Positions 1 to 64,000 of a DNA stretch of 64,000 bases are shown here, piece after piece (within the stretch, counting starts at the first letter, position 1; each line of letters begins with the position of its first letter). The DNA lies in NCBI RefSeq assembly GCF_000024185.1, contig NC_013790.1:891501-955500 (forward strand). The letters run 5' to 3'. The notes under the pieces are model-generated. The model did not search any database and was not told the DNA's origin. It worked only from the letters and a program-made list of their open reading frames with translations. This stretch comes from Methanobrevibacter ruminantium M1. GTDB lineage: Archaea; Methanobacteriota; Methanobacteria; Methanobacteriales; Methanobacteriaceae. Position numbers and translations under genes: made by a program.

Positions 1-1079
1 TATTAATTACCAAATTGGCTATTTCAAGCGGTCAAGCCATAGCCAGTATTTTCCAAGTGGGGCCTGCTCTTCTCTTGCAGCAGATAGGTAATTTAGGTAC
101 TCTTATAGCATTGCCTATAGCACTCTTTTTCGGCTTTAGAAGGGAAGTCATCGGTATGACAAGTTCCATTTGCCGTGAACCTAACTTAGGAGTCATTATC
201 GACAAATACGGTTTTAAATCTCCAGAGACCCGCGGAGTATTGGCTGTTTTTGTTATCGGATCCATTTTAGGTACTCCATTCATCAGCTTCCTATCAAGCA
301 TAAGCGCTTCACTGATTCCTATGCACCCATATGCCTATGCAATGGCTTCAGGTGTGGGAAGCGCAAGTATGAATGCCGCTGCCCTTGCTCCTTTGATGCA
401 TATGTTTCCATCAATGGCTACTGATTTGGAGGCTTTTGCCGGATGCAGTAACCTTCTTTCATTCTGTTTCGGTATCTATATGTGTATATTTGTATCATTG
501 CCTCTTGCAGAGCGTATGTATAAGTGGCTATCCCCTCATATAGGCCATGACAAAGAGGAAACAATTGACGATGAGTATGCAATCGAAGGGGTAAAGCATG
601 ATAAGTATGCATCTAAGGAAGAGTTAAGTTCAGGAAAGATTAAAAGATGGGCTACATTCCTTCTTATATTCTCATTCACCGTTGCTGTAGGAAATTATAT
701 AGGATATCACACTTCATTGCTGGATTCATTCATTGGAATGATCATTATTTCACTTATAACCATTCTGGGAATGTCTCTTGAAAGGATAATTCCTTGGAAT
801 ATTCAATCAATCATTTATATAAGCCTGATTGGTATAATTGTGGCTATTCCAGGCATGCCAACTGCTGATTTCATTGTGCGTTATGTTTCTCAAATTGATC
901 TGACCACAATATGTACTGCATTCCTGGCTTATGTAGGTATAGCTATAGGAAATGATTGGGAAGAGTTTAAAAAGATTGGTTGGAGAGGAATCATTATCAC
1001 TCTAATTGTAATTTCTGGAACTTATTTATGTTCAGCAGGAATTGCTCATTTGACTTTAGTGGCTACTGGAATGGTATAA
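1..1079 (+). CDS. DUF3100 family membrane protein, 5' truncated by the window edge
   Basis: The reading frame is open from the first base with no stop, so the true start lies outside the window; a TTG at 15 is internal. The visible part (about 359 residues) is a polytopic membrane protein with many hydrophobic segments. It carries the conserved-looking stretches GPALLLQQIGNLGT, REPNLGVIIDKYG and GVGSASMNAAA that I associate with DUF3100 proteins, plus a charged cytoplasmic-type loop at about residues 180-215 (HDKEETIDDEYAIEG). Transport is the usual guess for this family, but no substrate is established. It ends at TAA 1077-1079 and converges on the adhesin gene on the other strand. Family assignment is from memory of the family pattern; function is unknown. 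Confidence 0.8.
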   Translation, partial: LITKLAISSGQAIASIFQVGPALLLQQIGNLGTLIALPIALFFGFRREVIGMTSSICREPNLGVIIDKYGFKSPETRGVLAVFVIGSILGTPFISFLSSISASLIPMHPYAYAMASGVGSASMNAAALAPLMHMFPSMATDLEAFAGCSNLLSFCFGIYMCIFVSLPLAERMYKWLSPHIGHDKEETIDDEYAIEGVKHDKYASKEELSSGKIKRWATFLLIFSFTVAVGNYIGYHTSLLDSFIGMIIISLITILGMSLERIIPWNIQSIIYISLIGIIVAIPGMPTADFIVRYVSQIDLTTICTAFLAYVGIAIGNDWEEFKKIGWRGIIITLIVISGTYLCSAGIAHLTLVATGMV

Positions 1080-1211
1080 TTAGCTTAATGGGGTCTTTAA
1101 AAATAGTTTTTGCTTTAGCTTTTTTTATATATTTTTTTATATTTTTTAATTCCAAAAATTTTTTTAAATTTTTAATTTTGACATTTTAATCTTATTTTAA
1201 AAAAAGTAAAA

Positions 1212-1233
1212 AGATAGAATTAAAATTCTATCT
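1212..1233. terminator. Bidirectional terminator hairpin between convergent genes
   Basis: AGATAGAATT (1212-1221) and AATTCTATCT (1224-1233) form a near-perfect inverted repeat with a tiny loop. T-rich DNA follows on the + strand (1239 onward) and A-rich DNA precedes it, which reads as T-rich on the - strand. It sits between the convergent DUF3100 and adhesin genes, as expected for a shared terminator. Archaeal termination depends mainly on T-tracts, so the hairpin may be accessory. Confidence 0.5.
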
Positions 1234-1287
1234 AAAATTGTTTTTCTTCTTATTTTATTTTTCAGACTTTAACTTATTCTAGTTAAT

Positions 1288-4251
1288 TTAATCGTCCTTA
1301 TTTTTTCTTCTAAATGCAAATAGAACCAATAGGATTAATGCAATTGGTATGATTAATAAAGAATAATTTATATCAAATAATTTGGTCTCATTTTCATCGA
1401 TTTCCTTATTAGAACTCTCATTATTCAAATCAGTTTTTTTATCAGAATAATTCATATCCTTATTATTGGAGTTTGAATCATCATTATTTTCATTATTTTC
1501 TTTTAAATTTAAATAATCATTGTCTAAATTTGAATCAATAGAATTTAAAAGACTATTTTTCATTTTAGAATATCTTAAACCATTTTTATTATAATAATTC
1601 TTATTATTATCATTATTCTTATTGCCATTGCTTTGATGATTGTTTGGATTATTGGACTTATTGGAGTCATCTGAATCATCAGTAACATTATCTGAATTAT
1701 CATTTGAATTATTCGGATTATCTGATTCATCATTGGAGTCATTTGAATCGTCTGAATCCTCGGAATCATCATCCGATTCATTGTTTTCCAAAACATCTAA
1801 GCTGACAATCTCATTATCCAAAATTGCATTTACTGTCTTTGCAAGCTTCATATCAGTTGAAGTGGAAGCTGAACCATTAACAATATTCAAATTGTACTTA
1901 ATTTTACTGTCTTCGCTTACCACTTGAATACTTGATTTTAAAATAGGCAATTTATCTGGATTCTCTAATTTGAAGCTATTGTTGTTTTTATCCTTTCCAT
2001 TAAGGCTTATGGTCAAATTAGAGACCTTTTTTTGCATAAGGGGGGTTGAATTGGTAAAATTCATTTCAATCCATTTGAAGTCTTCATCAATATTGAAGTT
2101 TAAGAGTTCATCAAAGTTTGGATTGTTTTCTCCCCACCAATTATTGCTTATTAATAAGTAATCTCCGCTATCATAAAGCCCATCTCCCTCTGGAGCGGAA
2201 TTATCCAATATTTGGCAATACTCTATATTTGTATCTTTTCTAGAGATAATGGCTCCGCCGTAGTTTTGAGCGGTATTGTTTACTAGAACGGATCCGCTCA
2301 TATAAAGCTTGCCATTATTGTCAATCGCCCCTCCGTTGTTTGTGACCTTATTGTTTGTGAAAGTGGAGTTTGTGACAGTCAAATCTCCCCCATTGTCAAT
2401 TGCACCTGCACCAAATGCCTTGTTTCTGCTGAATAAGGAGTTTTGGATTGTCATGATTGCGCTATTATCAATTGCAGCACCATAACTTAAGGCATTGTTC
2501 AATAGAAACAGTGAGGAGTCTATAAATATATTCCCTTCTCTTGTAAAGATTACTCCGCCTTCATCTGCTCCGCTTGTTTGCTTAAATATGGAATCTTTAA
2601 TCTTAATGTTTCCGTTTACGCTTAAGATGACTCCTGCTTTGTGGCTTACAGATTGTTTGGTAAAGTTAGAGCTCTCTATTAAAAAGTCTCCTAAGTTATA
2701 GATTCCTGCAGCTTCATAGGCTTTATTTGAATCAAAAGAGGATTTGTTTACTGTTAGGTTCTTTTGATTATAGATTGCTCCACCGTAATTGGCTTCATTT
2801 GAGTTTAGGGTGCTTTTTTCTATAATCAATTTTCCTTTATTGAATATTGCTCCTCCAGTTTCTCCAGAGTTGCCATTTAAGGTGGAATCACTTATTTTTG
2901 CTGATATGTCTCCTATGAAGACTCCGCCTCCGGAATTTCCATTATTGTCCTTTATATTAGTGTTATGGATTTCTGCAGGGTGCTTGTCAGCATAGATTCC
3001 TCCTCCATTGCTTTTAGCATTGTTGTTTATAATGGAAGAGTTATTTACAGTCAGATAAGCTTGCTTTGCATCAATTCCCCCTCCAATTTTAGCATTGTTG
3101 TTTATTATGGTGGAATTGATGACAATCAATCTGCTGTCTGCATCTGCAAAAAGGCCTCCTCCTTCATCTGCATAGTTGTTTTCTATCAGGCAATCATTTA
3201 CAGTCATCTTAAATTCAAAGGTGTATAATCCTCCTCCGTACATGTCTGCAGTATTGTTTTTGATTGTGGAATTGTATATTTCACAGCTTCCCCAATTTTT
3301 AACAGTACCTCCTAATTGGCTTGCAGAGTTTAAGAACATCTCACAATCGTATATTGATAGGGTTCCATGATTATTGTAGATAACACCGCCACGAGCTCCC
3401 TTGTTAAAGGAAAAGGTGGAATTAGAGATAGTTAGCTTTCCAATATTATTGTAAATGGCTCCTCCGTCTCCATTGCATCTGTTGCCTTTGAATGTGGACT
3501 TGGATATTATTGCATTTGCATTTTCCAAATCCAAGGCTCCTCCAAGAAGTCCGCTATTGTTTTCAAAGAGACTGTTGTATATTTCAATTTCTGAGCCTTC
3601 AGAGGAGTATACTGCTCCTCCGCCAGCATTATTGTTTGAAATTGAACAGCTATCTATACTCAATAGTCCATTGTTATAGATGGCTCCTCCATCCTCATAA
3701 CTTGTATTTCCATTGATAAGGCTTAATCCATAAAGATTTAATTGAATTCCCTTATTAATGATAAATATGTTTGATTTGGAGTTTCCGTCCAGTATTGTTT
3801 TTATGTCAAGATCGGATAAATTTTTATAGCCATATCCATAAATATTTAGGTTTTTATTTATGATAATTGGACTTCCATTGCCTATATATGTTTTGTCTTC
3901 TAAGAATATTGAATCTCCATCTTTATGACTATTGATCAACTCTTGTATATAGTTAAAATCATTATTTGAGTTTCCATCATTTAGTTTTTTATCATTCATT
4001 TCTAAATGATTTTGATTATCATTTGATTCTAAATGATCTAATTTTTTATCAGGTAACTCATAATAATTTGTATCATAGTCATTTTCATTGATAGAAACCT
4101 TTTCATCATTTGGAATTGTGGAGATATCAGCGTATTCTGCAATGATACCATTGTCACTTGCATTGACTGTATTCATAATTAATATTGAAAAAATTAAGGT
4201 TAAAATTAAAATTAACTTTAATTTTTCATTATTTATTATTTCACCTCCCAT
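1288..4251 (-). CDS. Adhesin-like surface protein, right-handed beta-helix with Pmp-type repeats and C-terminal membrane anchor
   Basis: This is a 987-residue secreted surface protein. An N-terminal signal segment (LILILTLIFSILIMNTVNA, about residues 13-31) is followed by an acidic Asn/Asp-rich linker. A long run of short repeats of the GGAIYN/GGGIYA...SxFxxN type (about residues 170-720) is typical of polymorphic-membrane-protein/beta-helix adhesins of Methanobrevibacter. A Ser/Asn/Asp low-complexity stalk follows (about 810-950), then one C-terminal helix ending in the basic stop-transfer RRKNKDD. The NNWWGxNNP motif after the helix domain recurs in this adhesin group. The start is uncertain: the ATG at 4251 has no upstream Shine-Dalgarno. 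It is itself followed by GGAGGTGA, which would place an ATA at 4236 at the ideal 7-base spacing. Adhesion to cells or rumen partners is inference. Confidence 0.85.
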   Translation of the reverse strand: MGGEIINNEKLKLILILTLIFSILIMNTVNASDNGIIAEYADISTIPNDEKVSINENDYDTNYYELPDKKLDHLESNDNQNHLEMNDKKLNDGNSNNDFNYIQELINSHKDGDSIFLEDKTYIGNGSPIIINKNLNIYGYGYKNLSDLDIKTILDGNSKSNIFIINKGIQLNLYGLSLINGNTSYEDGGAIYNNGLLSIDSCSISNNNAGGGAVYSSEGSEIEIYNSLFENNSGLLGGALDLENANAIISKSTFKGNRCNGDGGAIYNNIGKLTISNSTFSFNKGARGGVIYNNHGTLSIYDCEMFLNSASQLGGTVKNWGSCEIYNSTIKNNTADMYGGGLYTFEFKMTVNDCLIENNYADEGGGLFADADSRLIVINSTIINNNAKIGGGIDAKQAYLTVNNSSIINNNAKSNGGGIYADKHPAEIHNTNIKDNNGNSGGGVFIGDISAKISDSTLNGNSGETGGAIFNKGKLIIEKSTLNSNEANYGGAIYNQKNLTVNKSSFDSNKAYEAAGIYNLGDFLIESSNFTKQSVSHKAGVILSVNGNIKIKDSIFKQTSGADEGGVIFTREGNIFIDSSLFLLNNALSYGAAIDNSAIMTIQNSLFSRNKAFGAGAIDNGGDLTVTNSTFTNNKVTNNGGAIDNNGKLYMSGSVLVNNTAQNYGGAIISRKDTNIEYCQILDNSAPEGDGLYDSGDYLLISNNWWGENNPNFDELLNFNIDEDFKWIEMNFTNSTPLMQKKVSNLTISLNGKDKNNNSFKLENPDKLPILKSSIQVVSEDSKIKYNLNIVNGSASTSTDMKLAKTVNAILDNEIVSLDVLENNESDDDSEDSDDSNDSNDESDNPNNSNDNSDNVTDDSDDSNKSNNPNNHQSNGNKNNDNNKNYYNKNGLRYSKMKNSLLNSIDSNLDNDYLNLKENNENNDDSNSNNKDMNYSDKKTDLNNESSNKEIDENETKLFDINYSLLIIPIALILLVLFAFRRKNKDD

Positions 4252-4491
4252 AAGACTTTAAATAAAATATTTAGATAAAAATTTACTCATATTTAACTAT
4301 TTTAGAAGTTTTAATGAATTTAATTAAATATTTTATTTAAACGTTATTTAATTTTATATTAACGTTAATTCTTCATTTGTTTTAAATCTTATTTATACTA
4401 TATTATTTGATTCTAGCAATTTTTTAATCTCAATGAATTTTTTTAATCTATTTTTTTAATCTTAATCTATCAACTTACTTTTAGACTTGGG

Positions 4492-4523
4492 CTTAAGTTT
4501 AAACTTAAGTTTAAAATATAAAT
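4492..4523 (+). promoter_or_regulatory. Promoter with 18-bp palindrome overlapping the TATA region, upstream of the MmgE/PrpD gene
   Basis: CTTAAGTTTAAACTTAAG (4492-4509) is a perfect palindrome, and CTTAAGTTTAAA is also present twice in tandem (4492-4503, 4504-4515). A TATA-like TTTAAAATATAAAT (4510-4523) follows, with the ATG at 4555. The leader would be short (about 10-15 bases), and there is no good Shine-Dalgarno before the ATG. A dimeric regulator covering the TFB/TBP site is a reasonable inference. Confidence 0.45.
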
Positions 4524-4554
4524 CTTATTAAATAGTAAGAATAAAAATAAGATT

Positions 4555-5988
4555 ATGATTATTCATGAATTGTCTAGATTTCTAATAGATTTAAAATATG
4601 ATGATATTCCAAAGGAATCTATTGAAAAGGCCAAACTCTGCTTTTTAGATTATCTTTCAGTTTATTTTAGGGGATTGGAAAGTGAAAACTCTAAAATAGC
4701 CATTAAGACCATATATAAACTATTTGGAGATAATTTTAATTCCTTGAATAAGGCATTCATCAATGGAATAGCATCCCATAGCCTAGATTTGGATGATGGC
4801 CATAGATTGGCTCAATTGCATCCGGGTTCTATTGTCTTTTCAAGCCTTTTGGCACTCATAAGCGATAAGTCTTTAGATTTAGACATTTCAACAGAGAAAT
4901 TCATTGAATCTATTGTGGCAGGTTATGAAGTAGCTATCGCTCTTGGAATCCTTGTTAATCCAAACCATAGAAATCAGGGATTTCATAGCACAGGAACAAT
5001 AGGAACCATTGCTGCAGGTGCAGTTGCTTCAAAAATCCTTAATTTAAATCTAGAACAGACAGAGCATTGCTTAGGATTGTGCACAACCCAATCTGCAGGT
5101 CTTCTTGAGGCAGATCATGCTGGGACTATGGGTAAATCTTTCCATGTTGGAAATGCTTGTTATGGCGGAATCATCTCTGCATTCCTTGCTAAAAATGGTT
5201 TTACTGGAGGAGAATCCATAATCGATGGTAAAGAAGGATTTTTAAAGGCCATGTCCTTAAAAACTTATGAGGATTATTTGGATGCAGATAATAATGATTT
5301 AGACTATTTAAGAATTTCTAAGTTTTTAGAGGATAATTTAGGCAAGTTCCATATAAATGAGGTTTATTTGAAGAAATTCCCATTTTGCAGACATATTCAC
5401 TCTTCAATTGATTCAACTCTCTATTTAAAGGAATCTATTGTTAATTCGGATGATTTTGATTCTTTAGATTCTATTGGTTTGGATTCAATTGATTCCATTG
5501 AAGTAAAAACCTACAAGATAGCAAGTGAACATGATAATTTCAATCCAAAGAATCCACAGGATTTAAAGCAGTCATTGCCTTATGCAGTGGCCATTTCTCT
5601 GGTTTTAAATGATTTAAGTTTAGATTCAATTGATGAATTAAAAGATGATGGTCTTTTTGATGAAAAGTCCAATAAGGAATATGTTTTAAAAATTAAAGAA
5701 ATTATATCAAAGATAAATATTATCTATGACAAGGATTTGGATGATTTGGCTCCTCAAATGCGTCCTTCTCAAGTGACAATTAAATTCAAGGACAATTCAA
5801 GGGATAGCATTAAACATACTGTCTATTATCCTTTGGGTGAAGTGGAAAATCCATTAAGCGAAGAGGATATTTTAGAAAAGTTCAAGCTTTTAAATCCTAA
5901 GTTTAATATTGATAAATTACAAATAATTAAACATATGGAAGAATATTCAATTGATGAGCTTTTTAGGGAGCTAGATTTGATTGATTAG
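4555..5988 (+). CDS. MmgE/PrpD family protein (2-methylcitrate dehydratase-like)
   Basis: This 477-residue protein has the normal length for the MmgE/PrpD family (2-methylcitrate dehydratase, aconitate decarboxylase, iminodisuccinate epimerase). Supporting stretches are the N-terminal helical start with KAKLCFLDYLSV, LDLDDGHRLAQLHPGS (about residues 77-92), the Gly-rich GFHSTGTIGTIAAGAVASKI (about 141-160), MGKSFHVGNACYGG and KKFPFCRHIHSSID. Family members act on tricarboxylic or related acids without a cofactor; the substrate here cannot be read from sequence. It heads a cluster with a U32-like barrel protein, a class I fumarase alpha subunit and a citrate synthase-fold enzyme, which points to organic-acid metabolism. 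The last 30 bases are partly duplicated just after the stop (about 5998-6030). Confidence 0.85.
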   Translation: MIIHELSRFLIDLKYDDIPKESIEKAKLCFLDYLSVYFRGLESENSKIAIKTIYKLFGDNFNSLNKAFINGIASHSLDLDDGHRLAQLHPGSIVFSSLLALISDKSLDLDISTEKFIESIVAGYEVAIALGILVNPNHRNQGFHSTGTIGTIAAGAVASKILNLNLEQTEHCLGLCTTQSAGLLEADHAGTMGKSFHVGNACYGGIISAFLAKNGFTGGESIIDGKEGFLKAMSLKTYEDYLDADNNDLDYLRISKFLEDNLGKFHINEVYLKKFPFCRHIHSSIDSTLYLKESIVNSDDFDSLDSIGLDSIDSIEVKTYKIASEHDNFNPKNPQDLKQSLPYAVAISLVLNDLSLDSIDELKDDGLFDEKSNKEYVLKIKEIISKINIIYDKDLDDLAPQMRPSQVTIKFKDNSRDSIKHTVYYPLGEVENPLSEEDILEKFKLLNPKFNIDKLQIIKHMEEYSIDELFRELDLID

Positions 5989-6098
5989 AATTTTTAAACA
6001 ACTAGATTTGATGGATTGAATTTATAAACAGTTTAACAAATTATATTTTTATAAAATTTCATATTTCAATTATTTTCATAATTTTACAAAGTGATTAT

Positions 6099-6977
6099 AT
6101 GATGGATGAAACTAAAAATTCATTAAAAGAATTAGGCATTAATGAATTGCATGATGATTATGTGTCCCAAAAGCGATTTGAAGATGGAGGGCAATATAGG
6201 TTTGAAGTTCCAGGAATTCAAGGTCCTTCTGCACTCGAGTCTCTTTTAAATGCTTGTGATGATTTTGATTTAACCATTCACAGAGCCACTCAAACCAAAG
6301 GAATAATGTTCTTATTGGATGAAGAGATAGAAGACATGGTTGATTTGGCTGATGATGCAAATATTCAGTTATTCTTGGCTGTTGGCCCAAGGGCTCCTTA
6401 TGATACAAGTGCTACCGTTCAAACAGAAGAGGGAAAAAGAATAGGCTATCGTCTTAGAGGATATAAAAACCTTGTCTATGCAATAGAGGATGTTAAAAGG
6501 GCTGTTGGCCTTGGAGTTAGAGGCATCCTATTGTATGATGAAGGCTTGCTCTTTGCCCTTTCTAAAATGAGGGAGAATGGAGAGCTTCCATCTGACCTTA
6601 AGTTTAAGCTTTCTGCACATGCTGGATGTTCCAATCCAGCTTCAGCTAAGTTATTTGAATCAATCGGATTGAATTCATTAAATCCAGTTCGTGACCTTCA
6701 AATCCCTATGTTAGCATCCCTGCGTGATGCAATAGACATTCCTATTGATGTTCATACTGAAAATCCAAAGTCTACAGGAGGTTTCATCCGCCATTATGAG
6801 GTTCCAGAAATGATTAAGGTGGCAAGCCCTATCTATCTGAAGACTGGAGGATCTGTTGCAAAGCATCATAGCTGGGATACAACAGACCAGGAGGCTCGCC
6901 AAAGAGCTAAACAGGTTGCTTTAATTAGGGACTTGATTGAAAGGTTCTATCCTGAGGCTCAAATGTCTAAATTATGA
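6099..6977 (+). CDS. U32 peptidase-like TIM-barrel protein of unknown function
   Basis: This 292-residue soluble protein has alternating beta/alpha character that fits a TIM barrel. The signature-like pieces are VPGIQGPSALESL (about 38-50), DVHTENPKSTGGFIRHYEVP (about 218-237) and LKTGGSVAKHHSWDTT (about 246-261). Proteins with these pieces are usually labelled 'U32 family peptidase', but proteolysis has not been shown for this branch, and an enzyme acting on a small acid is equally possible. A GTGAT Shine-Dalgarno (6091-6095) precedes tandem ATGs at 6099 and 6102. It lies 110 bases after the MmgE/PrpD gene and is likely co-transcribed with it. Confidence 0.6.
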   Translation: MMDETKNSLKELGINELHDDYVSQKRFEDGGQYRFEVPGIQGPSALESLLNACDDFDLTIHRATQTKGIMFLLDEEIEDMVDLADDANIQLFLAVGPRAPYDTSATVQTEEGKRIGYRLRGYKNLVYAIEDVKRAVGLGVRGILLYDEGLLFALSKMRENGELPSDLKFKLSAHAGCSNPASAKLFESIGLNSLNPVRDLQIPMLASLRDAIDIPIDVHTENPKSTGGFIRHYEVPEMIKVASPIYLKTGGSVAKHHSWDTTDQEARQRAKQVALIRDLIERFYPEAQMSKL

Positions 6978-6993
6978 AATTTAACATTTTATT

Positions 6994-7049
6994 AGATTAT
7001 CAGATTTTCAGATTATCGGATTATCAGATTATCAGATTATCAGATTATT
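6994..7049 (+). repeat. Seven tandem copies of an 8-bp unit (AGATTATC) before the fumarase gene
   Basis: Copies start at 6994, 7002 (AGATTTTC), 7010, 7018 (GGATTATC), 7026, 7034 and 7042 (AGATTATT). The array fills the spacer between the U32-like gene and the fumarase alpha gene, 37 bases before its ATG. Such octamer arrays change copy number by slipped-strand replication. Confidence 0.85.
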
Positions 7050-7085
7050 TACTTATTGCAAATTGTTCTAAAGAGATGTATTTTT

Positions 7086-7970
7086 ATGGATTTAATTAAA
7101 AAAGTTGAAGATGCAGTTGTTAAGGCAGGAAGCGGATATAGTGAAGATAGATTAACTGCATATGAAAACGCATTAAGACTGGAAGAAGAAAAGGGAAATG
7201 AAAATGCAGTTTGGGCTTTAGAACAAATGATTGAAAACTTTAAAGTAGCAAAAGAAAATAAGCTTCCCCTATGTGATGACACAGGAATCCCTCATATAAT
7301 AATTGAGATAGGTTATAATAGGGAGATTCCTAAAAACTTTTTTAATGATATTAATGCAGGCATAGCAAATGGTTTGGATAAACTTCCTGGAAGGCCTATG
7401 GCAGTTAAGGGCAATGATATTGAAAGAATCGAGCAATCAAAGGGTTTATATGCCGAGTCCAATATGATGAAACCTGCCTCTTTTCTTATTGAAGAGAAGG
7501 ATGATTCCACTTATGGAAGAAAAATAGGCATCGATGATGATAAGATAAGAATAAATGTCCTTCTAGAAGGTGGAGGTCCTGAAATCAGAGCTAAAACATA
7601 TAGGGTTTTTCATAAGAGAGATTCAAATATCGTATTTAATGAAGCACTCAGCTGGCTAAAGGAGTCTTTGTCTATGTTGGGTTGCACTCCTTCAATTCCA
7701 GCCATTGGCATAGGAAGAAGCCACTTCGAGGCAAATTCATTGATGTTAAGGGCTATGGTTCATGGCAATCTTAATGATCAATCAGATATTGAAAAATACA
7801 TTGCAGATGAGTTGAATAAGACAAATATCGGTCCTTTAGGCCTTGGCGGTGTGACAACTGTTCTTGGATCTTTTGTAAATATTGGATATCAGCGAGCTAG
7901 CGGCGTTAGGATAGTTGCAGTTAGGCCTGCCTGTTTTGTTGAACCTAGAGTTTCTAGCTTTGAATTTTAA
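7086..7970 (+). CDS. Fumarate hydratase (class I) alpha subunit / TtdA family
   Basis: This 294-residue protein matches the N-terminal half of class I iron-sulfur fumarases and L(+)-tartrate dehydratase alpha subunits, which interconvert fumarate and malate (or dehydrate tartrate). The three cysteines expected to hold the 4Fe-4S cluster are visible: Cys63 in LCDDTG, Cys200 in GCTPSIPAIGIGRS and Cys283 in RPACFVEPR. The GPLGLGGVTTVLG stretch (249-261) is also typical. The start is taken at ATG 7086, because the frame upstream to 7056 (TTG) encodes a non-conserved decapeptide. The beta subunit needed for activity is not in this window. In methanogens the enzyme serves the reductive partial TCA route; here it sits beside other organic-acid enzymes. 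Confidence 0.88.
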   Translation: MDLIKKVEDAVVKAGSGYSEDRLTAYENALRLEEEKGNENAVWALEQMIENFKVAKENKLPLCDDTGIPHIIIEIGYNREIPKNFFNDINAGIANGLDKLPGRPMAVKGNDIERIEQSKGLYAESNMMKPASFLIEEKDDSTYGRKIGIDDDKIRINVLLEGGGPEIRAKTYRVFHKRDSNIVFNEALSWLKESLSMLGCTPSIPAIGIGRSHFEANSLMLRAMVHGNLNDQSDIEKYIADELNKTNIGPLGLGGVTTVLGSFVNIGYQRASGVRIVAVRPACFVEPRVSSFEF

Positions 7971-8739
7971 AAATCTCTTTTTGTTTTTATCTTAAAAATT
8001 CTTTGCATATTTGCAAATTAATTTTTTTTTTTGATTTTTTGTATTTTTCTAAATTTCTTTTTTTCTAGATTTCTATTTTTTCTATTTTTATATTTTTTAT
8101 TTTTTGTTCCATATCATATGAATTGTTTCAAGCAAGCAAAACTTTTTACTTCTATTGTTTGTGATGTAGCAGATAGTTCTAATCCATAAAAACTTTTCAT
8201 TTGTTCTATATTGTCCTAATTGTTTATATTTAACTAAACTATTCTGTTTTATTCAATAAAAATTGTTTTATGACTATAAAATCAACTGTTTTCCATTAAA
8301 TTTTTTAATACTTTCCTATATAATTATCTGCCCATATATATCTGGCTTTAATTTTTTAATAGTTTAGATAAAAATACAATTTTTATTTAATTTATCTATC
8401 ATTAAATTGTAGTTAATTATAAAGATTATATTTTTTATTTTCCATATTTTCAAAAATTTTCAATTAAATTTTTCAAGCCATCAAAAATGGTTTTTTTATC
8501 AATTTCAAAAATTCATTTTTTCATTATTTTAAAAAAATTTATTATAAAGGTAAATTATATTTAATCATGTAATAAAATTTTTAAAAAAATTATCAATTCT
8601 TTTAAGTTTATTATTTTGCAAATTGATTTTTCTATATTTGACTTTTAAGTTTATTATTTTGCAAATTGATTTTTCTATATTTAACTTTTAAGTTTTCTAA
8701 ATCCAAATTTGAATTTTCAAAACCTGACTATGTGATACT
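7971..8739. other. 770-bp AT-rich spacer with a 43-bp tandem duplication
   Basis: No reading frame of convincing coding character on either strand. Long T-runs at 8020-8110 probably end the fumarase transcript. Near the right end a 43-bp unit is repeated: copies at 8599-8641 and 8642-8684 differ by one base, and a partial third copy runs 8685-8697. The gene at 8740 probably has its own promoter here. Confidence 0.7.
8599..8697 (+). repeat. 43-bp direct tandem repeat (2.3 copies)
   Basis: The unit begins CTTTTAAGTTTATTATTTTG. Copies 1 and 2 are identical except for G/A near the end; the third copy is cut after 13 bases. It lies in the promoter-proximal region of the citryl-CoA lyase-like gene, so copy number could alter promoter spacing. 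Confidence 0.85.
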
Positions 8740-9588
8740 ATGAGTGATGATCAAAAGCCTTACAAAAATGGTTTCAAGTTTCCAGAGCAAAGCATTAGAA
8801 CAAAAATTACCGAAGTAAGTCCTAACCGATTATCCACTCGAGGTTTCAATCAGGAGGACCTTATTGAGAATCTTTCCTACTCTGAGAATGTTTTTTTAAT
8901 ATTGAGAGGAAGATTGCCTGATGAGAAGGAAGCTAAAATATTCAATCACATTCTTGTTTCCTTTTGCGACCATGGTGTCACTCCTCCAAGCACACAGTCT
9001 GCAAGGCTTATCGCCTCATCTGGAGCAAGCATAAACAATGCAGTTGCTGGAGGATTGCTGTCCTTTGGCAAAAATCATGCAGGGGCAATTGAAAAAGCCA
9101 TGGCTTTGTTTCAGGAATCAATCAGTGGCTTAAATTTGGAAGAGACAGACCCTGACGATGAAAACAAGAGAATTGCCCTCTTGGCCATAGAAATCGTAAA
9201 CCGCTACGAAGGCGAATCAAAAAGAGTTCCCGGTTTTGGCCATAGGTATCATGATAAGGACCCTAGGGCAGCTAAACTGATTGATTTGGCCATTCAAGAA
9301 TCAGCCATTGGTCCTCATACAAAACTAGCCCTTGCAATTGAAAGCATCTTAAATGAAAAGAAAGGAATTTGCTTGAATGTTGACGGTGCAAATGCAGGTC
9401 TTTTATCTGATTTGGGCTTTGATAGTGACTTAGGATTGGGAATTTTTATGATTGGGCGTTTGCCAGGTCTCATTGCTCATGCATTTGAAGAGATGCAGGA
9501 GGAAGAGAAATTCAGACGATTCTGCGATTTGGAAAACATAGTCTATGAAGGTTTTAAAAATAAAAGGATTGATGATGGCGAAGAATGA
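8740..9588 (+). CDS. Citryl-CoA lyase / citrate synthase-family protein
   Basis: This 282-residue protein has the short citrate synthase fold. The three catalytic positions of the family are present: His113 in SFGKNHAGA, His168 in VPGFGHRYHDKDPR and Asp215 in CLNVDGANAG. The length (about 100 residues shorter than bacterial citrate synthase) matches proteins annotated as citryl-CoA lyase, which split citryl-CoA to acetyl-CoA and oxaloacetate; the condensing direction cannot be excluded. GTGAT (8729-8733) is a suitable Shine-Dalgarno. Together with the MmgE/PrpD and fumarase alpha genes it suggests a citrate or 2-methylcitrate-type acid route, which is inference from proximity. Confidence 0.8.
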   Translation: MSDDQKPYKNGFKFPEQSIRTKITEVSPNRLSTRGFNQEDLIENLSYSENVFLILRGRLPDEKEAKIFNHILVSFCDHGVTPPSTQSARLIASSGASINNAVAGGLLSFGKNHAGAIEKAMALFQESISGLNLEETDPDDENKRIALLAIEIVNRYEGESKRVPGFGHRYHDKDPRAAKLIDLAIQESAIGPHTKLALAIESILNEKKGICLNVDGANAGLLSDLGFDSDLGLGIFMIGRLPGLIAHAFEEMQEEEKFRRFCDLENIVYEGFKNKRIDDGEE

Positions 9589-9746
9589 TCATATTTGTGA
9601 AATGTATTGGCTAAAATAATTTTTCTGCAATTGAATATAATTCATGGAAATTTATTAAAATGCTTGATTTTAATTAAATAATCATATACTTGATTTTAAC
9701 TAATTAACTACAAATCATTATAAAAATGCTTTTAGGAGTAATTTAT

Positions 9747-10256
9747 ATGGAATTTTTTGATGTTATTGAAAAAAGATACAGTATGAGAGGTTTTGAAGAC
9801 AAAGAGGTAGAGCAAGAGAAATTAGATAAGATCTTAAAGGCTGCTCAAATCGCTCCAACTGGAGTTAACTTCCAACCTTTTAAGGTAATCGTAATTGACA
9901 CTAAAAAGTATAAGGAAGAATTAAATGCAATCTATCCTCCAGAATGGTTTACACAAGCGCCAATTGCTCTTTGTGTAGTTGCTTCCAAGGAAAGGGCTTG
10001 GACAAGGAAATTCGATGGCAAGAATATTGCAGACATCGATGCAACAATTGTCATGACCCATATGATTCTTGCAGCTGAAGACTTAGGCCTAAACACTTGT
10101 TTCATTGCTGCATTCAAGCCTGATGAAGCAAAGAAATTTTTGGCACTTGATGATGAATGGGAACCTGTATTGTTCACTCCTTTAGGATATGGAAATGCAG
10201 AGCCTAGAGACACTCCTAGAAAAGCAATAGAAGAATTGGTAATCTATAAAGATTAA
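9747..10256 (+). CDS. Nitroreductase family flavoprotein
   Basis: This 169-residue protein has the size and pattern of the FMN-dependent nitroreductase fold: N-terminal FFDVIEKRYSMRGF, the FMN-contact segment LKAAQIAPTGVNFQPF (about 32-47), and the C-terminal LGYGNAEPRDTPRK. It is probably an NAD(P)H or F420-linked oxidoreductase for quinone- or nitro-type acceptors; the substrate is unknown. The start is set at ATG 9747, because AGGAG (9733-9737) stands 9 bases before it. The earlier ATG at 9726 lies upstream of that Shine-Dalgarno. Confidence 0.85.
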   Translation: MEFFDVIEKRYSMRGFEDKEVEQEKLDKILKAAQIAPTGVNFQPFKVIVIDTKKYKEELNAIYPPEWFTQAPIALCVVASKERAWTRKFDGKNIADIDATIVMTHMILAAEDLGLNTCFIAAFKPDEAKKFLALDDEWEPVLFTPLGYGNAEPRDTPRKAIEELVIYKD

Positions 10257-10357
10257 ATTAATTTAATATTTTAATTTATTGGTAATCTGTAAAGATTAAA
10301 TTGTTTTAATTCTTTATTTTTATTCCTTTTTAGTTGATTGTTTGTTTAGATGATAAT

Positions 10358-10729
10358 ATGAAACCAAAGATAGTTCGTGCAAGGGACAAAGAGGTAATGA
10401 ATCAATTGGCAAAGCTTTTTGAAGAGTCTAAATACACTGTCAAGTCCCAGGATAAGAATTATGTCCTTCTTAAGAAGAATAATTATGGAAATCCTTTAAT
10501 TCATCTTCCATTCATATTGATTGGACTGTTCTTCAATGCATTTGCTATTCTAGTTAATGTGGCCTATTTTGCCTACAGTGTTTTTAAAAAGTCCAATGTA
10601 ATCTTAATTACAACTGAAAAGAATGATGAAGATGGCAATCCCTTGGAATTCGATGACGTCGGTGAAATTGAAGTATTCTACGACCAAGAAACTTGGGATA
10701 AGGCGATAGAATTATCTAGATTGGAATAA
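10358..10729 (+). CDS. Small membrane-associated protein of unknown function
   Basis: This 123-residue protein starts MKPKIVRARDKEVMNQLAKL and is not a family I recognise. A single long hydrophobic segment (about residues 46-75, LIHLPFILIGLFFNAFAI...) separates a basic N-terminal part from an acidic C-terminal part. The start is placed at ATG 10358 with GATGATA just upstream; the frame extends to a TTG at 10334. It lies about 100 bases after the nitroreductase gene on the same strand. Likely a membrane-anchored cytoplasmic protein; nothing more can be said. Confidence 0.6.
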   Translation: MKPKIVRARDKEVMNQLAKLFEESKYTVKSQDKNYVLLKKNNYGNPLIHLPFILIGLFFNAFAILVNVAYFAYSVFKKSNVILITTEKNDEDGNPLEFDDVGEIEVFYDQETWDKAIELSRLE

Positions 10730-10897
10730 AAATATTCTTATAATTATTTATACTTCTTTAACAAAAAGTTTAATATATAGAATTTTATGAACTTATTGAA
10801 TTTATTGAATTTATTGAATTTGTTTAATTTATTCATTATAGAACTTTTTGAACTTATTTAAGTTGTTTTATTTTAAATTATTAAATTGGGGATATTA

Positions 10898-11248
10898 ATG
10901 AAATTTACAATGAGAAAAATTATATTATTGGCTTTTTCAGCTCTTTTAATCATTTTAGGGCTTTGGAATTATATGAGTGTACCTAAACCAGGTTTAGACA
11001 TTATTGCATCATCCCTTGTGCTTGTTGCAGTTGGTTGGACTCTTGCAATGTCTGTTTTTGAACCTAACTGGATTAAAGCAGCTATCTTCATTGACGGATT
11101 GGTATTTGTACTTGTATCTATCACATTCTTAGTAAGTCCTATCAATTATGTGTTCCTTCTCTTTGGAATTATTTTGGTTGCTATAGCTGTTTTAGCTTAT
11201 CTTAGAAAATTACCAGACAATATATTAAGATACTTCTACAGATCTTAA
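10898..11248 (+). CDS. Small four-helix membrane protein of unknown function
   Basis: This 116-residue protein has four strongly hydrophobic helices (about residues 7-26, 33-52, 57-79, 83-103) and a basic C-terminal tail (RKLPDNILRYFYRS). I do not recognise the family. The ATG at 10898 is preferred over the in-frame TTG at 10886. TTGGGGAT just upstream may serve as ribosome site. It is the last gene before the ATP synthase operon and is separated from it by a long spacer, so it is probably not part of it. Confidence 0.6.
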   Translation: MKFTMRKIILLAFSALLIILGLWNYMSVPKPGLDIIASSLVLVAVGWTLAMSVFEPNWIKAAIFIDGLVFVLVSITFLVSPINYVFLLFGIILVAIAVLAYLRKLPDNILRYFYRS

Positions 11249-11823
11249 TATTTTTCTATTTTTTTTAACTTTAGTTTTCATTTTAGCTTTTTTTCAACTT
11301 TTTCTATTTTATTATCTTATTTTTCAAAATTTTCATAGGTGTTTTAAAAAAATTTCATTTCATATTTTACGAACTTTTTTAATAGATTCTTCAAGTTTTT
11401 CCCTGAAATTTACCTTAATTTTCCCTTAATTTTCCCTTAATTTTCCCTTCAAATTTTTATGAATATTTCTCATTCAAAGGACTAATTTTTCCTTAATTAT
11501 TTTCATGCTCTTTTTCAAGTGATATTATCATGTTATTATCATATTTTAAGAATTTATAATAATTCTCTATTTTATCTAAAACAAGTTATTCAATAATTAT
11601 TTTAAAAAGATAGTAAAAATATCTTTTATTTAATTTATAAAAAATATTTAAATTAATATCTAGCAAAAATAGTCCTTTTAAGAAAGATAAATTTTTTAAT
11701 AAAAATCTTTGAAAAATTAATAAAAAATTAATATAAATTAACAAATACACTCGATTTCTAATATTATATAATAAAATATATATATTAACAAAAATAAAAA
11801 TTTAATTACCATGGTGATTTATT
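11249..11823. other. 575-bp AT-rich spacer holding the ATP synthase operon promoter and an 11-bp triplet repeat
   Basis: No gene is seen. T-rich DNA after 11250 can end the preceding transcript. CTTAATTTTCC is repeated three times head to tail at 11414-11446. The stretch 11765-11790 (TATTATATAATAAAATATATA) is the best TATA-box region, 35-60 bases before the first gene of the operon. GGTGAT (11815-11820) is its Shine-Dalgarno. Confidence 0.6.
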
Positions 11824-12138
11824 ATGGCAGGGATATCAGAAGCTATTACCCAAATAAAAAAGGCTGAAAGTGATGCTGATTCCTTAGTAGAACAATCAAC
11901 AGTCGATGCGAAAGCAATGATTGATGAGGCTCATGTTAAAGCTAATGAAATGGTTGAAGCTGCTAAGAATGAAGCTAACGAAGAAGCTCAATCTACTGTT
12001 TTTGATGCAGAAGAAAATGCAAAGAAAGAAGCTACTTCTATATCTTCTCAAGCTGATAGCGATGTTGAAGCTATCAAGAATAAGGCTAGAAATAATATAG
12101 ATGAAGCTGCTTCAATTATTGTTAAAAATATTTTATAG
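11824..12138 (+). CDS. atpH: A-type ATP synthase subunit H (peripheral stalk)
   Basis: This 104-residue protein is a continuous Ala/Glu/Lys-rich heptad coiled coil (KKAESDADSLVEQSTVDAKA...), as expected for subunit H/G. That subunit pairs with subunit E to form the peripheral stalk linking the A1 head to subunit I. It is the first gene of the nine-gene operon, 9 bases before atpI. GGTGAT lies 3 bases before the ATG. Sequence conservation is weak, so the call rests on length, coiled-coil character and operon position. Confidence 0.88.
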   Translation: MAGISEAITQIKKAESDADSLVEQSTVDAKAMIDEAHVKANEMVEAAKNEANEEAQSTVFDAEENAKKEATSISSQADSDVEAIKNKARNNIDEAASIIVKNIL

Positions 12139-12147
12139 TGTGAGATA

Positions 12148-14154
12148 ATGTTTAGAACTGCGAGAATGCGTAAGCTTAATGTTATAACTTTGGACAAATA
12201 CGCTGGTCCTACGGTCAGTGCACTTCACGACGAGGGTATTGTCCAAATAAATGATATTTCTGAACGTATTCAGCAAGATCCTAAGCTAGCAGAACTTTTG
12301 AAACCTTCAAAAGTTACACCTTATACTGGTAAGCTGTCCTCACTTCTTATGAAGACAAGCGCACTTTCCGATCTTCTCGGAGATGCCCTTTCAGAAGGTC
12401 AGTCCCTTAAGGACACCCTTATGTCTTTCATAAGCCCCGATCTTCCAGTTCCTAAAGAAGTCGAGGATGTTGATACAGAAAGCTTTATAGCTTATGCTGA
12501 ATCAACATTAAGCCAGGTTGAGGCTGAAACAAAAGGTATTGAAGATAAGTTAGCCGCACTAGACAGTGAAGAAAGTAAGCTTGAATCAAATAAAAGTTTA
12601 GCTTCTAAGCTTAAAAATCTGGATATGGATTTAGCTCTTTTAAGCGATTCAAAGTATACTTCTACCATTGTTGGTAGGATCACTGCTGAGTCAGCTCAGA
12701 AATTCAAAAGTGAATACAGTAAGATTACAGAGGATCTCTTTTACGAATTGGTTCCAGATGATGAGAAGGAGTACAATATTCTTGTTGTTGTCGTAGCCAA
12801 CGAGTTTAAGGATGACATCTATACCTTACTTAGGAAAAATGAATTCGAGAAGTTTGAAACTGAGGATTTACAAGGAAGACCTGACAGTCTTATTTCCTCT
12901 TGCGAATCCAGGCTTCAGGCTATCGAAAGTGAAAGATCCCAAGCTAAAGCTGATTTGAAAGTTGTAGCAGAAAAATGGGATGATGAAGTTCTTGCTTTAA
13001 AAGAACAATTGGAAAACGAAAAAGAGAAAAATGAGGTTTTCGCAACATTTGCTGAAACCGACAAGACTGTTGTCCTTGAAGCATGGGTGCCAGAGAAAAA
13101 CCTGGAGCAAGCTCAAAGCATAATTGAGACTGCTACAGATGGCCACGTGATCATGGAAACAGAAGAGGTTCCAGACAATGCTGAAGACGTACCTGTACTG
13201 CAGGAAAACTGCACATATGCAAAACCTTACGAACTATTGGTTGAAATGTACTCTCCATTGAAGTACAATGAAATCGACCCTACCTTATTCGTAGCTATTA
13301 CATATCCATTCTTCTTCGGTTTCTGTTTAACCGATGCAGGATACGGTATTTTAGTTGCACTTATAGGATTCATCCTCTATAGAGGAATGGGTAAAGTCAA
13401 CAGAACCATGCACGATGGTGGTCTAATCATCATTGCAAGTGGTATATGGTCCATTATTTTAGGTCTGTTTACCAACGGTTTCTTAGGGGACATGTGGACT
13501 AGGATTTTAGGTTTAGGACCTGCTCTTCCTACAGTTATCGATTCAATCAATGCATTTAAGTTCCCAGCAACAATCTTGGTTATTGCTATCGTAATCGGTA
13601 TCATCTATACCAATATCGGTTTCATCTTAGGTGCAATCGACAACTTAAGATACGGAGAGAAGAAAGAAGCAATCGGTTCTCAAATCGTATGGTTTGTATT
13701 TGAGCTTGGTATTATCCTTCTCATATTAGGATTCCTTTTCCCAACATTCGGAATGATTGGAATGGCTCTTGGTGCAGTATTAATCATTGCAGCTCTTGGA
13801 ATGCTCATATGGGCTAACGGCGCATATGGTCTTATGGATGTCTTTGGATTTATGGGAGATGTATTGTCATACGCTCGTCTATTGGCTCTCTGTTTAGCTA
13901 CAGGTGGTATTGCTATGACCGTAAACATCTTGACCAATATGGTAAATGACATGATTCCATTTGTTGGTATCGTTTTAGCTATTATCATCTTTATTGGTGG
14001 ACATATTGCAAACTTCCTTTTCCAAGTATTAGGTGCAGGAGTAAACGCTTTGCGTCTTAACTATGTAGAGTTCTTCTCTCAATTCTATATGGGTGGAAAA
14101 AACTCTTACCAAGCTTTTAAAGCGAAAAGACAATTTACTAAAGTTAAAAAATAA
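12148..14154 (+). CDS. atpI: A-type ATP synthase subunit I (membrane stator, a-subunit equivalent)
   Basis: This 668-residue protein has a cytoplasmic N-terminal half (about 1-370) with coiled-coil segments that bind the E-H stalks, and a C-terminal half with seven to eight membrane helices. The conserved segment GDVLSYARLLALCLATGGIA (about 571-590) holds the essential arginine that faces the rotor ring. It forms the ion half-channels of the A0 motor. It follows atpH by 9 bases. After it comes a 375-base spacer before atpK, the largest gap inside the operon. Confidence 0.95.
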   Translation: MFRTARMRKLNVITLDKYAGPTVSALHDEGIVQINDISERIQQDPKLAELLKPSKVTPYTGKLSSLLMKTSALSDLLGDALSEGQSLKDTLMSFISPDLPVPKEVEDVDTESFIAYAESTLSQVEAETKGIEDKLAALDSEESKLESNKSLASKLKNLDMDLALLSDSKYTSTIVGRITAESAQKFKSEYSKITEDLFYELVPDDEKEYNILVVVVANEFKDDIYTLLRKNEFEKFETEDLQGRPDSLISSCESRLQAIESERSQAKADLKVVAEKWDDEVLALKEQLENEKEKNEVFATFAETDKTVVLEAWVPEKNLEQAQSIIETATDGHVIMETEEVPDNAEDVPVLQENCTYAKPYELLVEMYSPLKYNEIDPTLFVAITYPFFFGFCLTDAGYGILVALIGFILYRGMGKVNRTMHDGGLIIIASGIWSIILGLFTNGFLGDMWTRILGLGPALPTVIDSINAFKFPATILVIAIVIGIIYTNIGFILGAIDNLRYGEKKEAIGSQIVWFVFELGIILLILGFLFPTFGMIGMALGAVLIIAALGMLIWANGAYGLMDVFGFMGDVLSYARLLALCLATGGIAMTVNILTNMVNDMIPFVGIVLAIIIFIGGHIANFLFQVLGAGVNALRLNYVEFFSQFYMGGKNSYQAFKAKRQFTKVKK

Positions 14155-14529
14155 TCAAAATCAAATTTACTAGTTATTTTATTTAGAAAAACTTTTAAAA
14201 TCTGTAATATTGAAAAATTTAATTAAATTTTTAAATGAAAATAAATTCAAATGTTCTTTTAAAGGTTTAAAACTTAAAGATTTCAATATGATTTCATTCA
14301 AATTAAAATAATTATTTGGAAATGATAATTAATTTTAATTTAAATTAAGCAAATGCTTAAAATAAGAACTTTACGTTCTATTTAAAGAAATATAATTAAC
14401 AATTATATTTAAATTCATTAAAATATAATTAAAAAGTTTAAATTATATTTAAAATCATTAAAAATATAATTAAAAGTCAAATTATATTTTGTTACAATTT
14501 TATTAATCAATTTATAGGAGATATATTAT
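14155..14529. other. atpI-atpK spacer with a ladder of inverted repeats
   Basis: This non-coding 375-base spacer lies inside an operon. A small hairpin TTAAGC-AAAT-GCTTAA spans 14345-14360. Then half-sites alternate: AAATATAATT (14388-14397), AATTATATTT (14401-14410), AAATATAATT (14421-14430), AATTATATTT (14441-14450), AAATATAATT (14462-14471) and AATTATATTT (14480-14489). Neighbouring halves can form several alternative 10-bp hairpins. RNA processing or an internal promoter giving extra subunit K message is a plausible role. GGAG (14517-14520) is the Shine-Dalgarno of atpK. Confidence 0.6.
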
Positions 14530-15015
14530 ATGGTAGAAATTGCTTTAGGTACTGCTTTAGCAGCAATTGGTGCTGGTGTAGCAATTGGTTTTGCTGGTTT
14601 AGGTTCCGGTTTAGGACAAGGTATGGCAGCAGCTGGATCTGTTGGAGCTGTAGCAGAAGATAACGATATGTTTGCTAGAGGTATTATTTTCTCAGCATTA
14701 CCAGAAACTCAGGCTATTTACGGATTCTTGATTGCTATTTTATTACTTGTATTCTCAGGATTATTAGGTGGAGGAGAAGGTCTCTCCACAACTGCAGGTA
14801 TTGTAGCTATAGGTGTAGGTGCATCTATTGGATTTGCAGGTTTAGGTTCCGGTATGGGACAAGGTATGGCAGCAGCTTCCTCTGTTGGTGCTATCGTCGA
14901 AGATAACGACATGTTCGCAAGAGGTATTATCTTCTCTGCATTACCAGAAACTCAAGCTATTTACGGTTTCTTGATTGCTATCTTACTTATGGTATTCGGT
15001 GGAATCTTAGGTTAG
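14530..15015 (+). CDS. atpK: A-type ATP synthase subunit K (rotor ring, duplicated hairpin)
   Basis: This 161-residue proteolipid is made of two near-identical hairpins (about 1-80 and 86-161), so it is a four-helix fused c-subunit. Each half keeps the ion-binding carboxylate, Glu59 and Glu140, in the motif LPETQAIYGF. With Thr/Gln and Tyr close by, this matches sodium-binding rotor rings; sodium coupling is reported for the Methanobrevibacter ruminantium enzyme. Because both halves keep the Glu, the ring would carry one site per hairpin. It is preceded by the long repeat-rich spacer and followed 12 bases later by atpE. Confidence 0.96.
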   Translation: MVEIALGTALAAIGAGVAIGFAGLGSGLGQGMAAAGSVGAVAEDNDMFARGIIFSALPETQAIYGFLIAILLLVFSGLLGGGEGLSTTAGIVAIGVGASIGFAGLGSGMGQGMAAASSVGAIVEDNDMFARGIIFSALPETQAIYGFLIAILLMVFGGILG

Positions 15016-15027
15016 GAGGTCAATTTA

Positions 15028-15708
15028 ATGAGCTCTGGGGCAGATAAAATTGTCTCTAACATAATGTCTGAAGCTCAAGGCAAGGCTGATGCAAACATTG
15101 GCGAAGCTCAAGCTCAAGTCGATGCAATATTGGCAGATGGCGAAAAAAGGGCTGAAGCCACTAAGCTTAAAATCTCTGAAGACGCTGCAAAGCAAGCGGA
15201 AATGAGATATCAGCAAATCATCTCTGAAGCTAAGATGAATGCTCGTAGGGCAGAATTAGGGGCAAAAGAAGAAGTAATCGAAGAAGCTTTCAATAAAGCT
15301 ACTGAAGATTTGACAAATATGGCAAATACCAACGATACTGAATATGTGGACGCTTTAATTGAAATGATTAAGGAAGCAGCTGTAGAAATCGGCGGCGGAG
15401 ACTTAATCGTTTTATTGAAAAAGGAGGACATTCCTAAAATTGAAGGTAAATTAGAACATATCGTAGGTTTAATAAAATCTTTAATCAAACGTGAAAAACC
15501 TTCCGATTTAAATGTGATTGCTAAAGAAGTTTCTCGTGAAACTGATGTTGAAACTACTTTAGAAATTGGAGAACCTATCGATACCATTGGTGGAGCTATA
15601 TTAAGAACAAGAAATGGTGAAATTCAAGTTAATAACACTATTGAATCCAGAATGTTAAGATTTAAAAAATCATTACGTTCAGAAGTTGCAAAAACATTAT
15701 TTGATTAG
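15028..15708 (+). CDS. atpE: A-type ATP synthase subunit E (peripheral stalk)
   Basis: This 226-residue protein has an N-terminal Ala/Glu/Gln-rich coiled coil (about 1-95) and a globular C-terminal domain ending in RSEVAKTLFD, the standard plan of subunit E. It forms the two or more peripheral stalks with subunit H and caps the A1 head. A GGAGG (15015-15019) precedes the ATG. The gene is 11 bases from atpC. Confidence 0.94.
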   Translation: MSSGADKIVSNIMSEAQGKADANIGEAQAQVDAILADGEKRAEATKLKISEDAAKQAEMRYQQIISEAKMNARRAELGAKEEVIEEAFNKATEDLTNMANTNDTEYVDALIEMIKEAAVEIGGGDLIVLLKKEDIPKIEGKLEHIVGLIKSLIKREKPSDLNVIAKEVSRETDVETTLEIGEPIDTIGGAILRTRNGEIQVNNTIESRMLRFKKSLRSEVAKTLFD

Positions 15709-15719
15709 GAGGATGAATT

Positions 15720-16874
15720 ATGGCTGATGAAATTGCTACAATAATAAGTTCCTTAGGACTTTCCAATGAGGCATTTTTAGCAATAGTTCTTTTAGCGTTT
15801 GTAGTTATTGGTGCAATTATTGTAATTGTCGCAACTAGACCAATTTTAGATGTTTACCCATATCTTCATCCTAATGCAAGAGTAAGAGCAAGAAAAGGAA
15901 GATTGTTTGATGAGAAACAGATTTCAGAACTTGTTGAAGCAAACAACGTTGATGAAATCACAAACTATCTCAGAGGATCTCCTGACTATGCAGACTACTT
16001 GGATAATTATACACTTGAAAAGGCATTGGACATTCAGCTTGGTGAAACCTATGACATGGTTTCCAGAATGGCTCCTAAAGAGATTCAATCTTCATTTAAA
16101 GTAATGGCTAAAAAGTCAGACATCAATAACATTAAAAGTTTATTGACTGCTAAGCAAGCAGGATTAAACGAAGAAGCAACTGCTGACCTTTTAATTCCTA
16201 CTGGTTCTTTATATGAAGATATAGAACGTTTGACCGACGCTGATGGTGTAACTGGCGTTGTTGCAGGATTAGATGGAACTGAATACGCTCCAGTATTGGA
16301 AGAAGCACTTCCAGAATATGAAAAGACTGGAATGGTCCTTCCTTTGGAATCAGCATTAGATAAGTATTACTTATCCAAATTGCTCGCTTCCTCTGAAACC
16401 CCATCTGATGAGAATAAGCAGATACTCTATTCTTATGTCGGTAATCAAGTGGATGTTGCAAATATCAAATTAATATTAAGAGCAAAGGCTGATGGATTAG
16501 ACTATGAAGCTATCAGCCCATACATGATTGATAGTGGATATCAATTAAGAGAATGGAAGCTTAAGGATCTTATGGAAGCTGAAGACGTCACTGGTGTCAT
16601 TTCCGGTTTGGAAGGAACCAAATACTCAGACGTCCTTGTTGAAGTGCTTCCTGAATACAATGAAACTGGATCTGTAGCTCTCTTTGAAAAGGCTTTAGAC
16701 AAGTTCTTAGTCGACTCTGCAAAATCCTATTCCATGAAAAAGCCATTAGGCATTGGACCTATAATAGGATTCCTCTCACAGAAAGAGGTTGAAGTCAAGA
16801 ACTTGAAGGTCATTGCAAGAGCCAAAAGAGAAGCTGACTTCCCAATATCTAAAATTAGGGAGATGTTAGTATGA
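15720..16874 (+). CDS. atpC: A-type ATP synthase subunit C (central rotor, d-type)
   Basis: This 384-residue protein is V/A-type subunit C/d, the funnel that joins the central shaft to the membrane ring. An N-terminal hydrophobic stretch (about 14-40) precedes PYLHPNARVRARKGRLF. Three related helical blocks follow, with recurring TGVVAGLDGTEYAPVL / TGVISGLEGTKYSDVL segments that show the internal repeat typical of this subunit. GGAGG precedes the ATG. The gene overlaps atpF by four bases (ATGA), a sign of translational coupling. Confidence 0.94.
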   Translation: MADEIATIISSLGLSNEAFLAIVLLAFVVIGAIIVIVATRPILDVYPYLHPNARVRARKGRLFDEKQISELVEANNVDEITNYLRGSPDYADYLDNYTLEKALDIQLGETYDMVSRMAPKEIQSSFKVMAKKSDINNIKSLLTAKQAGLNEEATADLLIPTGSLYEDIERLTDADGVTGVVAGLDGTEYAPVLEEALPEYEKTGMVLPLESALDKYYLSKLLASSETPSDENKQILYSYVGNQVDVANIKLILRAKADGLDYEAISPYMIDSGYQLREWKLKDLMEAEDVTGVISGLEGTKYSDVLVEVLPEYNETGSVALFEKALDKFLVDSAKSYSMKKPLGIGPIIGFLSQKEVEVKNLKVIARAKREADFPISKIREMLV

Positions 16875-17188
16875 GTGATGTCGCTATAATTGGGGATATC
16901 GATACTGTTACTGGTTTTAAACTTGGTGGAGTTAAAAGAGGTATTATTGTAAATAATGATGAAGAAGCTAAAGATGCTCTTGATGAGTTATTGAACGATG
17001 AAATTTCAATTATTATAATTACACAAAAGATAGCTGATAACATAAGAGAACATATTAATAGACGTCTTGGTTCTGATGTCTTACCGATGGTTATTGAGAT
17101 ACCAGACAAATCTGGTTCATCTGAAGGCGGTGCCGATCAAATGGCAGCTCTTATTAAGAGAGTTATCGGGGTAGAGATGGTTAAATGA
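16871..17188 (+). CDS. atpF: A-type ATP synthase subunit F (central shaft)
   Basis: This 105-residue protein carries the subunit F pattern: N-terminal [19 protein letters not shown] with a CheY-like fold, then [16 protein letters not shown] and a C-terminal helix. It packs with subunit D in the rotating shaft and regulates activity. It overlaps atpC upstream (ATGA) and atpA downstream (ATGATT) by four bases each, so the three are translationally coupled. Confidence 0.94.
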
Positions 17189-18939
17189 TTAATGAAGGAA
17201 ATATTATTAAAATTGCAGGTCCTGTTATCGTCGCAGATGGGATGAGAGGAACTCAAATGTATGAAGTGGTAAGAGTAGGTGAAGCCAAGCTTATCGGAGA
17301 GATCATTGAGCTTGAAGGCGACACCGCTACCATTCAAGTTTATGAAGAAACCGCTGGGGTAAAGCCTGGCGAGAAAGTGGAAAGTACTGGAGGTCCATTG
17401 TCTGTAGAGCTTGGACCTGGTGTAATGGGTTCCATTTTTGATGGAATTCAAAGACCTTTGGAAGTAATTAAAGGAATCTCCGGAGACTACATCGCAAGAG
17501 GTATTGATGTAGACTCTATTGACAAAGAGAAAAAATGGACTTTCGAACCTATTGCTAAAGTAGGAGACAAAGTTGTAGGCGGAGACATTTTAGGACAAGT
17601 ACAAGAAACATCTGCTGTTGTCCAAAAGATCATGGTCCCTCCAATGATTGAAGGTACCATAAAATCCATAGCTTCACAGGCTGAATACACAGTACTTGAA
17701 ACTATTGCAGAAATAGAAACTGAAGATGGAATTGAAGAAATTCAAATGTTACAGAAATGGCCTGTACGTAAAGGTCGTCCATACAAGGAAAAATTAGACC
17801 CGGACATTCCACTTATTACCGGTCAAAGAGCACAAGACACTTTCTTCTGTTTAGCTAAAGGTGGTGCAGCAGCTATTCCTGGTCCTTTCGGTTCAGGTAA
17901 GACTGTTACCCAACAGCAATTAGCTAAATGGGCAGACGCAGACATTGTGGTATATATCGGATGTGGAGAACGTGGTAACGAAATGACTGAGGTACTTACC
18001 GAGTTCCCATTCCTTACTGACCCAAAAACCGGAAATCCTATTATGGACAGAACTGTTCTTATTGCAAACACTTCCAATATGCCGGTAGCAGCTCGTGAAG
18101 CATGTGTATACACCGGTATTACAATTGCTGAATACTTCCGTGACCAAGGTTACGACGTAGCGCTCATGGCAGACTCAACTTCCAGATGGGCAGAAGCTAT
18201 GAGGGAGATTTCAGGAAGGCTCGAAGAGATGCCTGGGGAAGAAGGTTACCCTGCATATCTCGCATCCAGACTTGCACAGTTCTATGAAAGGGCTGGAAGG
18301 GTCATCACATTAGGTCAAGACCCTAAGGAATCTTCCGTTACTGTAGTAGGAGCGGTATCACCTCCTGGTGGGGACTTATCCGAACCGGTTACTCAAAACA
18401 CCCTACGTATCTGTAAGGTATTTTGGGCATTGGATGCATCTCTTGCAGATAAGCGTCACTTCCCTTCCATCAACTGGTTGCAAAGCTACTCATTATATGT
18501 AGAGAGCATTACCAACTGGTGGCAAGAAAACGCTTCAGAAGAATGGAGAGCAAACAGGGACCAAGCTATGGTATTATTACAAAAAGAATCCGAGCTTGAA
18601 GAGATCGTACAATTGGTCGGTCCTGATGCATTGCCAGATTCTGAACAAGTGGTATTGGAAACTACCCGTATGTTAAGAGAAGACTTCTTGCAACAAAACG
18701 CATACGACGATGTAGACACTTACTGTTCTCCAATTAAACAAGCAGGCATGTTAGAAACCATTCTTAAGTTCCACGAAGCAGCAAGTGCAGCTGTAACTCG
18801 TGGCGCAGATGTAAAGGAAATTGCAGCTTTAACTGTTAAAGAGGACATTGCTAGAATGAAATACATCCCTGAAGATGAATTTGAAGCAAGAGTAAAAGAA
18901 ATTCAAGAAAAAGTTGTAACACAATGTGCTGAGGTATAA
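17185..18939 (+). CDS. atpA: A-type ATP synthase catalytic subunit A
   Basis: This 584-residue catalytic subunit has a Walker A P-loop GPFGSGKT at residues 233-240, followed by the Walker B region ([20 protein letters not shown]). The bulge/non-homologous region about 115-190 is typical of A and V type catalytic subunits. It makes or hydrolyses ATP at the interfaces with subunit B. There is no intein in the P-loop, a common insertion site in archaeal atpA genes. It lies 2 bases before atpB. Confidence 0.97.
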
Positions 18940-18941
18940 AA

Positions 18942-20327
18942 ATGAACGCAGATATTAAAACAAGAGAATATACAACAGTTTCTGAAGTTTCTGGTCCTTT
19001 GATGGTAGTAGAAGGTGTTGAAGGTGTAGCTTATAACGAAATCGTAGAAATTGAAGCTCCTACCGGAGAACACAGAAGAGGACAAGTATTGGAAGTTAAA
19101 GATGATGTAGCTGTTGTTCAGGTATTCGAAGGTACCACTGACTTAAACACCTTAAACACTAAAGTAAGATTCACAGGCGAAACCGCTAAAATCGGTGTTT
19201 CAAAAGACATGATGGGACGTATCTTCGACGGTACTGGTAAGCCTATTGACGGCGGTCCTGAAATTATCCCAGAACAAGAATTGGATATTAACGGTAACCC
19301 AATGAACCCTGCATCAAGAGAATTCCCTGCAGAGTTTATCCAAACTGGTATCAGTACCATTGACGGAATGAACACCCTTGTAAGGGGACAAAAATTACCT
19401 ATCTTTTCAGGATCAGGTTTGCCACACAACGACTTAGCTGCTCAAATTGCAAGGCAAGCTAAAGTAGTAGGTTCCGACGACGATTTCGCAGTAATTTTCG
19501 CTGCTATGGGTATTACTCACGAAGAAGCTAACTTCTTTATGAGAGATTTCGAAAGAACTGGAGCACTTGAAAAGGTAACCGTTTTCATGAACTTGGCAGA
19601 CGACCCTGCTATTGAAAGGATTCTTACTCCTAAGATGGCACTTACAACTGCTGAATACATGGCATTCGAACTTGGTATGCACGTATTGGTTATCCTTACT
19701 GACTTATCCAACTACTGTGAAGCATTAAGGGAAATTTCCGCAGCTAGGGACGAAGTGCCTGGTCGTAGAGGTTACCCTGGATACATGTACACTGACTTAG
19801 CTGGTATCTACGAACGTGCAGGACGTATTGCAGGTAAGGAAGGTTCCATTACTCAGATGCCTATTTTGGTCATGCCTCAAGACGATATTACTCACCCAAT
19901 TCCTGACTTAACCGGTTATATTACCGAAGGACAAATCGTATTAAGTAGGGATATTCACAGGAAAGGTATCTATCCACCTGTAGACGTACTTCCATCCCTA
20001 TCTCGTTTGATGAGTGGTGGTATCGGCGGAGACAAGACTCGTGATGACCACAGTGGTGTATCTGACCAGCTTTATTCCGCTTACGCAGAAGGACGTAACT
20101 TAAGAGACCTTGTAGCAGTAGTAGGGGAAGACGCTCTTACTGAAAGGGACCAATCTTTCTTAGCATTTGCTCAAGCTTTCGAAGATGAGTTTATCACTCA
20201 AGCTAAAGATGAAGACAGAAGCATTGTTGAAACTTTAGATCTTGGTTGGAAATTATTAACTATATTACCTAAAACAGAACTCAAAAGAGTTAAAGATGAA
20301 TTTATTGAAAAATACTACCCAGAATAA
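18942..20327 (+). CDS. atpB: A-type ATP synthase regulatory subunit B
   Basis: This 461-residue protein is the nucleotide-binding but non-catalytic subunit B. The P-loop position is replaced by [17 protein letters not shown], as is normal for this subunit. [24 protein letters not shown] is also diagnostic. It alternates with subunit A in the A1 hexamer. The stop TAA is followed by a 139-base spacer before atpD that has no gene. Confidence 0.97.
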
Positions 20328-20466
20328 GTCTGATATCTTGAATTTAGGATTAATTACTCAATTGGAGAGTTATTCTTTAGATTCAAATCAATTATTCTAT
20401 TAATATTTTTCATTTTTAATAAGTTCATCATGTTTTATGTTGAAATATTATCTTTAGGAGGATAGT

Positions 20467-21159
20467 ATGGCAGAAGAAATACTAGAAGGTATTAACCCAA
20501 CCCGTATGGAGCTACTTGCTCTTAAAGATAGAGAAAAACTTGCTGTAAAGGGTCACAGTTTGCTCAAGCAAAAGAGGGACGCTTTGATTAAGGAGTTTTT
20601 CGATATCTTAGACAGAGTTAAAGGTGCTAGGGAAAACGCTGAAACTAACCTTAGTGAAGCTTACGAAGCACTTACTGAAGCTCAAATCATTATGGGTGAC
20701 TTAGCTGTTCAAAAGGCAGCTTTATCTGTTAAGGAATCTGTTAAAGTAGATATTTCTTCAAGAAGTATTATGGGTGTTTCCGTACCTATTGCAGATATGG
20801 AAATGGAATCAAGAACTTTAGTTGAAAGAGGCTACGGCTTTTCAGACACTTCAATTCAATTAGACGAAGCCGCTAAAAAATTCGAAACAGCGCTTAAGTA
20901 CATCATTGAATTAGGTGAAATCGAAAAGACAATCTATCTTTTAGCTGATGAGATTGAATCTACCAAGCGTAGAGTAAACTCACTTGAACATATTATGATC
21001 CCTAGATTCCAAGCAACCATCAAGTCAATCAATATGAAACTTGAAGAGATGGAAAGGGAAAACTTCGTTAGAATGAAGATGATTAGATCTACTATTGAGA
21101 AAAACGAAGCAGAAGCTTTAGCTAAAGCTCAATTAAAAGCAGCAAAAGCAGAAGAATAA
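20467..21159 (+). CDS. atpD: A-type ATP synthase subunit D (central shaft)
   Basis: This 230-residue protein has the subunit D pattern: [32 protein letters not shown] at the start, and a long antiparallel coiled coil with the second half [21 protein letters not shown] (about 176-196). It is the rotating axle inside the A1 head. AGGAGG (20456-20461) precedes the ATG. It is the last gene of the operon; T-rich DNA from 21240 onward can terminate the transcript. Confidence 0.95.
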
Positions 21160-21729
21160 AATTAAATACAAACGTTTTAAATAACAAAAAGACTTAAGAA
21201 TTAAATGCAATTCATATTTTGCTTGTTAAAATAGAATATGTGTTTATTTTCTTAATTTCTCTTTTTCTTTTTTTAAATTTTTTAATATAAACTTTTTAAA
21301 CTTTTTTTTACAATTTCACTATTTTTATAGTTATTTTTTATAGTTTTACCAACTTTTTAAACTTTTTTTTACAATTCACTATTTTTATAGTTATTTTTAT
21401 AGTTTTACCAACTTTTTAAACTTTTTTTTACAATTCCGCTATTTTTGCAGTATTTATCCCAATCTCAATTTAAATTTGTTTTTTAGAGATTTATAAAGCA
21501 TACTTTATATATTATAAAATAAAAAATATAGATTATTATATATTAAATAATTAAACCAATATTATTTAAATAATAGATTGTTAATTATTATTAAATTAAA
21601 CAATAAAGGTTTAGTTATTGTAATTTTTCTAAATTATTAGAATTTTATATTTTCTTATTATGGAAACTATTAGATTCTAATTATTCTTAGAAAAATAGCA
21701 GTTGAAATTCATTTAATGGAGGATAAGTA
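21160..21729. other. 570-bp spacer after the ATP synthase operon, with tandem repeats and the next promoter
   Basis: No gene is seen. T-runs at 21240-21300 probably end the ATP synthase transcript. A roughly 60-bp unit is repeated 2.5 times at 21290-21440. The stretch 21500-21545 (TTTATATATTATAAAATAAAA) is TATA-like, but the leader to the TTG start at 21730 would be long. Confidence 0.6.
21290..21440 (+). repeat. About 60-bp tandem repeat, 2.5 copies
   Basis: The unit reads ACTTTTTTTTACAATT then CACTATTTTTATAGTT then TTTATAGTTTTACCAACTTT. Copies begin at about 21290, 21352 and 21412; the third is truncated and slightly diverged (CCGCTATTTTTGCAG). Each copy holds the small dyad ACTATTTTTATAGT. 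It lies just past the ATP synthase operon. Confidence 0.75.
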
Positions 21730-24633
21730 TTGAAAAATAAGATCTTAATATCCTTTTCTCTTATTCTTTTATTAATGATTAGTCTGTCTTTTGTTTCGGC
21801 TTCATATGCTCTAGACTCTAATCATTTGGGAGAAAATGATAGATCTTGTCTTAATTCTTGTTCTTCTTTAAAATATTCTTTAGGTGATAATAAAAATAAT
21901 GACTTAGATAATAGTGCTGATTTGAATAGTTTAAATCCCAATAGCAATAATTGCTTAAATTCCAATAAAAATAATTGTAATTGCTATTGCAAGAATCAAA
22001 CAGATCTTAATGATGATTTAAACGATTCAGATAACTGTCCTGACAGTTTTGCTAAAAAGACAAATATTAATCATGATAAGCAGTTGAATGATGGTGAGAT
22101 AGATTTCTCCGAGCGCAATAATCAAATCTTCCTGATAAGTCCTGAAAACTTCAGTGTTTTCTTTGATGAAAATAACCGCTTAAAGGAAGATTATGGGGGA
22201 TGCACCCTTGTATTTGAAGGGGATTTCGCTGAGCTTGGCATAATCGACATATCATATCCTTACACTCGAATCACTGCAAAGGAAAACTCATTCAAGAATA
22301 CTGCATTCAAGCTTTCTGCATCTGATATCGAACTTTCCAATCTAAACATAAGTTTGGATAAGGAATTTAAAGATAACGAATATGCAGGGATTTTGGTTCT
22401 ATCTGATTACATTAGCATCTACAATATTACCCTAAACTATACGGTTCCAGCCAATACAAACGGATTTTGCATCTACAGCAAAGGTGAAGGCTTTAGAAGA
22501 ATCACTGATTTGTCCTTAATCAACAACACAATCACCTTTACAGGCAATAATCTAAATGAGGCTTGGGATTATGGCATTTTCCTTGATAAGACAGATAATG
22601 CCTTGGTTTATGGCAATTCACTTGGTTCATATTTGCCATTATGTGAAGACAATTGGTATAATAATGAATATGGTGCTGTCAGCAAGATGTCCAGCGCTGG
22701 CTTTGTAGCTCAAAGCTGTAATGATCTAAAGCTGTCCAGTAATGAAATCAATACCTATGTTACAGATTCCACCCAAAGCTCATTTGCTATGGATTCATGC
22801 ATATTATATGATTGCAGTGACCTTACTGTCGAAAGAAACACTCTTTATCTGGAGGACATTGACAGTCAGGACGGCAAGAACAATACCTTGCATGGATTTG
22901 ACTTGTATCTATGTGACGATGCGATAATTGCCTTCAACAATATCGATCTTTTCACAATGGGAGGCAATGACGGGAGAAAAATCACATCTCCATTGCAAGT
23001 GAACGGACCATCAGACAATATCAGAATTGCATATAACAATATTACAAGTTCTAATTTCGGTTCTAACTGTGGAATATATTCCCATAACTTCTATGGGGAC
23101 ACACACCTTGAAATTATAAGCAATTTCATTGATGTTGCAGGCTTTGCAAACTCTGGAGAATGGTCACTTCTATCTGGAATTGAAGTCCAGGATTCAGATG
23201 ACGTAATCTGGAATAATACAATTATCGTAACAAATCTAGGTGATTTCAAATATAATAACAAGGTCTATGGAATAAGCTATTCACAAAATAGGAACAACTA
23301 TAACTCTACATTCAATGTCCAATACAATAACATTACAACAAATGGATATTATGCTGTATATTTAGGTAAGGATGATTATCCTGTTGTAAATTCAACCGTT
23401 AAGAACAATGTATTGAACACTTATATAACCGGAGGAAATCCGGCAGTGTCAATTGCAAATGATAATAAAAACAATCCTATCGTAAACAATACAGACAATG
23501 AGTTTAAAAACATCTTTAAAAATAGCAGTTTTCCTAAATGGCTTAAAAACTTCTTGAGACAGGACACTAAAGTGGACAAGGACTTTTCATGGATTACAGA
23601 TGCTATAAATCCTCAATCAAACGGCACTGGATTTTCTAATGACACTGGAAATGGCACAGGGATAATAGATAATGATGGTAGCGACACTGTAGGAAACAAT
23701 TCTGAAGGCAGCGATTCTATCGTTAATGGAAGCACTTCCGCTAATGGAACAGGCAATGGAACTTCTGGAAATGCCACAGAACCACAAAATCCGATTGATG
23801 ACAATCAAGGAGATAATTCTGGAGGCTCAAGTTCCAGCGACAATTCCACAGGAAGCCAAACAGATAACGAGGATTCCAATCAGAACAATACCGACCCTAC
23901 TGACTCAAAACCGACAAATAATACAGATGTCCCAGTGAATCCTACAAACACTAGCGATAAGCCAGTTAACAGTACAGAACCGGTCCCCGCTAATGATACA
24001 GAGCCAGTTCCAGCAAATGATACAGAGCCAGTTCCAGCAAATGATACAGGGCCAGTTCCAGATAACAAGACTGATAATCCAGTTAACAATACAGAACCGG
24101 TTCAAGAGGATGCTAATAAAACCGATTCAGATAATACTGAACCAATCAACACTACAAAAGACAATAGCACTGAAATTATCAATAAGACAGAATCAGATGA
24201 TGATACTAACCAGACTGTGTTAAAAGACGATGATTTGGATCCTAAAGAATCACACGAAAATTCTCAAGATGACAATAAGAATCCAAGTGATGATGAAGAG
24301 AAATCAACACCTGGAGATTCTGGAAATGAGTTAACAGATCCTGAAAGCAATTCAGAAAGCCCTCAAAATCAAGAGGAAAACTCAGAGAATTCGAATGATG
24401 ATTCTAGTGAGCCTTCTAGTTCTACAGTCGGCGATTCACATTCAGATTCTGCTTCCAGTCCAGGTCTTAGTGATGCTTCCAGCAGCAAGAATGCATATGA
24501 ATTGGATAAGCCTGTAGAGGATTTAGTTACAAAATCTGTTGATTATATCTCACTTGCGGGAATCTGCATTGTTACTTTGTTATTAATTTTATTCGGTTAT
24601 AAACGTCAAAAGGATATTGAAGGAGAAGACTAG
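21730..24633 (+). CDS. Adhesin-like surface protein with beta-helix, Pro/Thr-rich stalk and C-terminal membrane anchor
   Basis: This 967-residue protein has a signal peptide (ILISFSLILLLMISLSFVSA). It is followed by an Asn/Asp/Cys-rich region and a parallel beta-helix region (about 140-610) with many NNxI/YNNI rungs, as in NosD/periplasmic copper-binding-type repeats. A long Asn/Asp/Thr/Pro/Ser stalk (about 630-925) contains a tandem NDTEPVPA repeat, and a final membrane helix (YISLAGICIVTLLLILFGY) ends in KRQKDIEGED. The start is TTG 21730, supported by GGAGG (21718-21722) at 7-base spacing. It is probably pseudomurein-exposed and anchored in the membrane. The ExbB-like/DUF2149 pair follows on the same strand after 430 bases. 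Confidence 0.88.
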   Translation: MKNKILISFSLILLLMISLSFVSASYALDSNHLGENDRSCLNSCSSLKYSLGDNKNNDLDNSADLNSLNPNSNNCLNSNKNNCNCYCKNQTDLNDDLNDSDNCPDSFAKKTNINHDKQLNDGEIDFSERNNQIFLISPENFSVFFDENNRLKEDYGGCTLVFEGDFAELGIIDISYPYTRITAKENSFKNTAFKLSASDIELSNLNISLDKEFKDNEYAGILVLSDYISIYNITLNYTVPANTNGFCIYSKGEGFRRITDLSLINNTITFTGNNLNEAWDYGIFLDKTDNALVYGNSLGSYLPLCEDNWYNNEYGAVSKMSSAGFVAQSCNDLKLSSNEINTYVTDSTQSSFAMDSCILYDCSDLTVERNTLYLEDIDSQDGKNNTLHGFDLYLCDDAIIAFNNIDLFTMGGNDGRKITSPLQVNGPSDNIRIAYNNITSSNFGSNCGIYSHNFYGDTHLEIISNFIDVAGFANSGEWSLLSGIEVQDSDDVIWNNTIIVTNLGDFKYNNKVYGISYSQNRNNYNSTFNVQYNNITTNGYYAVYLGKDDYPVVNSTVKNNVLNTYITGGNPAVSIANDNKNNPIVNNTDNEFKNIFKNSSFPKWLKNFLRQDTKVDKDFSWITDAINPQSNGTGFSNDTGNGTGIIDNDGSDTVGNNSEGSDSIVNGSTSANGTGNGTSGNATEPQNPIDDNQGDNSGGSSSSDNSTGSQTDNEDSNQNNTDPTDSKPTNNTDVPVNPTNTSDKPVNSTEPVPANDTEPVPANDTEPVPANDTGPVPDNKTDNPVNNTEPVQEDANKTDSDNTEPINTTKDNSTEIINKTESDDDTNQTVLKDDDLDPKESHENSQDDNKNPSDDEEKSTPGDSGNELTDPESNSESPQNQEENSENSNDDSSEPSSSTVGDSHSDSASSPGLSDASSSKNAYELDKPVEDLVTKSVDYISLAGICIVTLLLILFGYKRQKDIEGED

Positions 24634-25064
24634 ATAAAATTAATTAAAATTTTCGGGTTTAAATAGAATTTTTAGAAAAAATCTTTAATTGATTATTTAT
24701 TAATTTCAAAGGAATTAATTGATTTCAATGAATATTAATTAATTTCAAAGGATGTCCATTTTAGTTTTACTTTAATTTGTAATTATTATAGTTTTTCTAA
24801 AATAATTCTTTTAATCCTTCTTTTATTTTTTTAAATACTTGTTTTTGTTCTGTTTTTGTTTTTCAAATCATATTTAAGTAATTTTTTTATAGATGTATTT
24901 TAAATTAATAGTTTTAGTTCTTGATAGTTTTACTTAATATTAATAATCATTGAGTAATTCATTGATTTATTTAAAAATATTAATTTAAAATATGTTTTTT
25001 TTACAAGTGAACATATCTATTTTATTTAATCAAAATTTTTATATTCTAAGGAGGTTTAATTTTT
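24634..25064. other. 430-bp AT-rich spacer
   Basis: No gene is seen. Imperfect repeats of AATTAATTGATTTCAA/AATTAATTTCAAAGGA occur at 24695-24755, and T-rich stretches follow. The right end supplies the strong Shine-Dalgarno AAGGAGG (25048-25054) of the ExbB-like gene. Confidence 0.55.
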
Positions 25065-25703
25065 ATGGTTGACGTGGGTGGAGGAATTCTAACTTATATC
25101 TTAGACACTCTTAGTCAAAGTTTACAGATTCCAGTAATCATATTCTTACTTATATTCGCTGTTGGAGCAATCATCCTTTTAGGAGGCCTAATCAGAGAAT
25201 ATAGTCATAGAAAGACCATCTCAGATGCTGAAATGAGAAATATTATTGATGCAATCAACAAGGCTAATGACAAATCTGAGATTTTATCCATTGTAGACTC
25301 TTCAGATATTCCAAACTCTCAAAAGACTGTTTTAAGAGAGATTACAGATTCTGACTGGGACAATGAATCAAGAGTGGGCCTTGCTAAAAAGCTTATAAGT
25401 TCAAGAGAAAAGAGACTCGAAAAGCGCTTGTCATACACTGACATAATCACTCGTATCGGTCCTACATTAGGGCTTATGGGAACACTCATTCCAATGGGTC
25501 CAGGACTTGCTGCACTTGGTACAGGAGACGTTGTAACTTTGTCAAATGCAATTATTGTAGCATTTGATACAACTGTGGTAGGTATCGGTTCAGGTGCTCT
25601 TGCATATGTCATAAGCAAGATAAGGCGAAGATGGTATAGCGAATACATTAACAATATTGATGTTTTAACTGATGTGGTATTGAATAAGCTTAATAAATTA
25701 TAA
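25065..25703 (+). CDS. MotA/TolQ/ExbB proton channel family protein
   Basis: This 212-residue inner-membrane protein has the three-helix ExbB/TolQ layout: helix 1 at about 20-42, a cytoplasmic loop (about 45-125), then DIITRIGPTLGLMGTLIPMGPGLAALGTGD (about 125-154) and a final helix TTVVGIGSGALAYVISKI. The conserved TLGLMGTLIP region lines the ion path in this family. It would harness the ion gradient for work at the cell surface together with the DUF2149 protein 36 bases downstream. Methanogens lack an outer membrane, so the driven partner is unknown; the neighbouring adhesin is a candidate. Confidence 0.9.
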   Translation: MVDVGGGILTYILDTLSQSLQIPVIIFLLIFAVGAIILLGGLIREYSHRKTISDAEMRNIIDAINKANDKSEILSIVDSSDIPNSQKTVLREITDSDWDNESRVGLAKKLISSREKRLEKRLSYTDIITRIGPTLGLMGTLIPMGPGLAALGTGDVVTLSNAIIVAFDTTVVGIGSGALAYVISKIRRRWYSEYINNIDVLTDVVLNKLNKL

Positions 25704-25739
25704 TATTTGTTTAGTTGGCTTTATTAGTTAGGTGTTTTT

Positions 25740-26081
25740 ATGGTTAAGATTAGTCGTAAAAATAGTTTTGATGAAAGCAGTGAAGAAGACCCTATGTCAG
25801 GTGTTGCCAATCTTGTGGATGCCATGTTGGTTATTGCAGTTGGATTGCTGGTGTTTTTAGTCATTAGCTGGAATATGCAATCTATCATATTCAATGAGGA
25901 TCTATCTCCCCAGCAAAAGCAAGAGGCTATTGATGCCATGAATCAGGTTATTGAAGTGGATCAGGGGCAACAATTAAATGAGACTCCAGATATAAGCAAT
26001 TCTTCAGGTGAAGGCTATACCGAAATGGGTAAGGTTTATCAGGACCCTAAGACGGGTAAGCTGATAATGATTGAAAATTAG
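25740..26081 (+). CDS. DUF2149 protein (ExbD-like partner of the ExbB channel)
   Basis: This 113-residue protein has one membrane helix (about 25-46) preceded by the DPMSGVANLVDAMLVIAVGLLVFLV stretch. That stretch matches DUF2149 and resembles the ExbD/TolR plug with an Asp in the helix (Asp28). The hydrophilic C-terminal part faces outside. The gene is directly behind the ExbB-like gene and almost certainly co-transcribed. I infer a heteromeric energy-transducing unit from the pairing. Confidence 0.85.
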   Translation: MVKISRKNSFDESSEEDPMSGVANLVDAMLVIAVGLLVFLVISWNMQSIIFNEDLSPQQKQEAIDAMNQVIEVDQGQQLNETPDISNSSGEGYTEMGKVYQDPKTGKLIMIEN

Positions 26082-26183
26082 CTGTTTTTTTAATCCCTTT
26101 TTCAATCATTTTTTATTTTATTTTCTTTACGAGAAAAGTTTAAACTTGAAGATTTTTTTTCAGAATTTGAAATTTTAGTTAAG

Positions 26184-26193
26184 TTTATATATA
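26184..26193 (+). promoter_or_regulatory. TATA box of the tRNA-Gln gene
   Basis: TTTATATATA at 26184-26193 lies about 30 bases upstream of the tRNA 5' end, the expected distance for an archaeal box A. Confidence 0.65.
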
Positions 26194-26221
26194 ATGTTTT
26201 ACATATTATAATATGTTGTAT

Positions 26222-26293
26222 AGTCCCGTGGGGTAGTGGTAATCCTTCTAGGCTTTGGACCCGGAGACGGCGGTTCGACTCCGCTCGGGACTA
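26222..26293 (+). tRNA. tRNA-Gln (anticodon UUG)
   Basis: The full cloverleaf is seen. The acceptor stem AGTCCCG pairs with CGGGACT, followed by discriminator A at 26293; CCA is not encoded. The D-arm is GGGTAGTGGTAATCC, the anticodon loop CTTTGGA has anticodon TTG, and the T-arm is GGCGG-TTCGACT-CCGCT. The anticodon stem CTAGG/CCCGG has one A-C mismatch at its third pair. T-rich DNA follows (ATTTTTTTATCC) as terminator. Confidence 0.95.
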
Positions 26294-26599
26294 TTTTTTT
26301 ATCCAAGACTATTATAACACTGTTATATTTTACTTTTTTTCACAGATTTTATTGATTTTATTAATTTGATTTTTTTATATTTGCATTTTAATTAGTCCAT
26401 TCTTTGTTTTACTTATGTCAATTTTTCATTATTCTATTTTTAAATCTTTATAAAACTTTTATTCCCTAAATCAATTCTATAATGAGTTTTTTTAAATTTT
26501 ATCAAAACAATTTATATATAATTTTATACAAAATAATAATATACTTAATTTTAAAAGTTTTATTCCAATTCAAAAAGTTATTTTTATGGAGGCATTTTA
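26294..26599. other. AT-rich spacer between tRNA-Gln and MurT
   Basis: No real gene is seen; the short Lys/Phe/Ile-rich frame at 26482-26691 overlaps the MurT start and looks random. The region carries the tRNA terminator and the MurT promoter. TTTATATATA (26511-26520) is a good TATA box, about 25-30 bases before an AT-rich leader with GGAGG at 26588-26592. Confidence 0.6.
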
Positions 26600-27949
26600 A
26601 TTTTAACTTCAAAACTAGCTATCCTTATGGGAAAATTATCATTTTCAGTAGCTCAAAGGTTCGGCAAAAAGGGCACAGCCCTTCCAGGTAAGGTTGCATT
26701 GAAATTCAATCCTAATCTGCTTGAAGAACTATCCAAAAAATGTGATAAGATAGTCTTTATCACAGGAACCAATGGAAAGACAACATCAAACAACCTTTCA
26801 ACACACGTTCTAAAAGGAGGGTTCAATGATGTCCTCTCAAATCTGAATGGTTCAAATATGATTCAAGGAGTTTTAACCCCTTTCATTACAGATTATAAGG
26901 ATTCCTATGACGTAGGTATTTTTGAAGTTGATGAAGGCTCTGTTCCGGTAGTTAGCCAATTCATGAAGCCTGATTATTTCATAATAACCAATTTCTTCAG
27001 AGATCAGCTAGACCGATACGGTGAAGTTGAAACCACAATAAAGATGGTTCATGATTCAATCACTCCTGAAACTGTTCTAATAATTAACTCAGATGAGCCA
27101 TCCTTGCTTAGATTCGATGACCTTCCAAATAAGAAGGTATACTATGGAATAAACAAGACAAAGTTTGCACAAGATGATATTGATGTTGCAGAGTCCATTT
27201 TCTGCCCTAAATGCGGAAACAGGCTAAGTTATGAGTATATCTATTATGGAAATGTTGGAAAATACCACTGTGACAAGTGCGGCATAGAAAACCATCCTGC
27301 AGACTATTTCATTGAATCTGCAGACCTAATCAATGGCTCCTATAATTTTACAGTATTAAACGACAACAAAAGAGAGGAATACACTCTCAATCTGATGGGC
27401 CTCTATAATCTATACAATTCCTTGGGAGTGATAAGCCTTGCTAAGGAGATAGGCCTTGACTACAATCTAATTAAGGAAAGAATAAACAATTTCGAATACA
27501 GATTGGGAAGAATGGAAACTTTCCACTTTAAAAATAAGGACCTTGTTTTGGTCCTCTCTAAAAACCCTGTAGGCCTTTCTGAAGTATTCAATACAATAAC
27601 CTATGATGAAAGCCAAAAATCAGTTATGTTTATCTTAAACGACTATGCTCCAGACGGAAAGGACGTATCATGGATTTGGGATGCAAATTTCGATCCAGTT
27701 AATCACATCCCTAATATGGATGCATTCTATTGTGTCGGAACAAGAGCAGAAGACCTTGCATTGAGATTAAAGTATGCAGGAGTGGATGAAAGCCTTTTAA
27801 AGATATATCCGGCAAAAGACCAGTTTGACATAAACGAGGCAGTCGATACAATATCAAAGGAAAGCACAAAGGCTTATGTGATAGGAACATTCACAGCAAT
27901 GCCTGAAGCTCGTAAAATCCTAGTAAAAAAAGAACAAGAAGGTTTTTAA
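26600..27949 (+). CDS. murT: MurT-like Mur ligase (lipid II isoglutaminyl synthase subunit family)
   Basis: This Mur ligase of about 449 residues has the ATP-binding P-loop GTNGKTT (47-53 when counted from the ATG at 26627). It also has the Cys4 zinc ribbon CPKCG...CDKCG (Cys193, 196, 215, 218 in the same count) inserted in the central domain, a hallmark of MurT. In bacteria MurT with GatD amidates D-Glu of lipid II; in pseudomurein methanogens the pair probably amidates a wall peptide or a related precursor. Start: the ATG at 26627 has no Shine-Dalgarno. GGAGG (26588-26592) stands exactly 7 bases before an in-frame ATT at 26600. The extension LTSKLAIL restores the N-terminus usual for MurT. 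GatD follows after 136 bases. Confidence 0.88.
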   Translation: MLTSKLAILMGKLSFSVAQRFGKKGTALPGKVALKFNPNLLEELSKKCDKIVFITGTNGKTTSNNLSTHVLKGGFNDVLSNLNGSNMIQGVLTPFITDYKDSYDVGIFEVDEGSVPVVSQFMKPDYFIITNFFRDQLDRYGEVETTIKMVHDSITPETVLIINSDEPSLLRFDDLPNKKVYYGINKTKFAQDDIDVAESIFCPKCGNRLSYEYIYYGNVGKYHCDKCGIENHPADYFIESADLINGSYNFTVLNDNKREEYTLNLMGLYNLYNSLGVISLAKEIGLDYNLIKERINNFEYRLGRMETFHFKNKDLVLVLSKNPVGLSEVFNTITYDESQKSVMFILNDYAPDGKDVSWIWDANFDPVNHIPNMDAFYCVGTRAEDLALRLKYAGVDESLLKIYPAKDQFDINEAVDTISKESTKAYVIGTFTAMPEARKILVKKEQEGF

Positions 27950-28085
27950 ACATTTATAAATAGTTTCATGTGATTTTTGAATCAAAAATGTGTAATTTGA
28001 ATCAAAATTCAAATGTATAATTTGAATCAAATTCAATCAATCTTTTAAAGATAATTTCATTTTATTCTTAAAATAGGTAATTATT

Positions 28086-28862
28086 ATGGATAACTTAGAA
28101 TTAACAGTAATGAATATGTACTCCGATATTTTAAATACATACGGAGACATAGGAAACTTTAGATGCATCAATCAAAGAATCAGATGGAGAGACATCTCTT
28201 TAAACATTCAGGAATGTACAATCGACAAGGATGATGACTTTGAATGGGAAGACATCGACATAATCCTAATAGGTGGAGGCTCAGATAATAACCAATCCAT
28301 TGTATCTAACCACCTTCTAGAGCAAAGAAAAGATCTTGTCGAGTTTATTGAAAATGGAGGAGTCCTTCTGGCCATTTGCGGAAGCTATCAAATGTTCGGA
28401 AACAAATACCTAGATGTAGACGGCAAGGACATACCTTGCCTTGAAGTCTTTGACATAGAAACCACAAGCCGTCCTGATAGACTAATAGGGGATATTGTAA
28501 TATCCAATGCCATCCCAGATTCAAATAATGTATTAAACAAGGATTTTGATTTCAAATTGAAGGATATGGTTGGATTTGAAAACCATGGAGGCAGAACCTA
28601 TCACAACCACGACCCTTTAGGCCATGTAAAGGTCGGATTCGGCAATAATGGTGAAGACAAAGGGGAAGGAATGGTATATAAAAACTTCCTAGCAAGCTAT
28701 TTGCATGGTCCTTTCTTGCCAAAGAACCCACACATTGCAGATTATATGATATTCAATGCTTTAAATAGAAAGTACTCAATTACAGAGATAAAAGACCTAA
28801 ATGACACTATTGAAATTAGGGCACATGAAAGAATGTTAAAACGTTTATTGAACGATAAATAG
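28086..28862 (+). CDS. gatD: GatD-like glutamine amidotransferase (partner of MurT)
   Basis: This 258-residue class I glutamine amidotransferase is of the CobB/CobQ type. The nucleophile is Cys98 in LLAICGSYQMFG and the catalytic His is His207 in SYLHGPFLPKNP. N-terminal MNMYSDILNTYGDIGN is typical of GatD. It supplies ammonia from glutamine to the MurT active site. The pairing with MurT on the same strand supports the assignment; the substrate in this archaeon is inferred, not shown. Confidence 0.9.
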   Translation: MDNLELTVMNMYSDILNTYGDIGNFRCINQRIRWRDISLNIQECTIDKDDDFEWEDIDIILIGGGSDNNQSIVSNHLLEQRKDLVEFIENGGVLLAICGSYQMFGNKYLDVDGKDIPCLEVFDIETTSRPDRLIGDIVISNAIPDSNNVLNKDFDFKLKDMVGFENHGGRTYHNHDPLGHVKVGFGNNGEDKGEGMVYKNFLASYLHGPFLPKNPHIADYMIFNALNRKYSITEIKDLNDTIEIRAHERMLKRLLNDK

Positions 28863-28940
28863 ACATATTTTATAGAAACGGTCTATTTAGTGATATAAGC
28901 ATATTATAAAAAAAGTTATAATTAGTTGTATGGTGATTAT

Positions 28941-29097
28941 ATGAGAAGAGACCCTTACAGTCAGTTTATTAAAGATCCAGACAATAAAGCAAAGGTATTC
29001 ATGCTGATTACTGCTGTGATGATAATGACCACTTTTTTTAGTTGTCATAGGCACTATAATCTTTATTTTAACTCTGGTGGGAATTATACACTTTTAG
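28941..29097 (+). pseudogene. Small two-part membrane protein with a frameshift in a T7 tract
   Basis: GGTGAT (28932-28937) precedes ATG 28941, which encodes MRRDPYSQFIKDPDNKAKVF and then a hydrophobic segment. The frame breaks at the T7 run 29033-29039. Removing one T lets the second half of the helix pair continue as LVVIGTIIFILTLVGIIHF to a TAG at 29095-29097, giving about 52 residues. In the uncorrected frame the protein turns polar and runs to 29165. I take the corrected reading as the ancestral one. Sequencing error, a real mutation or slippage are all possible. The function is unknown. Confidence 0.55.
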
Positions 29098-29268
29098 CAA
29101 ACTTTTATCAAACTTTAAAAAAGTTTAGATCAAAATTTTTATTTTTATCTGCTTTTAACTGCTAATTTTATTCTTTTTCTAGAGATTTTCTATCTTTATC
29201 TATTTTTACTTAGCTTTTTACTTATTTTCTTACATATTTTCTTACTTATTTTATATTATTATTTATAT

Positions 29269-30555
29269 CTAATAGATATTTTTATAAACCAACTCTTCTG
29301 CAGTATTTATATTCCCAATTGCAGTTTTCAAATCCTTATTTGAATCAATCAAAGTAACAATAGGCTGATTTGCCTCTATCTTAACTCCTTCATAAGGGAC
29401 ATCATAGACATTTGATAAACTCAAATTACCAATTTTAACCTGTTTGGATGAATAAATAATCTTTTTAATCCCATATCTGCCATTAAGTTTAGGAACTTCC
29501 ACCAATTCTCCTTCGCATGCCTTTATGTGTGCATCAAGAAGATTCAAGTCCATTATCTCTTCACATAATTCATAAGTTCCCTGAAGTCTTGGATTGATTT
29601 CAATGACCTTTAGATTGTTTTCCCTATCTAAAATAAAGTCAACTCCATTAGATCCAATCAATCGGAATTGCCTAATCAGGTCTTCGGAAATCTCTTTCAT
29701 CTCTTTGTTTAATTGCTTTGAATCAATCCCCAATCCTTTAAAAGATTCATTAAAACAGTTAAAGCTATTCACATCCAATGGCACAATGTTTCCACTATAT
29801 GCAAAATTATCATTTCCTAAATCATTTTCTGTAACTAGTCTTGAATTAAAGAGATTAACGCAATCATCATTAGTTCCAAGAACTGAAGATGATATGCTTG
29901 TGCCCTCAATATACTCCTGCAATATGTAGTCATCAAATGAAATATTTTCCAAAGGATTATTGCTATTATTTAATTCATTTAAGCTATCATAATCTATAAG
30001 GAAAATTCCTAAACCACCATTTCCTTTAAGGGGTTTTAAAATAAATTGATTGTTATTGTATTGTTTAAGAATATCTCTTAGTTCATCTACATCACTTAGT
30101 TTAAAAGTTAGAGGAACATCAAATTTGTTCTTTGTTTTTTGATAGAATCTAAATTTATCATCAAGATCCTTTGTATTTATGTTTCCTCTAATCTTGGTCT
30201 TGAATCTGGAAAATTCCCCTTTAAAGTCATCAGCATGTATTCCAGTTATAAGTACGATTTTATCGATTTCATCGATATCTTCATTATTTTCATTATCTTG
30301 CTTTTTTGAATTGTGTTCTTTAGATAAGTCGAATAGATATTCCCTGGATAAATCCAATAGCTTTTGAGGAGAGTAGTTCCTTTCAAAGAATCCGCAGGAG
30401 TCTACAGATTCCTGGTCTAAAACATGCCTTTCATTATATGGGCTAACGAAATCATAAGTCTTAAAATAACTTACTGAATATGTTCTATAATCCAATTTCA
30501 ATGCAGAATTAACCATTGGTCTTGTATTAATTCCCATAATAAGTAAATTTTCCAT
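29269..30555 (-). CDS. ATP-grasp family carboligase (COG2232-like)
   Basis: This 428-residue protein starts with a Rossmann-like pre-ATP-grasp domain (LLIMGINTRPMVNSALKL, residues 4-21). The ATP-grasp core shows FILKPLKGNGGLGIFLID (about 175-192), the hinge DYILQEYIEGTSISSSVLG and the metal-binding VIEINPRLQGTYELCE (about 322-337). An acidic insertion lies at about 83-97. ATP-grasp enzymes join a carboxylate to an amine or thiol through an acyl phosphate; the substrate is unknown. The COG2232 label (predicted ATP-dependent carboligase of archaea) is from recall of the N-terminal pattern. GTGAT stands before the ATG. Confidence 0.75.
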   Translation of the reverse strand: MENLLIMGINTRPMVNSALKLDYRTYSVSYFKTYDFVSPYNERHVLDQESVDSCGFFERNYSPQKLLDLSREYLFDLSKEHNSKKQDNENNEDIDEIDKIVLITGIHADDFKGEFSRFKTKIRGNINTKDLDDKFRFYQKTKNKFDVPLTFKLSDVDELRDILKQYNNNQFILKPLKGNGGLGIFLIDYDSLNELNNSNNPLENISFDDYILQEYIEGTSISSSVLGTNDDCVNLFNSRLVTENDLGNDNFAYSGNIVPLDVNSFNCFNESFKGLGIDSKQLNKEMKEISEDLIRQFRLIGSNGVDFILDRENNLKVIEINPRLQGTYELCEEIMDLNLLDAHIKACEGELVEVPKLNGRYGIKKIIYSSKQVKIGNLSLSNVYDVPYEGVKIEANQPIVTLIDSNKDLKTAIGNINTAEELVYKNIY

Positions 30556-30646
30556 ATTATCACAAAAATAAGCTTTAACAAATAAATTTAAATTAAATTA
30601 ATGATTTAATTATTATAATTTTAAATTTAACTATTCATTTCGAAAT

Positions 30647-31627
30647 CTACTCTCTTGCATGATCATATACGGATTTTATTGTATCCATATCTACGTTTGT
30701 ATAAATCTGAGTGGTGGAAAGGCTGGAGTGTCCCAATAGTTGCTGAATGACCCTTATATCAACTCCATTCTTTAGAAGATGTGTTGCAAATGAATGCCTT
30801 AAGACATGGGGGGTTACTTTCTTTTTGATTCCCGCTTTTTCTGCATACTCCTTTATCATCATCTGGACATATCTTGGAGTTAGCTTTCTGCCGTTCTTGT
30901 TGATGAATAGATATTCTGACTTCTGGTTTTGTGTTTCTATATAATTATCTATCAAATCTCTCGTATTTTCGTCAAAAAGAACTATTCTATCCTTTTCTCC
31001 CTTACCTCTTACCCTTATTGTCCTCTCATCAAAGTCAATATCTTTTTTTTGCAGCTTGACAAGCTCTGAAATACGAAGTCCTGTAGAGTATAGGAATTCA
31101 AGAATGACCTTGTCTCTCATTTTGGCTTTTTTCTTAAGTTCGCTGTCCTCATCGGTGATTTGAACTGCATCGATAAGTGATTTCACTTCCTTTTCAGTCA
31201 GGGATTTAGGGAGTGACTTTGTTCTTTTAGGGTTTTGAACATCCTCTAAAAAATAGATGTCATTGAATTCAAGGAACTTCTTGCAGACCACTGTGTTTAG
31301 GTATATGTAGTTTTGTGAAACGTCTTGGTCTTTCTTTAGGTCTCTTATATACTTTTTAAAGCATGCTAGGAATTTTCTTCCATCGTAGACTCCTTCCTCT
31401 GAGCTCATATAATCTATCATGCTTCTTATGATGGAGCTGTATGTCTTTACAGTGTTTTCGGAATAGTTTCTAATTTCCATTTCGATGATGTAGTTTTCCA
31501 GCATCTCTTCAAAATCGAATACGTCCTTGATATGGAGCTTGTCTCCATATTCGTTGTATGAAGGCAGCAGTACTGGAGAGTCTTTTCTAGTGCCATAATA
31601 TGTTTCTTCAGTTGAAAATATGTTCAT
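30647..31627 (-). CDS. xerA: Tyrosine recombinase, XerA-type
   Basis: This 326-residue protein has an N-terminal SAM-like core-binding domain (about 35-130) and a C-terminal catalytic domain. All catalytic residues are visible: Arg185 (STGLRISEL), Lys209 (RGKGEKDR), His274 and Arg277 (HVLRHSF), His300 (LLGHSS) and nucleophile Tyr309 (TTQIYTN). The length is close to chromosomal XerA/XerD enzymes, which resolve chromosome dimers, rather than long phage integrases. No att sites or phage genes lie nearby. AAGGGAT stands before the ATG. A set of four direct repeats lies about 120-190 bases upstream. Confidence 0.88.
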
Positions 31628-32121
31628 TTTAATCCCTTTAGATTTTTAACCCATTATCTATTATTTTGGATGAAATAAGTTTATATGGTGATTTTTAGGT
31701 ATTTTTAGAAGTTTGATTATAAACTTATTTATTTTTAATTTTCTACTTCGTTATACCTTCCTACTTCGTTATACCTATTTTACTTCCTTATGCCTTATAA
31801 ATTTTTTTACTTCGTTATACATTGAATGTTGCTTTTGATAAAAGTAGTTTTGTAAATTATAATAATTTGTTAAATTGCTTTATTGTAAAAATATTATTCA
31901 ATAAATATTTATTTATTGAAATTAGGATTGAATTATCTTTATTTTAAAAAATAGTAGTTAAACTGAAAGAATAAATAAATAAAATAATATAAAATGAAAA
32001 AATAATAAAATAAGAAAAATAATAAATAAGAAAAAATAATAAAAAAAGAAAAAGTTATAGAAATAAGTAATTATTTCTATTTTAAGTTTAATTTAATAAA
32101 CAGATTCAGTTTTTAACCAGT
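31628..32121. other. Spacer between xerA and dnaG with direct repeats and the dnaG terminator region
   Basis: Both flanking genes are on the - strand. 31960-32060 is A-rich and low complexity (AATAATAAAATAAG type), which reads as T-rich after the dnaG stop and should act as an archaeal terminator zone. The xerA promoter must lie in 31640-31900, where four TACTTCGTTATAC repeats occur. No gene is seen. Confidence 0.6.
31744..31820 (+). repeat. Four direct repeats TACTTCGTTATACCT upstream of xerA
   Basis: Copies lie at 31744-31758, 31762-31776, 31781-31795 (TACTTCCTTATGCCT) and 31808-31820 (last two bases lost). The steps are 18, 19 and 27 bases. On the xerA strand the unit reads AGGTATAACGAAGTA. 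Confidence 0.8.
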
Positions 32122-33459
32122 TTAGTTTAAAGTAATTAATTTGAGCTTGTCAGGTCTTTTAATTACTCTGCTGGATTTAAAAGCAACTAATGTTTTAACT
32201 CCTTTTGAATGAGCAATATCCACTAATCTTTGGCTGATTACTCCATCGAAGATAATTGTATCAGCATCTGGGATGTCTTCTTTTAAGTCTTCATAAAGGG
32301 TTTCGACTTTAGTTTCTTTTAAGAGGTTTAAAGAATCATCTAAGATTTCACTGTTTCCAGTTCCTTCTAAGTCTCTTAACATGTTCTTTAATAACTTCAT
32401 TCTGCTTTCAGGAATTCTGTCGCCTCTGTCTCTGCGACCTCTAGAATTTCTGTCTTTTCCTCTGCGATCGTTTTTTCCGTTTTTGTCTTTTCTGTCATTG
32501 AATTTGTCTTTACGATCGTTTCTTTTATTTCCATGGAACTTGTCAGATTTATTGAAGTTTTTTGCTCTTCTGTCTGTTCTGTTTACTTTGTTTTTTGGAG
32601 TTTTTGCTTGAGTGTCTAGATTGAAGTCAAGATTATTGATTACCTGTTCGGTTGGAGCTTTGTCTCTTAAAGCCACTAAGACTTCTTCTTTTTCCAAGTC
32701 TTCAACTTCTTTGCCTCTTGGAGCTCTGGTAATGTAATCTACTTCTCCCACTTGCAAGAGTTCTTTTAAGATTAACTCTCCGCCACGGTCTCCATCAACA
32801 AATGCTGTAACAGTTCTTTTTTTAGTAAGCTCTGCAACGCTTGTTGGAATGTTTACTCCTTCAACTGCTACAGTGTTTTTGATTCCATATTTTAATAAGT
32901 TTAAAACGTCATTTCTTCCTTCAACGACAATGATTGCATCGGAAGTATGTACATTTGGACCTGCTGGAAGTCTTTCCTCTCCAAATTCAGAGATCTCATG
33001 AACTCTCATTGATTCTCTGATTTCTTCAATCATTTTCATGCTTTCAGGAGAGACAGTTTCCATCATGCCCATATAAATTTCTTTTGCACGATTGATAACT
33101 TGTTGTCTTTTCACAGCTCTTACGTCTTCTACCCTAAGAACTTCTATGGAAGCTTCACAAGGACCTACACGGTTAATGGTCTCAAGAGATGCTGCAAGGA
33201 TAGCGGTTTCGATTCTATCTAAGCTGGATGGAATTACAATTTCACCTTTTGCACGTCCGCCGTTAGAATGAATGATAACTTGGATTCTTCCTATCCTTCC
33301 GGTTCTTTGAAGTTCCCTAAGGTCTAAATCGTTACTTAAAAGCCCTTCGGTCTGTCCGAAAACAGCACCTACAACATCAGGCTTTTCTACGATTCCGTTG
33401 GCATTAATTTGAGCGTGAATAAGATATTTAGTTGTAGTTAATTCTACTCCTTTTCCCAT
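32122..33459 (-). CDS. dnaG: Archaeal DnaG-type primase / exosome subunit
   Basis: This 445-residue protein is archaeal DnaG. The N-terminal domain ([32 protein letters not shown]) is followed by a TOPRIM domain with [14 protein letters not shown] (about 174-187, catalytic Glu) and [12 protein letters not shown] (about 213-224, DxD-type acidic pair). In archaea DnaG is both a primase-like protein and an RNA-binding subunit of the exosome. A strongly basic Lys/Arg/Asp/Asn insertion (about 291-350, with [15 protein letters not shown] and RGRRDRGDR) precedes the C-terminal domain and looks like an RNA-binding tail. AAGGAGG stands before the ATG. Confidence 0.94.
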
Positions 33460-34848
33460 ATTAAGCCTCCTTTGAGCTTTAATTAGGATAATTTAAGGCT
33501 AGTCATTCGTAGAATTGTCATCATGTTAATATCTTATTTTAATCATAATAGATTTCTTTTATAAATAATTCTCCTTATTTGAATAATAGGTTAAGCATAA
33601 TTGGTCTAATATTTATTAATTTGACCAAGCGTAAGGTCTTTTTTAAATAATTATATTTATTTGAATTTTAGATCTTATCTCTCATTATTTAATAATGGAT
33701 TTTTTATAAAATACTAGATTTAATCTATTTATAGATTCTAATTATTAATTTTACTCCATATTTTTTTTTAATAGCTTAAAATTAATTATTTTAATTAAGA
33801 TTTAGCATAATAACAAATTTACTACTAGCTTAATTATAATTAATTTTAATTAATGAATAAATTATAATTGATTATAATTTTTTTTAAATTATACTGTAAA
33901 TTTTAATAAGTTAATTGATAAATTTTAATTAAAATGTTGAATAAAACATTTTTAAAATGTAAATTATTAAACTAAGTCTTCTGGATTATTTTTCATGTTT
34001 TTATAGTTCCAATTGTGATTGGAATTAACATAATCAATCCAAAGGGAGTTTAATTTTAATTAAAATTAGATACTGCATAAAAAATCAATAAATAAATAAC
34101 TAATTCATTGAAGTTTATTAGTCATAAGAAAAAAAGATATTTAGTATTTTTATTAAATAAAAATATATATTAAAAATTAAGTTATTTAAACATTACTTAT
34201 AGCTTTTTTGATTAATTAAATATTAAATCGCTTTTTAATTAATTAAAATATTTAATCAATTCTAGTTTCATCTTTTAGATTTTTATAAACTATTTAGCTT
34301 TATTTGGCCTTATAACATTTAAATGGTTTTTAAATAATTTTACGATAAATATTTGAATTATTTTTTTAAAACAGGTAAATTTTATTAGAATAATAGATCT
34401 TTGCTTTGTTTAATTAAATCTTCTTTAATATTTTATTTAATTAAATCATTAATCTATAGATTTCTCTTTTTATTAGAATTATTCCTTTGTTTTCAGTCTA
34501 TAATCTTTTTATCGGCTTTTGAATAATTTTAATCTTAAGAAATCTTTATTTTTACCTTTCTCCTTTAATTTTTAATAATAATGTAATAATTGTGAATAAT
34601 AATTTGTAAATATCATTTTTTAAATATGATTTTAGTATCCACATAATATTATCTTTATCATTGTATATAAACTATTTTATATTTTTTTCATAAGCCTAAT
34701 TTTTCCAGATTTTTATGTCATATAGTTTTATATGGTAAACTGAAACTTTGATTTTTTAATTAAAAAGCGTTAGGAATCAGACAATAATAGAAAAAGTATT
34801 GATGATTATATGATAATTAGAAAAAGTTTTTAAATTTCATTTAAATAA
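33460..34848. other. 1.4-kb extremely AT-rich non-coding region upstream of dnaG
   Basis: I see no gene here on either strand. The dnaG promoter must lie at the left end. The rest is A/T runs with many imperfect AATTAATT/TTAAATT elements, without clear period. No structured RNA stands out until about 34850. It is unusually long for this genome's spacers and could hold decayed sequence. Confidence 0.5.
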
Positions 34849-35030
34849 TAAAAAACAGCATTTGTATATTTTACGATTGATTATGAATCTCTATTCTATT
34901 TTTCAATAGATTAGAGATTAAATCATCGTTCAATATCCTATTGTAAGATTCTCTTACAATATCCCGATGGATATTGAAACCAAAAACAAACTAAGTCGGA
35001 ATTAAAAAATTCATAGTGAATTTTTTTAAT
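34849..35030 (-). ncRNA. Candidate structured small RNA (possible antitoxin/regulator), minus strand
   Basis: There are three structured elements. (a) A nested stem spans 34873-34929: ACGAT/ATCGT, GATT/AATC, AATCTCT/AGAGATT and CTATT/AATAG, with loop GAAA when read on the minus strand. (b) Alternative stems occur in 34929-34978: GGATATTGAA (34969-34978) can pair with TTCAATATCC (34929-34938) or with nearer CAATATCC (34957-34964), and ATTGTAAG/CTTACAAT (34940-34960) competes. (c) The hairpin AAAAAATTCA-TAG-TGAATTTTTT spans 35005-35027. On the minus strand a TATA-like TATATATAATATT (35048-35064) lies upstream and T6 (34849-34854) downstream. TTGTTTTTGGT (34989-34979, minus) can pair with the neighbouring peptide mRNA. 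The GNRA loop favours the minus strand. The exact ends are inferred. Confidence 0.5.
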
Positions 35031-35199
35031 TTCTATTAATGATTATGCAAAAAATATTATATATAGTTTTTCATAAATATAGATTAAGGGATGTGACAAT
35101 TAGAAGCTAAACGGAACTCAAATAACGGGAATTATTGGAAACTAAATACTTCTAATTATGGTTGGTTCCCTTAATCTATGAAGGAGGAAAAGGATGTCT

Positions 35200-35301
35200 T
35201 TATAATAGCTTAGCCAGAGCCATTATAATGAGACAGTAAATACACCCCAAATAAATGAAGTATAAGACTATCCCAATCCAAATTTTCATTTGGATAGACA
35301 T
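35200..35301 (-). CDS. 33-residue single-helix hydrophobic peptide (candidate type I toxin)
   Basis: A tiny ORF starts at ATG 35301-35299 with the ideal Shine-Dalgarno GGAGG (35313-35309) at 7-base spacing, and ends at TAA 35202-35200. The peptide begins MSIQMKIWIGIVLYFIYL and ends MALAKLL: one membrane helix with a Lys near each end, two Cys, Trp and many Tyr. An in-frame ATG at 35331 lacks a ribosome site. Size, hydrophobicity, sequestered start region and overlap with a second frame resemble type I toxins such as Hok or Ldr. I see no homology to any named toxin, and coding is inferred from the Shine-Dalgarno and composition only. Confidence 0.5.
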   Translation of the reverse strand: MSIQMKIWIGIVLYFIYLGCIYCLIIMALAKLL

Positions 35302-35356
35302 AACTTCTCCTCCTGTCTTGTTTTTGGTCATGTGAGACTTTATTCTGAAAAATCAA
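35210..35356 (-). CDS. Overlapping 48-codon frame with strong ribosome site (possible leader ORF)
   Basis: TTG 35356-35354 stands 7 bases after GGAGG (35368-35364, within GGGAGGTGAT). It opens a frame of 48 codons that ends at TAA 35212-35210, fully overlapping the hydrophobic peptide gene in another frame. The product is basic and polar at first (NKVSHDQKQDRRRSY), with no recognised family. An ATG in the same frame lies at 35371, before the ribosome site. It could be a mok-like leader whose translation opens the second start, or the Shine-Dalgarno could serve another purpose. Confidence 0.3.
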   Translation of the reverse strand: MIFQNKVSHDQKQDRRRSYVYPNENLDWDSLILHLFGVYLLSHYNGSG

Positions 35357-35394
35357 AATATCACCTCCCATGTTAGGAGTTACCGTTTGACTAA

Positions 35395-35410
35395 ATGTAT
35401 ATAATTTCTA
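35395..35410 (-). promoter_or_regulatory. TATA-like promoter for the minus-strand peptide transcript
   Basis: On the minus strand AAATTATATACATTTA (35410-35395) stands about 25-30 bases before the presumed start near 35382, which is followed by GGGAGGTGAT. Placement fits an archaeal promoter; AT-rich surroundings make single-site calls weak. Confidence 0.4.
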
Positions 35411-35465
35411 ATATTTATACTTTATTTTCGATATAACGATTTATAAATTCTTATTTTAATCTAAA

Positions 35466-35560
35466 ATTGATTTAAAATTGTTAAATTGATGTGAGAGTGT
35501 GAAATTGATTTAAGATTGTTAAATTGATGTGGGAGTGTGAAATTGATTTGATGATGTGAA
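35466..35560 (+). repeat. 38-bp tandem repeat, 2.5 copies
   Basis: The unit starts ATTGATTTAAAATTGTTAAA and ends GAGAGTGTGAA. Copy 1 is 35466-35503, copy 2 is 35504-35541 with two changes, and a partial third copy follows (ATTGATTTGATGATGTGAA). It lies between the peptide locus and the RraA-like gene. Confidence 0.8.
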
Positions 35561-35781
35561 AGTTGTATGATTTTGAAATATTTATTTTATATCCCTTATT
35601 TTTAAATCAGACTTTATTTAAAGCGTTTTCTAAAATATAAATTCTTGTTTTGAAATATTATTTTTAATTCAATTAGAAAATTTTATTAAATATCTTTTAG
35701 ATAGTTTAAGTATCAAATACTTAATTAATTCAAACAAATATTTTTATTTTTATCGATTATTTTTACTTGGAAGGTGTTATT

Positions 35782-36522
35782 TTGGCAAAGATTAAACCTA
35801 ATGATTTATTGAAAAAACCATCAAAGATAGAAAAAATGGAACTGGATCAGATTGACATAAGCAAATACCAATTTTCAATAGATGATTTGGAGGGTAAGGA
35901 CAGTTCCAATTACATTTTACTCAAGAAGATTCTTGATTCAAGCTCTTCATGTCAAGTTTCCGATGCATATGCCTCTGTATCCGGACGCAGCGGAGTACTT
36001 GATGGATTAAAGCCAATGAATAGAAACAAGGTCTATGGTAGGGTTTTTACAGCTAAGACCAATACAAACGATTGGGGAACTTCCTTGATGGCTATGGACA
36101 ATGCGAGCCAAGGAGAGGTTCTATTCATCTACAGCTATGGAGATAAGGCCTCTGTTTGGGGAGAGCTTGCTTCCACATGTGCAGGTGAGAAAGGAATTGC
36201 TGGAACAATTCTTTATGGTTATGCAAGGGATATGGATGCTCTAATCGACTTGGATTATCCAGTATACGCTCTTGACTATTGTCCTAATGCAGGTAAGGCT
36301 TTAGGGCTTGGAAAGGTTGATATAGTGCTTGAAATTGGTGAAGACATAATAAAGCCAGGTGATTTTGTATTTGCAGATGAGAATGGTGTTGTATTGATTC
36401 CTCAAGAGCTCTTTGGAGAGACTATGGTGGCAACATTCAATGTAAAGGTCAAAGAGAGCTTTATTATTAAGGAGCTTAAAAAAGGCAGATTATTGTCTGA
36501 AATTATTGGATTGGAAAGATAG
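35782..36522 (+). CDS. RraA / HMG-aldolase family protein
   Basis: This 246-residue protein has the RraA-like beta/alpha swivelling fold, common to RNase E inhibitor RraA and class II 4-hydroxy-4-methyl-2-oxoglutarate (HMG/CHA) aldolases. Visible pieces are SSSSCQVSDAY (about 53-63), GVLDGLKPM, and the metal/substrate region WGELASTCAGEKGIAGTILYGYARD with Gly127-Glu128 and Arg149-Asp150. RNase E is absent in archaea, so an aldolase or decarboxylase activity is more likely. Start: TTG 35782 lies 5 bases after AAGGTG (35771-35776); the earlier TTG at 35767 precedes that ribosome site. It stands alone between two long spacers. Confidence 0.75.
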   Translation: MAKIKPNDLLKKPSKIEKMELDQIDISKYQFSIDDLEGKDSSNYILLKKILDSSSSCQVSDAYASVSGRSGVLDGLKPMNRNKVYGRVFTAKTNTNDWGTSLMAMDNASQGEVLFIYSYGDKASVWGELASTCAGEKGIAGTILYGYARDMDALIDLDYPVYALDYCPNAGKALGLGKVDIVLEIGEDIIKPGDFVFADENGVVLIPQELFGETMVATFNVKVKESFIIKELKKGRLLSEIIGLER

Positions 36523-36974
36523 CGGATTTTTTAAAGAGCAAATCCCTTTGCCAATCTTTATTCTATTTTTTTTATCAATTATTCTAGGATTTTTTACAAA
36601 CCTTTATATATGACCACTATTTATCATATTGTAATGTTAAATATTGATAATTTTTCATTAAAATTTTTCATATTATTTAAAATTTAAAAAAATATTTTTA
36701 CAGTCTAATAATTTTTTATTTTATTATCTAAAAACGATTTTAATTTAATTTTATCCAAATTTGACATTAAACAGTTTATTAATTTTTTAATTATTTTTTC
36801 TATTTTGTTTATTTTAAAAAATTAATAAAATTGCTTTTTAAATATATTTGTGTTTTGGATTTTTTAGAAATGCTTTTTAATAAAGAAATTTTTTATATAT
36901 AAATGCATCGAAACATTTATATATTATGAAATCATTATACTACTATGTACACCATTTATTTTTAAGATGATTTT
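36523..36974. other. 450-bp spacer with the gar1-tfb promoter
   Basis: No gene is seen. T-rich DNA follows the RraA-like gene. At the right end lies an inverted repeat built from two TATA boxes: ATATATAAATG (36895-36905) and CATTTATATAT (36914-36924), 8 bases apart. The second TATA is about 50 bases before the gar1 ATG; GATGAT (36967-36972) is the ribosome site. Confidence 0.6.
36895..36924 (+). promoter_or_regulatory. Double TATA inverted repeat upstream of gar1-tfb
   Basis: A perfect 11-bp inverted repeat, ATATATAAATG then CATTTATATAT, is separated by CATCGAAA. Each arm contains a TATA box in opposite orientation. A dimeric repressor or competing pre-initiation complexes could control the TFB operon; this is inference. 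Confidence 0.5.
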
Positions 36975-37337
36975 ATGAAATTTTTAGGAAATATATCACA
37001 CCTTGCAAATTCTGGAAAGCTTATCGCCAAGTCAAGCCAGACTCCACCTGCTGGAGCTTTTGTTTTTACTAATGATAAACAGAAAATAGGTAAGGTATAT
37101 AATATCTTTGGCCCAGTGAAGAATCCATATATCTCTATTAATCTTTACAGGTCAGTAAATAAAAGAGATCTTGAAAGTAGACAAGGTGAAAAGCTTTTTG
37201 TTTCTACAAAAAGAGAGATGGAAAAAGATAAGAAAAAGAAAAGAAGCAATAAATCTAAAAAAGGCAAATATTCTAAAGGCAAAAACAAGTCTAAACCATC
37301 TAAGAAAAAGAGATCCAATAAAAAATCTCGCAGATAA
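36975..37337 (+). CDS. gar1: H/ACA RNA-protein component Gar1
   Basis: This 120-residue protein has the Gar1 core beta-barrel, with [25 protein letters not shown] (about 22-46) and NPYISINLY, followed by a Lys/Arg/Ser-rich basic tail of about 45 residues. Gar1 binds Cbf5 in H/ACA ribonucleoproteins and helps substrate turnover in pseudouridylation. The gene stands right before TFB, a pairing widely conserved in Euryarchaeota. Confidence 0.92.
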
Positions 37338-37435
37338 CTTTAAGTTATCTTTTTATTTATTCAAATCAAATAATTTATTTTTTTATTTTAAGAAACAAAA
37401 AGCAGTACAATATAATTTTTAAAGGAGAGGAGAGT

Positions 37436-38437
37436 ACGACAGGTCCAAAAAGTCAATTAACAAAAGAGGATATTGAAAACTCTAAAAGAAGAGCTAGCAG
37501 AAGACAAGCAGATGAAAATGCTGAACCTGAAACAACTAATGTATGTCCTCAATGTGGATCCACTGATTTAGTTGCAGACTATGAAAGGGCAGAAGTAACC
37601 TGCGCTAACTGTGGTTTGGTAGTAGACGACAACCTAGTAGATATGGGTCCTGAATGGAGAGCATTTGACCATGAACAAAGAGACAAACGTACAAGGGTAG
37701 GCGCTCCAATTACTTACACAATTCACGATAAAGGATTAAGTACCATGATCGATTGGAGGAATAAGGACATCTATGGTAGAGATATTCCTGCAAGAAACAG
37801 AGCTCAATGGTATCGTTTAAGAAAATGGCAAAGGAAAATCAGAATTTCCGGTGCTACCGAACGTAACTTGGCTTTTGCTTTAAGTGAGTTAGACAGAGAC
37901 TCTTCCAGATTAGGTCTTCCAAGAAGCGTAAGGGAAGCTGCATCTGTTATTTACAGAAGTGCAGTTGAAAACAAGCTCATTCGTGGTAGAAGTATTGAAG
38001 GTGTTGTAGCAGCTTCTTTATATGCTGCATGCAGACAATGTAAAGTCCCTCGTACTTTAGATGAGATTGCAGAGGTTTCAAGGGTAAGCAAGAAGGAAGT
38101 TGGAAGAACTTACAGATTCTTGACAAGAGAATTACACATTAAATTGCCTCCAACATCTCCAGTGGACTATGTTCCTAGATTTGCTAGTGAATTAGGCTTA
38201 TCCGGGGAAGTTCAATCCCGTTCCATTGAAATCATTGAAAAGGCAATGGAAAAAGGTCTTACTTCAGGAAGAGGCCCTACCGGTGTAGCAGCAGCTGCAT
38301 TATACATTGCATCTGTGCTCCTTGGAGAAAGAAAGACTCAAAGGGACGTTGCTGATGTTGCAGGAGTAACTGAAGTAACTATAAGAAACAGGTATAAAGA
38401 GCTAACTGAACAGCTTGAGACGGGAGTTACTTTATAG
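37436..38437 (+). CDS. tfb: Transcription initiation factor B (TFB), apparently with a non-canonical start
   Basis: TFB recruits RNA polymerase to TBP-bound promoters. The zinc ribbon CPQCGS...CANCGL is encoded at 37544-37618, upstream of the first possible TTG (37616), so the gene must begin earlier. The frame is open back through ACG 37436, and no ATG, GTG or TTG exists between the upstream ribosome site and the ribbon. GGAG (37424-37427) lies 8 bases before ACG 37436. From there the protein is about 333 residues, starting [18 protein letters not shown]. The B-finger/linker ([10 protein letters not shown]) and two cyclin repeats (about residues 142-230 and 236-325) are intact. A hairpin terminator follows. 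Confidence 0.9.
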
Positions 38438-38445
38438 CTCAAGCT

Positions 38446-38515
38446 TTTTTGGCCTTCGGCCAAAAACCTTGACCAAAATTTTTATCACTAGTTGGGTCAA
38501 ACCAACTAATTTTTT
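38446..38515 (+). terminator. tfb terminator: double-hairpin element, copy A of a repeated family
   Basis: The first stem TTTTTGGCC-TTC-GGCCAAAAA spans 38446-38466. The second stem TAGTTGG-GTCAAA-CCAACTA (38489-38508) is followed by T6. TTGACC (38469-38474) can also pair with GGTCAA (38495-38500), competing with the second stem. The same design recurs after 61922 and 63573. Confidence 0.75.
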
Positions 38516-38659
38516 CTATTTTTTAACTTAATTATTTTTTAAAGTGTTATTTTTACTTATTTTATTAATTAAACACTAATCTAATCATAATTTATCTACG
38601 GTTTAATCATTTCATAGTATACGAACTATTTATCCTTTTAAAAAAATATAAGAATTAGA

Positions 38660-40765
38660 TTAATAATTCTTCTTTGCATACATTTCAATGCTTAAATCAA
38701 GATCTTCTAGAATTGCAGTATTATCCCACTTTTCAACCTTATTCAAGTTGTTCTGATAGGTATCAAGATTATCCAGGAACTTCTCTATCTTCTTAACATC
38801 AAGGTCCTCATGTGACTCTCCATAACCTAACTTTTCAACATAAAAGCCGTTTAGAATCTGCTCAAAGTTCTTATGTGCTGGTGTGCTGTAGATTGGCTTT
38901 TTAAGATAAATGGCTTCTGAAATCATGGTGAATCCACCATTTACTATGATTGCCTTGGCTGTTCTCATGTCTTCATAGATCTTGTCTTCATTGAAGGCTC
39001 TATAAGTCAGATTCTCATCAGTCCCATCCTTGTTGAAGCCATAGACAATGAACTCTTCATCTAACTTTTTAAGTTCGTCCATAAGGTTTATGCTAGACTC
39101 TGCAGTCTGATAGACAAGAACATGGTCTCCAGATTCACTTTCTAAATCCATTATCTCTTTTCTTAGGACTGGCGGATAAAGGGCAGTCATTTTAGGATGT
39201 TTCAATGGTGGGAAGAAGAAACTGGTTATTATATGCCTTTTTGGACGTAATATATATGATTTTGTAACTGCCTTTGCAGTAAGCATGTCTGCCTTGTGGT
39301 GAGGCGGATAGTCATAATCGCATTGGGTTATCATATGGATATTGTCAAGGCTGATAAGAGGAATGTTCATAAGCTTGCTTAGCATGCTGGAGTAGTTTTC
39401 AAAGTCGGATATGATTATATTAGGCTTAACCTTTTTGCATTCCTTATAGAGCACGTTATATCCTTCCTTAAGGTTTGTAGGATTTGCCTTCATTGCCTTG
39501 AAGAATGTCTTTTTAGTCCGCACCACATTGTTTTCATAGACTGTATTGAATCCTCCGATCTCATATACATTGTCGAATTTTTCAGATAGGAACTTATAGG
39601 CACGTTCGCTTGAGAATATATAAACGTCATGATGCTTGGTTAGATGTTCTAGGATAACGCTGCTTCGGATGGCATGTCCCATTCCCTCTCCACAGATGGA
39701 ATAGAATATCTTCTTTCGGCTGTCAAGGCCAACTGCCTCATGTTTTATATGGCCTGATTCATCCTCATATTCGATAAGCTCGTTGGTTTCAAATTCCTTG
39801 TCCTTAAACTCATTGAGCCTTCTTTTAAATGAACTTTGCTTTCTGTTTTTGGACTTTTCTGCAATCCTCTCCATATCTGTGCTGTCAAGAGCAGTTATTG
39901 GATAGTGGTCACTTTCAATGTCTATTTCATCTTCAAGACTTGGAGAGTTATCTTCTATTTGAGAACTTATATCTGCACTGCTTTCAAGTTTTGGAACTGA
40001 TTCCTGCACGCCGTTTTCAAGTTTTGGAACTGATTCCTGCACACCACTTTCAAGCTTAGAGCTTGATTCATGTCCAAATTCATATCCTAAATCTTCAGCG
40101 CTTGTTCTTTTGCCCCTAAAATCATTTACAGTGCTTTTTCCATATTGCTTAAGGAGGGTATAAAGTCCTTCCTCTTCAAGCCTTCTTGTGGAAACTCCTA
40201 TTTTAGCATTTCTAAGGACTTTAAACTGACTTATCTCAGCCACTCTTTCAATATAATCTGTATCCTCTCCAAATGTCAGGTTTTCATCAAATCCTCCACA
40301 TTCGTCGTGGAGCTCCTTTCTGGATATGATTCCATAGCATCCTGCACCATGTGGCTTGATGTTTTCTACAGCTATCATAAACCAATTGGCTAAGTTATGA
40401 AGATAGATGTCCCTTTTCTTTTGGGAGAGGGGGGTCATCTGGGTGATTGCAATTCCCAAATCTTCCTCTTCAAATTCTTCTATGACATTTTCAAGATAAT
40501 GTTCGGTCAATTCCAAGTCAGAGTCTAAAAATAGCAGTATCTCTCCTTTAGCAACTGCAGCGCCCCTATTTCTTCCGATTGCTGGAAGCCCTCCATCTAC
40601 GACAATGCATCCGTAAGCTTCAGCTATCTCTCTGGTGTTATCATTGCTGTCTGCATCTGCAACAATGACTTCATAATCTGTAAACTCTTGAGATCTTATG
40701 CTTTCAATCAGTTTAGGAAGATATTCCTCTTCATTGTATGTAGGTATGATAATACTAAGCTTCAT
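38660..40765 (-). CDS. Bifunctional glycosyltransferase: GT2 domain fused to MJ1255-type GT28-like domain
   Basis: This 701-residue protein has an N-terminal GT-A domain (1-230) showing LSIIIPTYNEEEYLPKLIESI, VIVADADSNDNT, the RNRGAAVAKG segment, the FLDSDLEL metal motif (DxD) and the acceptor-side GFDENLTFGEDTD. A charged linker (about 235-340) has a tandem 12-residue repeat (VQESVPKLES). The C-terminal GT-B domain (about 350-690) shows KIFYSICGEGMGHAIRS and AIIVNGGFTMISEAIYLKKP, the donor-binding pattern of the MJ1255 family. Two sugar-transfer steps in one chain suggest synthesis of a glycolipid or wall glycan. No membrane helix is obvious. Confidence 0.85.
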   Translation of the reverse strand: MKLSIIIPTYNEEEYLPKLIESIRSQEFTDYEVIVADADSNDNTREIAEAYGCIVVDGGLPAIGRNRGAAVAKGEILLFLDSDLELTEHYLENVIEEFEEEDLGIAITQMTPLSQKKRDIYLHNLANWFMIAVENIKPHGAGCYGIISRKELHDECGGFDENLTFGEDTDYIERVAEISQFKVLRNAKIGVSTRRLEEEGLYTLLKQYGKSTVNDFRGKRTSAEDLGYEFGHESSSKLESGVQESVPKLENGVQESVPKLESSADISSQIEDNSPSLEDEIDIESDHYPITALDSTDMERIAEKSKNRKQSSFKRRLNEFKDKEFETNELIEYEDESGHIKHEAVGLDSRKKIFYSICGEGMGHAIRSSVILEHLTKHHDVYIFSSERAYKFLSEKFDNVYEIGGFNTVYENNVVRTKKTFFKAMKANPTNLKEGYNVLYKECKKVKPNIIISDFENYSSMLSKLMNIPLISLDNIHMITQCDYDYPPHHKADMLTAKAVTKSYILRPKRHIITSFFFPPLKHPKMTALYPPVLRKEIMDLESESGDHVLVYQTAESSINLMDELKKLDEEFIVYGFNKDGTDENLTYRAFNEDKIYEDMRTAKAIIVNGGFTMISEAIYLKKPIYSTPAHKNFEQILNGFYVEKLGYGESHEDLDVKKIEKFLDNLDTYQNNLNKVEKWDNTAILEDLDLSIEMYAKKNY

Positions 40766-41061
40766 TTTATCATCTCGAAGATAAAGGTCATTTGGGGCTT
40801 TTTAGTTTAATTTGATTAATTTAGAATTATTTTGATAGAATAAACATAATTTACATATTTAAAAATCATTTAGTGGAATAAACATAAGCATATTTAATTA
40901 TTAAGAATATTTTTAATTTTTTAAAAACTTATATTTATCTAAATCTTTCAGGATAAAAATAATATCTGCTTTAATTCGTTTTTAGCTGTGTTTAAAGATA
41001 AGAATAGATATTCCAGCTTAATGAATACCAATCGCATTTTCTATCTAAGCTAACAGCCAAA
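40766..41061. other. AT-rich spacer
   Basis: No gene is seen. AATAAACATAA occurs twice (40839-40849 and 40876-40886) in an imperfect repeat of ATTTAGTGGAATAAACATAA type. The region holds the promoter of the glycosyltransferase gene and the end of the membrane protein transcript. Confidence 0.45.
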
Positions 41062-42120
41062 TCATTTAAAAAGTTCCATCTCATTATATTGATTGGAAAG
41101 ATGAACAACAGTCCTATCTCCATTTTCTGATATATTTAATGTATCATATTCATCTAAATCAAGATCGTGGCCATTAGATATAATCAATTCATAAGAATCT
41201 GGACATGCACCATAGAATGCAACAGAGAACCTTAAGATGATTATTAGAATCAATGCAATATGAGGCAAGGCAATCTTCAAATATTTCTTTATATTTTTAT
41301 TGTTAAAGATTGACTTAATCGCCCTTAATTCCTCATTTAATTTCTCTTTTATTCCATCTCTTTTGTCTTTTTCAGTTATAAAGTCTGAAATTCCATCTAA
41401 AATCTCTTCATTGTACATCAATATAAGGATTCCATAGATTCCTCCGATTGCAGGAGTTGCAAAGAGGCCTCCGTCAATCAATCCGATTATTCCAAGAGTG
41501 CTTGTAAAGGCTAAAAGTATTCTAGAAGCTGCCTTTCGCCTTTGATTAGATAGAACCATAGAAATATAAGTTATTGGAATCAATATAAAGAGCAGGCTTA
41601 TCACACTTGGGGCATAGCTACTTAATGAGCTTCCTGTATGGATTCCTGCTGGAATATGGCTTAAGAAGATTCCAAGGATAATTCCAAATATTGATTTATA
41701 TAAATGGGAATGGAGAAAGCTTGTGCTTGTAAGGCTAGGATTCATGATTACAAGTATTGTATTCCAGTTAAGCCCAAGAGATGCTCTTAAGTACAATTCT
41801 ACAGCTAATCCTGATATTGCTGTTATTAAAAACAAGATCAAGGAGAGCTTTAAATAAAAGTCCTTGTCCTTAAGCTTTTCTGGAATTGATAGATTCATAA
41901 GATAGTTATGAATCCTCTCATTATCTCCAATGGAGGACAAGATGATTGTTATTCCAAATAGAACAAAGAATAGTATGTCCTTACCCTTTGAGGAGCCCAT
42001 TAGAATAGGTTGGGTAAATGGTCTTATGAATTGGTCTATGCCACTTAAGAAGTATAAAGACCCTCCAAGTATGATTAATATTATTCCAAATGGAATATAT
42101 TTGTTTATTTTTAAATTCAT
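41062..42120 (-). CDS. Multi-pass membrane protein of unknown function
   Basis: This 352-residue protein has about nine hydrophobic helices, one charged cytoplasmic loop (about 255-285, TEKDKRDGIKEKLNEEL) and an acidic C-terminal tail outside the last helix (about 310-352). I do not recognise the family. The start is placed at ATG 42120, because GAGGAG stands 7 bases before it on the coding strand; the frame extends to 42150 without a ribosome site. Possible transporter or lipid-modifying protein; no motif supports either. Confidence 0.65.
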   Translation of the reverse strand: MNLKINKYIPFGIILIILGGSLYFLSGIDQFIRPFTQPILMGSSKGKDILFFVLFGITIILSSIGDNERIHNYLMNLSIPEKLKDKDFYLKLSLILFLITAISGLAVELYLRASLGLNWNTILVIMNPSLTSTSFLHSHLYKSIFGIILGIFLSHIPAGIHTGSSLSSYAPSVISLLFILIPITYISMVLSNQRRKAASRILLAFTSTLGIIGLIDGGLFATPAIGGIYGILILMYNEEILDGISDFITEKDKRDGIKEKLNEELRAIKSIFNNKNIKKYLKIALPHIALILIIILRFSVAFYGACPDSYELIISNGHDLDLDEYDTLNISENGDRTVVHLSNQYNEMELFK

Positions 42121-42380
42121 AAGACTCTCCTCATTAAAAAGACATTTCAATAGTTTAATAAGTTTTTTTTTATCTAAAAATCATTTTCTAATTCTTTTAT
42201 CTAAAATCCTTTGCTATTCTGATTTTACATCCTATTTTTTTTAAATATTTATTTAAAAGATAAAATTCAATATTAATATAAGTTTATAGTAAGTTTATTT
42301 TAATAAGTTTATTTTAATAAGTTTATTATAATAATTTTTATCGATTATATGATTTATAAATTTTTATTGGAAGGTATTAG

Positions 42381-43211
42381 ATGTTTCCCCTTAGTTTTTA
42401 TATAGGATTGGTTTTAATCGGAATCTTTGCAGGATTTGCTTCAGGACTCCTTGGAGTTGGAGGAGGCTTCCTTATGGTTCCATTGCAGTTTTTCCTATTC
42501 ACTTCAGTTGGAGTTGACCCTTCCCTTGCCATGATGGTCTCTCTTGGAACCAGCCTTGCCATCATTATTCCAACGGCGTCCTCTGGAGCCTATCAGCATC
42601 AGAAGAAGAACAAGTCCATTGTCAGACCAGGAATAAGATTAGCTGTTTTTGGAATTATTGGGGGATTCTGCGGAGGTCTTTTAGCAAATATGGTTCCTAC
42701 AAGAATCCTGCAGATGATATTTGCCTGTCTATTGATTTTTGTAGCTTTGGATATGCTATTTGGCTCCAGGTCCGATGGGGAAAAGGCATTAATCGATTTC
42801 AATTTGTTAAATGGAGGTATCGTTGGATTTTCCATAGGAATCATCTCTGGATTGCTTGGCGTTGGCGGAGGAGTCTTTTTGATTCCATCACTTTGCATAC
42901 TGTTTGGATTCAGCTTGATTGAAGCTATTGGAACATCCTCTGTATTCATTGCATTTACAGCCATTGGGGGGCTTATATCTTATATTTACACAGGTTTTGG
43001 AGTAAATCCAATGCCTTATTGCTTAGGATATGTTAGCTTGATAAACTTTGTAGTGATTGTATTGTTTTCAGTTCCGATGGCGACTATAGGAGCTAAATTA
43101 GTTTATAAATTGCCTGAGAAAAGATTAAAACAAATCTTTGCAATAATTTTGATTTATATGGCAATTAAAATGCTTGGATTCGATCCAATTAGCATCTTGT
43201 TAGGTCTATAA
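42381..43211 (+). CDS. Sulfite exporter TauE/SafE family permease
   Basis: This 276-residue protein has the eight-helix TauE/SafE layout with two homologous halves. Each half begins with the family's Gly-rich motif: FASGLLGVGGGFLMVPLQ (about 20-37) and IISGLLGVGGGVFLIPSL (about 154-171). Members move sulfite, sulfoacetate or other organosulfur anions across the membrane; the substrate here is not known. GGAAGGT stands before the ATG. Confidence 0.9.
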   Translation: MFPLSFYIGLVLIGIFAGFASGLLGVGGGFLMVPLQFFLFTSVGVDPSLAMMVSLGTSLAIIIPTASSGAYQHQKKNKSIVRPGIRLAVFGIIGGFCGGLLANMVPTRILQMIFACLLIFVALDMLFGSRSDGEKALIDFNLLNGGIVGFSIGIISGLLGVGGGVFLIPSLCILFGFSLIEAIGTSSVFIAFTAIGGLISYIYTGFGVNPMPYCLGYVSLINFVVIVLFSVPMATIGAKLVYKLPEKRLKQIFAIILIYMAIKMLGFDPISILLGL

Positions 43212-43413
43212 AAATAGTTTAAATATTTAGTTTATAAAAATAGTTTTTTTGTTTTAACCTTTAATTAGGTGTAAAAAAAATAGTTTTTAGTTTTAATCCT
43301 TTTTATTATGCTTATAAAAATAGTCTAGTTTTTAATAGTCTTTATCAAATAAAAAAATAGTTTAAATAGCTTTAACAGCCATTTAATTTATTAATTGTTT
43401 CTAAAAAGGAAAA

Positions 43414-44328
43414 TTAATATTCCTCTTCCTCTTTTTCAATAACAATACCAGTTCCTCTCATAACCACTTGTGCAATGTGGTCTCCCTTTTCTGTCCCTAG
43501 GGTTTCATAAGTGGTATGCAAATGCATCAGACCATTGCATCCGTCGGCTTTAACCTCTTTAATCAATTTAACTAATGTCTTATCTCTTGCAAGCTTTACT
43601 CTATTTATGACTTCTTCTTCCAAGGAGTCTTCAAGTCCGGATTTTATATCTTCCTTCTGTTTGGAACCGAAAATATGTCTGGTTTCATATATTCCCTTTT
43701 GCTCTATGATATTTAATTCTTTAGGAGGATACTCCAGTGTCATTATAAGAACTCCTAAACTATTTATATCCAGATTTTCATCATAGAATGCATGCACTTG
43801 GCTTGCTTGCTTCTGATAGTATCTTTCAGCTCTTTTTGGCTCTCTCTTAAATATTTTCTTATATCCCTTATATAAGGCAGAATGTAACTTCTTTAAGAAA
43901 CCTGTTACATAAGTTAGGATTCCCACTCCTACTGCAAGCAGGAGATAGTTTGTAGCTGTAGGCATAGCTGCTTGAATAATTACCACTGCGCTTCCTGCTG
44001 TAATTATATTGAATCCTAAGGTAGAGTTGGATATGAAGAATCCGTAGACTACAGTAATTATGAAAAGAATGAATGCGCTTATTGCACCTGTGCTCTCATT
44101 AAGGATCTTTTTAGCAAGAATGCTTTCAGCGTATCCTGCAGTGAGAGGGGATAATGCCAATCCAATATTCCATCCGAATATTGCAAGATTAAAGTATAAG
44201 CAGAAGGCATATGTGGCTACACCTACCACTGTTCCAATAGCTATACAAAATATTTGCTTGAAGAATTTGTCTCTTCCTTCCTTTGTTTTAAGGCTTTCAT
44301 TAAATTCTTTCACTTTTTCAGATGGCAT
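43414..44328 (-). CDS. Membrane protein with C-terminal YbjQ-like domain
   Basis: This 304-residue protein has about five membrane helices in the first 150 residues (including FCIAIGTVVGVATYAFCLYF and TAGSAVVIIQAAMPTATNYL), then a soluble C-terminal part (about 185-300). That part contains NSLGVLIMTLEYPPKELNIIEQKGIYETRHIFG and a late KADGCNGLMHLHTTYETLG segment. The soluble part resembles the YbjQ/UPF0145 fold of the neighbouring 108-residue protein ([22 protein letters not shown]). The function is unknown. The pairing with a free-standing YbjQ protein 72 bases upstream suggests a joint role. Confidence 0.65.
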   Translation of the reverse strand: MPSEKVKEFNESLKTKEGRDKFFKQIFCIAIGTVVGVATYAFCLYFNLAIFGWNIGLALSPLTAGYAESILAKKILNESTGAISAFILFIITVVYGFFISNSTLGFNIITAGSAVVIIQAAMPTATNYLLLAVGVGILTYVTGFLKKLHSALYKGYKKIFKREPKRAERYYQKQASQVHAFYDENLDINSLGVLIMTLEYPPKELNIIEQKGIYETRHIFGSKQKEDIKSGLEDSLEEEVINRVKLARDKTLVKLIKEVKADGCNGLMHLHTTYETLGTEKGDHIAQVVMRGTGIVIEKEEEEY

Positions 44329-44400
44329 TTATTCACTCTTGAATTTCTTATTTTTTTATCTTTAAAACTTATAGGTCTCTTTACTTGCTCGCTTTAAGCT

Positions 44401-44727
44401 TTAGTCTTCATAAGTTACGGCAGTTCCATAAACGGTTACTAAAATGGTGTTTCCCATGGTTCCGCCAAGGTTGTTATAGGATATTTTCAATCCTATGATT
44501 CCATTTGCACCATATTCCTTAGCCTTTTCTTCCATGGTTGCAATTGCTTCATTTCTTGCATTGTCAAGTTCTTCAGCATAAGTTGAAGTCCTTCCTTCCA
44601 CAACATCTCTGACTCCAGAGAAGAGATCCTTATAGATGTTGGCACCGATTAATGATTCGCCGCTAACCAATCCATGGTATTTTAGTATGGTTTTGCTTTC
44701 TAAAGTACTTGTAGAAGATAATAACAT
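44401..44727 (-). CDS. YbjQ family (UPF0145, putative heavy-metal-binding) protein
   Basis: This 108-residue protein has normal length for the family and the typical sequence: [19 protein letters not shown] (about 19-37), [18 protein letters not shown] and [18 protein letters not shown]. Proteins of this family form ring-like oligomers; metal binding was proposed from structure but no function is proven. GTGAT stands 3 bases before the ATG. It probably forms an operon with the YbjQ-containing membrane protein. Confidence 0.88.
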
Positions 44728-44904
44728 TTTATCACTCTAAATTGATAATTAAAAAAAAATAAAACTTTGATATTATTTTTTGAGTCTTAGTCCTTTTATA
44801 CGTTTTTAGTCATTTATAAATCTTTAAATTCTTTTTAAGTCATTTATAAATCTTTAAATTCTTTTAAGTCATTTAAATCTTTTAGTTTAATTTATTCACA
44901 TTAT

Positions 44905-45093
44905 TTATTTAAAGAACATGAAATATGCCCATACGAGAATAAAGACAACAATCACAGCAAATAACATGATTCTGCTTTTTCTAATGTTTTTCTGATTCAT
45001 TTCTAATACTTTCTCACAGTCTGGAGAGCATACTCTTTCTTTCATTGGTATTGGACTACCGCATACTGGACAATGTTTGTGTGGTTCTACCAT
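44905..45093 (-). CDS. DUF2116 zinc-ribbon membrane protein
   Basis: This 62-residue protein has an N-terminal zinc ribbon with four cysteines (CPVCGSPIP...CSPDCEKVLE, Cys8, 11, 22, 26) and a C-terminal membrane helix (IMLFAVIVVFILVWAYFMF). That is the layout of the short DUF2116 proteins of methanogens. AGGTGA precedes the ATG. The function is unknown. Confidence 0.85.
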   Translation of the reverse strand: MVEPHKHCPVCGSPIPMKERVCSPDCEKVLEMNQKNIRKSRIMLFAVIVVFILVWAYFMFFK

Positions 45094-45242
45094 TTTTTCA
45101 CCTTTTTATTCGTTTTTGTAAATTTATTTAATTTTTAATAATTATTAATACATTATTCTATTATTTGTTTAATATTATATAAATGTTGATTTTGATATAA
45201 ATCTTAAAAAAGTCTTTTCTGATATGATAAGTTTTATTTAGT

Positions 45243-46037
45243 TCATATCTTGAAAAACTCTCTTGTTGTCTTGCTTACAGCCTCACCTAGCTCTGCGCTA
45301 TCACATTCCTTATACTCTGCAATTGTATTTAGGATATGAGGCAAATATTCCGGCTTGTTCTTATTTGATTTAGGCTTTTTTGGAAAGTTCCTTGGAATAA
45401 GAAACGGAGCATCAGTCTCAATCATCATCTTTTCAGGTGGAATGACTGTAACAGCTTCCTGAAGTGACTGTCCTCTTCTCTCATCGCAGATCCAGCCGGT
45501 AACTCCAATATAACATCCCAATTCAAGGTACTTTTCTGCCTCTTCCTTTGTTCCGGTAAAGCAGTGAACGCAAGCCTTCTCGCACATCTCAGGATATTTT
45601 GATAAAATCTTAACCATATCCTCATGGGCTTCCCTTTCATGGAGAAACAATGGCATGTCAAGCTCTTGGGCTAATTTCACCTGATTTTCAAACCATTCCC
45701 TTTGAACATCCTGTGGAGAGTAGTTTCTGTTATAGTCAAGTCCACATTCTCCAATGGCTACAACGCAATCGTTTTTAGCAAATTCCTTCAATGCATCAAG
45801 GGTTTTCTCATTGCAGGTCTTTGCATCATGAGGGTGTACCCCTGCAGTTGAAAAGAGTATTCCATTCCATTTCTCATCCTTTGCATAGTTTAAGGCAATC
45901 TTGCTTGATTTAACGCTTGTTCCAGTTATTACAAACTGGCTCACTCCATTGGATATTGCATTATTGATAATCTCTTCCCTGTTTTTATCAAATGATCTGT
46001 GCATCAAATTAAGGCCTATGTCAATTAATCCGGTCAT
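45243..46037 (-). CDS. TatD family metal-dependent hydrolase
   Basis: This protein of about 264 residues is a TIM-barrel metallohydrolase. Visible are the N-terminal GLIDIGLNLMHRSFDKN (the usual DxHxH start is altered to DIGLN), AGVHPHDAK, AIGECGLDYNR (Glu metal ligand), FLHEREAHEDM, VHCFTGTKEEAEKYLE and MIIETDAPFL (catalytic Asp). TatD enzymes are 3'-5' DNA/RNA exonucleases or deoxyribonucleases. The start ATG 46037 has GTGAT 5 bases upstream; a GTG at 46046 is inside that ribosome site. The changed first metal motif deserves a note, though relatives such as type 5 members vary here. Confidence 0.85.
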   Translation of the reverse strand: MTGLIDIGLNLMHRSFDKNREEIINNAISNGVSQFVITGTSVKSSKIALNYAKDEKWNGILFSTAGVHPHDAKTCNEKTLDALKEFAKNDCVVAIGECGLDYNRNYSPQDVQREWFENQVKLAQELDMPLFLHEREAHEDMVKILSKYPEMCEKACVHCFTGTKEEAEKYLELGCYIGVTGWICDERRGQSLQEAVTVIPPEKMMIETDAPFLIPRNFPKKPKSNKNKPEYLPHILNTIAEYKECDSAELGEAVSKTTREFFKI

Positions 46038-46079
46038 TTCAATCACTAAAATAAGTTTAATTAAGTAAATAAATAATAT

Positions 46080-46160
46080 TAATTAATATAAGTTAATATA
46101 GGATAATATAAACTAATATAAACTAATATAAATTAATATAAGCAAATATAAATAAGTTAA
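46080..46160 (+). repeat. Imperfect 10-bp tandem repeat (TAATATAAAC-type)
   Basis: About eight units of TAATATAAAC, TAATATAAAT or TAATATAAGT stand head to tail in the spacer between pyrH and tatD. The 10-bp step equals one DNA turn. Confidence 0.75.
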
Positions 46161-46267
46161 TTTAAACAATAAAAATTAAGATAATTAAAAAAAAGACAAA
46201 TAATTTTTCTTTAAGTTAAAAATAAATATTTTAAGTTCATTTATAAAAAACGAACTTATTTTTTTAT

Positions 46268-46945
46268 CTAATCAGATATGACTCTTGTTCCTATCTTTTC
46301 ACCATTAATCGCTTTGATTAGGTTTTGAGGTTCGAATCCATTGGCTATTACAGTCTCTAGATTGGAACGCTTTATCATTTGAATTGCAGTAAAGTCAAAG
46401 AATTCATATGTTCCGGCCTTTACATCCTGGTTTCTAATGAAATCCATCATGTCTGTAGCTGTAATCTCTGAAATGAGCTCTGCATCATCGAATTTATTAG
46501 GGTCCTTGGTATACATTCCGTCAACTGAAGTTAGGTTGATAAGCATGTCGGCTTGAACGAATTCGGCTAATATTGCAGATACTGCATCTGTACTGTGTGC
46601 AGGTTCGGTTCCTCCCATAACAACTATCTTTCCGCTTGCAGAGTATTCCTGAGCTTCATTAAAGTTATGAGGAACCTTTTGATAAGCATAGTCTCCAAGA
46701 GCAAGCAATAGAAGCTTAGCATTGACTCTTGTGACTTCTATTCCAAGGTCATCGCATTTTGCCTCTCCGGCTCCAAGATCACGTGCAACTCCAATATACT
46801 CCCTTGCAGGTTTTCCTCCCCCTACTACAATGAATATCTCATGTTCATTGCTTAAGTCCTTTAGAATGTCTGAATACTCTTGAAATCTTTGTGCATCATA
46901 AGTCTTTAATAGTATGGATCCGCCAATAGCCACTACAATTCTCAT
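46268..46945 (-). CDS. pyrH: UMP kinase (archaeal PyrH)
   Basis: This 225-residue amino-acid-kinase-fold enzyme phosphorylates UMP to UDP. Supporting segments are [13 protein letters not shown] (phosphate-binding start, 2-14), [19 protein letters not shown] (about 38-56), [16 protein letters not shown] (about 109-124) and [17 protein letters not shown] (about 135-151). The length is standard for archaeal PyrH. AGGTGA precedes the ATG. Confidence 0.95.
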
Positions 46946-47338
46946 ATATTCACCTTTAATTAAAATATCCTTTTTAAGATAAAATCAATTAATTTGATTA
47001 ATCTCGTTTATTATATTTATTTATCTTTTTTATTTTATTTAAATTTACTTTTAAATTCCCTATTTTTTAATTTTAAAGTTAATTTATATTATTTCATTTT
47101 TTAAATTTTCTTAATTTTTTTTTAAAGCTAGAAAACTATTTTTTAATATTTTTTTATTTTTTCAATTAAATAAATATAAAAATTTTTTGGGGTGTTAAGT
47201 ATTATATTTAATTATTTTTTGAAAATGTATTTATTAGATTTTATATAAGCAAAAAATTTTTTATAAATAAGTTATATATTAAAATTATAAATTTAGAAGT
47301 ATCATTTTGTTTTAATAATATTTTTTTAGGTGTTTTCA
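46946..47338. other. 390-bp AT-rich spacer between divergent genes
   Basis: No gene is seen. The promoters of pyrH (left) and the giant adhesin (right) must lie here. TTATATATTAAAATTATAAA (47271-47290) is a TATA-like stretch about 50-65 bases before the adhesin start. AGGTG (47328-47332) is the ribosome site. Confidence 0.5.
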
Positions 47339-50300
47339 GTGAGTTTAAATAAACTTAAGATTGGTAGAGTTTTTATTTGTCTTTTTATTTTAGTTTTTAT
47401 TTCTTGTTCAATTAATTGTGTTTTTGCAGTTGATGATTTAGCTTTCAATGATACATATTATTCTGATTTAGATTCTGTTAATGGGGATTATTCAGGTTTT
47501 CTTAGTGAAGGAGACTTTAATGGAGGCTCTTCTGTGGTTGTTGATGGTGAAATTGACTCCTCTCCAATTGCCAATAATAAAAAGAATTCTTCATTTGCCC
47601 TTACTAGCAAAAAGGATTCATCTTCACCTTCTATTTCCACATCATCAAAAAACAATAAAAACAATAAAAACACTTCTTCTTTAAAGGAAAACAAGACCGC
47701 CGCCCCATCTTCACAACGTGTATTTTATGACCGCGACATAGTGTCTGATGAAGATGTAATCGGACCTGGTCATGAAAACTTGGACTGGATTAACCTAACA
47801 CATGTCGACGACAGCCTATTTTCAGATAATTCAAAGGAAGATGGAGCAAAAGGCAGCAAGATTGCCACCACCATTGTCGCAAGCAACCTAGTTAAATATT
47901 ATCTCAATGCCAGCCAACTAAATGTCGGCTTGAAAGACTCCAACGGCAATTACCTCTCCGGAAAAACAATCAATTTCACAGTAGGCAGCGCTTCATACAT
48001 ACGCACCACCAACTCATCAGGCAGATGCTCCCTAACAATCAACCTAATGCCTGGCGTCTATACTTTCACAATCAGATTCCTAGGAGACTCCTCATATTCC
48101 CCAAGCAGCAAAAATGTCAACGTCACAGTCCTAAAGATGCCCACAAGCATCACAGCAAGCAACCTGGTGAAATACTATCACAATTCAAGCAGCCTAATCG
48201 CCACATTAAAGGACACACATGGCAACCCCCTATCCAACATGACAGTAACATTCAAAATGGGATCAAACAACTATAACCGCACCACCAACACAAACGGAAA
48301 AGCCACACTAGCACTAAATATGATCCCAGGAAACTTCTCCGTAAAAATAAGCTTCACCCACCCAAGATACATAACATCCAGCAAAAACGTAACCGTCACA
48401 GTCTTAAGCATGCCTACCAGCATAAGCGCAAGCAACCTAAACATGACCTATGGAGACGGCAGCTACCTAAACGCCACATTAAAGGACGCCCATAACAACC
48501 CATTATCAAACAAAACAATCCATTACAAACTAAACAACACCATATATAACCGAACTACCAATAATAACGGTCAAACATCCCTAATAATCAACATAAACCC
48601 TGGAACTTACCAATTCAATATCTATTTCAACGAAAACTATTACCAAAACTCCAATAAAACAGCCACAGTAACAGTCAACGGCATACCCAACAGCATAATC
48701 GCCAGCAACCTAGTGGCATATGTCAACGAATCACCAACTATAGTCGCAACCTTAAAGGACGCAAACAACAACCCTTTATCAAATAAGAATCTGACATTTA
48801 ACAGAACAGGCACACTAACAAACATCTTAACCAATGCCAACGGCCAAGCCACATACAACCTAAACGGCTGCACAGGCAATTTCAACATAAAAATCACATT
48901 CAATACAACCGGCTACGCATTCAGCAGTAAAACAGTAAATGTAAACATAAAATTCTGGCCATCCACAATCACTGCCAATGGTGCCACAACATACTTTACA
49001 GACACAGTACAGCTCTCAGCTTGCCTAAAAGGAGAAAACAACACCCCTCTAGCAAACAAGAATGTCAAAATCACATATGCCAATAAGAACATAACTCGAA
49101 CCACAAACAGCGCAGGAAATGTCTATTATGACTTTAACGAAAATGTAGGCACTTACAATGTAAACTTTAGCTTTAAAGAGAACTATTACCAAAATGCTTC
49201 AAAAACAGTCACAGTCACAGTCAATAAGATGCCAACCAGCATCACTGCAAGCAATCTAAACATTACATATCAAGACGGCAGCAGCCTAATCGCAACACTA
49301 AAGGACAGCCACGGCAACCCAATAGCCAACAAGACAGTCAATTTCAAAATGGAAACAAACAACTATAACAGAACTACAGATGCCAACGGAAGGGCAACTC
49401 TAGCATTGAATATGATTCCAGCCACATTTAATGTAAATATCACATTCTCCCACCCATCATATCAAACATCAAGCAAATCAGTAACAGTAACAGTAAACCC
49501 TATCTCCAACAGCATAATCGCCAGCAACCTAGTGGCATATGTCAACGAATCACCAACTATAGTCGCAACCTTAAAGGATGCAAACAACAATCCCTTATCA
49601 AATAAGAATCTGACATTTAACAGAACAGGCACGCTAACAAACATCTTAACCAATGCTAATGGCCAAGCCACATACAACCTGAATGGCTGCACAGGCAATT
49701 TCAATGTAAAAATCACATTCAATACAACCGGTTATGCCATAACGTCAAAGACAGTAAGCGTAAACATAAAATTCTGGCCATCCACAATCACTGCCAATGG
49801 TGCCACAACATACTTTACAGACACAGTACAGCTCTCAGCTTGCCTAAAAGGAGAAAACAACACCCCTCTAGCAAACAAGAATATTAAAATTACATACGGC
49901 AATAAGAACATAACCCGAACCACAAACAGCGCAGGAAATGTCTATTATGACTTTAACGAAAACGTAGGCACTTACAATGTCAATTTCAGTTTTAACCAAA
50001 ACTATTATCAAAATGCCTCAAAAACAGTCACAGTCACAGTCAATAAGATGCCAACCAGCATCACCGCAAGCAATCTAAACATGACATATCAAGACGGCAG
50101 CAGCCTAATCGCAACACTAAAGGACGCCCACGGCAACCCAATAGCCAACAAGACAGTCAATTTCAAAATGGAAACAAACAGCTATAACAGAACTACAGAT
50201 GCCAACGGAAGGGCAACTCTAACATTGAATATGATTCCAGCCACATTTAACGTAAATATCACATTCTCCCACCCATCATATCAAACATCAAGCAAATCAG

Positions 50301-53300
50301 TTACAGTCACTGTTAATGAGATAGCAACCAATCTTGCAGTAAGCAATCTAAATATGATCTATATGGACGGCAGTCATCTAGCCGCCACTCTAACCGATGG
50401 CAATAACAATCCTTTAGCCAATAAGACAATCATTTATACCTTAGGCAATGTAAATTATAATTACACCACTAATAATAGCGGTCAAACCAGCTTAATGATT
50501 CATTTAAATCCCGGCACTTATCAGTTTACAGTCCAGTTCAGCGAAAGTCATTACCAATCAGCTATAAAAACAGTGACAGTAACTGTAAACCCTATTTCCA
50601 ATAGCATCATTGCCAACAATCTGCTTGCTTATGTCAACGAGTCCCCACATATTCTTGCAAGCCTAAAAGACAGCAACAATAATCCTATAATCAATAAGAC
50701 TTTAGTATTTAACAGATCAGGCAACATAACTAACATCATAACCAATGCCAACGGCCAAGCAAGCTACAATCTTAACGGATGCACTGGCAATTTCAATGTG
50801 ACAATCACATTTAATGCCACAGGCTATGCATTCAGCTCAAAAACGGTAAATGTTAACATAAAGTTCTATCCATCAATCATATCAGCTAATGGTGCAACAG
50901 ACTATTATGGCAATACCATTCATCTGTCTGCATCTCTTAAAGGAGAAAATAACACTCCTCTTGCAAATAGAACTGTTCATATTTCTTATGCCAATAAGAA
51001 CATTACCCGCACAACAGACAGTGCAGGCAACATCTATTATGATTTTAGAGAGATTCCAGGAATCTATAATGTCTGTTTTAATTTTAATCAGAATTATTAT
51101 CAGAACGCTTCAAAAACAGTTAGCGTAGTTGTCCTTAATCCGCCATCTCCTAATGTTAATGTAAGCAGCGGTTTTTATAATGTCTCTTATTTGCTAATTA
51201 ATGTGTCCTCTAATATTTCTGGAGGAATTTTATATTCTAGTTTGGATAATGGAACCACTTGGTATACTGGAGAAGACAATATCTGTTTCAATTTAACAGA
51301 AGGCAATTGGTCTGTCTGTTCTTACTATTCTTTAAATGGTTTCAATAGTTCTATTGTTTATAATAATTTTATTATTGATGGTAGTGCTCCTTTAGTTTGG
51401 GCAAGCAATGGATCTGGGTTTTATAAACGTTCTTTAGATGTTAATTTAACAAGTTTGGATATTGTAGATAAGAATCCTGTCATATATTACACTTTGGACG
51501 GTAGCTTGCCTAATAATCTAAGTGCTATTTATACTGGCCCAATACATATTACCAGTAATTATGGCCTAACAAAATTACAGTTCTATGGTGTTGATAGATT
51601 TGGACATAATAGTTCTATTGTTTGTGTGAATTATTTCCATGGAAATTATGTGGCTAATTTGAATAGTGGAAAATATTTTGATAGTGTACAAGATGCTATT
51701 GATGATATGGACACTATAAATGGTGATGTTATTGAAGTTAATAAGGATTTATCTGGAGCTTGTGATTTGAATAAAAGTGTCTATTTGCGCTCTTCATGTC
51801 TAAATAATTTTACTTGGAGTCAGCCGAATATAGTTATTCATAGCAATAATTCTGTTATTGAGGGTTTTGATTTTGATGGAAGTTCTATGCATTCTGTTAT
51901 TTTAGCAGGTGTTTCTAATTGTGTTATAATGAACAATAGATTTTCCGTTGTTGAATATGGTATTTGGTCTTCCTTAAGTGGTTATAATAATGTTATTATG
52001 AACAATAATTTTTCTTCTTATGGTTTGTCAATTTCATTCATTTATTTGTCTCCTATATATGGTGGAGAGAATACTTATCTAATTAAAGATAATATTTTTA
52101 ATCATTCACGATGTGGAATATGCTTAGAATCTTCTTTGAATTCTATTATTAGTGGCAATGTTTTCATAGGTTCTAATTATGGTTTAAAAATTAACGGAAA
52201 CAATAATTCCGTAGTTTATAATAATTTAAGTTTTAATTCTTATGCGGTTTGTTGTTTTGGAGACGATAATACATTAATGTATAATAATATTGTTAATAAT
52301 GTTTATGGAATTTATGGAGATTATTCAAACTTGACTGTAAATTTTAATCGTTTTTATAATAATAGTGCTTTCGGCCTTTATGCATCTGGAGGTCCAATTA
52401 ATGCTTGTAATAATTGGTGGGGTCATAATAATCTTTCTGTAAGCGAGGATTATGGATTTGATATTTGTCTTCAAACAGACAATATTGACTATAGTAGTTA
52501 CATAATTTTAAAAAATTACAAATCCTATTTTGAATTAAGAAATAATTTTATAGATAATGTTTCTTGTGTTGTTGATTTAAATTGGAATAATTTAAAGGAG
52601 TATGTGGGAGAGTTTATTGATGGGGTAAATGTTAAGTTTGTTGATATGAAAACGGGGCCTTATCCTCATTGGATTGCTATTGAATCTGGTCAAGCATTAT
52701 ATAAAACTTCATGTGTAAATCAGGTTAATAATGTTATTATTAGTTTGGATGATGAGATTCAAACTTTAAATTATTCCAGTTTTTCCTCTTCGGTAAGGTT
52801 TTATATAAACACTACAGGTTTCATAAGCAATAATAGCGGAAATTTGGATAATTTTGTTGCGAACGAAAATGGATCTTATTTTACTTTTGATGTTATTTTA
52901 GATCATGATGTCGATTGGGTCAGTTATGTTTGGAGAAATATTGGTGATTTTAAATCTGAATTGGACTTGATTGTTGATGGGGATATTGTTTCCACATCAG
53001 TTGTGGAGAGTTCATTTTATAGGAATAATTTAAATAATATCTCAAGCAATGTTTTTGATGCAATATTGTTATATAATGATTGGTATTATAGTCGTTTAAA
53101 TTGGGCTAAGGCAGTTGTGTATGTTTATCTTTCTTTGGAGTATAATACTACTGATCTTAATGATGTTCAATACATTTATAGTAATGTTAATTGGGGATGT
53201 TTAAGTCCTGAAAGGAAGAATCAACTGTTAAACGATCATAATATTACTTTTAATGATGCATTATGGAATTTAATACAGAACTCCTATAACTTGTCAGATG

Positions 53301-55066
53301 AGGATGTGATTTTTATTAAAAATCATCATAAATCTTTCAATGATTCTGTTTGCGTTTCTGCTCATTATTATGGAAATGATAATGAGATAATAAATTTAAA
53401 TAATATAAATAATAATACATTAGCTTATTCCGGAGGTATGGTAATTGGCTCGTGGAAGGCACCTATTATGTATGTTGATGGTTCTTATCAACATTTTATA
53501 GGTAATAACTCGGACAATAGTACGGATATTTTTACTTATTATCATAATTATGGGAATGGCAGTATTGATTGGGCTTATTCAACTAATTATGGTAATTTAA
53601 CTAATGGCACTTATGATGGCTTGATGACTTTTACTTTTGCAAATGATAAAGTTAATGGCAGTGTTTTAAATCATTATTTAAGTGAGAAAAATCGTACTGA
53701 TGTTAATGGCAGTCTGGTTTATTCCAATGGTTTTATGAAAGCGGCATATGGCAGCTTTCTTGAAGGTTTGTTGGTTATCTATATGGATGATTTGGTGGCA
53801 GATCTTGTTTCTTCAAGATATAATGCCTCTTGGGAAAGGGTCAGTCCTATGGTTATGAGTGTTAGAGATGACCATGGCAGGCTAGTCATGAGCGGAGAGT
53901 CTGATTTTTATTTTGGCCGTAAGCTTTTATGTGATGATGAGAATATAATCAAGAGCTTTTATTTCGCTTGTTCAAGTGTTTTCTCTTCCATTGAACATTA
54001 TGTTCACCAAACTTTATTCCCAGACCGTATAGGGTATGGTGTTACAGTTGATTTGGGCCGTCTTTTAGCTGATGGTGAATGTCTTTCTATTGTTGATGAA
54101 GGTCGTTTCATTTATATCTGTCCTAATGAATCTGATGAGATTTATTATTTGTGCTTTGATAAATTGACTGGAATCTTGATGGATGCCTCCATACTTGGCA
54201 ATGATGCTTATTGCTACAGTAATCAACAGACAGAATGGGCTTTTACATTAGGGGAGGAGCTGATAGATAATTGTGATTTGATTTGGGATTATTTAAATGG
54301 ATTGGATGTGGATATTTGTGCTTTGAATGTTTCCACACAAGACATGTTAAAGGTTTGTTATGGATTCAATATTCTATCTGATTTGTTTACCTGTGCTTTA
54401 TTGTCCGAAGTAAATATTCTAATAGAATCTATTGGTTTGGAGGAATCTTTTAATGCCATTGTTCCTTTAGTTGGAGTATTAGTTTCTTCTTTGGAGAATA
54501 TTGGATCTTATGTTTTAGATGAATACCTGTCTAATCCTAAGTTTTTAAGCGGTGTTGTAGGGGGCTTATTATTTGAGGCTGGAATGATAGCTACATGTAC
54601 AGGTGTAGGGGCCCCTGTAGGCTTGGCTTTAATGGGTGCTGGAACAATATGCACAGCATATAGCTCAGGATTAATAGATTATAATGACAATGATGGGATT
54701 TACTTCAACACCACTCTTGAAAATCAGGCCAATTTCGGATTTTCAATGTCCTGTAATCTTATTAGTGGAGGTATTGGGGGTTTAGCATCTTCTTCTGCTT
54801 TTAAAGCTACAGGGTCTGAAGTTATACAAATTGCAAGTAAAAATGCTGTAATAGACTCAAAAGGATTTTATACAACAACTATTTCTACTAAATATGTTGC
54901 ATATGAAGGTTCAAGTAATACTGTAAGTAGATATGTGATTAATCGAATGGTAAATTCTCAAAATCCTTCTAAAAAAATCTTTATTTTAAAAGGATGTAGG
55001 AATATTTTAGATTCTTTAATGCAAGATTGTATATGGGAAGAAAGAAATAATCTTTTAATAAAGTAA
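47339..55066 (+). CDS. Giant secreted adhesin-like protein with 12 Ig-like repeats, beta-helix and an unanchored, variable C-terminus
   Basis: The protein is about 2575 residues. GTG 47339 is the likely start (AGGTG at 47328-47332, 6-base spacing). Signal peptide: IGRVFICLFILVFIS. After a Ser/Asn-rich spacer come twelve Ig-like (Big-type) repeats of about 91 residues (about 180-1265), each with a T(S/T)I(T/S)ASNL start and TTNxNGxAT core. A chitobiase C-terminal-like domain (YYTLDGSLPNNLSAIYTGPI) follows, then a NosD-like beta-helix with the NNWWGHNN end motif (about 1440-1700). A long domain specific to this gene group follows. Last comes a hydrophobic Gly/Ala segment (FEAGMIATCTGVGAPVGLAL, about 2420) and a polar tail. 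Unlike two other adhesins here it has no C-terminal anchor. The layout suggests a secreted effector-carrying adhesin; that role is inferred. Confidence 0.82.
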   Translation: MSLNKLKIGRVFICLFILVFISCSINCVFAVDDLAFNDTYYSDLDSVNGDYSGFLSEGDFNGGSSVVVDGEIDSSPIANNKKNSSFALTSKKDSSSPSISTSSKNNKNNKNTSSLKENKTAAPSSQRVFYDRDIVSDEDVIGPGHENLDWINLTHVDDSLFSDNSKEDGAKGSKIATTIVASNLVKYYLNASQLNVGLKDSNGNYLSGKTINFTVGSASYIRTTNSSGRCSLTINLMPGVYTFTIRFLGDSSYSPSSKNVNVTVLKMPTSITASNLVKYYHNSSSLIATLKDTHGNPLSNMTVTFKMGSNNYNRTTNTNGKATLALNMIPGNFSVKISFTHPRYITSSKNVTVTVLSMPTSISASNLNMTYGDGSYLNATLKDAHNNPLSNKTIHYKLNNTIYNRTTNNNGQTSLIININPGTYQFNIYFNENYYQNSNKTATVTVNGIPNSIIASNLVAYVNESPTIVATLKDANNNPLSNKNLTFNRTGTLTNILTNANGQATYNLNGCTGNFNIKITFNTTGYAFSSKTVNVNIKFWPSTITANGATTYFTDTVQLSACLKGENNTPLANKNVKITYANKNITRTTNSAGNVYYDFNENVGTYNVNFSFKENYYQNASKTVTVTVNKMPTSITASNLNITYQDGSSLIATLKDSHGNPIANKTVNFKMETNNYNRTTDANGRATLALNMIPATFNVNITFSHPSYQTSSKSVTVTVNPISNSIIASNLVAYVNESPTIVATLKDANNNPLSNKNLTFNRTGTLTNILTNANGQATYNLNGCTGNFNVKITFNTTGYAITSKTVSVNIKFWPSTITANGATTYFTDTVQLSACLKGENNTPLANKNIKITYGNKNITRTTNSAGNVYYDFNENVGTYNVNFSFNQNYYQNASKTVTVTVNKMPTSITASNLNMTYQDGSSLIATLKDAHGNPIANKTVNFKMETNSYNRTTDANGRATLTLNMIPATFNVNITFSHPSYQTSSKSVTVTVNEIATNLAVSNLNMIYMDGSHLAATLTDGNNNPLANKTIIYTLGNVNYNYTTNNSGQTSLMIHLNPGTYQFTVQFSESHYQSAIKTVTVTVNPISNSIIANNLLAYVNESPHILASLKDSNNNPIINKTLVFNRSGNITNIITNANGQASYNLNGCTGNFNVTITFNATGYAFSSKTVNVNIKFYPSIISANGATDYYGNTIHLSASLKGENNTPLANRTVHISYANKNITRTTDSAGNIYYDFREIPGIYNVCFNFNQNYYQNASKTVSVVVLNPPSPNVNVSSGFYNVSYLLINVSSNISGGILYSSLDNGTTWYTGEDNICFNLTEGNWSVCSYYSLNGFNSSIVYNNFIIDGSAPLVWASNGSGFYKRSLDVNLTSLDIVDKNPVIYYTLDGSLPNNLSAIYTGPIHITSNYGLTKLQFYGVDRFGHNSSIVCVNYFHGNYVANLNSGKYFDSVQDAIDDMDTINGDVIEVNKDLSGACDLNKSVYLRSSCLNNFTWSQPNIVIHSNNSVIEGFDFDGSSMHSVILAGVSNCVIMNNRFSVVEYGIWSSLSGYNNVIMNNNFSSYGLSISFIYLSPIYGGENTYLIKDNIFNHSRCGICLESSLNSIISGNVFIGSNYGLKINGNNNSVVYNNLSFNSYAVCCFGDDNTLMYNNIVNNVYGIYGDYSNLTVNFNRFYNNSAFGLYASGGPINACNNWWGHNNLSVSEDYGFDICLQTDNIDYSSYIILKNYKSYFELRNNFIDNVSCVVDLNWNNLKEYVGEFIDGVNVKFVDMKTGPYPHWIAIESGQALYKTSCVNQVNNVIISLDDEIQTLNYSSFSSSVRFYINTTGFISNNSGNLDNFVANENGSYFTFDVILDHDVDWVSYVWRNIGDFKSELDLIVDGDIVSTSVVESSFYRNNLNNISSNVFDAILLYNDWYYSRLNWAKAVVYVYLSLEYNTTDLNDVQYIYSNVNWGCLSPERKNQLLNDHNITFNDALWNLIQNSYNLSDEDVIFIKNHHKSFNDSVCVSAHYYGNDNEIINLNNINNNTLAYSGGMVIGSWKAPIMYVDGSYQHFIGNNSDNSTDIFTYYHNYGNGSIDWAYSTNYGNLTNGTYDGLMTFTFANDKVNGSVLNHYLSEKNRTDVNGSLVYSNGFMKAAYGSFLEGLLVIYMDDLVADLVSSRYNASWERVSPMVMSVRDDHGRLVMSGESDFYFGRKLLCDDENIIKSFYFACSSVFSSIEHYVHQTLFPDRIGYGVTVDLGRLLADGECLSIVDEGRFIYICPNESDEIYYLCFDKLTGILMDASILGNDAYCYSNQQTEWAFTLGEELIDNCDLIWDYLNGLDVDICALNVSTQDMLKVCYGFNILSDLFTCALLSEVNILIESIGLEESFNAIVPLVGVLVSSLENIGSYVLDEYLSNPKFLSGVVGGLLFEAGMIATCTGVGAPVGLALMGAGTICTAYSSGLIDYNDNDGIYFNTTLENQANFGFSMSCNLISGGIGGLASSSAFKATGSEVIQIASKNAVIDSKGFYTTTISTKYVAYEGSSNTVSRYVINRMVNSQNPSKKIFILKGCRNILDSLMQDCIWEERNNLLIK
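48689..50326 (+). repeat. 819-bp near-identical direct duplication inside the adhesin gene
   Basis: The block from 48689 (encoding NSIIASNLVAYVNESPTIV...) recurs at 49508 with a period of 819 bp (273 codons, three Ig repeats). Long stretches are identical at the DNA level, including third codon positions, which points to recent duplication or gene conversion. The frame is kept. Confidence 0.85.
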
Positions 55067-55075
55067 GGTGTTTAA

Positions 55076-55240
55076 ATGCATTTAAAATCTATTTTAATAA
55101 TTGTTTTACTGATTTTGGCAGTTATTGTAAGTTTATATGATCGTTATGCTGCAGCTAAATATATGGGAGGTACAAATAAAAAATTACTTTTAATATCTTT
55201 TTTTATATTATTACTTGTATTAATATTAAAAAGGTTTTAA
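55076..55240 (+). CDS. 54-residue two-helix membrane protein (candidate immunity protein)
   Basis: ATG 55076 lies 9 bases after the adhesin stop, with AGGTG (55066-55070) at 5-base spacing; stop TAA 55238-55240. The product has two hydrophobic helices (SILIIVLLILAVIVSLY and LLLISFFILLLVLI) joined by a polar loop with YAAAKYMGG. It was too short for ordinary gene finding. The tight coupling to the adhesin's variable end and the small membrane topology fit an immunity protein for a membrane-acting effector. A simple membrane chaperone or chance frame remains possible, though the ribosome site argues against chance. Confidence 0.6.
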   Translation: MHLKSILIIVLLILAVIVSLYDRYAAAKYMGGTNKKLLLISFFILLLVLILKRF

Positions 55241-55446
55241 TATATCAAAATTTCATCGGAATTCAAAAAAAAAGAAATTTGGGCTTAATTAATAGTTATG
55301 GTTAAATTTGTTAATGAATGTTGGAAAATAGCATAATTTTTAGAAAAAATTTCTTTATAATTCATTTTAAAGCACAATACTGTATTTTGAATTAGAAATT
55401 TTTGGATTTTTCTATCATATAATAGGATTAATTATAAATTCAAAAG

Positions 55447-56013
55447 ATGGGAGTATTAGCTAGTGTTGCTGGAGGCATATTTTTTGAAGCAGGCATGATT
55501 GCTACTTGTACAGGTGTTGGTTTGCCTGTAGGTTTGGCTTTAATGGGTGTAGGTACAATTTGCACTGCTTATGGCTCTGGTTTATTTGGCATGACAGACA
55601 CGGGCAATTTCTATTCTAATCTAACTGATGAAAATTTAGCCGATTTTGGCTTTTCAATGAGTTTAAATCTCATTGGGGGAGGGTATAGTGCAGCTGCTGC
55701 GAAATCTACATTAAGGACTGTAGGAGGTAAATCGGTTCAGATTTCCATATCTAAAGCGGCATTTGCAAGTGACCAAAGAGGTGCATACACCACTTTTCAT
55801 ACAATTAGTTCTAAAACATATATTCAAAAAGTTGAAAATGGTGCATTCAGTAACTGTGGAGAATACTTAATAGAACAAGAATTTGGAACAACAGTAATTG
55901 AAAATATAAGAAAATCATTAAGAGTTTTATCAATTGATTATGCTTTAAATTTTTGTTATGATTTTCTTAAAGAAAATTATATAAAGAGCTTAGATGGAGG
56001 TTTATATGTATAA
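55447..56013 (+). CDS. Orphan C-terminal cassette of the adhesin (5'-truncated, different tail)
   Basis: This 188-residue frame begins inside homology to the adhesin's last 175 residues: FEAGMIATCTGVGLPVGLAL and the following GTICTAY.SGL are nearly identical, and DFGFSMSLNLIGGG still matches. After that the sequences part, and the tail (FGTTVIENIRKSLRVL...) is unrelated to the adhesin's tail. There is no signal peptide and no good ribosome site, and a stop lies three codons upstream in frame. This is what an orphan toxin-tail cassette looks like. The tail's function is unknown. Confidence 0.65.
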   Translation: MGVLASVAGGIFFEAGMIATCTGVGLPVGLALMGVGTICTAYGSGLFGMTDTGNFYSNLTDENLADFGFSMSLNLIGGGYSAAAAKSTLRTVGGKSVQISISKAAFASDQRGAYTTFHTISSKTYIQKVENGAFSNCGEYLIEQEFGTTVIENIRKSLRVLSIDYALNFCYDFLKENYIKSLDGGLYV

Positions 56014-56092
56014 GTTAATAATTTGTATTTTTTTAGTGGGTTTATTATTGTTTGGTTTATGCCAATGGCCCTATGAATGCTGCTTATGGTAG
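56006..56092 (+). pseudogene. Truncated small membrane ORF behind the orphan cassette (candidate immunity remnant)
   Basis: ATG 56006 has GGAGG (55996-56000) at 5-base spacing and overlaps the cassette's end by 8 bases. Codons 1-19 give MYKLIICIFLVGLLLFGLC, a membrane helix. At about 56055 the sequence switches to an adhesin-derived fragment, so the frame runs out at TAG 56090-56092 with a nonsense end (QWPYECCLW). It occupies the same position as the 54-residue ORF behind the main gene. Confidence 0.5.
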
Positions 56093-56439
56093 TTTTCTTG
56101 AGGGTTTGTTGGTTATCTATATGGATGATCTTGTTGCTGATGCTGCAGGGGAGCGTTATAATGTCAATTGGACACGTGTCAGCCCTATGGTCATGAGCGT
56201 TCATGATAATATAAAAGGACATATCTTACCCGGGAAGTGATTTTCATTTTGGCCGTGAGGCTTATGGCGATGAAGATGCTGTTAAAGCCTTTTATTTGGC
56301 TTGTTCGGCTAGCTTTTCACCGATTGAGCATTATGTTGGAGAGACTCTATTTCCAGGAATTAGCGATTTAGGTTCTGTGACTAGCTCTTTAGGTTATATG
56401 CTGAATCATAATTGTTTTATGTACTGCACTAAAAATTAG
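56055..56439 (+). pseudogene. Broken adhesin fragment (paralogue of adhesin bases 53716-54100 region)
   Basis: From VYANGPMNAAYGSFLEGLLV onward the fragment matches the giant adhesin's VYSNGFMKAAYGSFLEGLLV and RVSPMVMSV segments. The frame shifts at CCCGGG (about 56229-56234), after which GSDFHFGREAYGDED and IEHYVGETLFPG match again. It ends at TAG 56437-56439 with an unrelated tail. It has no start of its own and is a decayed remnant of another adhesin copy. Confidence 0.75.
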
Positions 56440-56475
56440 TTAAATGAAAAATAAATTGGCATTTCAATTATCTAT

Positions 56476-57834
56476 TTAATAATGAAGCAAAAAGCCAAGT
56501 ATAATTGCACAAGCAACTGGAATAACCAGATTCTCCAATTCCTTTGGAACGAATGTCTCAATCAGACAGACTAGAAGCCCTACAGCTATAGAAACAAATA
56601 CGTTTTGAGTAAACAATAGAAGAATAATCATTGTAACAATCAATGCCACCACAGAGCTTTCTATTGACTTATTTCCATCATTTCCAAGCAAAGACTTCAT
56701 AGGGAACTTATATCTCGCATATTTGATTGCCACAGGCTCTGCTATTGCTCCTACAAAGGCCACAATTATTGTAGCGATTATTGCACTTTCTATATTGAAG
56801 TAATTCATTGCCACATATATCCAAATCAGACCGCAAGCAAGTGAGAGCACTATTGATAGGTTTTCCCTTTCAAGTCCTCTGCTGATTCCCTTATACCATG
56901 AGAATGTATCTCCTGCAAATATTGTTACTAAAACGCTTACTATAGCGCTTAATATAAGAATCAAGACTGCGCTAGAGGGTCCGTAGAAGTAGAATGCTGC
57001 AAATCCGATGAAAGCCAATAGGTGGAATAGCTTTGCCCTTATAACTGATTCGATTCCTCTTTTTTCCAAAAGCCCGCATATTCCAAGAACTATAGGGCAG
57101 GCAACAAGGGCAAATATGATCCAGAAGCATTCCGCTAACGGCACAAGGCCTGGAACGCTCATTTTAAACAGGCGCATATAAAGATAGCTTTCACCAACAG
57201 TGAATACGAATCCGAATATTCCTCCCGCTATTGCCTGAGCCATTGTATGCTTTTTAAGGGTGACCCTGCTCCAGATTAGGACAGGATATAAAAGTCCAAA
57301 TAATGCACCAATAGGTCCAAGAAGCATGATTAGGGCAGCTACAGGTCCGCTTAATCCTGTTGTATGTATGCTTATTTTCCATAGGCTTGTAATGAGCATG
57401 ACAATGAATGTGTTTACTGCATAACATAAGAGAAGAATTGTCAGGAAGTTTGGCAATTCGAAGAAAAATGATATTACAAAGCCAATCAGGTAGGACAACA
57501 CCCCTACGATAAGGGGAATGAAGCGATCTTCACGATTTGAGATGTCCTTATCTGTATTCAGCTTCTTTGCCCAGTAGATTATGATTGCCATAGGAAGGAC
57601 AGATGCAAATACAAGTGAAATGATCTCGCATTTGGCAAATAGCATCCAGTCAAAGCTGAAACTACTTGAAAACGGATTTCCGTTAGATGCAAGCACAAAT
57701 GAAATCAATAAAAACAAAGGAATACAAATAATCGGAGGATTTGTAAAAGTAGAGATGGCATTAGCTATCTTAAGCTTTAGAGGACTTTCCTCGTTATATT
57801 CCCTTTTAACTTCTCTTTTTATAAGTTTTGTCAT
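56476..57834 (-). CDS. Fusion of PAP2-type phosphatase and dolichol/phytol-kinase-like membrane domains
   Basis: This 452-residue protein has about 14 helices. The N-terminal half shows a PAP2-like acid phosphatase pattern: KLNTDKDISNREDRF (about 71-85), SLWKISIHTTGLSGP (about 150-164) and SRVTLKKHTMAQAIAG (about 189-204). The C-terminal half resembles CTP-dependent dolichol/phytol kinases: RGIESVIRAKLFHLLAFIG (about 265-283), SRGLERENLSIVLSLACG, and a final KSIESSVVALI (usual KSxEGS). The expected GD-containing motif reads GAIAEPVA, so catalysis by the second half is in doubt. A role in polyprenyl-phosphate carrier recycling for wall or glycan synthesis is inferred. A GGAG stands before the ATG. 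Confidence 0.65.
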   Translation of the reverse strand: MTKLIKREVKREYNEESPLKLKIANAISTFTNPPIICIPLFLLISFVLASNGNPFSSSFSFDWMLFAKCEIISLVFASVLPMAIIIYWAKKLNTDKDISNREDRFIPLIVGVLSYLIGFVISFFFELPNFLTILLLCYAVNTFIVMLITSLWKISIHTTGLSGPVAALIMLLGPIGALFGLLYPVLIWSRVTLKKHTMAQAIAGGIFGFVFTVGESYLYMRLFKMSVPGLVPLAECFWIIFALVACPIVLGICGLLEKRGIESVIRAKLFHLLAFIGFAAFYFYGPSSAVLILILSAIVSVLVTIFAGDTFSWYKGISRGLERENLSIVLSLACGLIWIYVAMNYFNIESAIIATIIVAFVGAIAEPVAIKYARYKFPMKSLLGNDGNKSIESSVVALIVTMIILLLFTQNVFVSIAVGLLVCLIETFVPKELENLVIPVACAIILGFLLHY

Positions 57835-58015
57835 TCTTTAACTCCAATTTGCACTTGTCTTAAAAACAGTTAATCTTTTTAAATCTTTTTAATATTTTTT
57901 TAATATTTTTTTAATATCTTTTTAATACTTTTTTAATATCTTGTTATATAATTATAGTCCTTTATTAATAATAATTTTTATTATTTTCTTTGACTACTTT
58001 TCTCTTTTAAAATCC

Positions 58016-58064
58016 TTTTATATAGTTTTCCTTTTTATATAGTTTTCCTTTTTATATAGTTTTC
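58016..58064 (+). promoter_or_regulatory. Three tandem TATA-containing 17-bp repeats upstream of the protease-bearing adhesin
   Basis: TTTTATATAGTTTTC occurs at 58016-58030, 58033-58047 and 58050-58064, exactly 17 bases apart. Each contains a good archaeal TATA box; the last is about 67 bases before the start codon. Multiple start sites or tunable promoter strength are possible. Confidence 0.55.
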
Positions 58065-58130
58065 TATTTAACTTTTAGTATAATCTTTATATTAGATATT
58101 GAACAAATAAAAGTTTATCTTGGAGGATAA

Positions 58131-61100
58131 ATGATGTTGAATAAAAAAATAATAATAATTTTAACATTTATTTTAATATTGTCTATTTCTTCAGCAAGTG
58201 CATCTGCAGATTCAACAGATGAAACAATCTTATCAGATGATTCTGCAGGGCTTATCAATTTAGACAATTCTAATAATAATCTTTATTTAGATGATAATCA
58301 ATTTAATTTAGCTAATTCTAATTCAGATAATTCCAATAACTTTAATCTAGATGATTCTAATTCAGATAATTCTAACTTTTATCTAGATGAAGATTTAGAC
58401 AATAAAATCAATGAAAATATAAAAAACACTAAAACAATCTTAAAGGAGAATAATTCATCAATTGCTTCCTTTTCAAACCTTTCACATATTCTATCAAAGG
58501 CTTCAGCAGGAGATACAATAATCTTAGAAAATGATTATAAATATGATTCTGCCTATGATAGTCAATATCAGGGAGGAATTGAAGTCAATTCCATCACAAT
58601 CGACGGAAACAACCATTATATCGATGGAAATGGAGAGGCCAGAATATTCTATTTGGCTTCAGACAATATTGTCTTAAAGAACATCAAGTTTATAAACGGT
58701 TTCAATAGTCAAGGGGGAGCAATCTATGCAAAAGGAACAAATGTCAATATAACTGACTGCATATTTGAAAACAATCTTGCCCCAGATAATGGAGGTGCAA
58801 TCTATGTTGAAGGAAATGCTTCAATAAAATCCGTAAAATTCATAAATAACTCTGCAGGATATGGAGGAGCAGCATATATAAACGATTCCTCCATTCTTGA
58901 AGATCTGATATTCACAGGCAATGTGGCCAATATTGAAGGGGGAGCAGTTTACATTGGAGGCTCAAGCAATATAACTAACTGTATTTTTGATGGAAACCTT
59001 GCAGATAAGGGTGCTGCAATATTTATTCCAGCTAAAGAAAGCCCTATGACTCCAAGTGAGGATGTTCCTTTTGATGAATCAGATTTAAATTCTACAGATA
59101 TGGATTTAGATTCTACAGATATGGATGATAATTCTACCGATTACAATTTCACAGATATGGATGATAATTCTACCGATTACAATTTCACAGATATGGATGA
59201 TAATTCCACAGACATGGACGATTACCCTGATGAAAGCGATGAAGACTTCCCAGATGGAGGAGATTATGTTTTTCCAGATTGGTGGGAAGGTGATGAATTC
59301 GAATATGATGGAATTGAATGCATAAACGTTTTCATAACTAATTCCACATTCATCAATTCAAATGATTTCTATAGGGGAGCCATCTTCTCAGAGCACGACA
59401 ATAACATATCCATTGACGGATGCCTATTTGAAAACATGAGCTCCCAGTATGCTCCGGCAATCTACTGCAACGTCATGGTAAACATACTCATAAACAATAC
59501 TGGCTTCAAGAATCTCCATGCAAATGGAACAGGTGGGGCAATGGCCTTTTTGGATAATGTATATGCAATAGTAGATAACTGCAGCTTCAAAAACATATCT
59601 TCCTCTAAAAACGGCGGAGCCATATTTTATGATTCAAACAGTTGGGGACACTCCTCTCCTGTATCATTAATTGTCCTTAATTCAAGCTTCTTAAATTGCT
59701 CCAGCGACTATGGGGGAGCCATAGTTGTTTTAGGAGGAGGATTCAAATCTAAAGACAGCAGCTTCATAAACAATTCTGCAAGATATGGGGCCGGAGCGGT
59801 TCATGTCTATACAGATTATGACATTTTAGTTTATGACACTGTATTTTACAACAACCGATTGAATGAGGACAATACATCATTTGGAGGAGCCCTCTTTATT
59901 GACTCTGCCGAAAAGGCGATAATAAATAACACCCGATTTGTCAATAACTCAAATGATGCAATATATGCTTATGAATCTCGAATAAAAATAAATAACAGCT
60001 ATTTCGAAAACAACGATGAATATTTGCGCAGCATCTATACAGAAGGACTGATATTAGGTGATAACAAGTATAATGATGACACATTAGTTGATTTGGATTA
60101 TGACCCTACATATATCATTATAGGAACAGGAGAAGGATTAAAGCTGGATTTAATAAATAACACAATAGATGTAACTACAATTCCTTCAAGCTTTTTAGCT
60201 GCAGACTGGGGCTGGATGAGCCCATTCAAGAATCAGGATTTCTCAGGAGGATGCTGGTGCTTCTCCACCTGCGCAGCGATTGAATCTGCATTGCTTAAGT
60301 CAACCCAAAAGACCTATAGCCTTTCAATGCAGAATATGCAAAAGCTCTCCACAGAGTATTCCAAATATGGAAACAACCATATTGTAGAGGCTGGATCAAC
60401 AATTGTTGCTTTGCATTATGCCCTTTCCTGGATGGGAGTATTCCCAGAGGAGTATGACACCTTTGACATGATTGGAAAATTAAGCAGACAAATCTCTACA
60501 AACGAGACCATTCACATTCAGGATGCAGCATTCACCTATCCTAGAAGCATATCCTATGATATTGACCAAATAAAGCAGACTATCATGAAGTATGGAACTG
60601 TAACCAGTGATTTCTATGCTGTGAATGAGGCTCCAAACTTCAATGAAAACACTTCAGCATTCTATTGCAACGAGACTGACGGAAGGGATGCAACCCACGC
60701 TGTAGCTGTTGTAGGATGGGACGACAACTATCCGGCAAGCAATTTCTTAGTCACACCTCCAGGAGACGGTGCATGGATTATTAAAAACAGCTATGGTGAA
60801 GAAAACTATGACCATGGATATGTCTATGTGTCCTACTACGATACAGTATTCAATATTGATGGCGGAGTTGCATATCTCTTTGAAAATACTGAAAACTACA
60901 CTAAAAACTACCAAACCGACATTGGAGGAGACATATTCCTAGTTAACGACAGCGATAGCTATTCCTATAAGAACAGCTACCAGTCAATAGGAGATGATTA
61001 CATTAGTGCAGTTGGAACCTGTTTCAATGATGCAGATGAGGACTATACTGTAGAAATCTATGTAAACAACGTCTTAAAAACAAGCCAAAGCGGTAAATCT

Positions 61101-61922
61101 CCATTTAGAGGATTCCATACAATTAAACTGGAAAACCAAATCCAAGTAAAGATTGGAGACAATTTCACTGTAGTAATGAAAACACATTCAGTGCCTATAG
61201 TAAACACATCAAGAATGCATTTCAAGGCCAATGTATCATTCATAGACAATGGAACCGGATGGAAAGACGCAAGCGATGACAATGCGACAGTGCTCTTAAA
61301 GGTCTATACCATGGAGACTCTAAGGGAAAATCTTACAGACAGAATCCCTACAAGAATAGACTGCAAAAACATGACAACAACAGCTGTAGCAGCAGAGGAC
61401 GGAAGAATAGGCAAGTACTTTGTAGTCTTCTTAAAAGACGAAAACGGTACAGCCCTATCTAATAAGCCAATCAAGATAGGTTTCAATGGAAGGGTCTACG
61501 ACAGGACAACAGATGAGAACGGAAGCGCCAAGCTCCAAATAAACCTTGCTTATAAGGGAACCTACACATTCGCTATAGGTTTCTTAGGAGATAATGATTA
61601 TTTAGGAGCATTTGAAGTAGCTAAGATAACTGTAAAAGTCCAGACTCCTAAATTAGCCACTTCAAATAAGTCTTATAAGGCAAGTGCAAAGACTAAAAGC
61701 TTGACTGCCACATTTAAGACTGCTAATGGAAAAGTTGTTGCTAATAAGAAGATCAGTTTCACTGTAAATGGCAAAACTTATAGTGCAAAGACTAATTCCA
61801 AAGGAATAGCTACTGTAAAGGTCTCCTTAAACAAGAAGGGAACTTATAGTTTTACAGTTAAGTTTGCAGGAGATAATACATTTGCTGCTGTTAGCAAGAA
61901 GGGTAAATTGACTTTAAGCTAA
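58131..61922 (+). CDS. Adhesin-like surface protein with beta-helix, papain-like (C1) protease domain and Ig-like repeats
   Basis: This 1263-residue protein has a signal peptide (IIIILTFILILSISSASASA), an Asn/Asp-rich linker and Pmp/beta-helix repeats (about 130-690, GGAIYA/GGAVYI type). These are interrupted by an Asp-rich insert with a 12-residue tandem repeat (TDMDDNSTDYNF). A C1 peptidase domain follows with catalytic Cys708 in SGGCWCFS, His856 in DATHAVAVVGWDD and Asn886 in WIIKNSYGE. Two Ig-like Big-type repeats close the protein (about 1080-1263). The triad is complete, so the protease is probably active outside the cell. There is no C-terminal anchor; the last repeat may bind pseudomurein. 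GGAGG (58122-58126) precedes ATG 58131 and a second ATG at 58134. Confidence 0.88.
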   Translation: MMLNKKIIIILTFILILSISSASASADSTDETILSDDSAGLINLDNSNNNLYLDDNQFNLANSNSDNSNNFNLDDSNSDNSNFYLDEDLDNKINENIKNTKTILKENNSSIASFSNLSHILSKASAGDTIILENDYKYDSAYDSQYQGGIEVNSITIDGNNHYIDGNGEARIFYLASDNIVLKNIKFINGFNSQGGAIYAKGTNVNITDCIFENNLAPDNGGAIYVEGNASIKSVKFINNSAGYGGAAYINDSSILEDLIFTGNVANIEGGAVYIGGSSNITNCIFDGNLADKGAAIFIPAKESPMTPSEDVPFDESDLNSTDMDLDSTDMDDNSTDYNFTDMDDNSTDYNFTDMDDNSTDMDDYPDESDEDFPDGGDYVFPDWWEGDEFEYDGIECINVFITNSTFINSNDFYRGAIFSEHDNNISIDGCLFENMSSQYAPAIYCNVMVNILINNTGFKNLHANGTGGAMAFLDNVYAIVDNCSFKNISSSKNGGAIFYDSNSWGHSSPVSLIVLNSSFLNCSSDYGGAIVVLGGGFKSKDSSFINNSARYGAGAVHVYTDYDILVYDTVFYNNRLNEDNTSFGGALFIDSAEKAIINNTRFVNNSNDAIYAYESRIKINNSYFENNDEYLRSIYTEGLILGDNKYNDDTLVDLDYDPTYIIIGTGEGLKLDLINNTIDVTTIPSSFLAADWGWMSPFKNQDFSGGCWCFSTCAAIESALLKSTQKTYSLSMQNMQKLSTEYSKYGNNHIVEAGSTIVALHYALSWMGVFPEEYDTFDMIGKLSRQISTNETIHIQDAAFTYPRSISYDIDQIKQTIMKYGTVTSDFYAVNEAPNFNENTSAFYCNETDGRDATHAVAVVGWDDNYPASNFLVTPPGDGAWIIKNSYGEENYDHGYVYVSYYDTVFNIDGGVAYLFENTENYTKNYQTDIGGDIFLVNDSDSYSYKNSYQSIGDDYISAVGTCFNDADEDYTVEIYVNNVLKTSQSGKSPFRGFHTIKLENQIQVKIGDNFTVVMKTHSVPIVNTSRMHFKANVSFIDNGTGWKDASDDNATVLLKVYTMETLRENLTDRIPTRIDCKNMTTTAVAAEDGRIGKYFVVFLKDENGTALSNKPIKIGFNGRVYDRTTDENGSAKLQINLAYKGTYTFAIGFLGDNDYLGAFEVAKITVKVQTPKLATSNKSYKASAKTKSLTATFKTANGKVVANKKISFTVNGKTYSAKTNSKGIATVKVSLNKKGTYSFTVKFAGDNTFAAVSKKGKLTLS

Positions 61923-61930
61923 TTTCAACC

Positions 61931-62013
61931 TCCACCTTTTACTGGCCTTCGGCCAGCAAAAGCTGGACCAAAATTTTTTTCTCTAGTTGGGTCAATCCAA
62001 CTGCTTTTTTCTT
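61931..62013 (+). terminator. Terminator with double hairpin, copy B of the repeated family
   Basis: CTGGCC-TTC-GGCCAG (61942-61956) overlaps a second possible stem CCAGC-AAAA-GCTGG (61953-61966). Then comes AGTTGG-GTCAAT-CCAACT (61985-62002) followed by T-runs. It stands 9 bases after the adhesin stop and shares a 44-base unit with the array after aRF1. Confidence 0.75.
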
Positions 62014-62328
62014 TTTTTCTATTTTCCATTATTTTTTATATTTTAATCTCTTTCATCAATAGTTTTTTCTTGATTTCTCATTATTTTTTCACAGTTCAGC
62101 CCCAATTTCATCACTAGTTTTATAAATGAGTAATGCCATATATAATATATGTTATAAACTTTACATTATTTGTAATATATGAAATGAATTAATTATTTCA
62201 AACAGTTAACGATTTTTTATTATTTTATCAGGAAATGATTCTATTTATTTCAACGATTAACAATCATTCTTATAAAAGCCAATCGGCTAAATTATTCAAT
62301 TATTTATCAATTTTATCAGGTGTTATAA
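62014..62328. other. Spacer with the aRF1 promoter
   Basis: No gene is seen. CATATATAATATATG (62138-62152) is a clear TATA-like element, with the leader running to the ATG at 62329. AGGTG (62319-62323) is the ribosome site. Confidence 0.5.
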
Positions 62329-63573
62329 ATGAGTGAGGTATCCTCAAAGGAATTATATGAGTTTAAGAAGACATTAAAAGAACTCGCAGAAAAGAAAGGA
62401 AAAGGAACAGAACTTGTTTCAATGTATGTTCCTCCAGAAAAGCAATTAAGTGATATCATTAAGCAGATGAGAGACGAATTAGGACAAAGCGCTAACATCA
62501 AAAGCAAATCCACACGTAAAAACGTTCAATCAGCTATTGAAGTAATCATGCAAAGAATCCGTATGATTACAAATGAAAACAAGGATCTCCCTAACGGTTT
62601 TGTGCTCTTTGTGGGAATGATTCCTAAAGGCGGTCCCGGCACTGAAAAGATGGAAACTGTAGTAATCGAACCGCCGGAGCCTGTTCAAACCTATTGGTAC
62701 ATCTGTGACAGCACATTCTTCCTAGAGCCTTTGGAAGACATGATTGCTTCAAAGGAAGTCTATGGTATTGCAGTTATCGACAGAAACGAAGCAACCATAG
62801 CAACTTTAAAAGGTAAAAGAATTAAGATTACCGCTCACTTAACCAGTGGTGTTCCAGGTAAGCATAAGGCAGGGGGACAATCACAAAGAAGGTTCGACAG
62901 GGTCATCGAACAATTGGCTCATGAGTTCTTAAAGAGAATCGGCCAGCATATGGATGACGACTTCCTTCCAATCAAGGATGAATTGAAGGGAATCGTTCTT
63001 GGAGGTCCTGGATACACTAAAGAGGATTTCTACAATGGAGACTATATGCATTATGAGCTTAAGGACAAAGTCATCACAACTGTAGACACTTCCTACACTG
63101 GAGAATTTGGTATTAGGGAAACCATTGATAAGGCTTCAGGTGCATTGGAAGAGTTAGGTGTTATAAAAGAGAAAAAACTTGTCCAAAGATTCTTTAAGGA
63201 ACTTAGAGATGACAACGGCCTTTATTCCTATGGTGAAAAGGAAGTTAGAACAAACCTCCAAATAGGTGCTGTAGATATTCTTCTTCTCTCTGAAGACCTT
63301 AAATCAAAAAGATTAACCTTAGATTGTCAGGCTTGTGGATTCCATGCTGAAGTAACCCAAAAGGAAGGTCAAAAAGTAGAGGATCTAACCTGTCCTCAGT
63401 GTAATGATAAGATGAAAATCACAAAAGAAGAGGATCTTATTGAAGACCTTTCAAATATTGCTGAAGACTTAGGCACTGAAGTGGAAATCATTTCAACTGA
63501 AACCGATGAAGGTATGCAGTTATATAGAGCATTTGGTGGTATAGCGGCGATTACTAGGTATAAGGTAAACTAA
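62329..63573 (+). CDS. prf1: Peptide chain release factor aRF1
   Basis: This 414-residue archaeal/eukaryal class 1 release factor recognises all three stop codons. NIKS (56-59) and YICDSTF (124-130, YxCxxxF) read the stop codon. GGQ (182-184, in [12 protein letters not shown]) triggers peptide release. The C-terminal domain carries a CQACGF...CPQC zinc-binding pair. The length is standard. It is followed directly by a tandem hairpin array. Confidence 0.97.
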
Positions 63574-63574
63574 C

Positions 63575-63750
63575 TCCACCTTTTACTGGCCTTCGGCCAG
63601 CAAAAGCTGGACCAAAATTCCACCTTTTACTAGCCTTCGGCTAGCAAAAGCTGGACCAAAATTCCACCTTTTACTAGCCTTCGGCTAGCAAAAGCTGGAC
63701 CAAAATTCCACCTTTTACTAGCCTTCGGCTAGCAAAAGCTGGACCAAAAT
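63575..63750 (+). repeat. Four tandem 44-bp hairpin units behind aRF1 with covarying stems
   Basis: Units start at 63575, 63619, 63663 and 63707, each beginning TCCACCTTTTACT and ending GGACCAAAAT. Unit 1 has the stem CTGGCC-TTC-GGCCAG; units 2-4 have CTAGCC-TTC-GGCTAG, a compensated G-C to A-T change. AGC-AAAA-GCT follows in all. The same unit occurs once at 61931-61974. Confidence 0.92.
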
Positions 63751-63760
63751 TTTTTTCTCT

Positions 63761-63807
63761 AGTTGGGCCAATCCAACTATTTTGTTTCTAGTTGGGTCAT
63801 TCCAACT
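63761..63807 (+). terminator. Two consecutive AGTTGG...CCAACT terminator hairpins
   Basis: AGTTGG-GCCAAT-CCAACT spans 63761-63778 and AGTTGG-GTCATT-CCAACT spans 63790-63807, each followed by T-rich DNA. They end the aRF1 transcript after the hairpin array. Confidence 0.75.
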
Positions 63808-63867
63808 GTTTATCTATTTTTTTTAATTTCAATCATTAATTTATTCTTAATTTTGCTTCTTTTTAAA

Positions 63868-63999
63868 TTATCTAATTCTTTTTCCCTCTTGTTCAACTAA
63901 GCCCTCTCTTTTTAACTTTTCAATAAAGAAACTGTCATCATCCTCAAATTCATCCAATTCAAGAACTTCCTTTTTAGATGACCTTTTAACACTTGCAAA
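63868..63999 (-). CDS. C-terminal end of a gene cut by the window edge
   Basis: On the minus strand an open frame runs from the window edge to TAA at 63870-63868. The last 43 residues are charged: KRSSKKEVLELDEFEDD, then SFFIEKLKREGLVEQEGKRIR. The codon pattern looks real, and the gene converges on the aRF1 terminators. I do not recognise the family from this tail. Confidence 0.55.
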   Translation of the reverse strand, partial: FASVKRSSKKEVLELDEFEDDDSFFIEKLKREGLVEQEGKRIR

Positions 64000-64000
64000 T

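Follow-up and report, generated by a model that had tools for sequence, protein, structure and literature searches.

The locus described here, on the minus strand of a 64,000-nucleotide stretch of the Methanobrevibacter ruminantium M1 genome (the window), very probably encodes an archaeal type I toxin-antitoxin pair whose RNA antitoxin is orthogonal and acts in trans. The evidence is comparative throughout: the anatomy, the conservation, the locking of the translation start, both RNA-RNA contacts, the strand, the promoter-like boxes and the one-sided decay of the module were all computed. The first-pass annotation of this DNA had suggested a possible archaeal type I toxin-like gene, a reading that is strongly supported by the conserved peptide, the covarying lock and an adjacent RNA gene with covarying complementarity. 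The small-RNA unit downstream of the toxin is new and goes beyond that earlier observation. In the open-access literature no archaeal type I toxin-antitoxin system was found.

The putative toxin gene (35200-35301, minus strand) encodes a hydrophobic peptide of 33 residues, MSIQMKIWIGIVLYFIYLGCIYCLIIMALAKLL, read from 35301 to 35200. The Shine-Dalgarno (SD) sequence GGAGG (35313-35309) lies 7 nt 5' of the ATG at 35301, and the SD, start codon and 33-codon frame are all located where they had been placed before. DNA and profile searches of 152 genomes from one archaeal phylum revealed relatives of the peptide at 57 places, in two Methanobrevibacter genera and nowhere else among these 152 genomes. 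The named relatives are Methanobrevibacter metagenome-assembled genomes, several of them from ruminant guts, and many of the compared loci come from such assemblies. The family peptides are 30-33 aa long and largely apolar, as is characteristic of the small (<60 aa) hydrophobic toxins of type I systems. Their consensus is MSIQxKFWIxxxIYxIxxWCxAFxII, with M1 and W8 invariant and K6 and Y14 nearly so in an alignment of 29 rows (W8 is absent from some relatives found later). The toxin frame is under purifying selection, with a dN/dS value of 0.26, while the other two frames show 0.68 and 0.80. The peptide has no match near the cut-off in Pfam and no toxin-family match in NCBIfam, and a Hok-like protein sequence was found with neither of them. 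Of the Rfam 15 covariance models, only a tRNA elsewhere reached the gathering threshold, and nothing credible by E-value was found at the locus. In two copies (L063, G007:C93, and L064, G016:C1:216837) the toxin ATG is replaced by ATA and ATT, respectively, in frame with an upstream start; these copies are possibly inactive, or read as a fusion.

The toxin mRNA is predicted to fold with its translation start buried. The 5' strand of this lock (35297-35315, minus strand) comprises the SD segment GGAGGAGAAG (35304-35313) and the start region AUGUC, and its 3' strand, GACAUCCUUUUCCUCC (35183-35198), follows directly past the stop codon. GGAGGAGAAG pairs with CTTTTCCTCC (35183-35192) over 10 bp, one of them G-U, and AUGUC pairs with GACAU. 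This lock, first proposed for the window only, forms and covaries in 43 of 43 loci, though its sequence varies, as in the second genus, where GGAGGAATCC pairs with GATTTCTCC. Cognate lock strands pair with a mean energy of -17.9 kcal/mol, and swapping the strands weakens this to -14.9 kcal/mol (p = 5e-5 by permutation, or 0.009 within the window's genus; the loci are phylogenetically related, so these values are not exact probabilities). In partition functions, the SD and AUG pair strongly to the post-stop segment in most loci. The hiding of a toxin's translation start by 5'-3' pairing is shared with the hok/sok family, in which (plasmid R1) the start region of the toxin mRNA is locked in this way.

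The fold belongs to the toxin strand. The minus strand of 35080-35382 folds with -103.5 kcal/mol (z = -9.4; 100 shuffled sequences gave no fold of this stability), versus -72.6 kcal/mol (z = -3.0) for the plus strand, and the sense strand is the more stable one in 41 of 43 relatives (mean z of -4.6 versus -2.5). The first-pass annotation had pointed to pairs that are G-U on the minus strand and A-C on the plus strand; summed over stems across the loci, the non-Watson-Crick cells amount to 165 G-U on the toxin strand versus 12 A-C, so that selection on the structure acts in the RNA of the toxin strand. In the second genus, RNAalifold recovers the lock, hairpins inside the coding sequence and a 3' element, with compensatory changes, and for loci of the window's genus the program finds the 3' element. 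The latter (35079-35179, minus strand) consists of a closing stem, AUAGAUUAAGGGA/UCCCUUAAUCUAU, and an inner hairpin (35121-35136) with the loop UCCCG, which is contact site 2 for the small RNA; it shows compensatory changes and toxin-strand wobbles. The region is AT-rich, as would suit chance folding of intergenic DNA; that explanation is refuted by the z-scores, the covariation, the selection on the coding frame and the cognate-specific pairing described below, and its probability is negligible. The search for conservation of peptide and stems, proposed as a check on the original claim, has come out in its favour.

Upstream of the gene, an A-rich BRE-like stretch together with TATAAATA (35412-35419) forms the predicted toxin promoter P1 (35412-35428, minus strand), which stands at a fixed distance in the relatives. 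Imperfect direct repeats (AAATTGATGTGRGAGTGTGAAATTGATTT...) are present at 35465-35565, directly upstream of P1, and similar repeats precede the other two module copies of the genome. The leader contains GGGAGGTGAT (35360-35369, minus strand), which is complementary to the 16S 3' end, sits within a leader hairpin (GGUGAUA..UAUUGCC) and is a candidate ribosome standby or loading site. A second frame overlapping the toxin, compared earlier to mok over hok, does not hold up. A start codon follows the upstream GGAGGTGAT in 19 of 20 window-type loci, but the frames of these starts against that of the toxin are distributed 10/7/2, and 17 of 20 loci of the other genus have no start codon there. Since the start codon is not conserved, GGGAGGTGAT is not simply part of an upstream ORF, and a mok-like overlapping ORF coupled to the toxin, as found in the hok/sok family, was dropped as a candidate (neither frame nor start is conserved, and it is absent in most second-genus loci). 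In one locus (L072; G044:C6, about 1130-1400) the toxin copy is directly preceded by the end of a TnpB-like protein, present as its C-terminal part, which takes the place of the toxin leader and the antitoxin target site.

The second unit of the module is a small RNA gene (34847-35036, minus strand), a putative antitoxin, which a covariance model built on this RNA only (R1) detects at 89 places in 54 of 139 genomes (its E-values are rough). Every locus has the same order along the toxin strand: first a TATA box, then hairpin A, the linker and hairpin B, and last a stretch rich in T. In the window, the TATA box CTATATATAATATT of the putative promoter P2 (35053-35066) is followed by hairpin A (35000-35031), the specificity linker UUUGUUUUUGGUU (34978-34990), hairpin B (34931-34976) with the bulge CGGGA (about 34962-34966) that forms the second contact, and hairpin C (34886-34919), a probable 3'-end structure, all on the minus strand. 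In 35 of 37 loci the TTTAWATA-like octamer of P2 matches at 8/8 positions; from the octamer centre to hairpin A the distance is usually 27 nt. A TATA box at such a distance places the transcription start of an archaeal promoter there; because the spacing fits this geometry, the 5' end of the small RNA would lie near 35036. The 3' end is uncertain, with a T-run at 34847-34853. The outer stem of hairpin B covaries (AU19/GC19, UA25/UG11/CG3), and T6 runs follow this hairpin in 35 of 45 relatives versus A6 in 13. The promoter-like boxes and the strand bias of the wobbles would fit transcription of the small RNA. An adjacent gene for a non-coding RNA complementary to the toxin mRNA, as found here, is a feature of type I systems.

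An antisense promoter firing on the plus strand from the TATA box at 35053-35066 was considered and dropped, as the wobbles and the conserved hairpins assign the downstream RNA to the strand of the toxin. A hok/sok-type layout, in which a leader ORF resembles mok and an antisense RNA overlaps from the plus strand, is very improbable. The overlapping upstream frame of the window-type loci and the partly palindromic TATA sequence would suit it, but that frame is not conserved, the 165 G-U versus 12 A-C place the structure on the toxin strand, and the covarying partner RNA is encoded on the same strand, downstream, no cis antisense RNA overlapping the toxin mRNA having been found at the locus. 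The likeness to hok-type systems noted at the outset is therefore partial: the locked start stands, and the layout differs, the antitoxin being a separate same-strand downstream gene, not an overlapping antisense one.

The small RNA is complementary to the toxin mRNA at two places. Target site 1, GACCAAAAACAAG (35317-35329, minus strand), lies directly 5' of the SD and is complementary to the linker at 34978-34990. The linker comprises 12-22 nt, hypervariable between loci and complementary to its target within each of them; in the second copy of the genome the paired sequences are AATTGAATAAAACAATAAG/CTTATTGTTTTATTCAATT. When the best complementarity between the mRNA and the downstream RNA was sought with no site assumed, it was almost always found between the linker and the segment lying 10 to 30 nt upstream of the toxin start. 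The mean energy of cognate duplexes is -20.0 kcal/mol versus -8.3 kcal/mol for swapped ones; the summed energy is -705 versus -305 +/- 20 after permutation (z about -20), and the cognate partner ranks 0-2 of 43 in 41 loci. An exception to the linker match is L072 (TnpB insertion in the leader), and a mismatch in L058 is explained by a matching small RNA one copy further on. The three copies of the genome are mutually specific, with cognate energies of -16.6, -23.2 and -17.8 versus -4.7 to -13.3 between copies.

A scan of mRNA against small-RNA segments gave two strong sites only, the linker and the bulge. In the case of the second contact, the bulge of hairpin B pairs at 5-11 bp in 42 of 42 loci checked; its partner is the 3' element's apical loop in window-type loci and a leader-hairpin loop in the other genus, and compensatory changes are observed, e.g. 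GTGATACA/TGTATCAC and TTTAGGTAGG/TCTACCTAAG. In the window itself, both contacts rank among the weaker (13 bp and about -16 kcal/mol at site 1, 5 bp at site 2). A further candidate, pairing of the mRNA 5' end (AAACTCT) with the small-RNA 5' end (AGAGTTT), occurs in many loci and is absent in the window; it was set aside as the scan favoured the linker and the bulge.

All the parts lie on the same strand, no clear terminator separates the toxin 3' element from the small-RNA promoter, and the linker-target helix would nest outside the lock. The two units could thus be read as one long structured transcript, in which the linker-target duplex is an intramolecular closing helix (an extended hok-like 5'-3' lock) and there is no separate antitoxin. 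This is improbable in view of the near-invariant TATA box 27 nt before hairpin A, of the many small-RNA units without a toxin, including tandem ones, and of a second contact that joins a loop to a bulge. Furthermore, complementarity to the linker sufficed to locate toxins upstream of the small RNA that had escaped the first profiles, and their distance from it was 289-297 nt in every case. In genome G095, whose two toxin copies have a common target, the toxin of copy 1 is unmatched by the adjacent small RNA, but both toxins have a 19-bp match to the small RNA that follows copy 2, in favour of a trans-acting RNA. The array itself (L164; G095:C31:23923-25474) carries two identical toxins and three antitoxin-like RNAs in tandem, of which only the last matches both.

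The two units are closely linked. The small-RNA unit follows the toxin on the same strand, 151-199 nt downstream, at 55 of the 57 places; of the remaining places, one is at a contig end and one has a truncated toxin, and no intact toxin lacks the unit. Conversely, 34 of the 89 small-RNA units have no peptide-profile toxin upstream. Among these, a truncated toxin adjoins one and a divergent candidate another, leaving about 32 orphans, some at contig ends. Several small RNAs adjoin toxins broken by a nonsense codon or premature stop, a frameshift, a deletion or a TnpB insertion. Such one-sided loss, with the toxin gone and the small RNA kept, is the asymmetry expected of toxin-antitoxin pairs. 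In some genomes the orphan RNAs (L143, L148, L046, L177) have the linker of toxin-linked RNAs found elsewhere (TTTGTATAAGTAAATT), as expected of anti-addiction copies. The M. ruminantium M1 genome contains a fourth antitoxin-like RNA, without a toxin (L139; G000:C1:1752692-1752827), whose linker is a diverged copy of that of the neighbouring module.

In respect to its genomic setting, the module is a discrete insertion. The order of dnaG and the RraA-like gene is conserved, and relatives, one of them with a 98% identical DnaG, lack about 960 bp between these genes; the extra DNA (34687-35649, boundaries approximate) contains the whole module. Modules sit among housekeeping-type genes (neighbours recognised by eye), and no relatives were confirmed in two scans of viral contigs; a viral origin was rejected on these grounds. 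This setting, the purifying selection on the peptide, and the fact that its toxicity is a prediction would also be in keeping with a small-RNA-regulated small membrane protein that is beneficial, e.g. a stress or membrane-tuning peptide, with the same RNA anatomy and repression. Such a role is unlikely, although it is the strongest of the alternatives: the decay is one-sided, with toxins broken or lost and small RNAs persisting, not the reverse, and the patchy, multi-copy and site-variable occurrence, together with RNAs specific to each copy, is better accounted for by an addiction or selfish module.

For the toxin-antitoxin module, the following mechanism is proposed; transcription of both RNAs, translation, repression, RNA lifetimes and toxicity are all predicted in it from comparative data. 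The first unit would give an mRNA for a single-span membrane peptide of 30-33 residues. The nascent mRNA would fold with its SD and AUG paired to the post-stop sequence, so that translation would occur only if ribosomes enter from the leader, where the conserved GGAGGTGAT near the mRNA 5' end, part of a hairpin, may serve as a standby site. The second unit, about 165 nt downstream and with its own TATA box, would produce a small RNA composed of hairpin A, a single-stranded linker, the bulged hairpin B, a 3' hairpin and a U-tract. This RNA would dock through the bulge-loop contact, and its linker would pair with the 12-22 nt that immediately precede the toxin SD, keeping ribosomes off the leader and SD; binding may also mark the mRNA for decay. 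Upon loss of the short-lived small RNA, the peptide would be made and the membrane damaged.

These loci probably represent the first archaeal family of type I toxin-antitoxin systems, distinct in its design: a co-directional downstream RNA, a freely varying linker of 12-22 nt plus a bulge-loop contact, mutually orthogonal paralogous modules and toxin-less RNA copies that persist as possible anti-addiction genes. A 2025 paper names Proteobacteria, Firmicutes and Tenericutes as the only sources of type I systems up to then, and describes the first cyanobacterial example (PMC12390103); the loci of an antisense RNA study in Halobacterium were of type II (PMC6523106). With an archaeal family in rumen methanogens, RNA-antitoxin biology would reach the second prokaryotic domain, and the family would supply a natural set of dozens of orthogonal small RNA-mRNA pairs. 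Searches for overlapping antisense RNAs would miss the module because of its co-directional layout and two-site pairing. A methanoarchaeal small RNA that acts on mRNAs through two distinct domains, sRNA162 of Methanosarcina mazei, is reported to target a transcription-factor mRNA and is not a toxin system (PMC3510493).

In its logic the module is closest to the 'unconventional' type I loci with short complementarity and divergent sRNA genes, TisB/IstR-1, ShoB/OhsC and ZorO/OrzO (PMC3919570, PMC4147584), and not to the hok/sok layout. In hok/sok, a leader peptide controls the toxin (PMC4147584), mok is required and Sok overlaps as an antisense RNA, whereas here neither an overlapping RNA nor a conserved leader ORF was found, and the peptide shows no protein relation to that system. 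TimP/TimR of enterobacteria has a full-length structured toxin mRNA with a sequestered ribosome-binding site under antitoxin sRNA control (PMC11228461); compared by description, it resembles the module in its structured mRNA with a hidden ribosome-binding site and its antitoxin sRNA (putative here), and differs in being bacterial, with pseudoknot-driven translation. ZorO/OrzO and ZorP/OrzP of E. coli O157:H7 (29-aa hydrophobic toxin, 18-19 nt complementarity; PMC3919570) share with the module a hydrophobic toxin, duplicated loci and copy-specific antitoxins, but their sRNA gene is divergent and specificity comes from a few nucleotides, whereas here the whole linker differs between copies. TisB/IstR-1 of Escherichia coli combines a 29-aa hydrophobic toxin, a sequestered SD, a standby site and a separate antitoxin RNA with 21 nt of complementarity to the toxin 5' UTR (PMC4147584), all of which have counterparts here (the standby site as a candidate). 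Its sRNA gene is divergent, however, while that of the module is downstream and co-directional, and, unlike in TisB/IstR-1, the target lies right next to the SD, the two RNAs have another covarying contact, and the SD is locked by the post-stop sequence.
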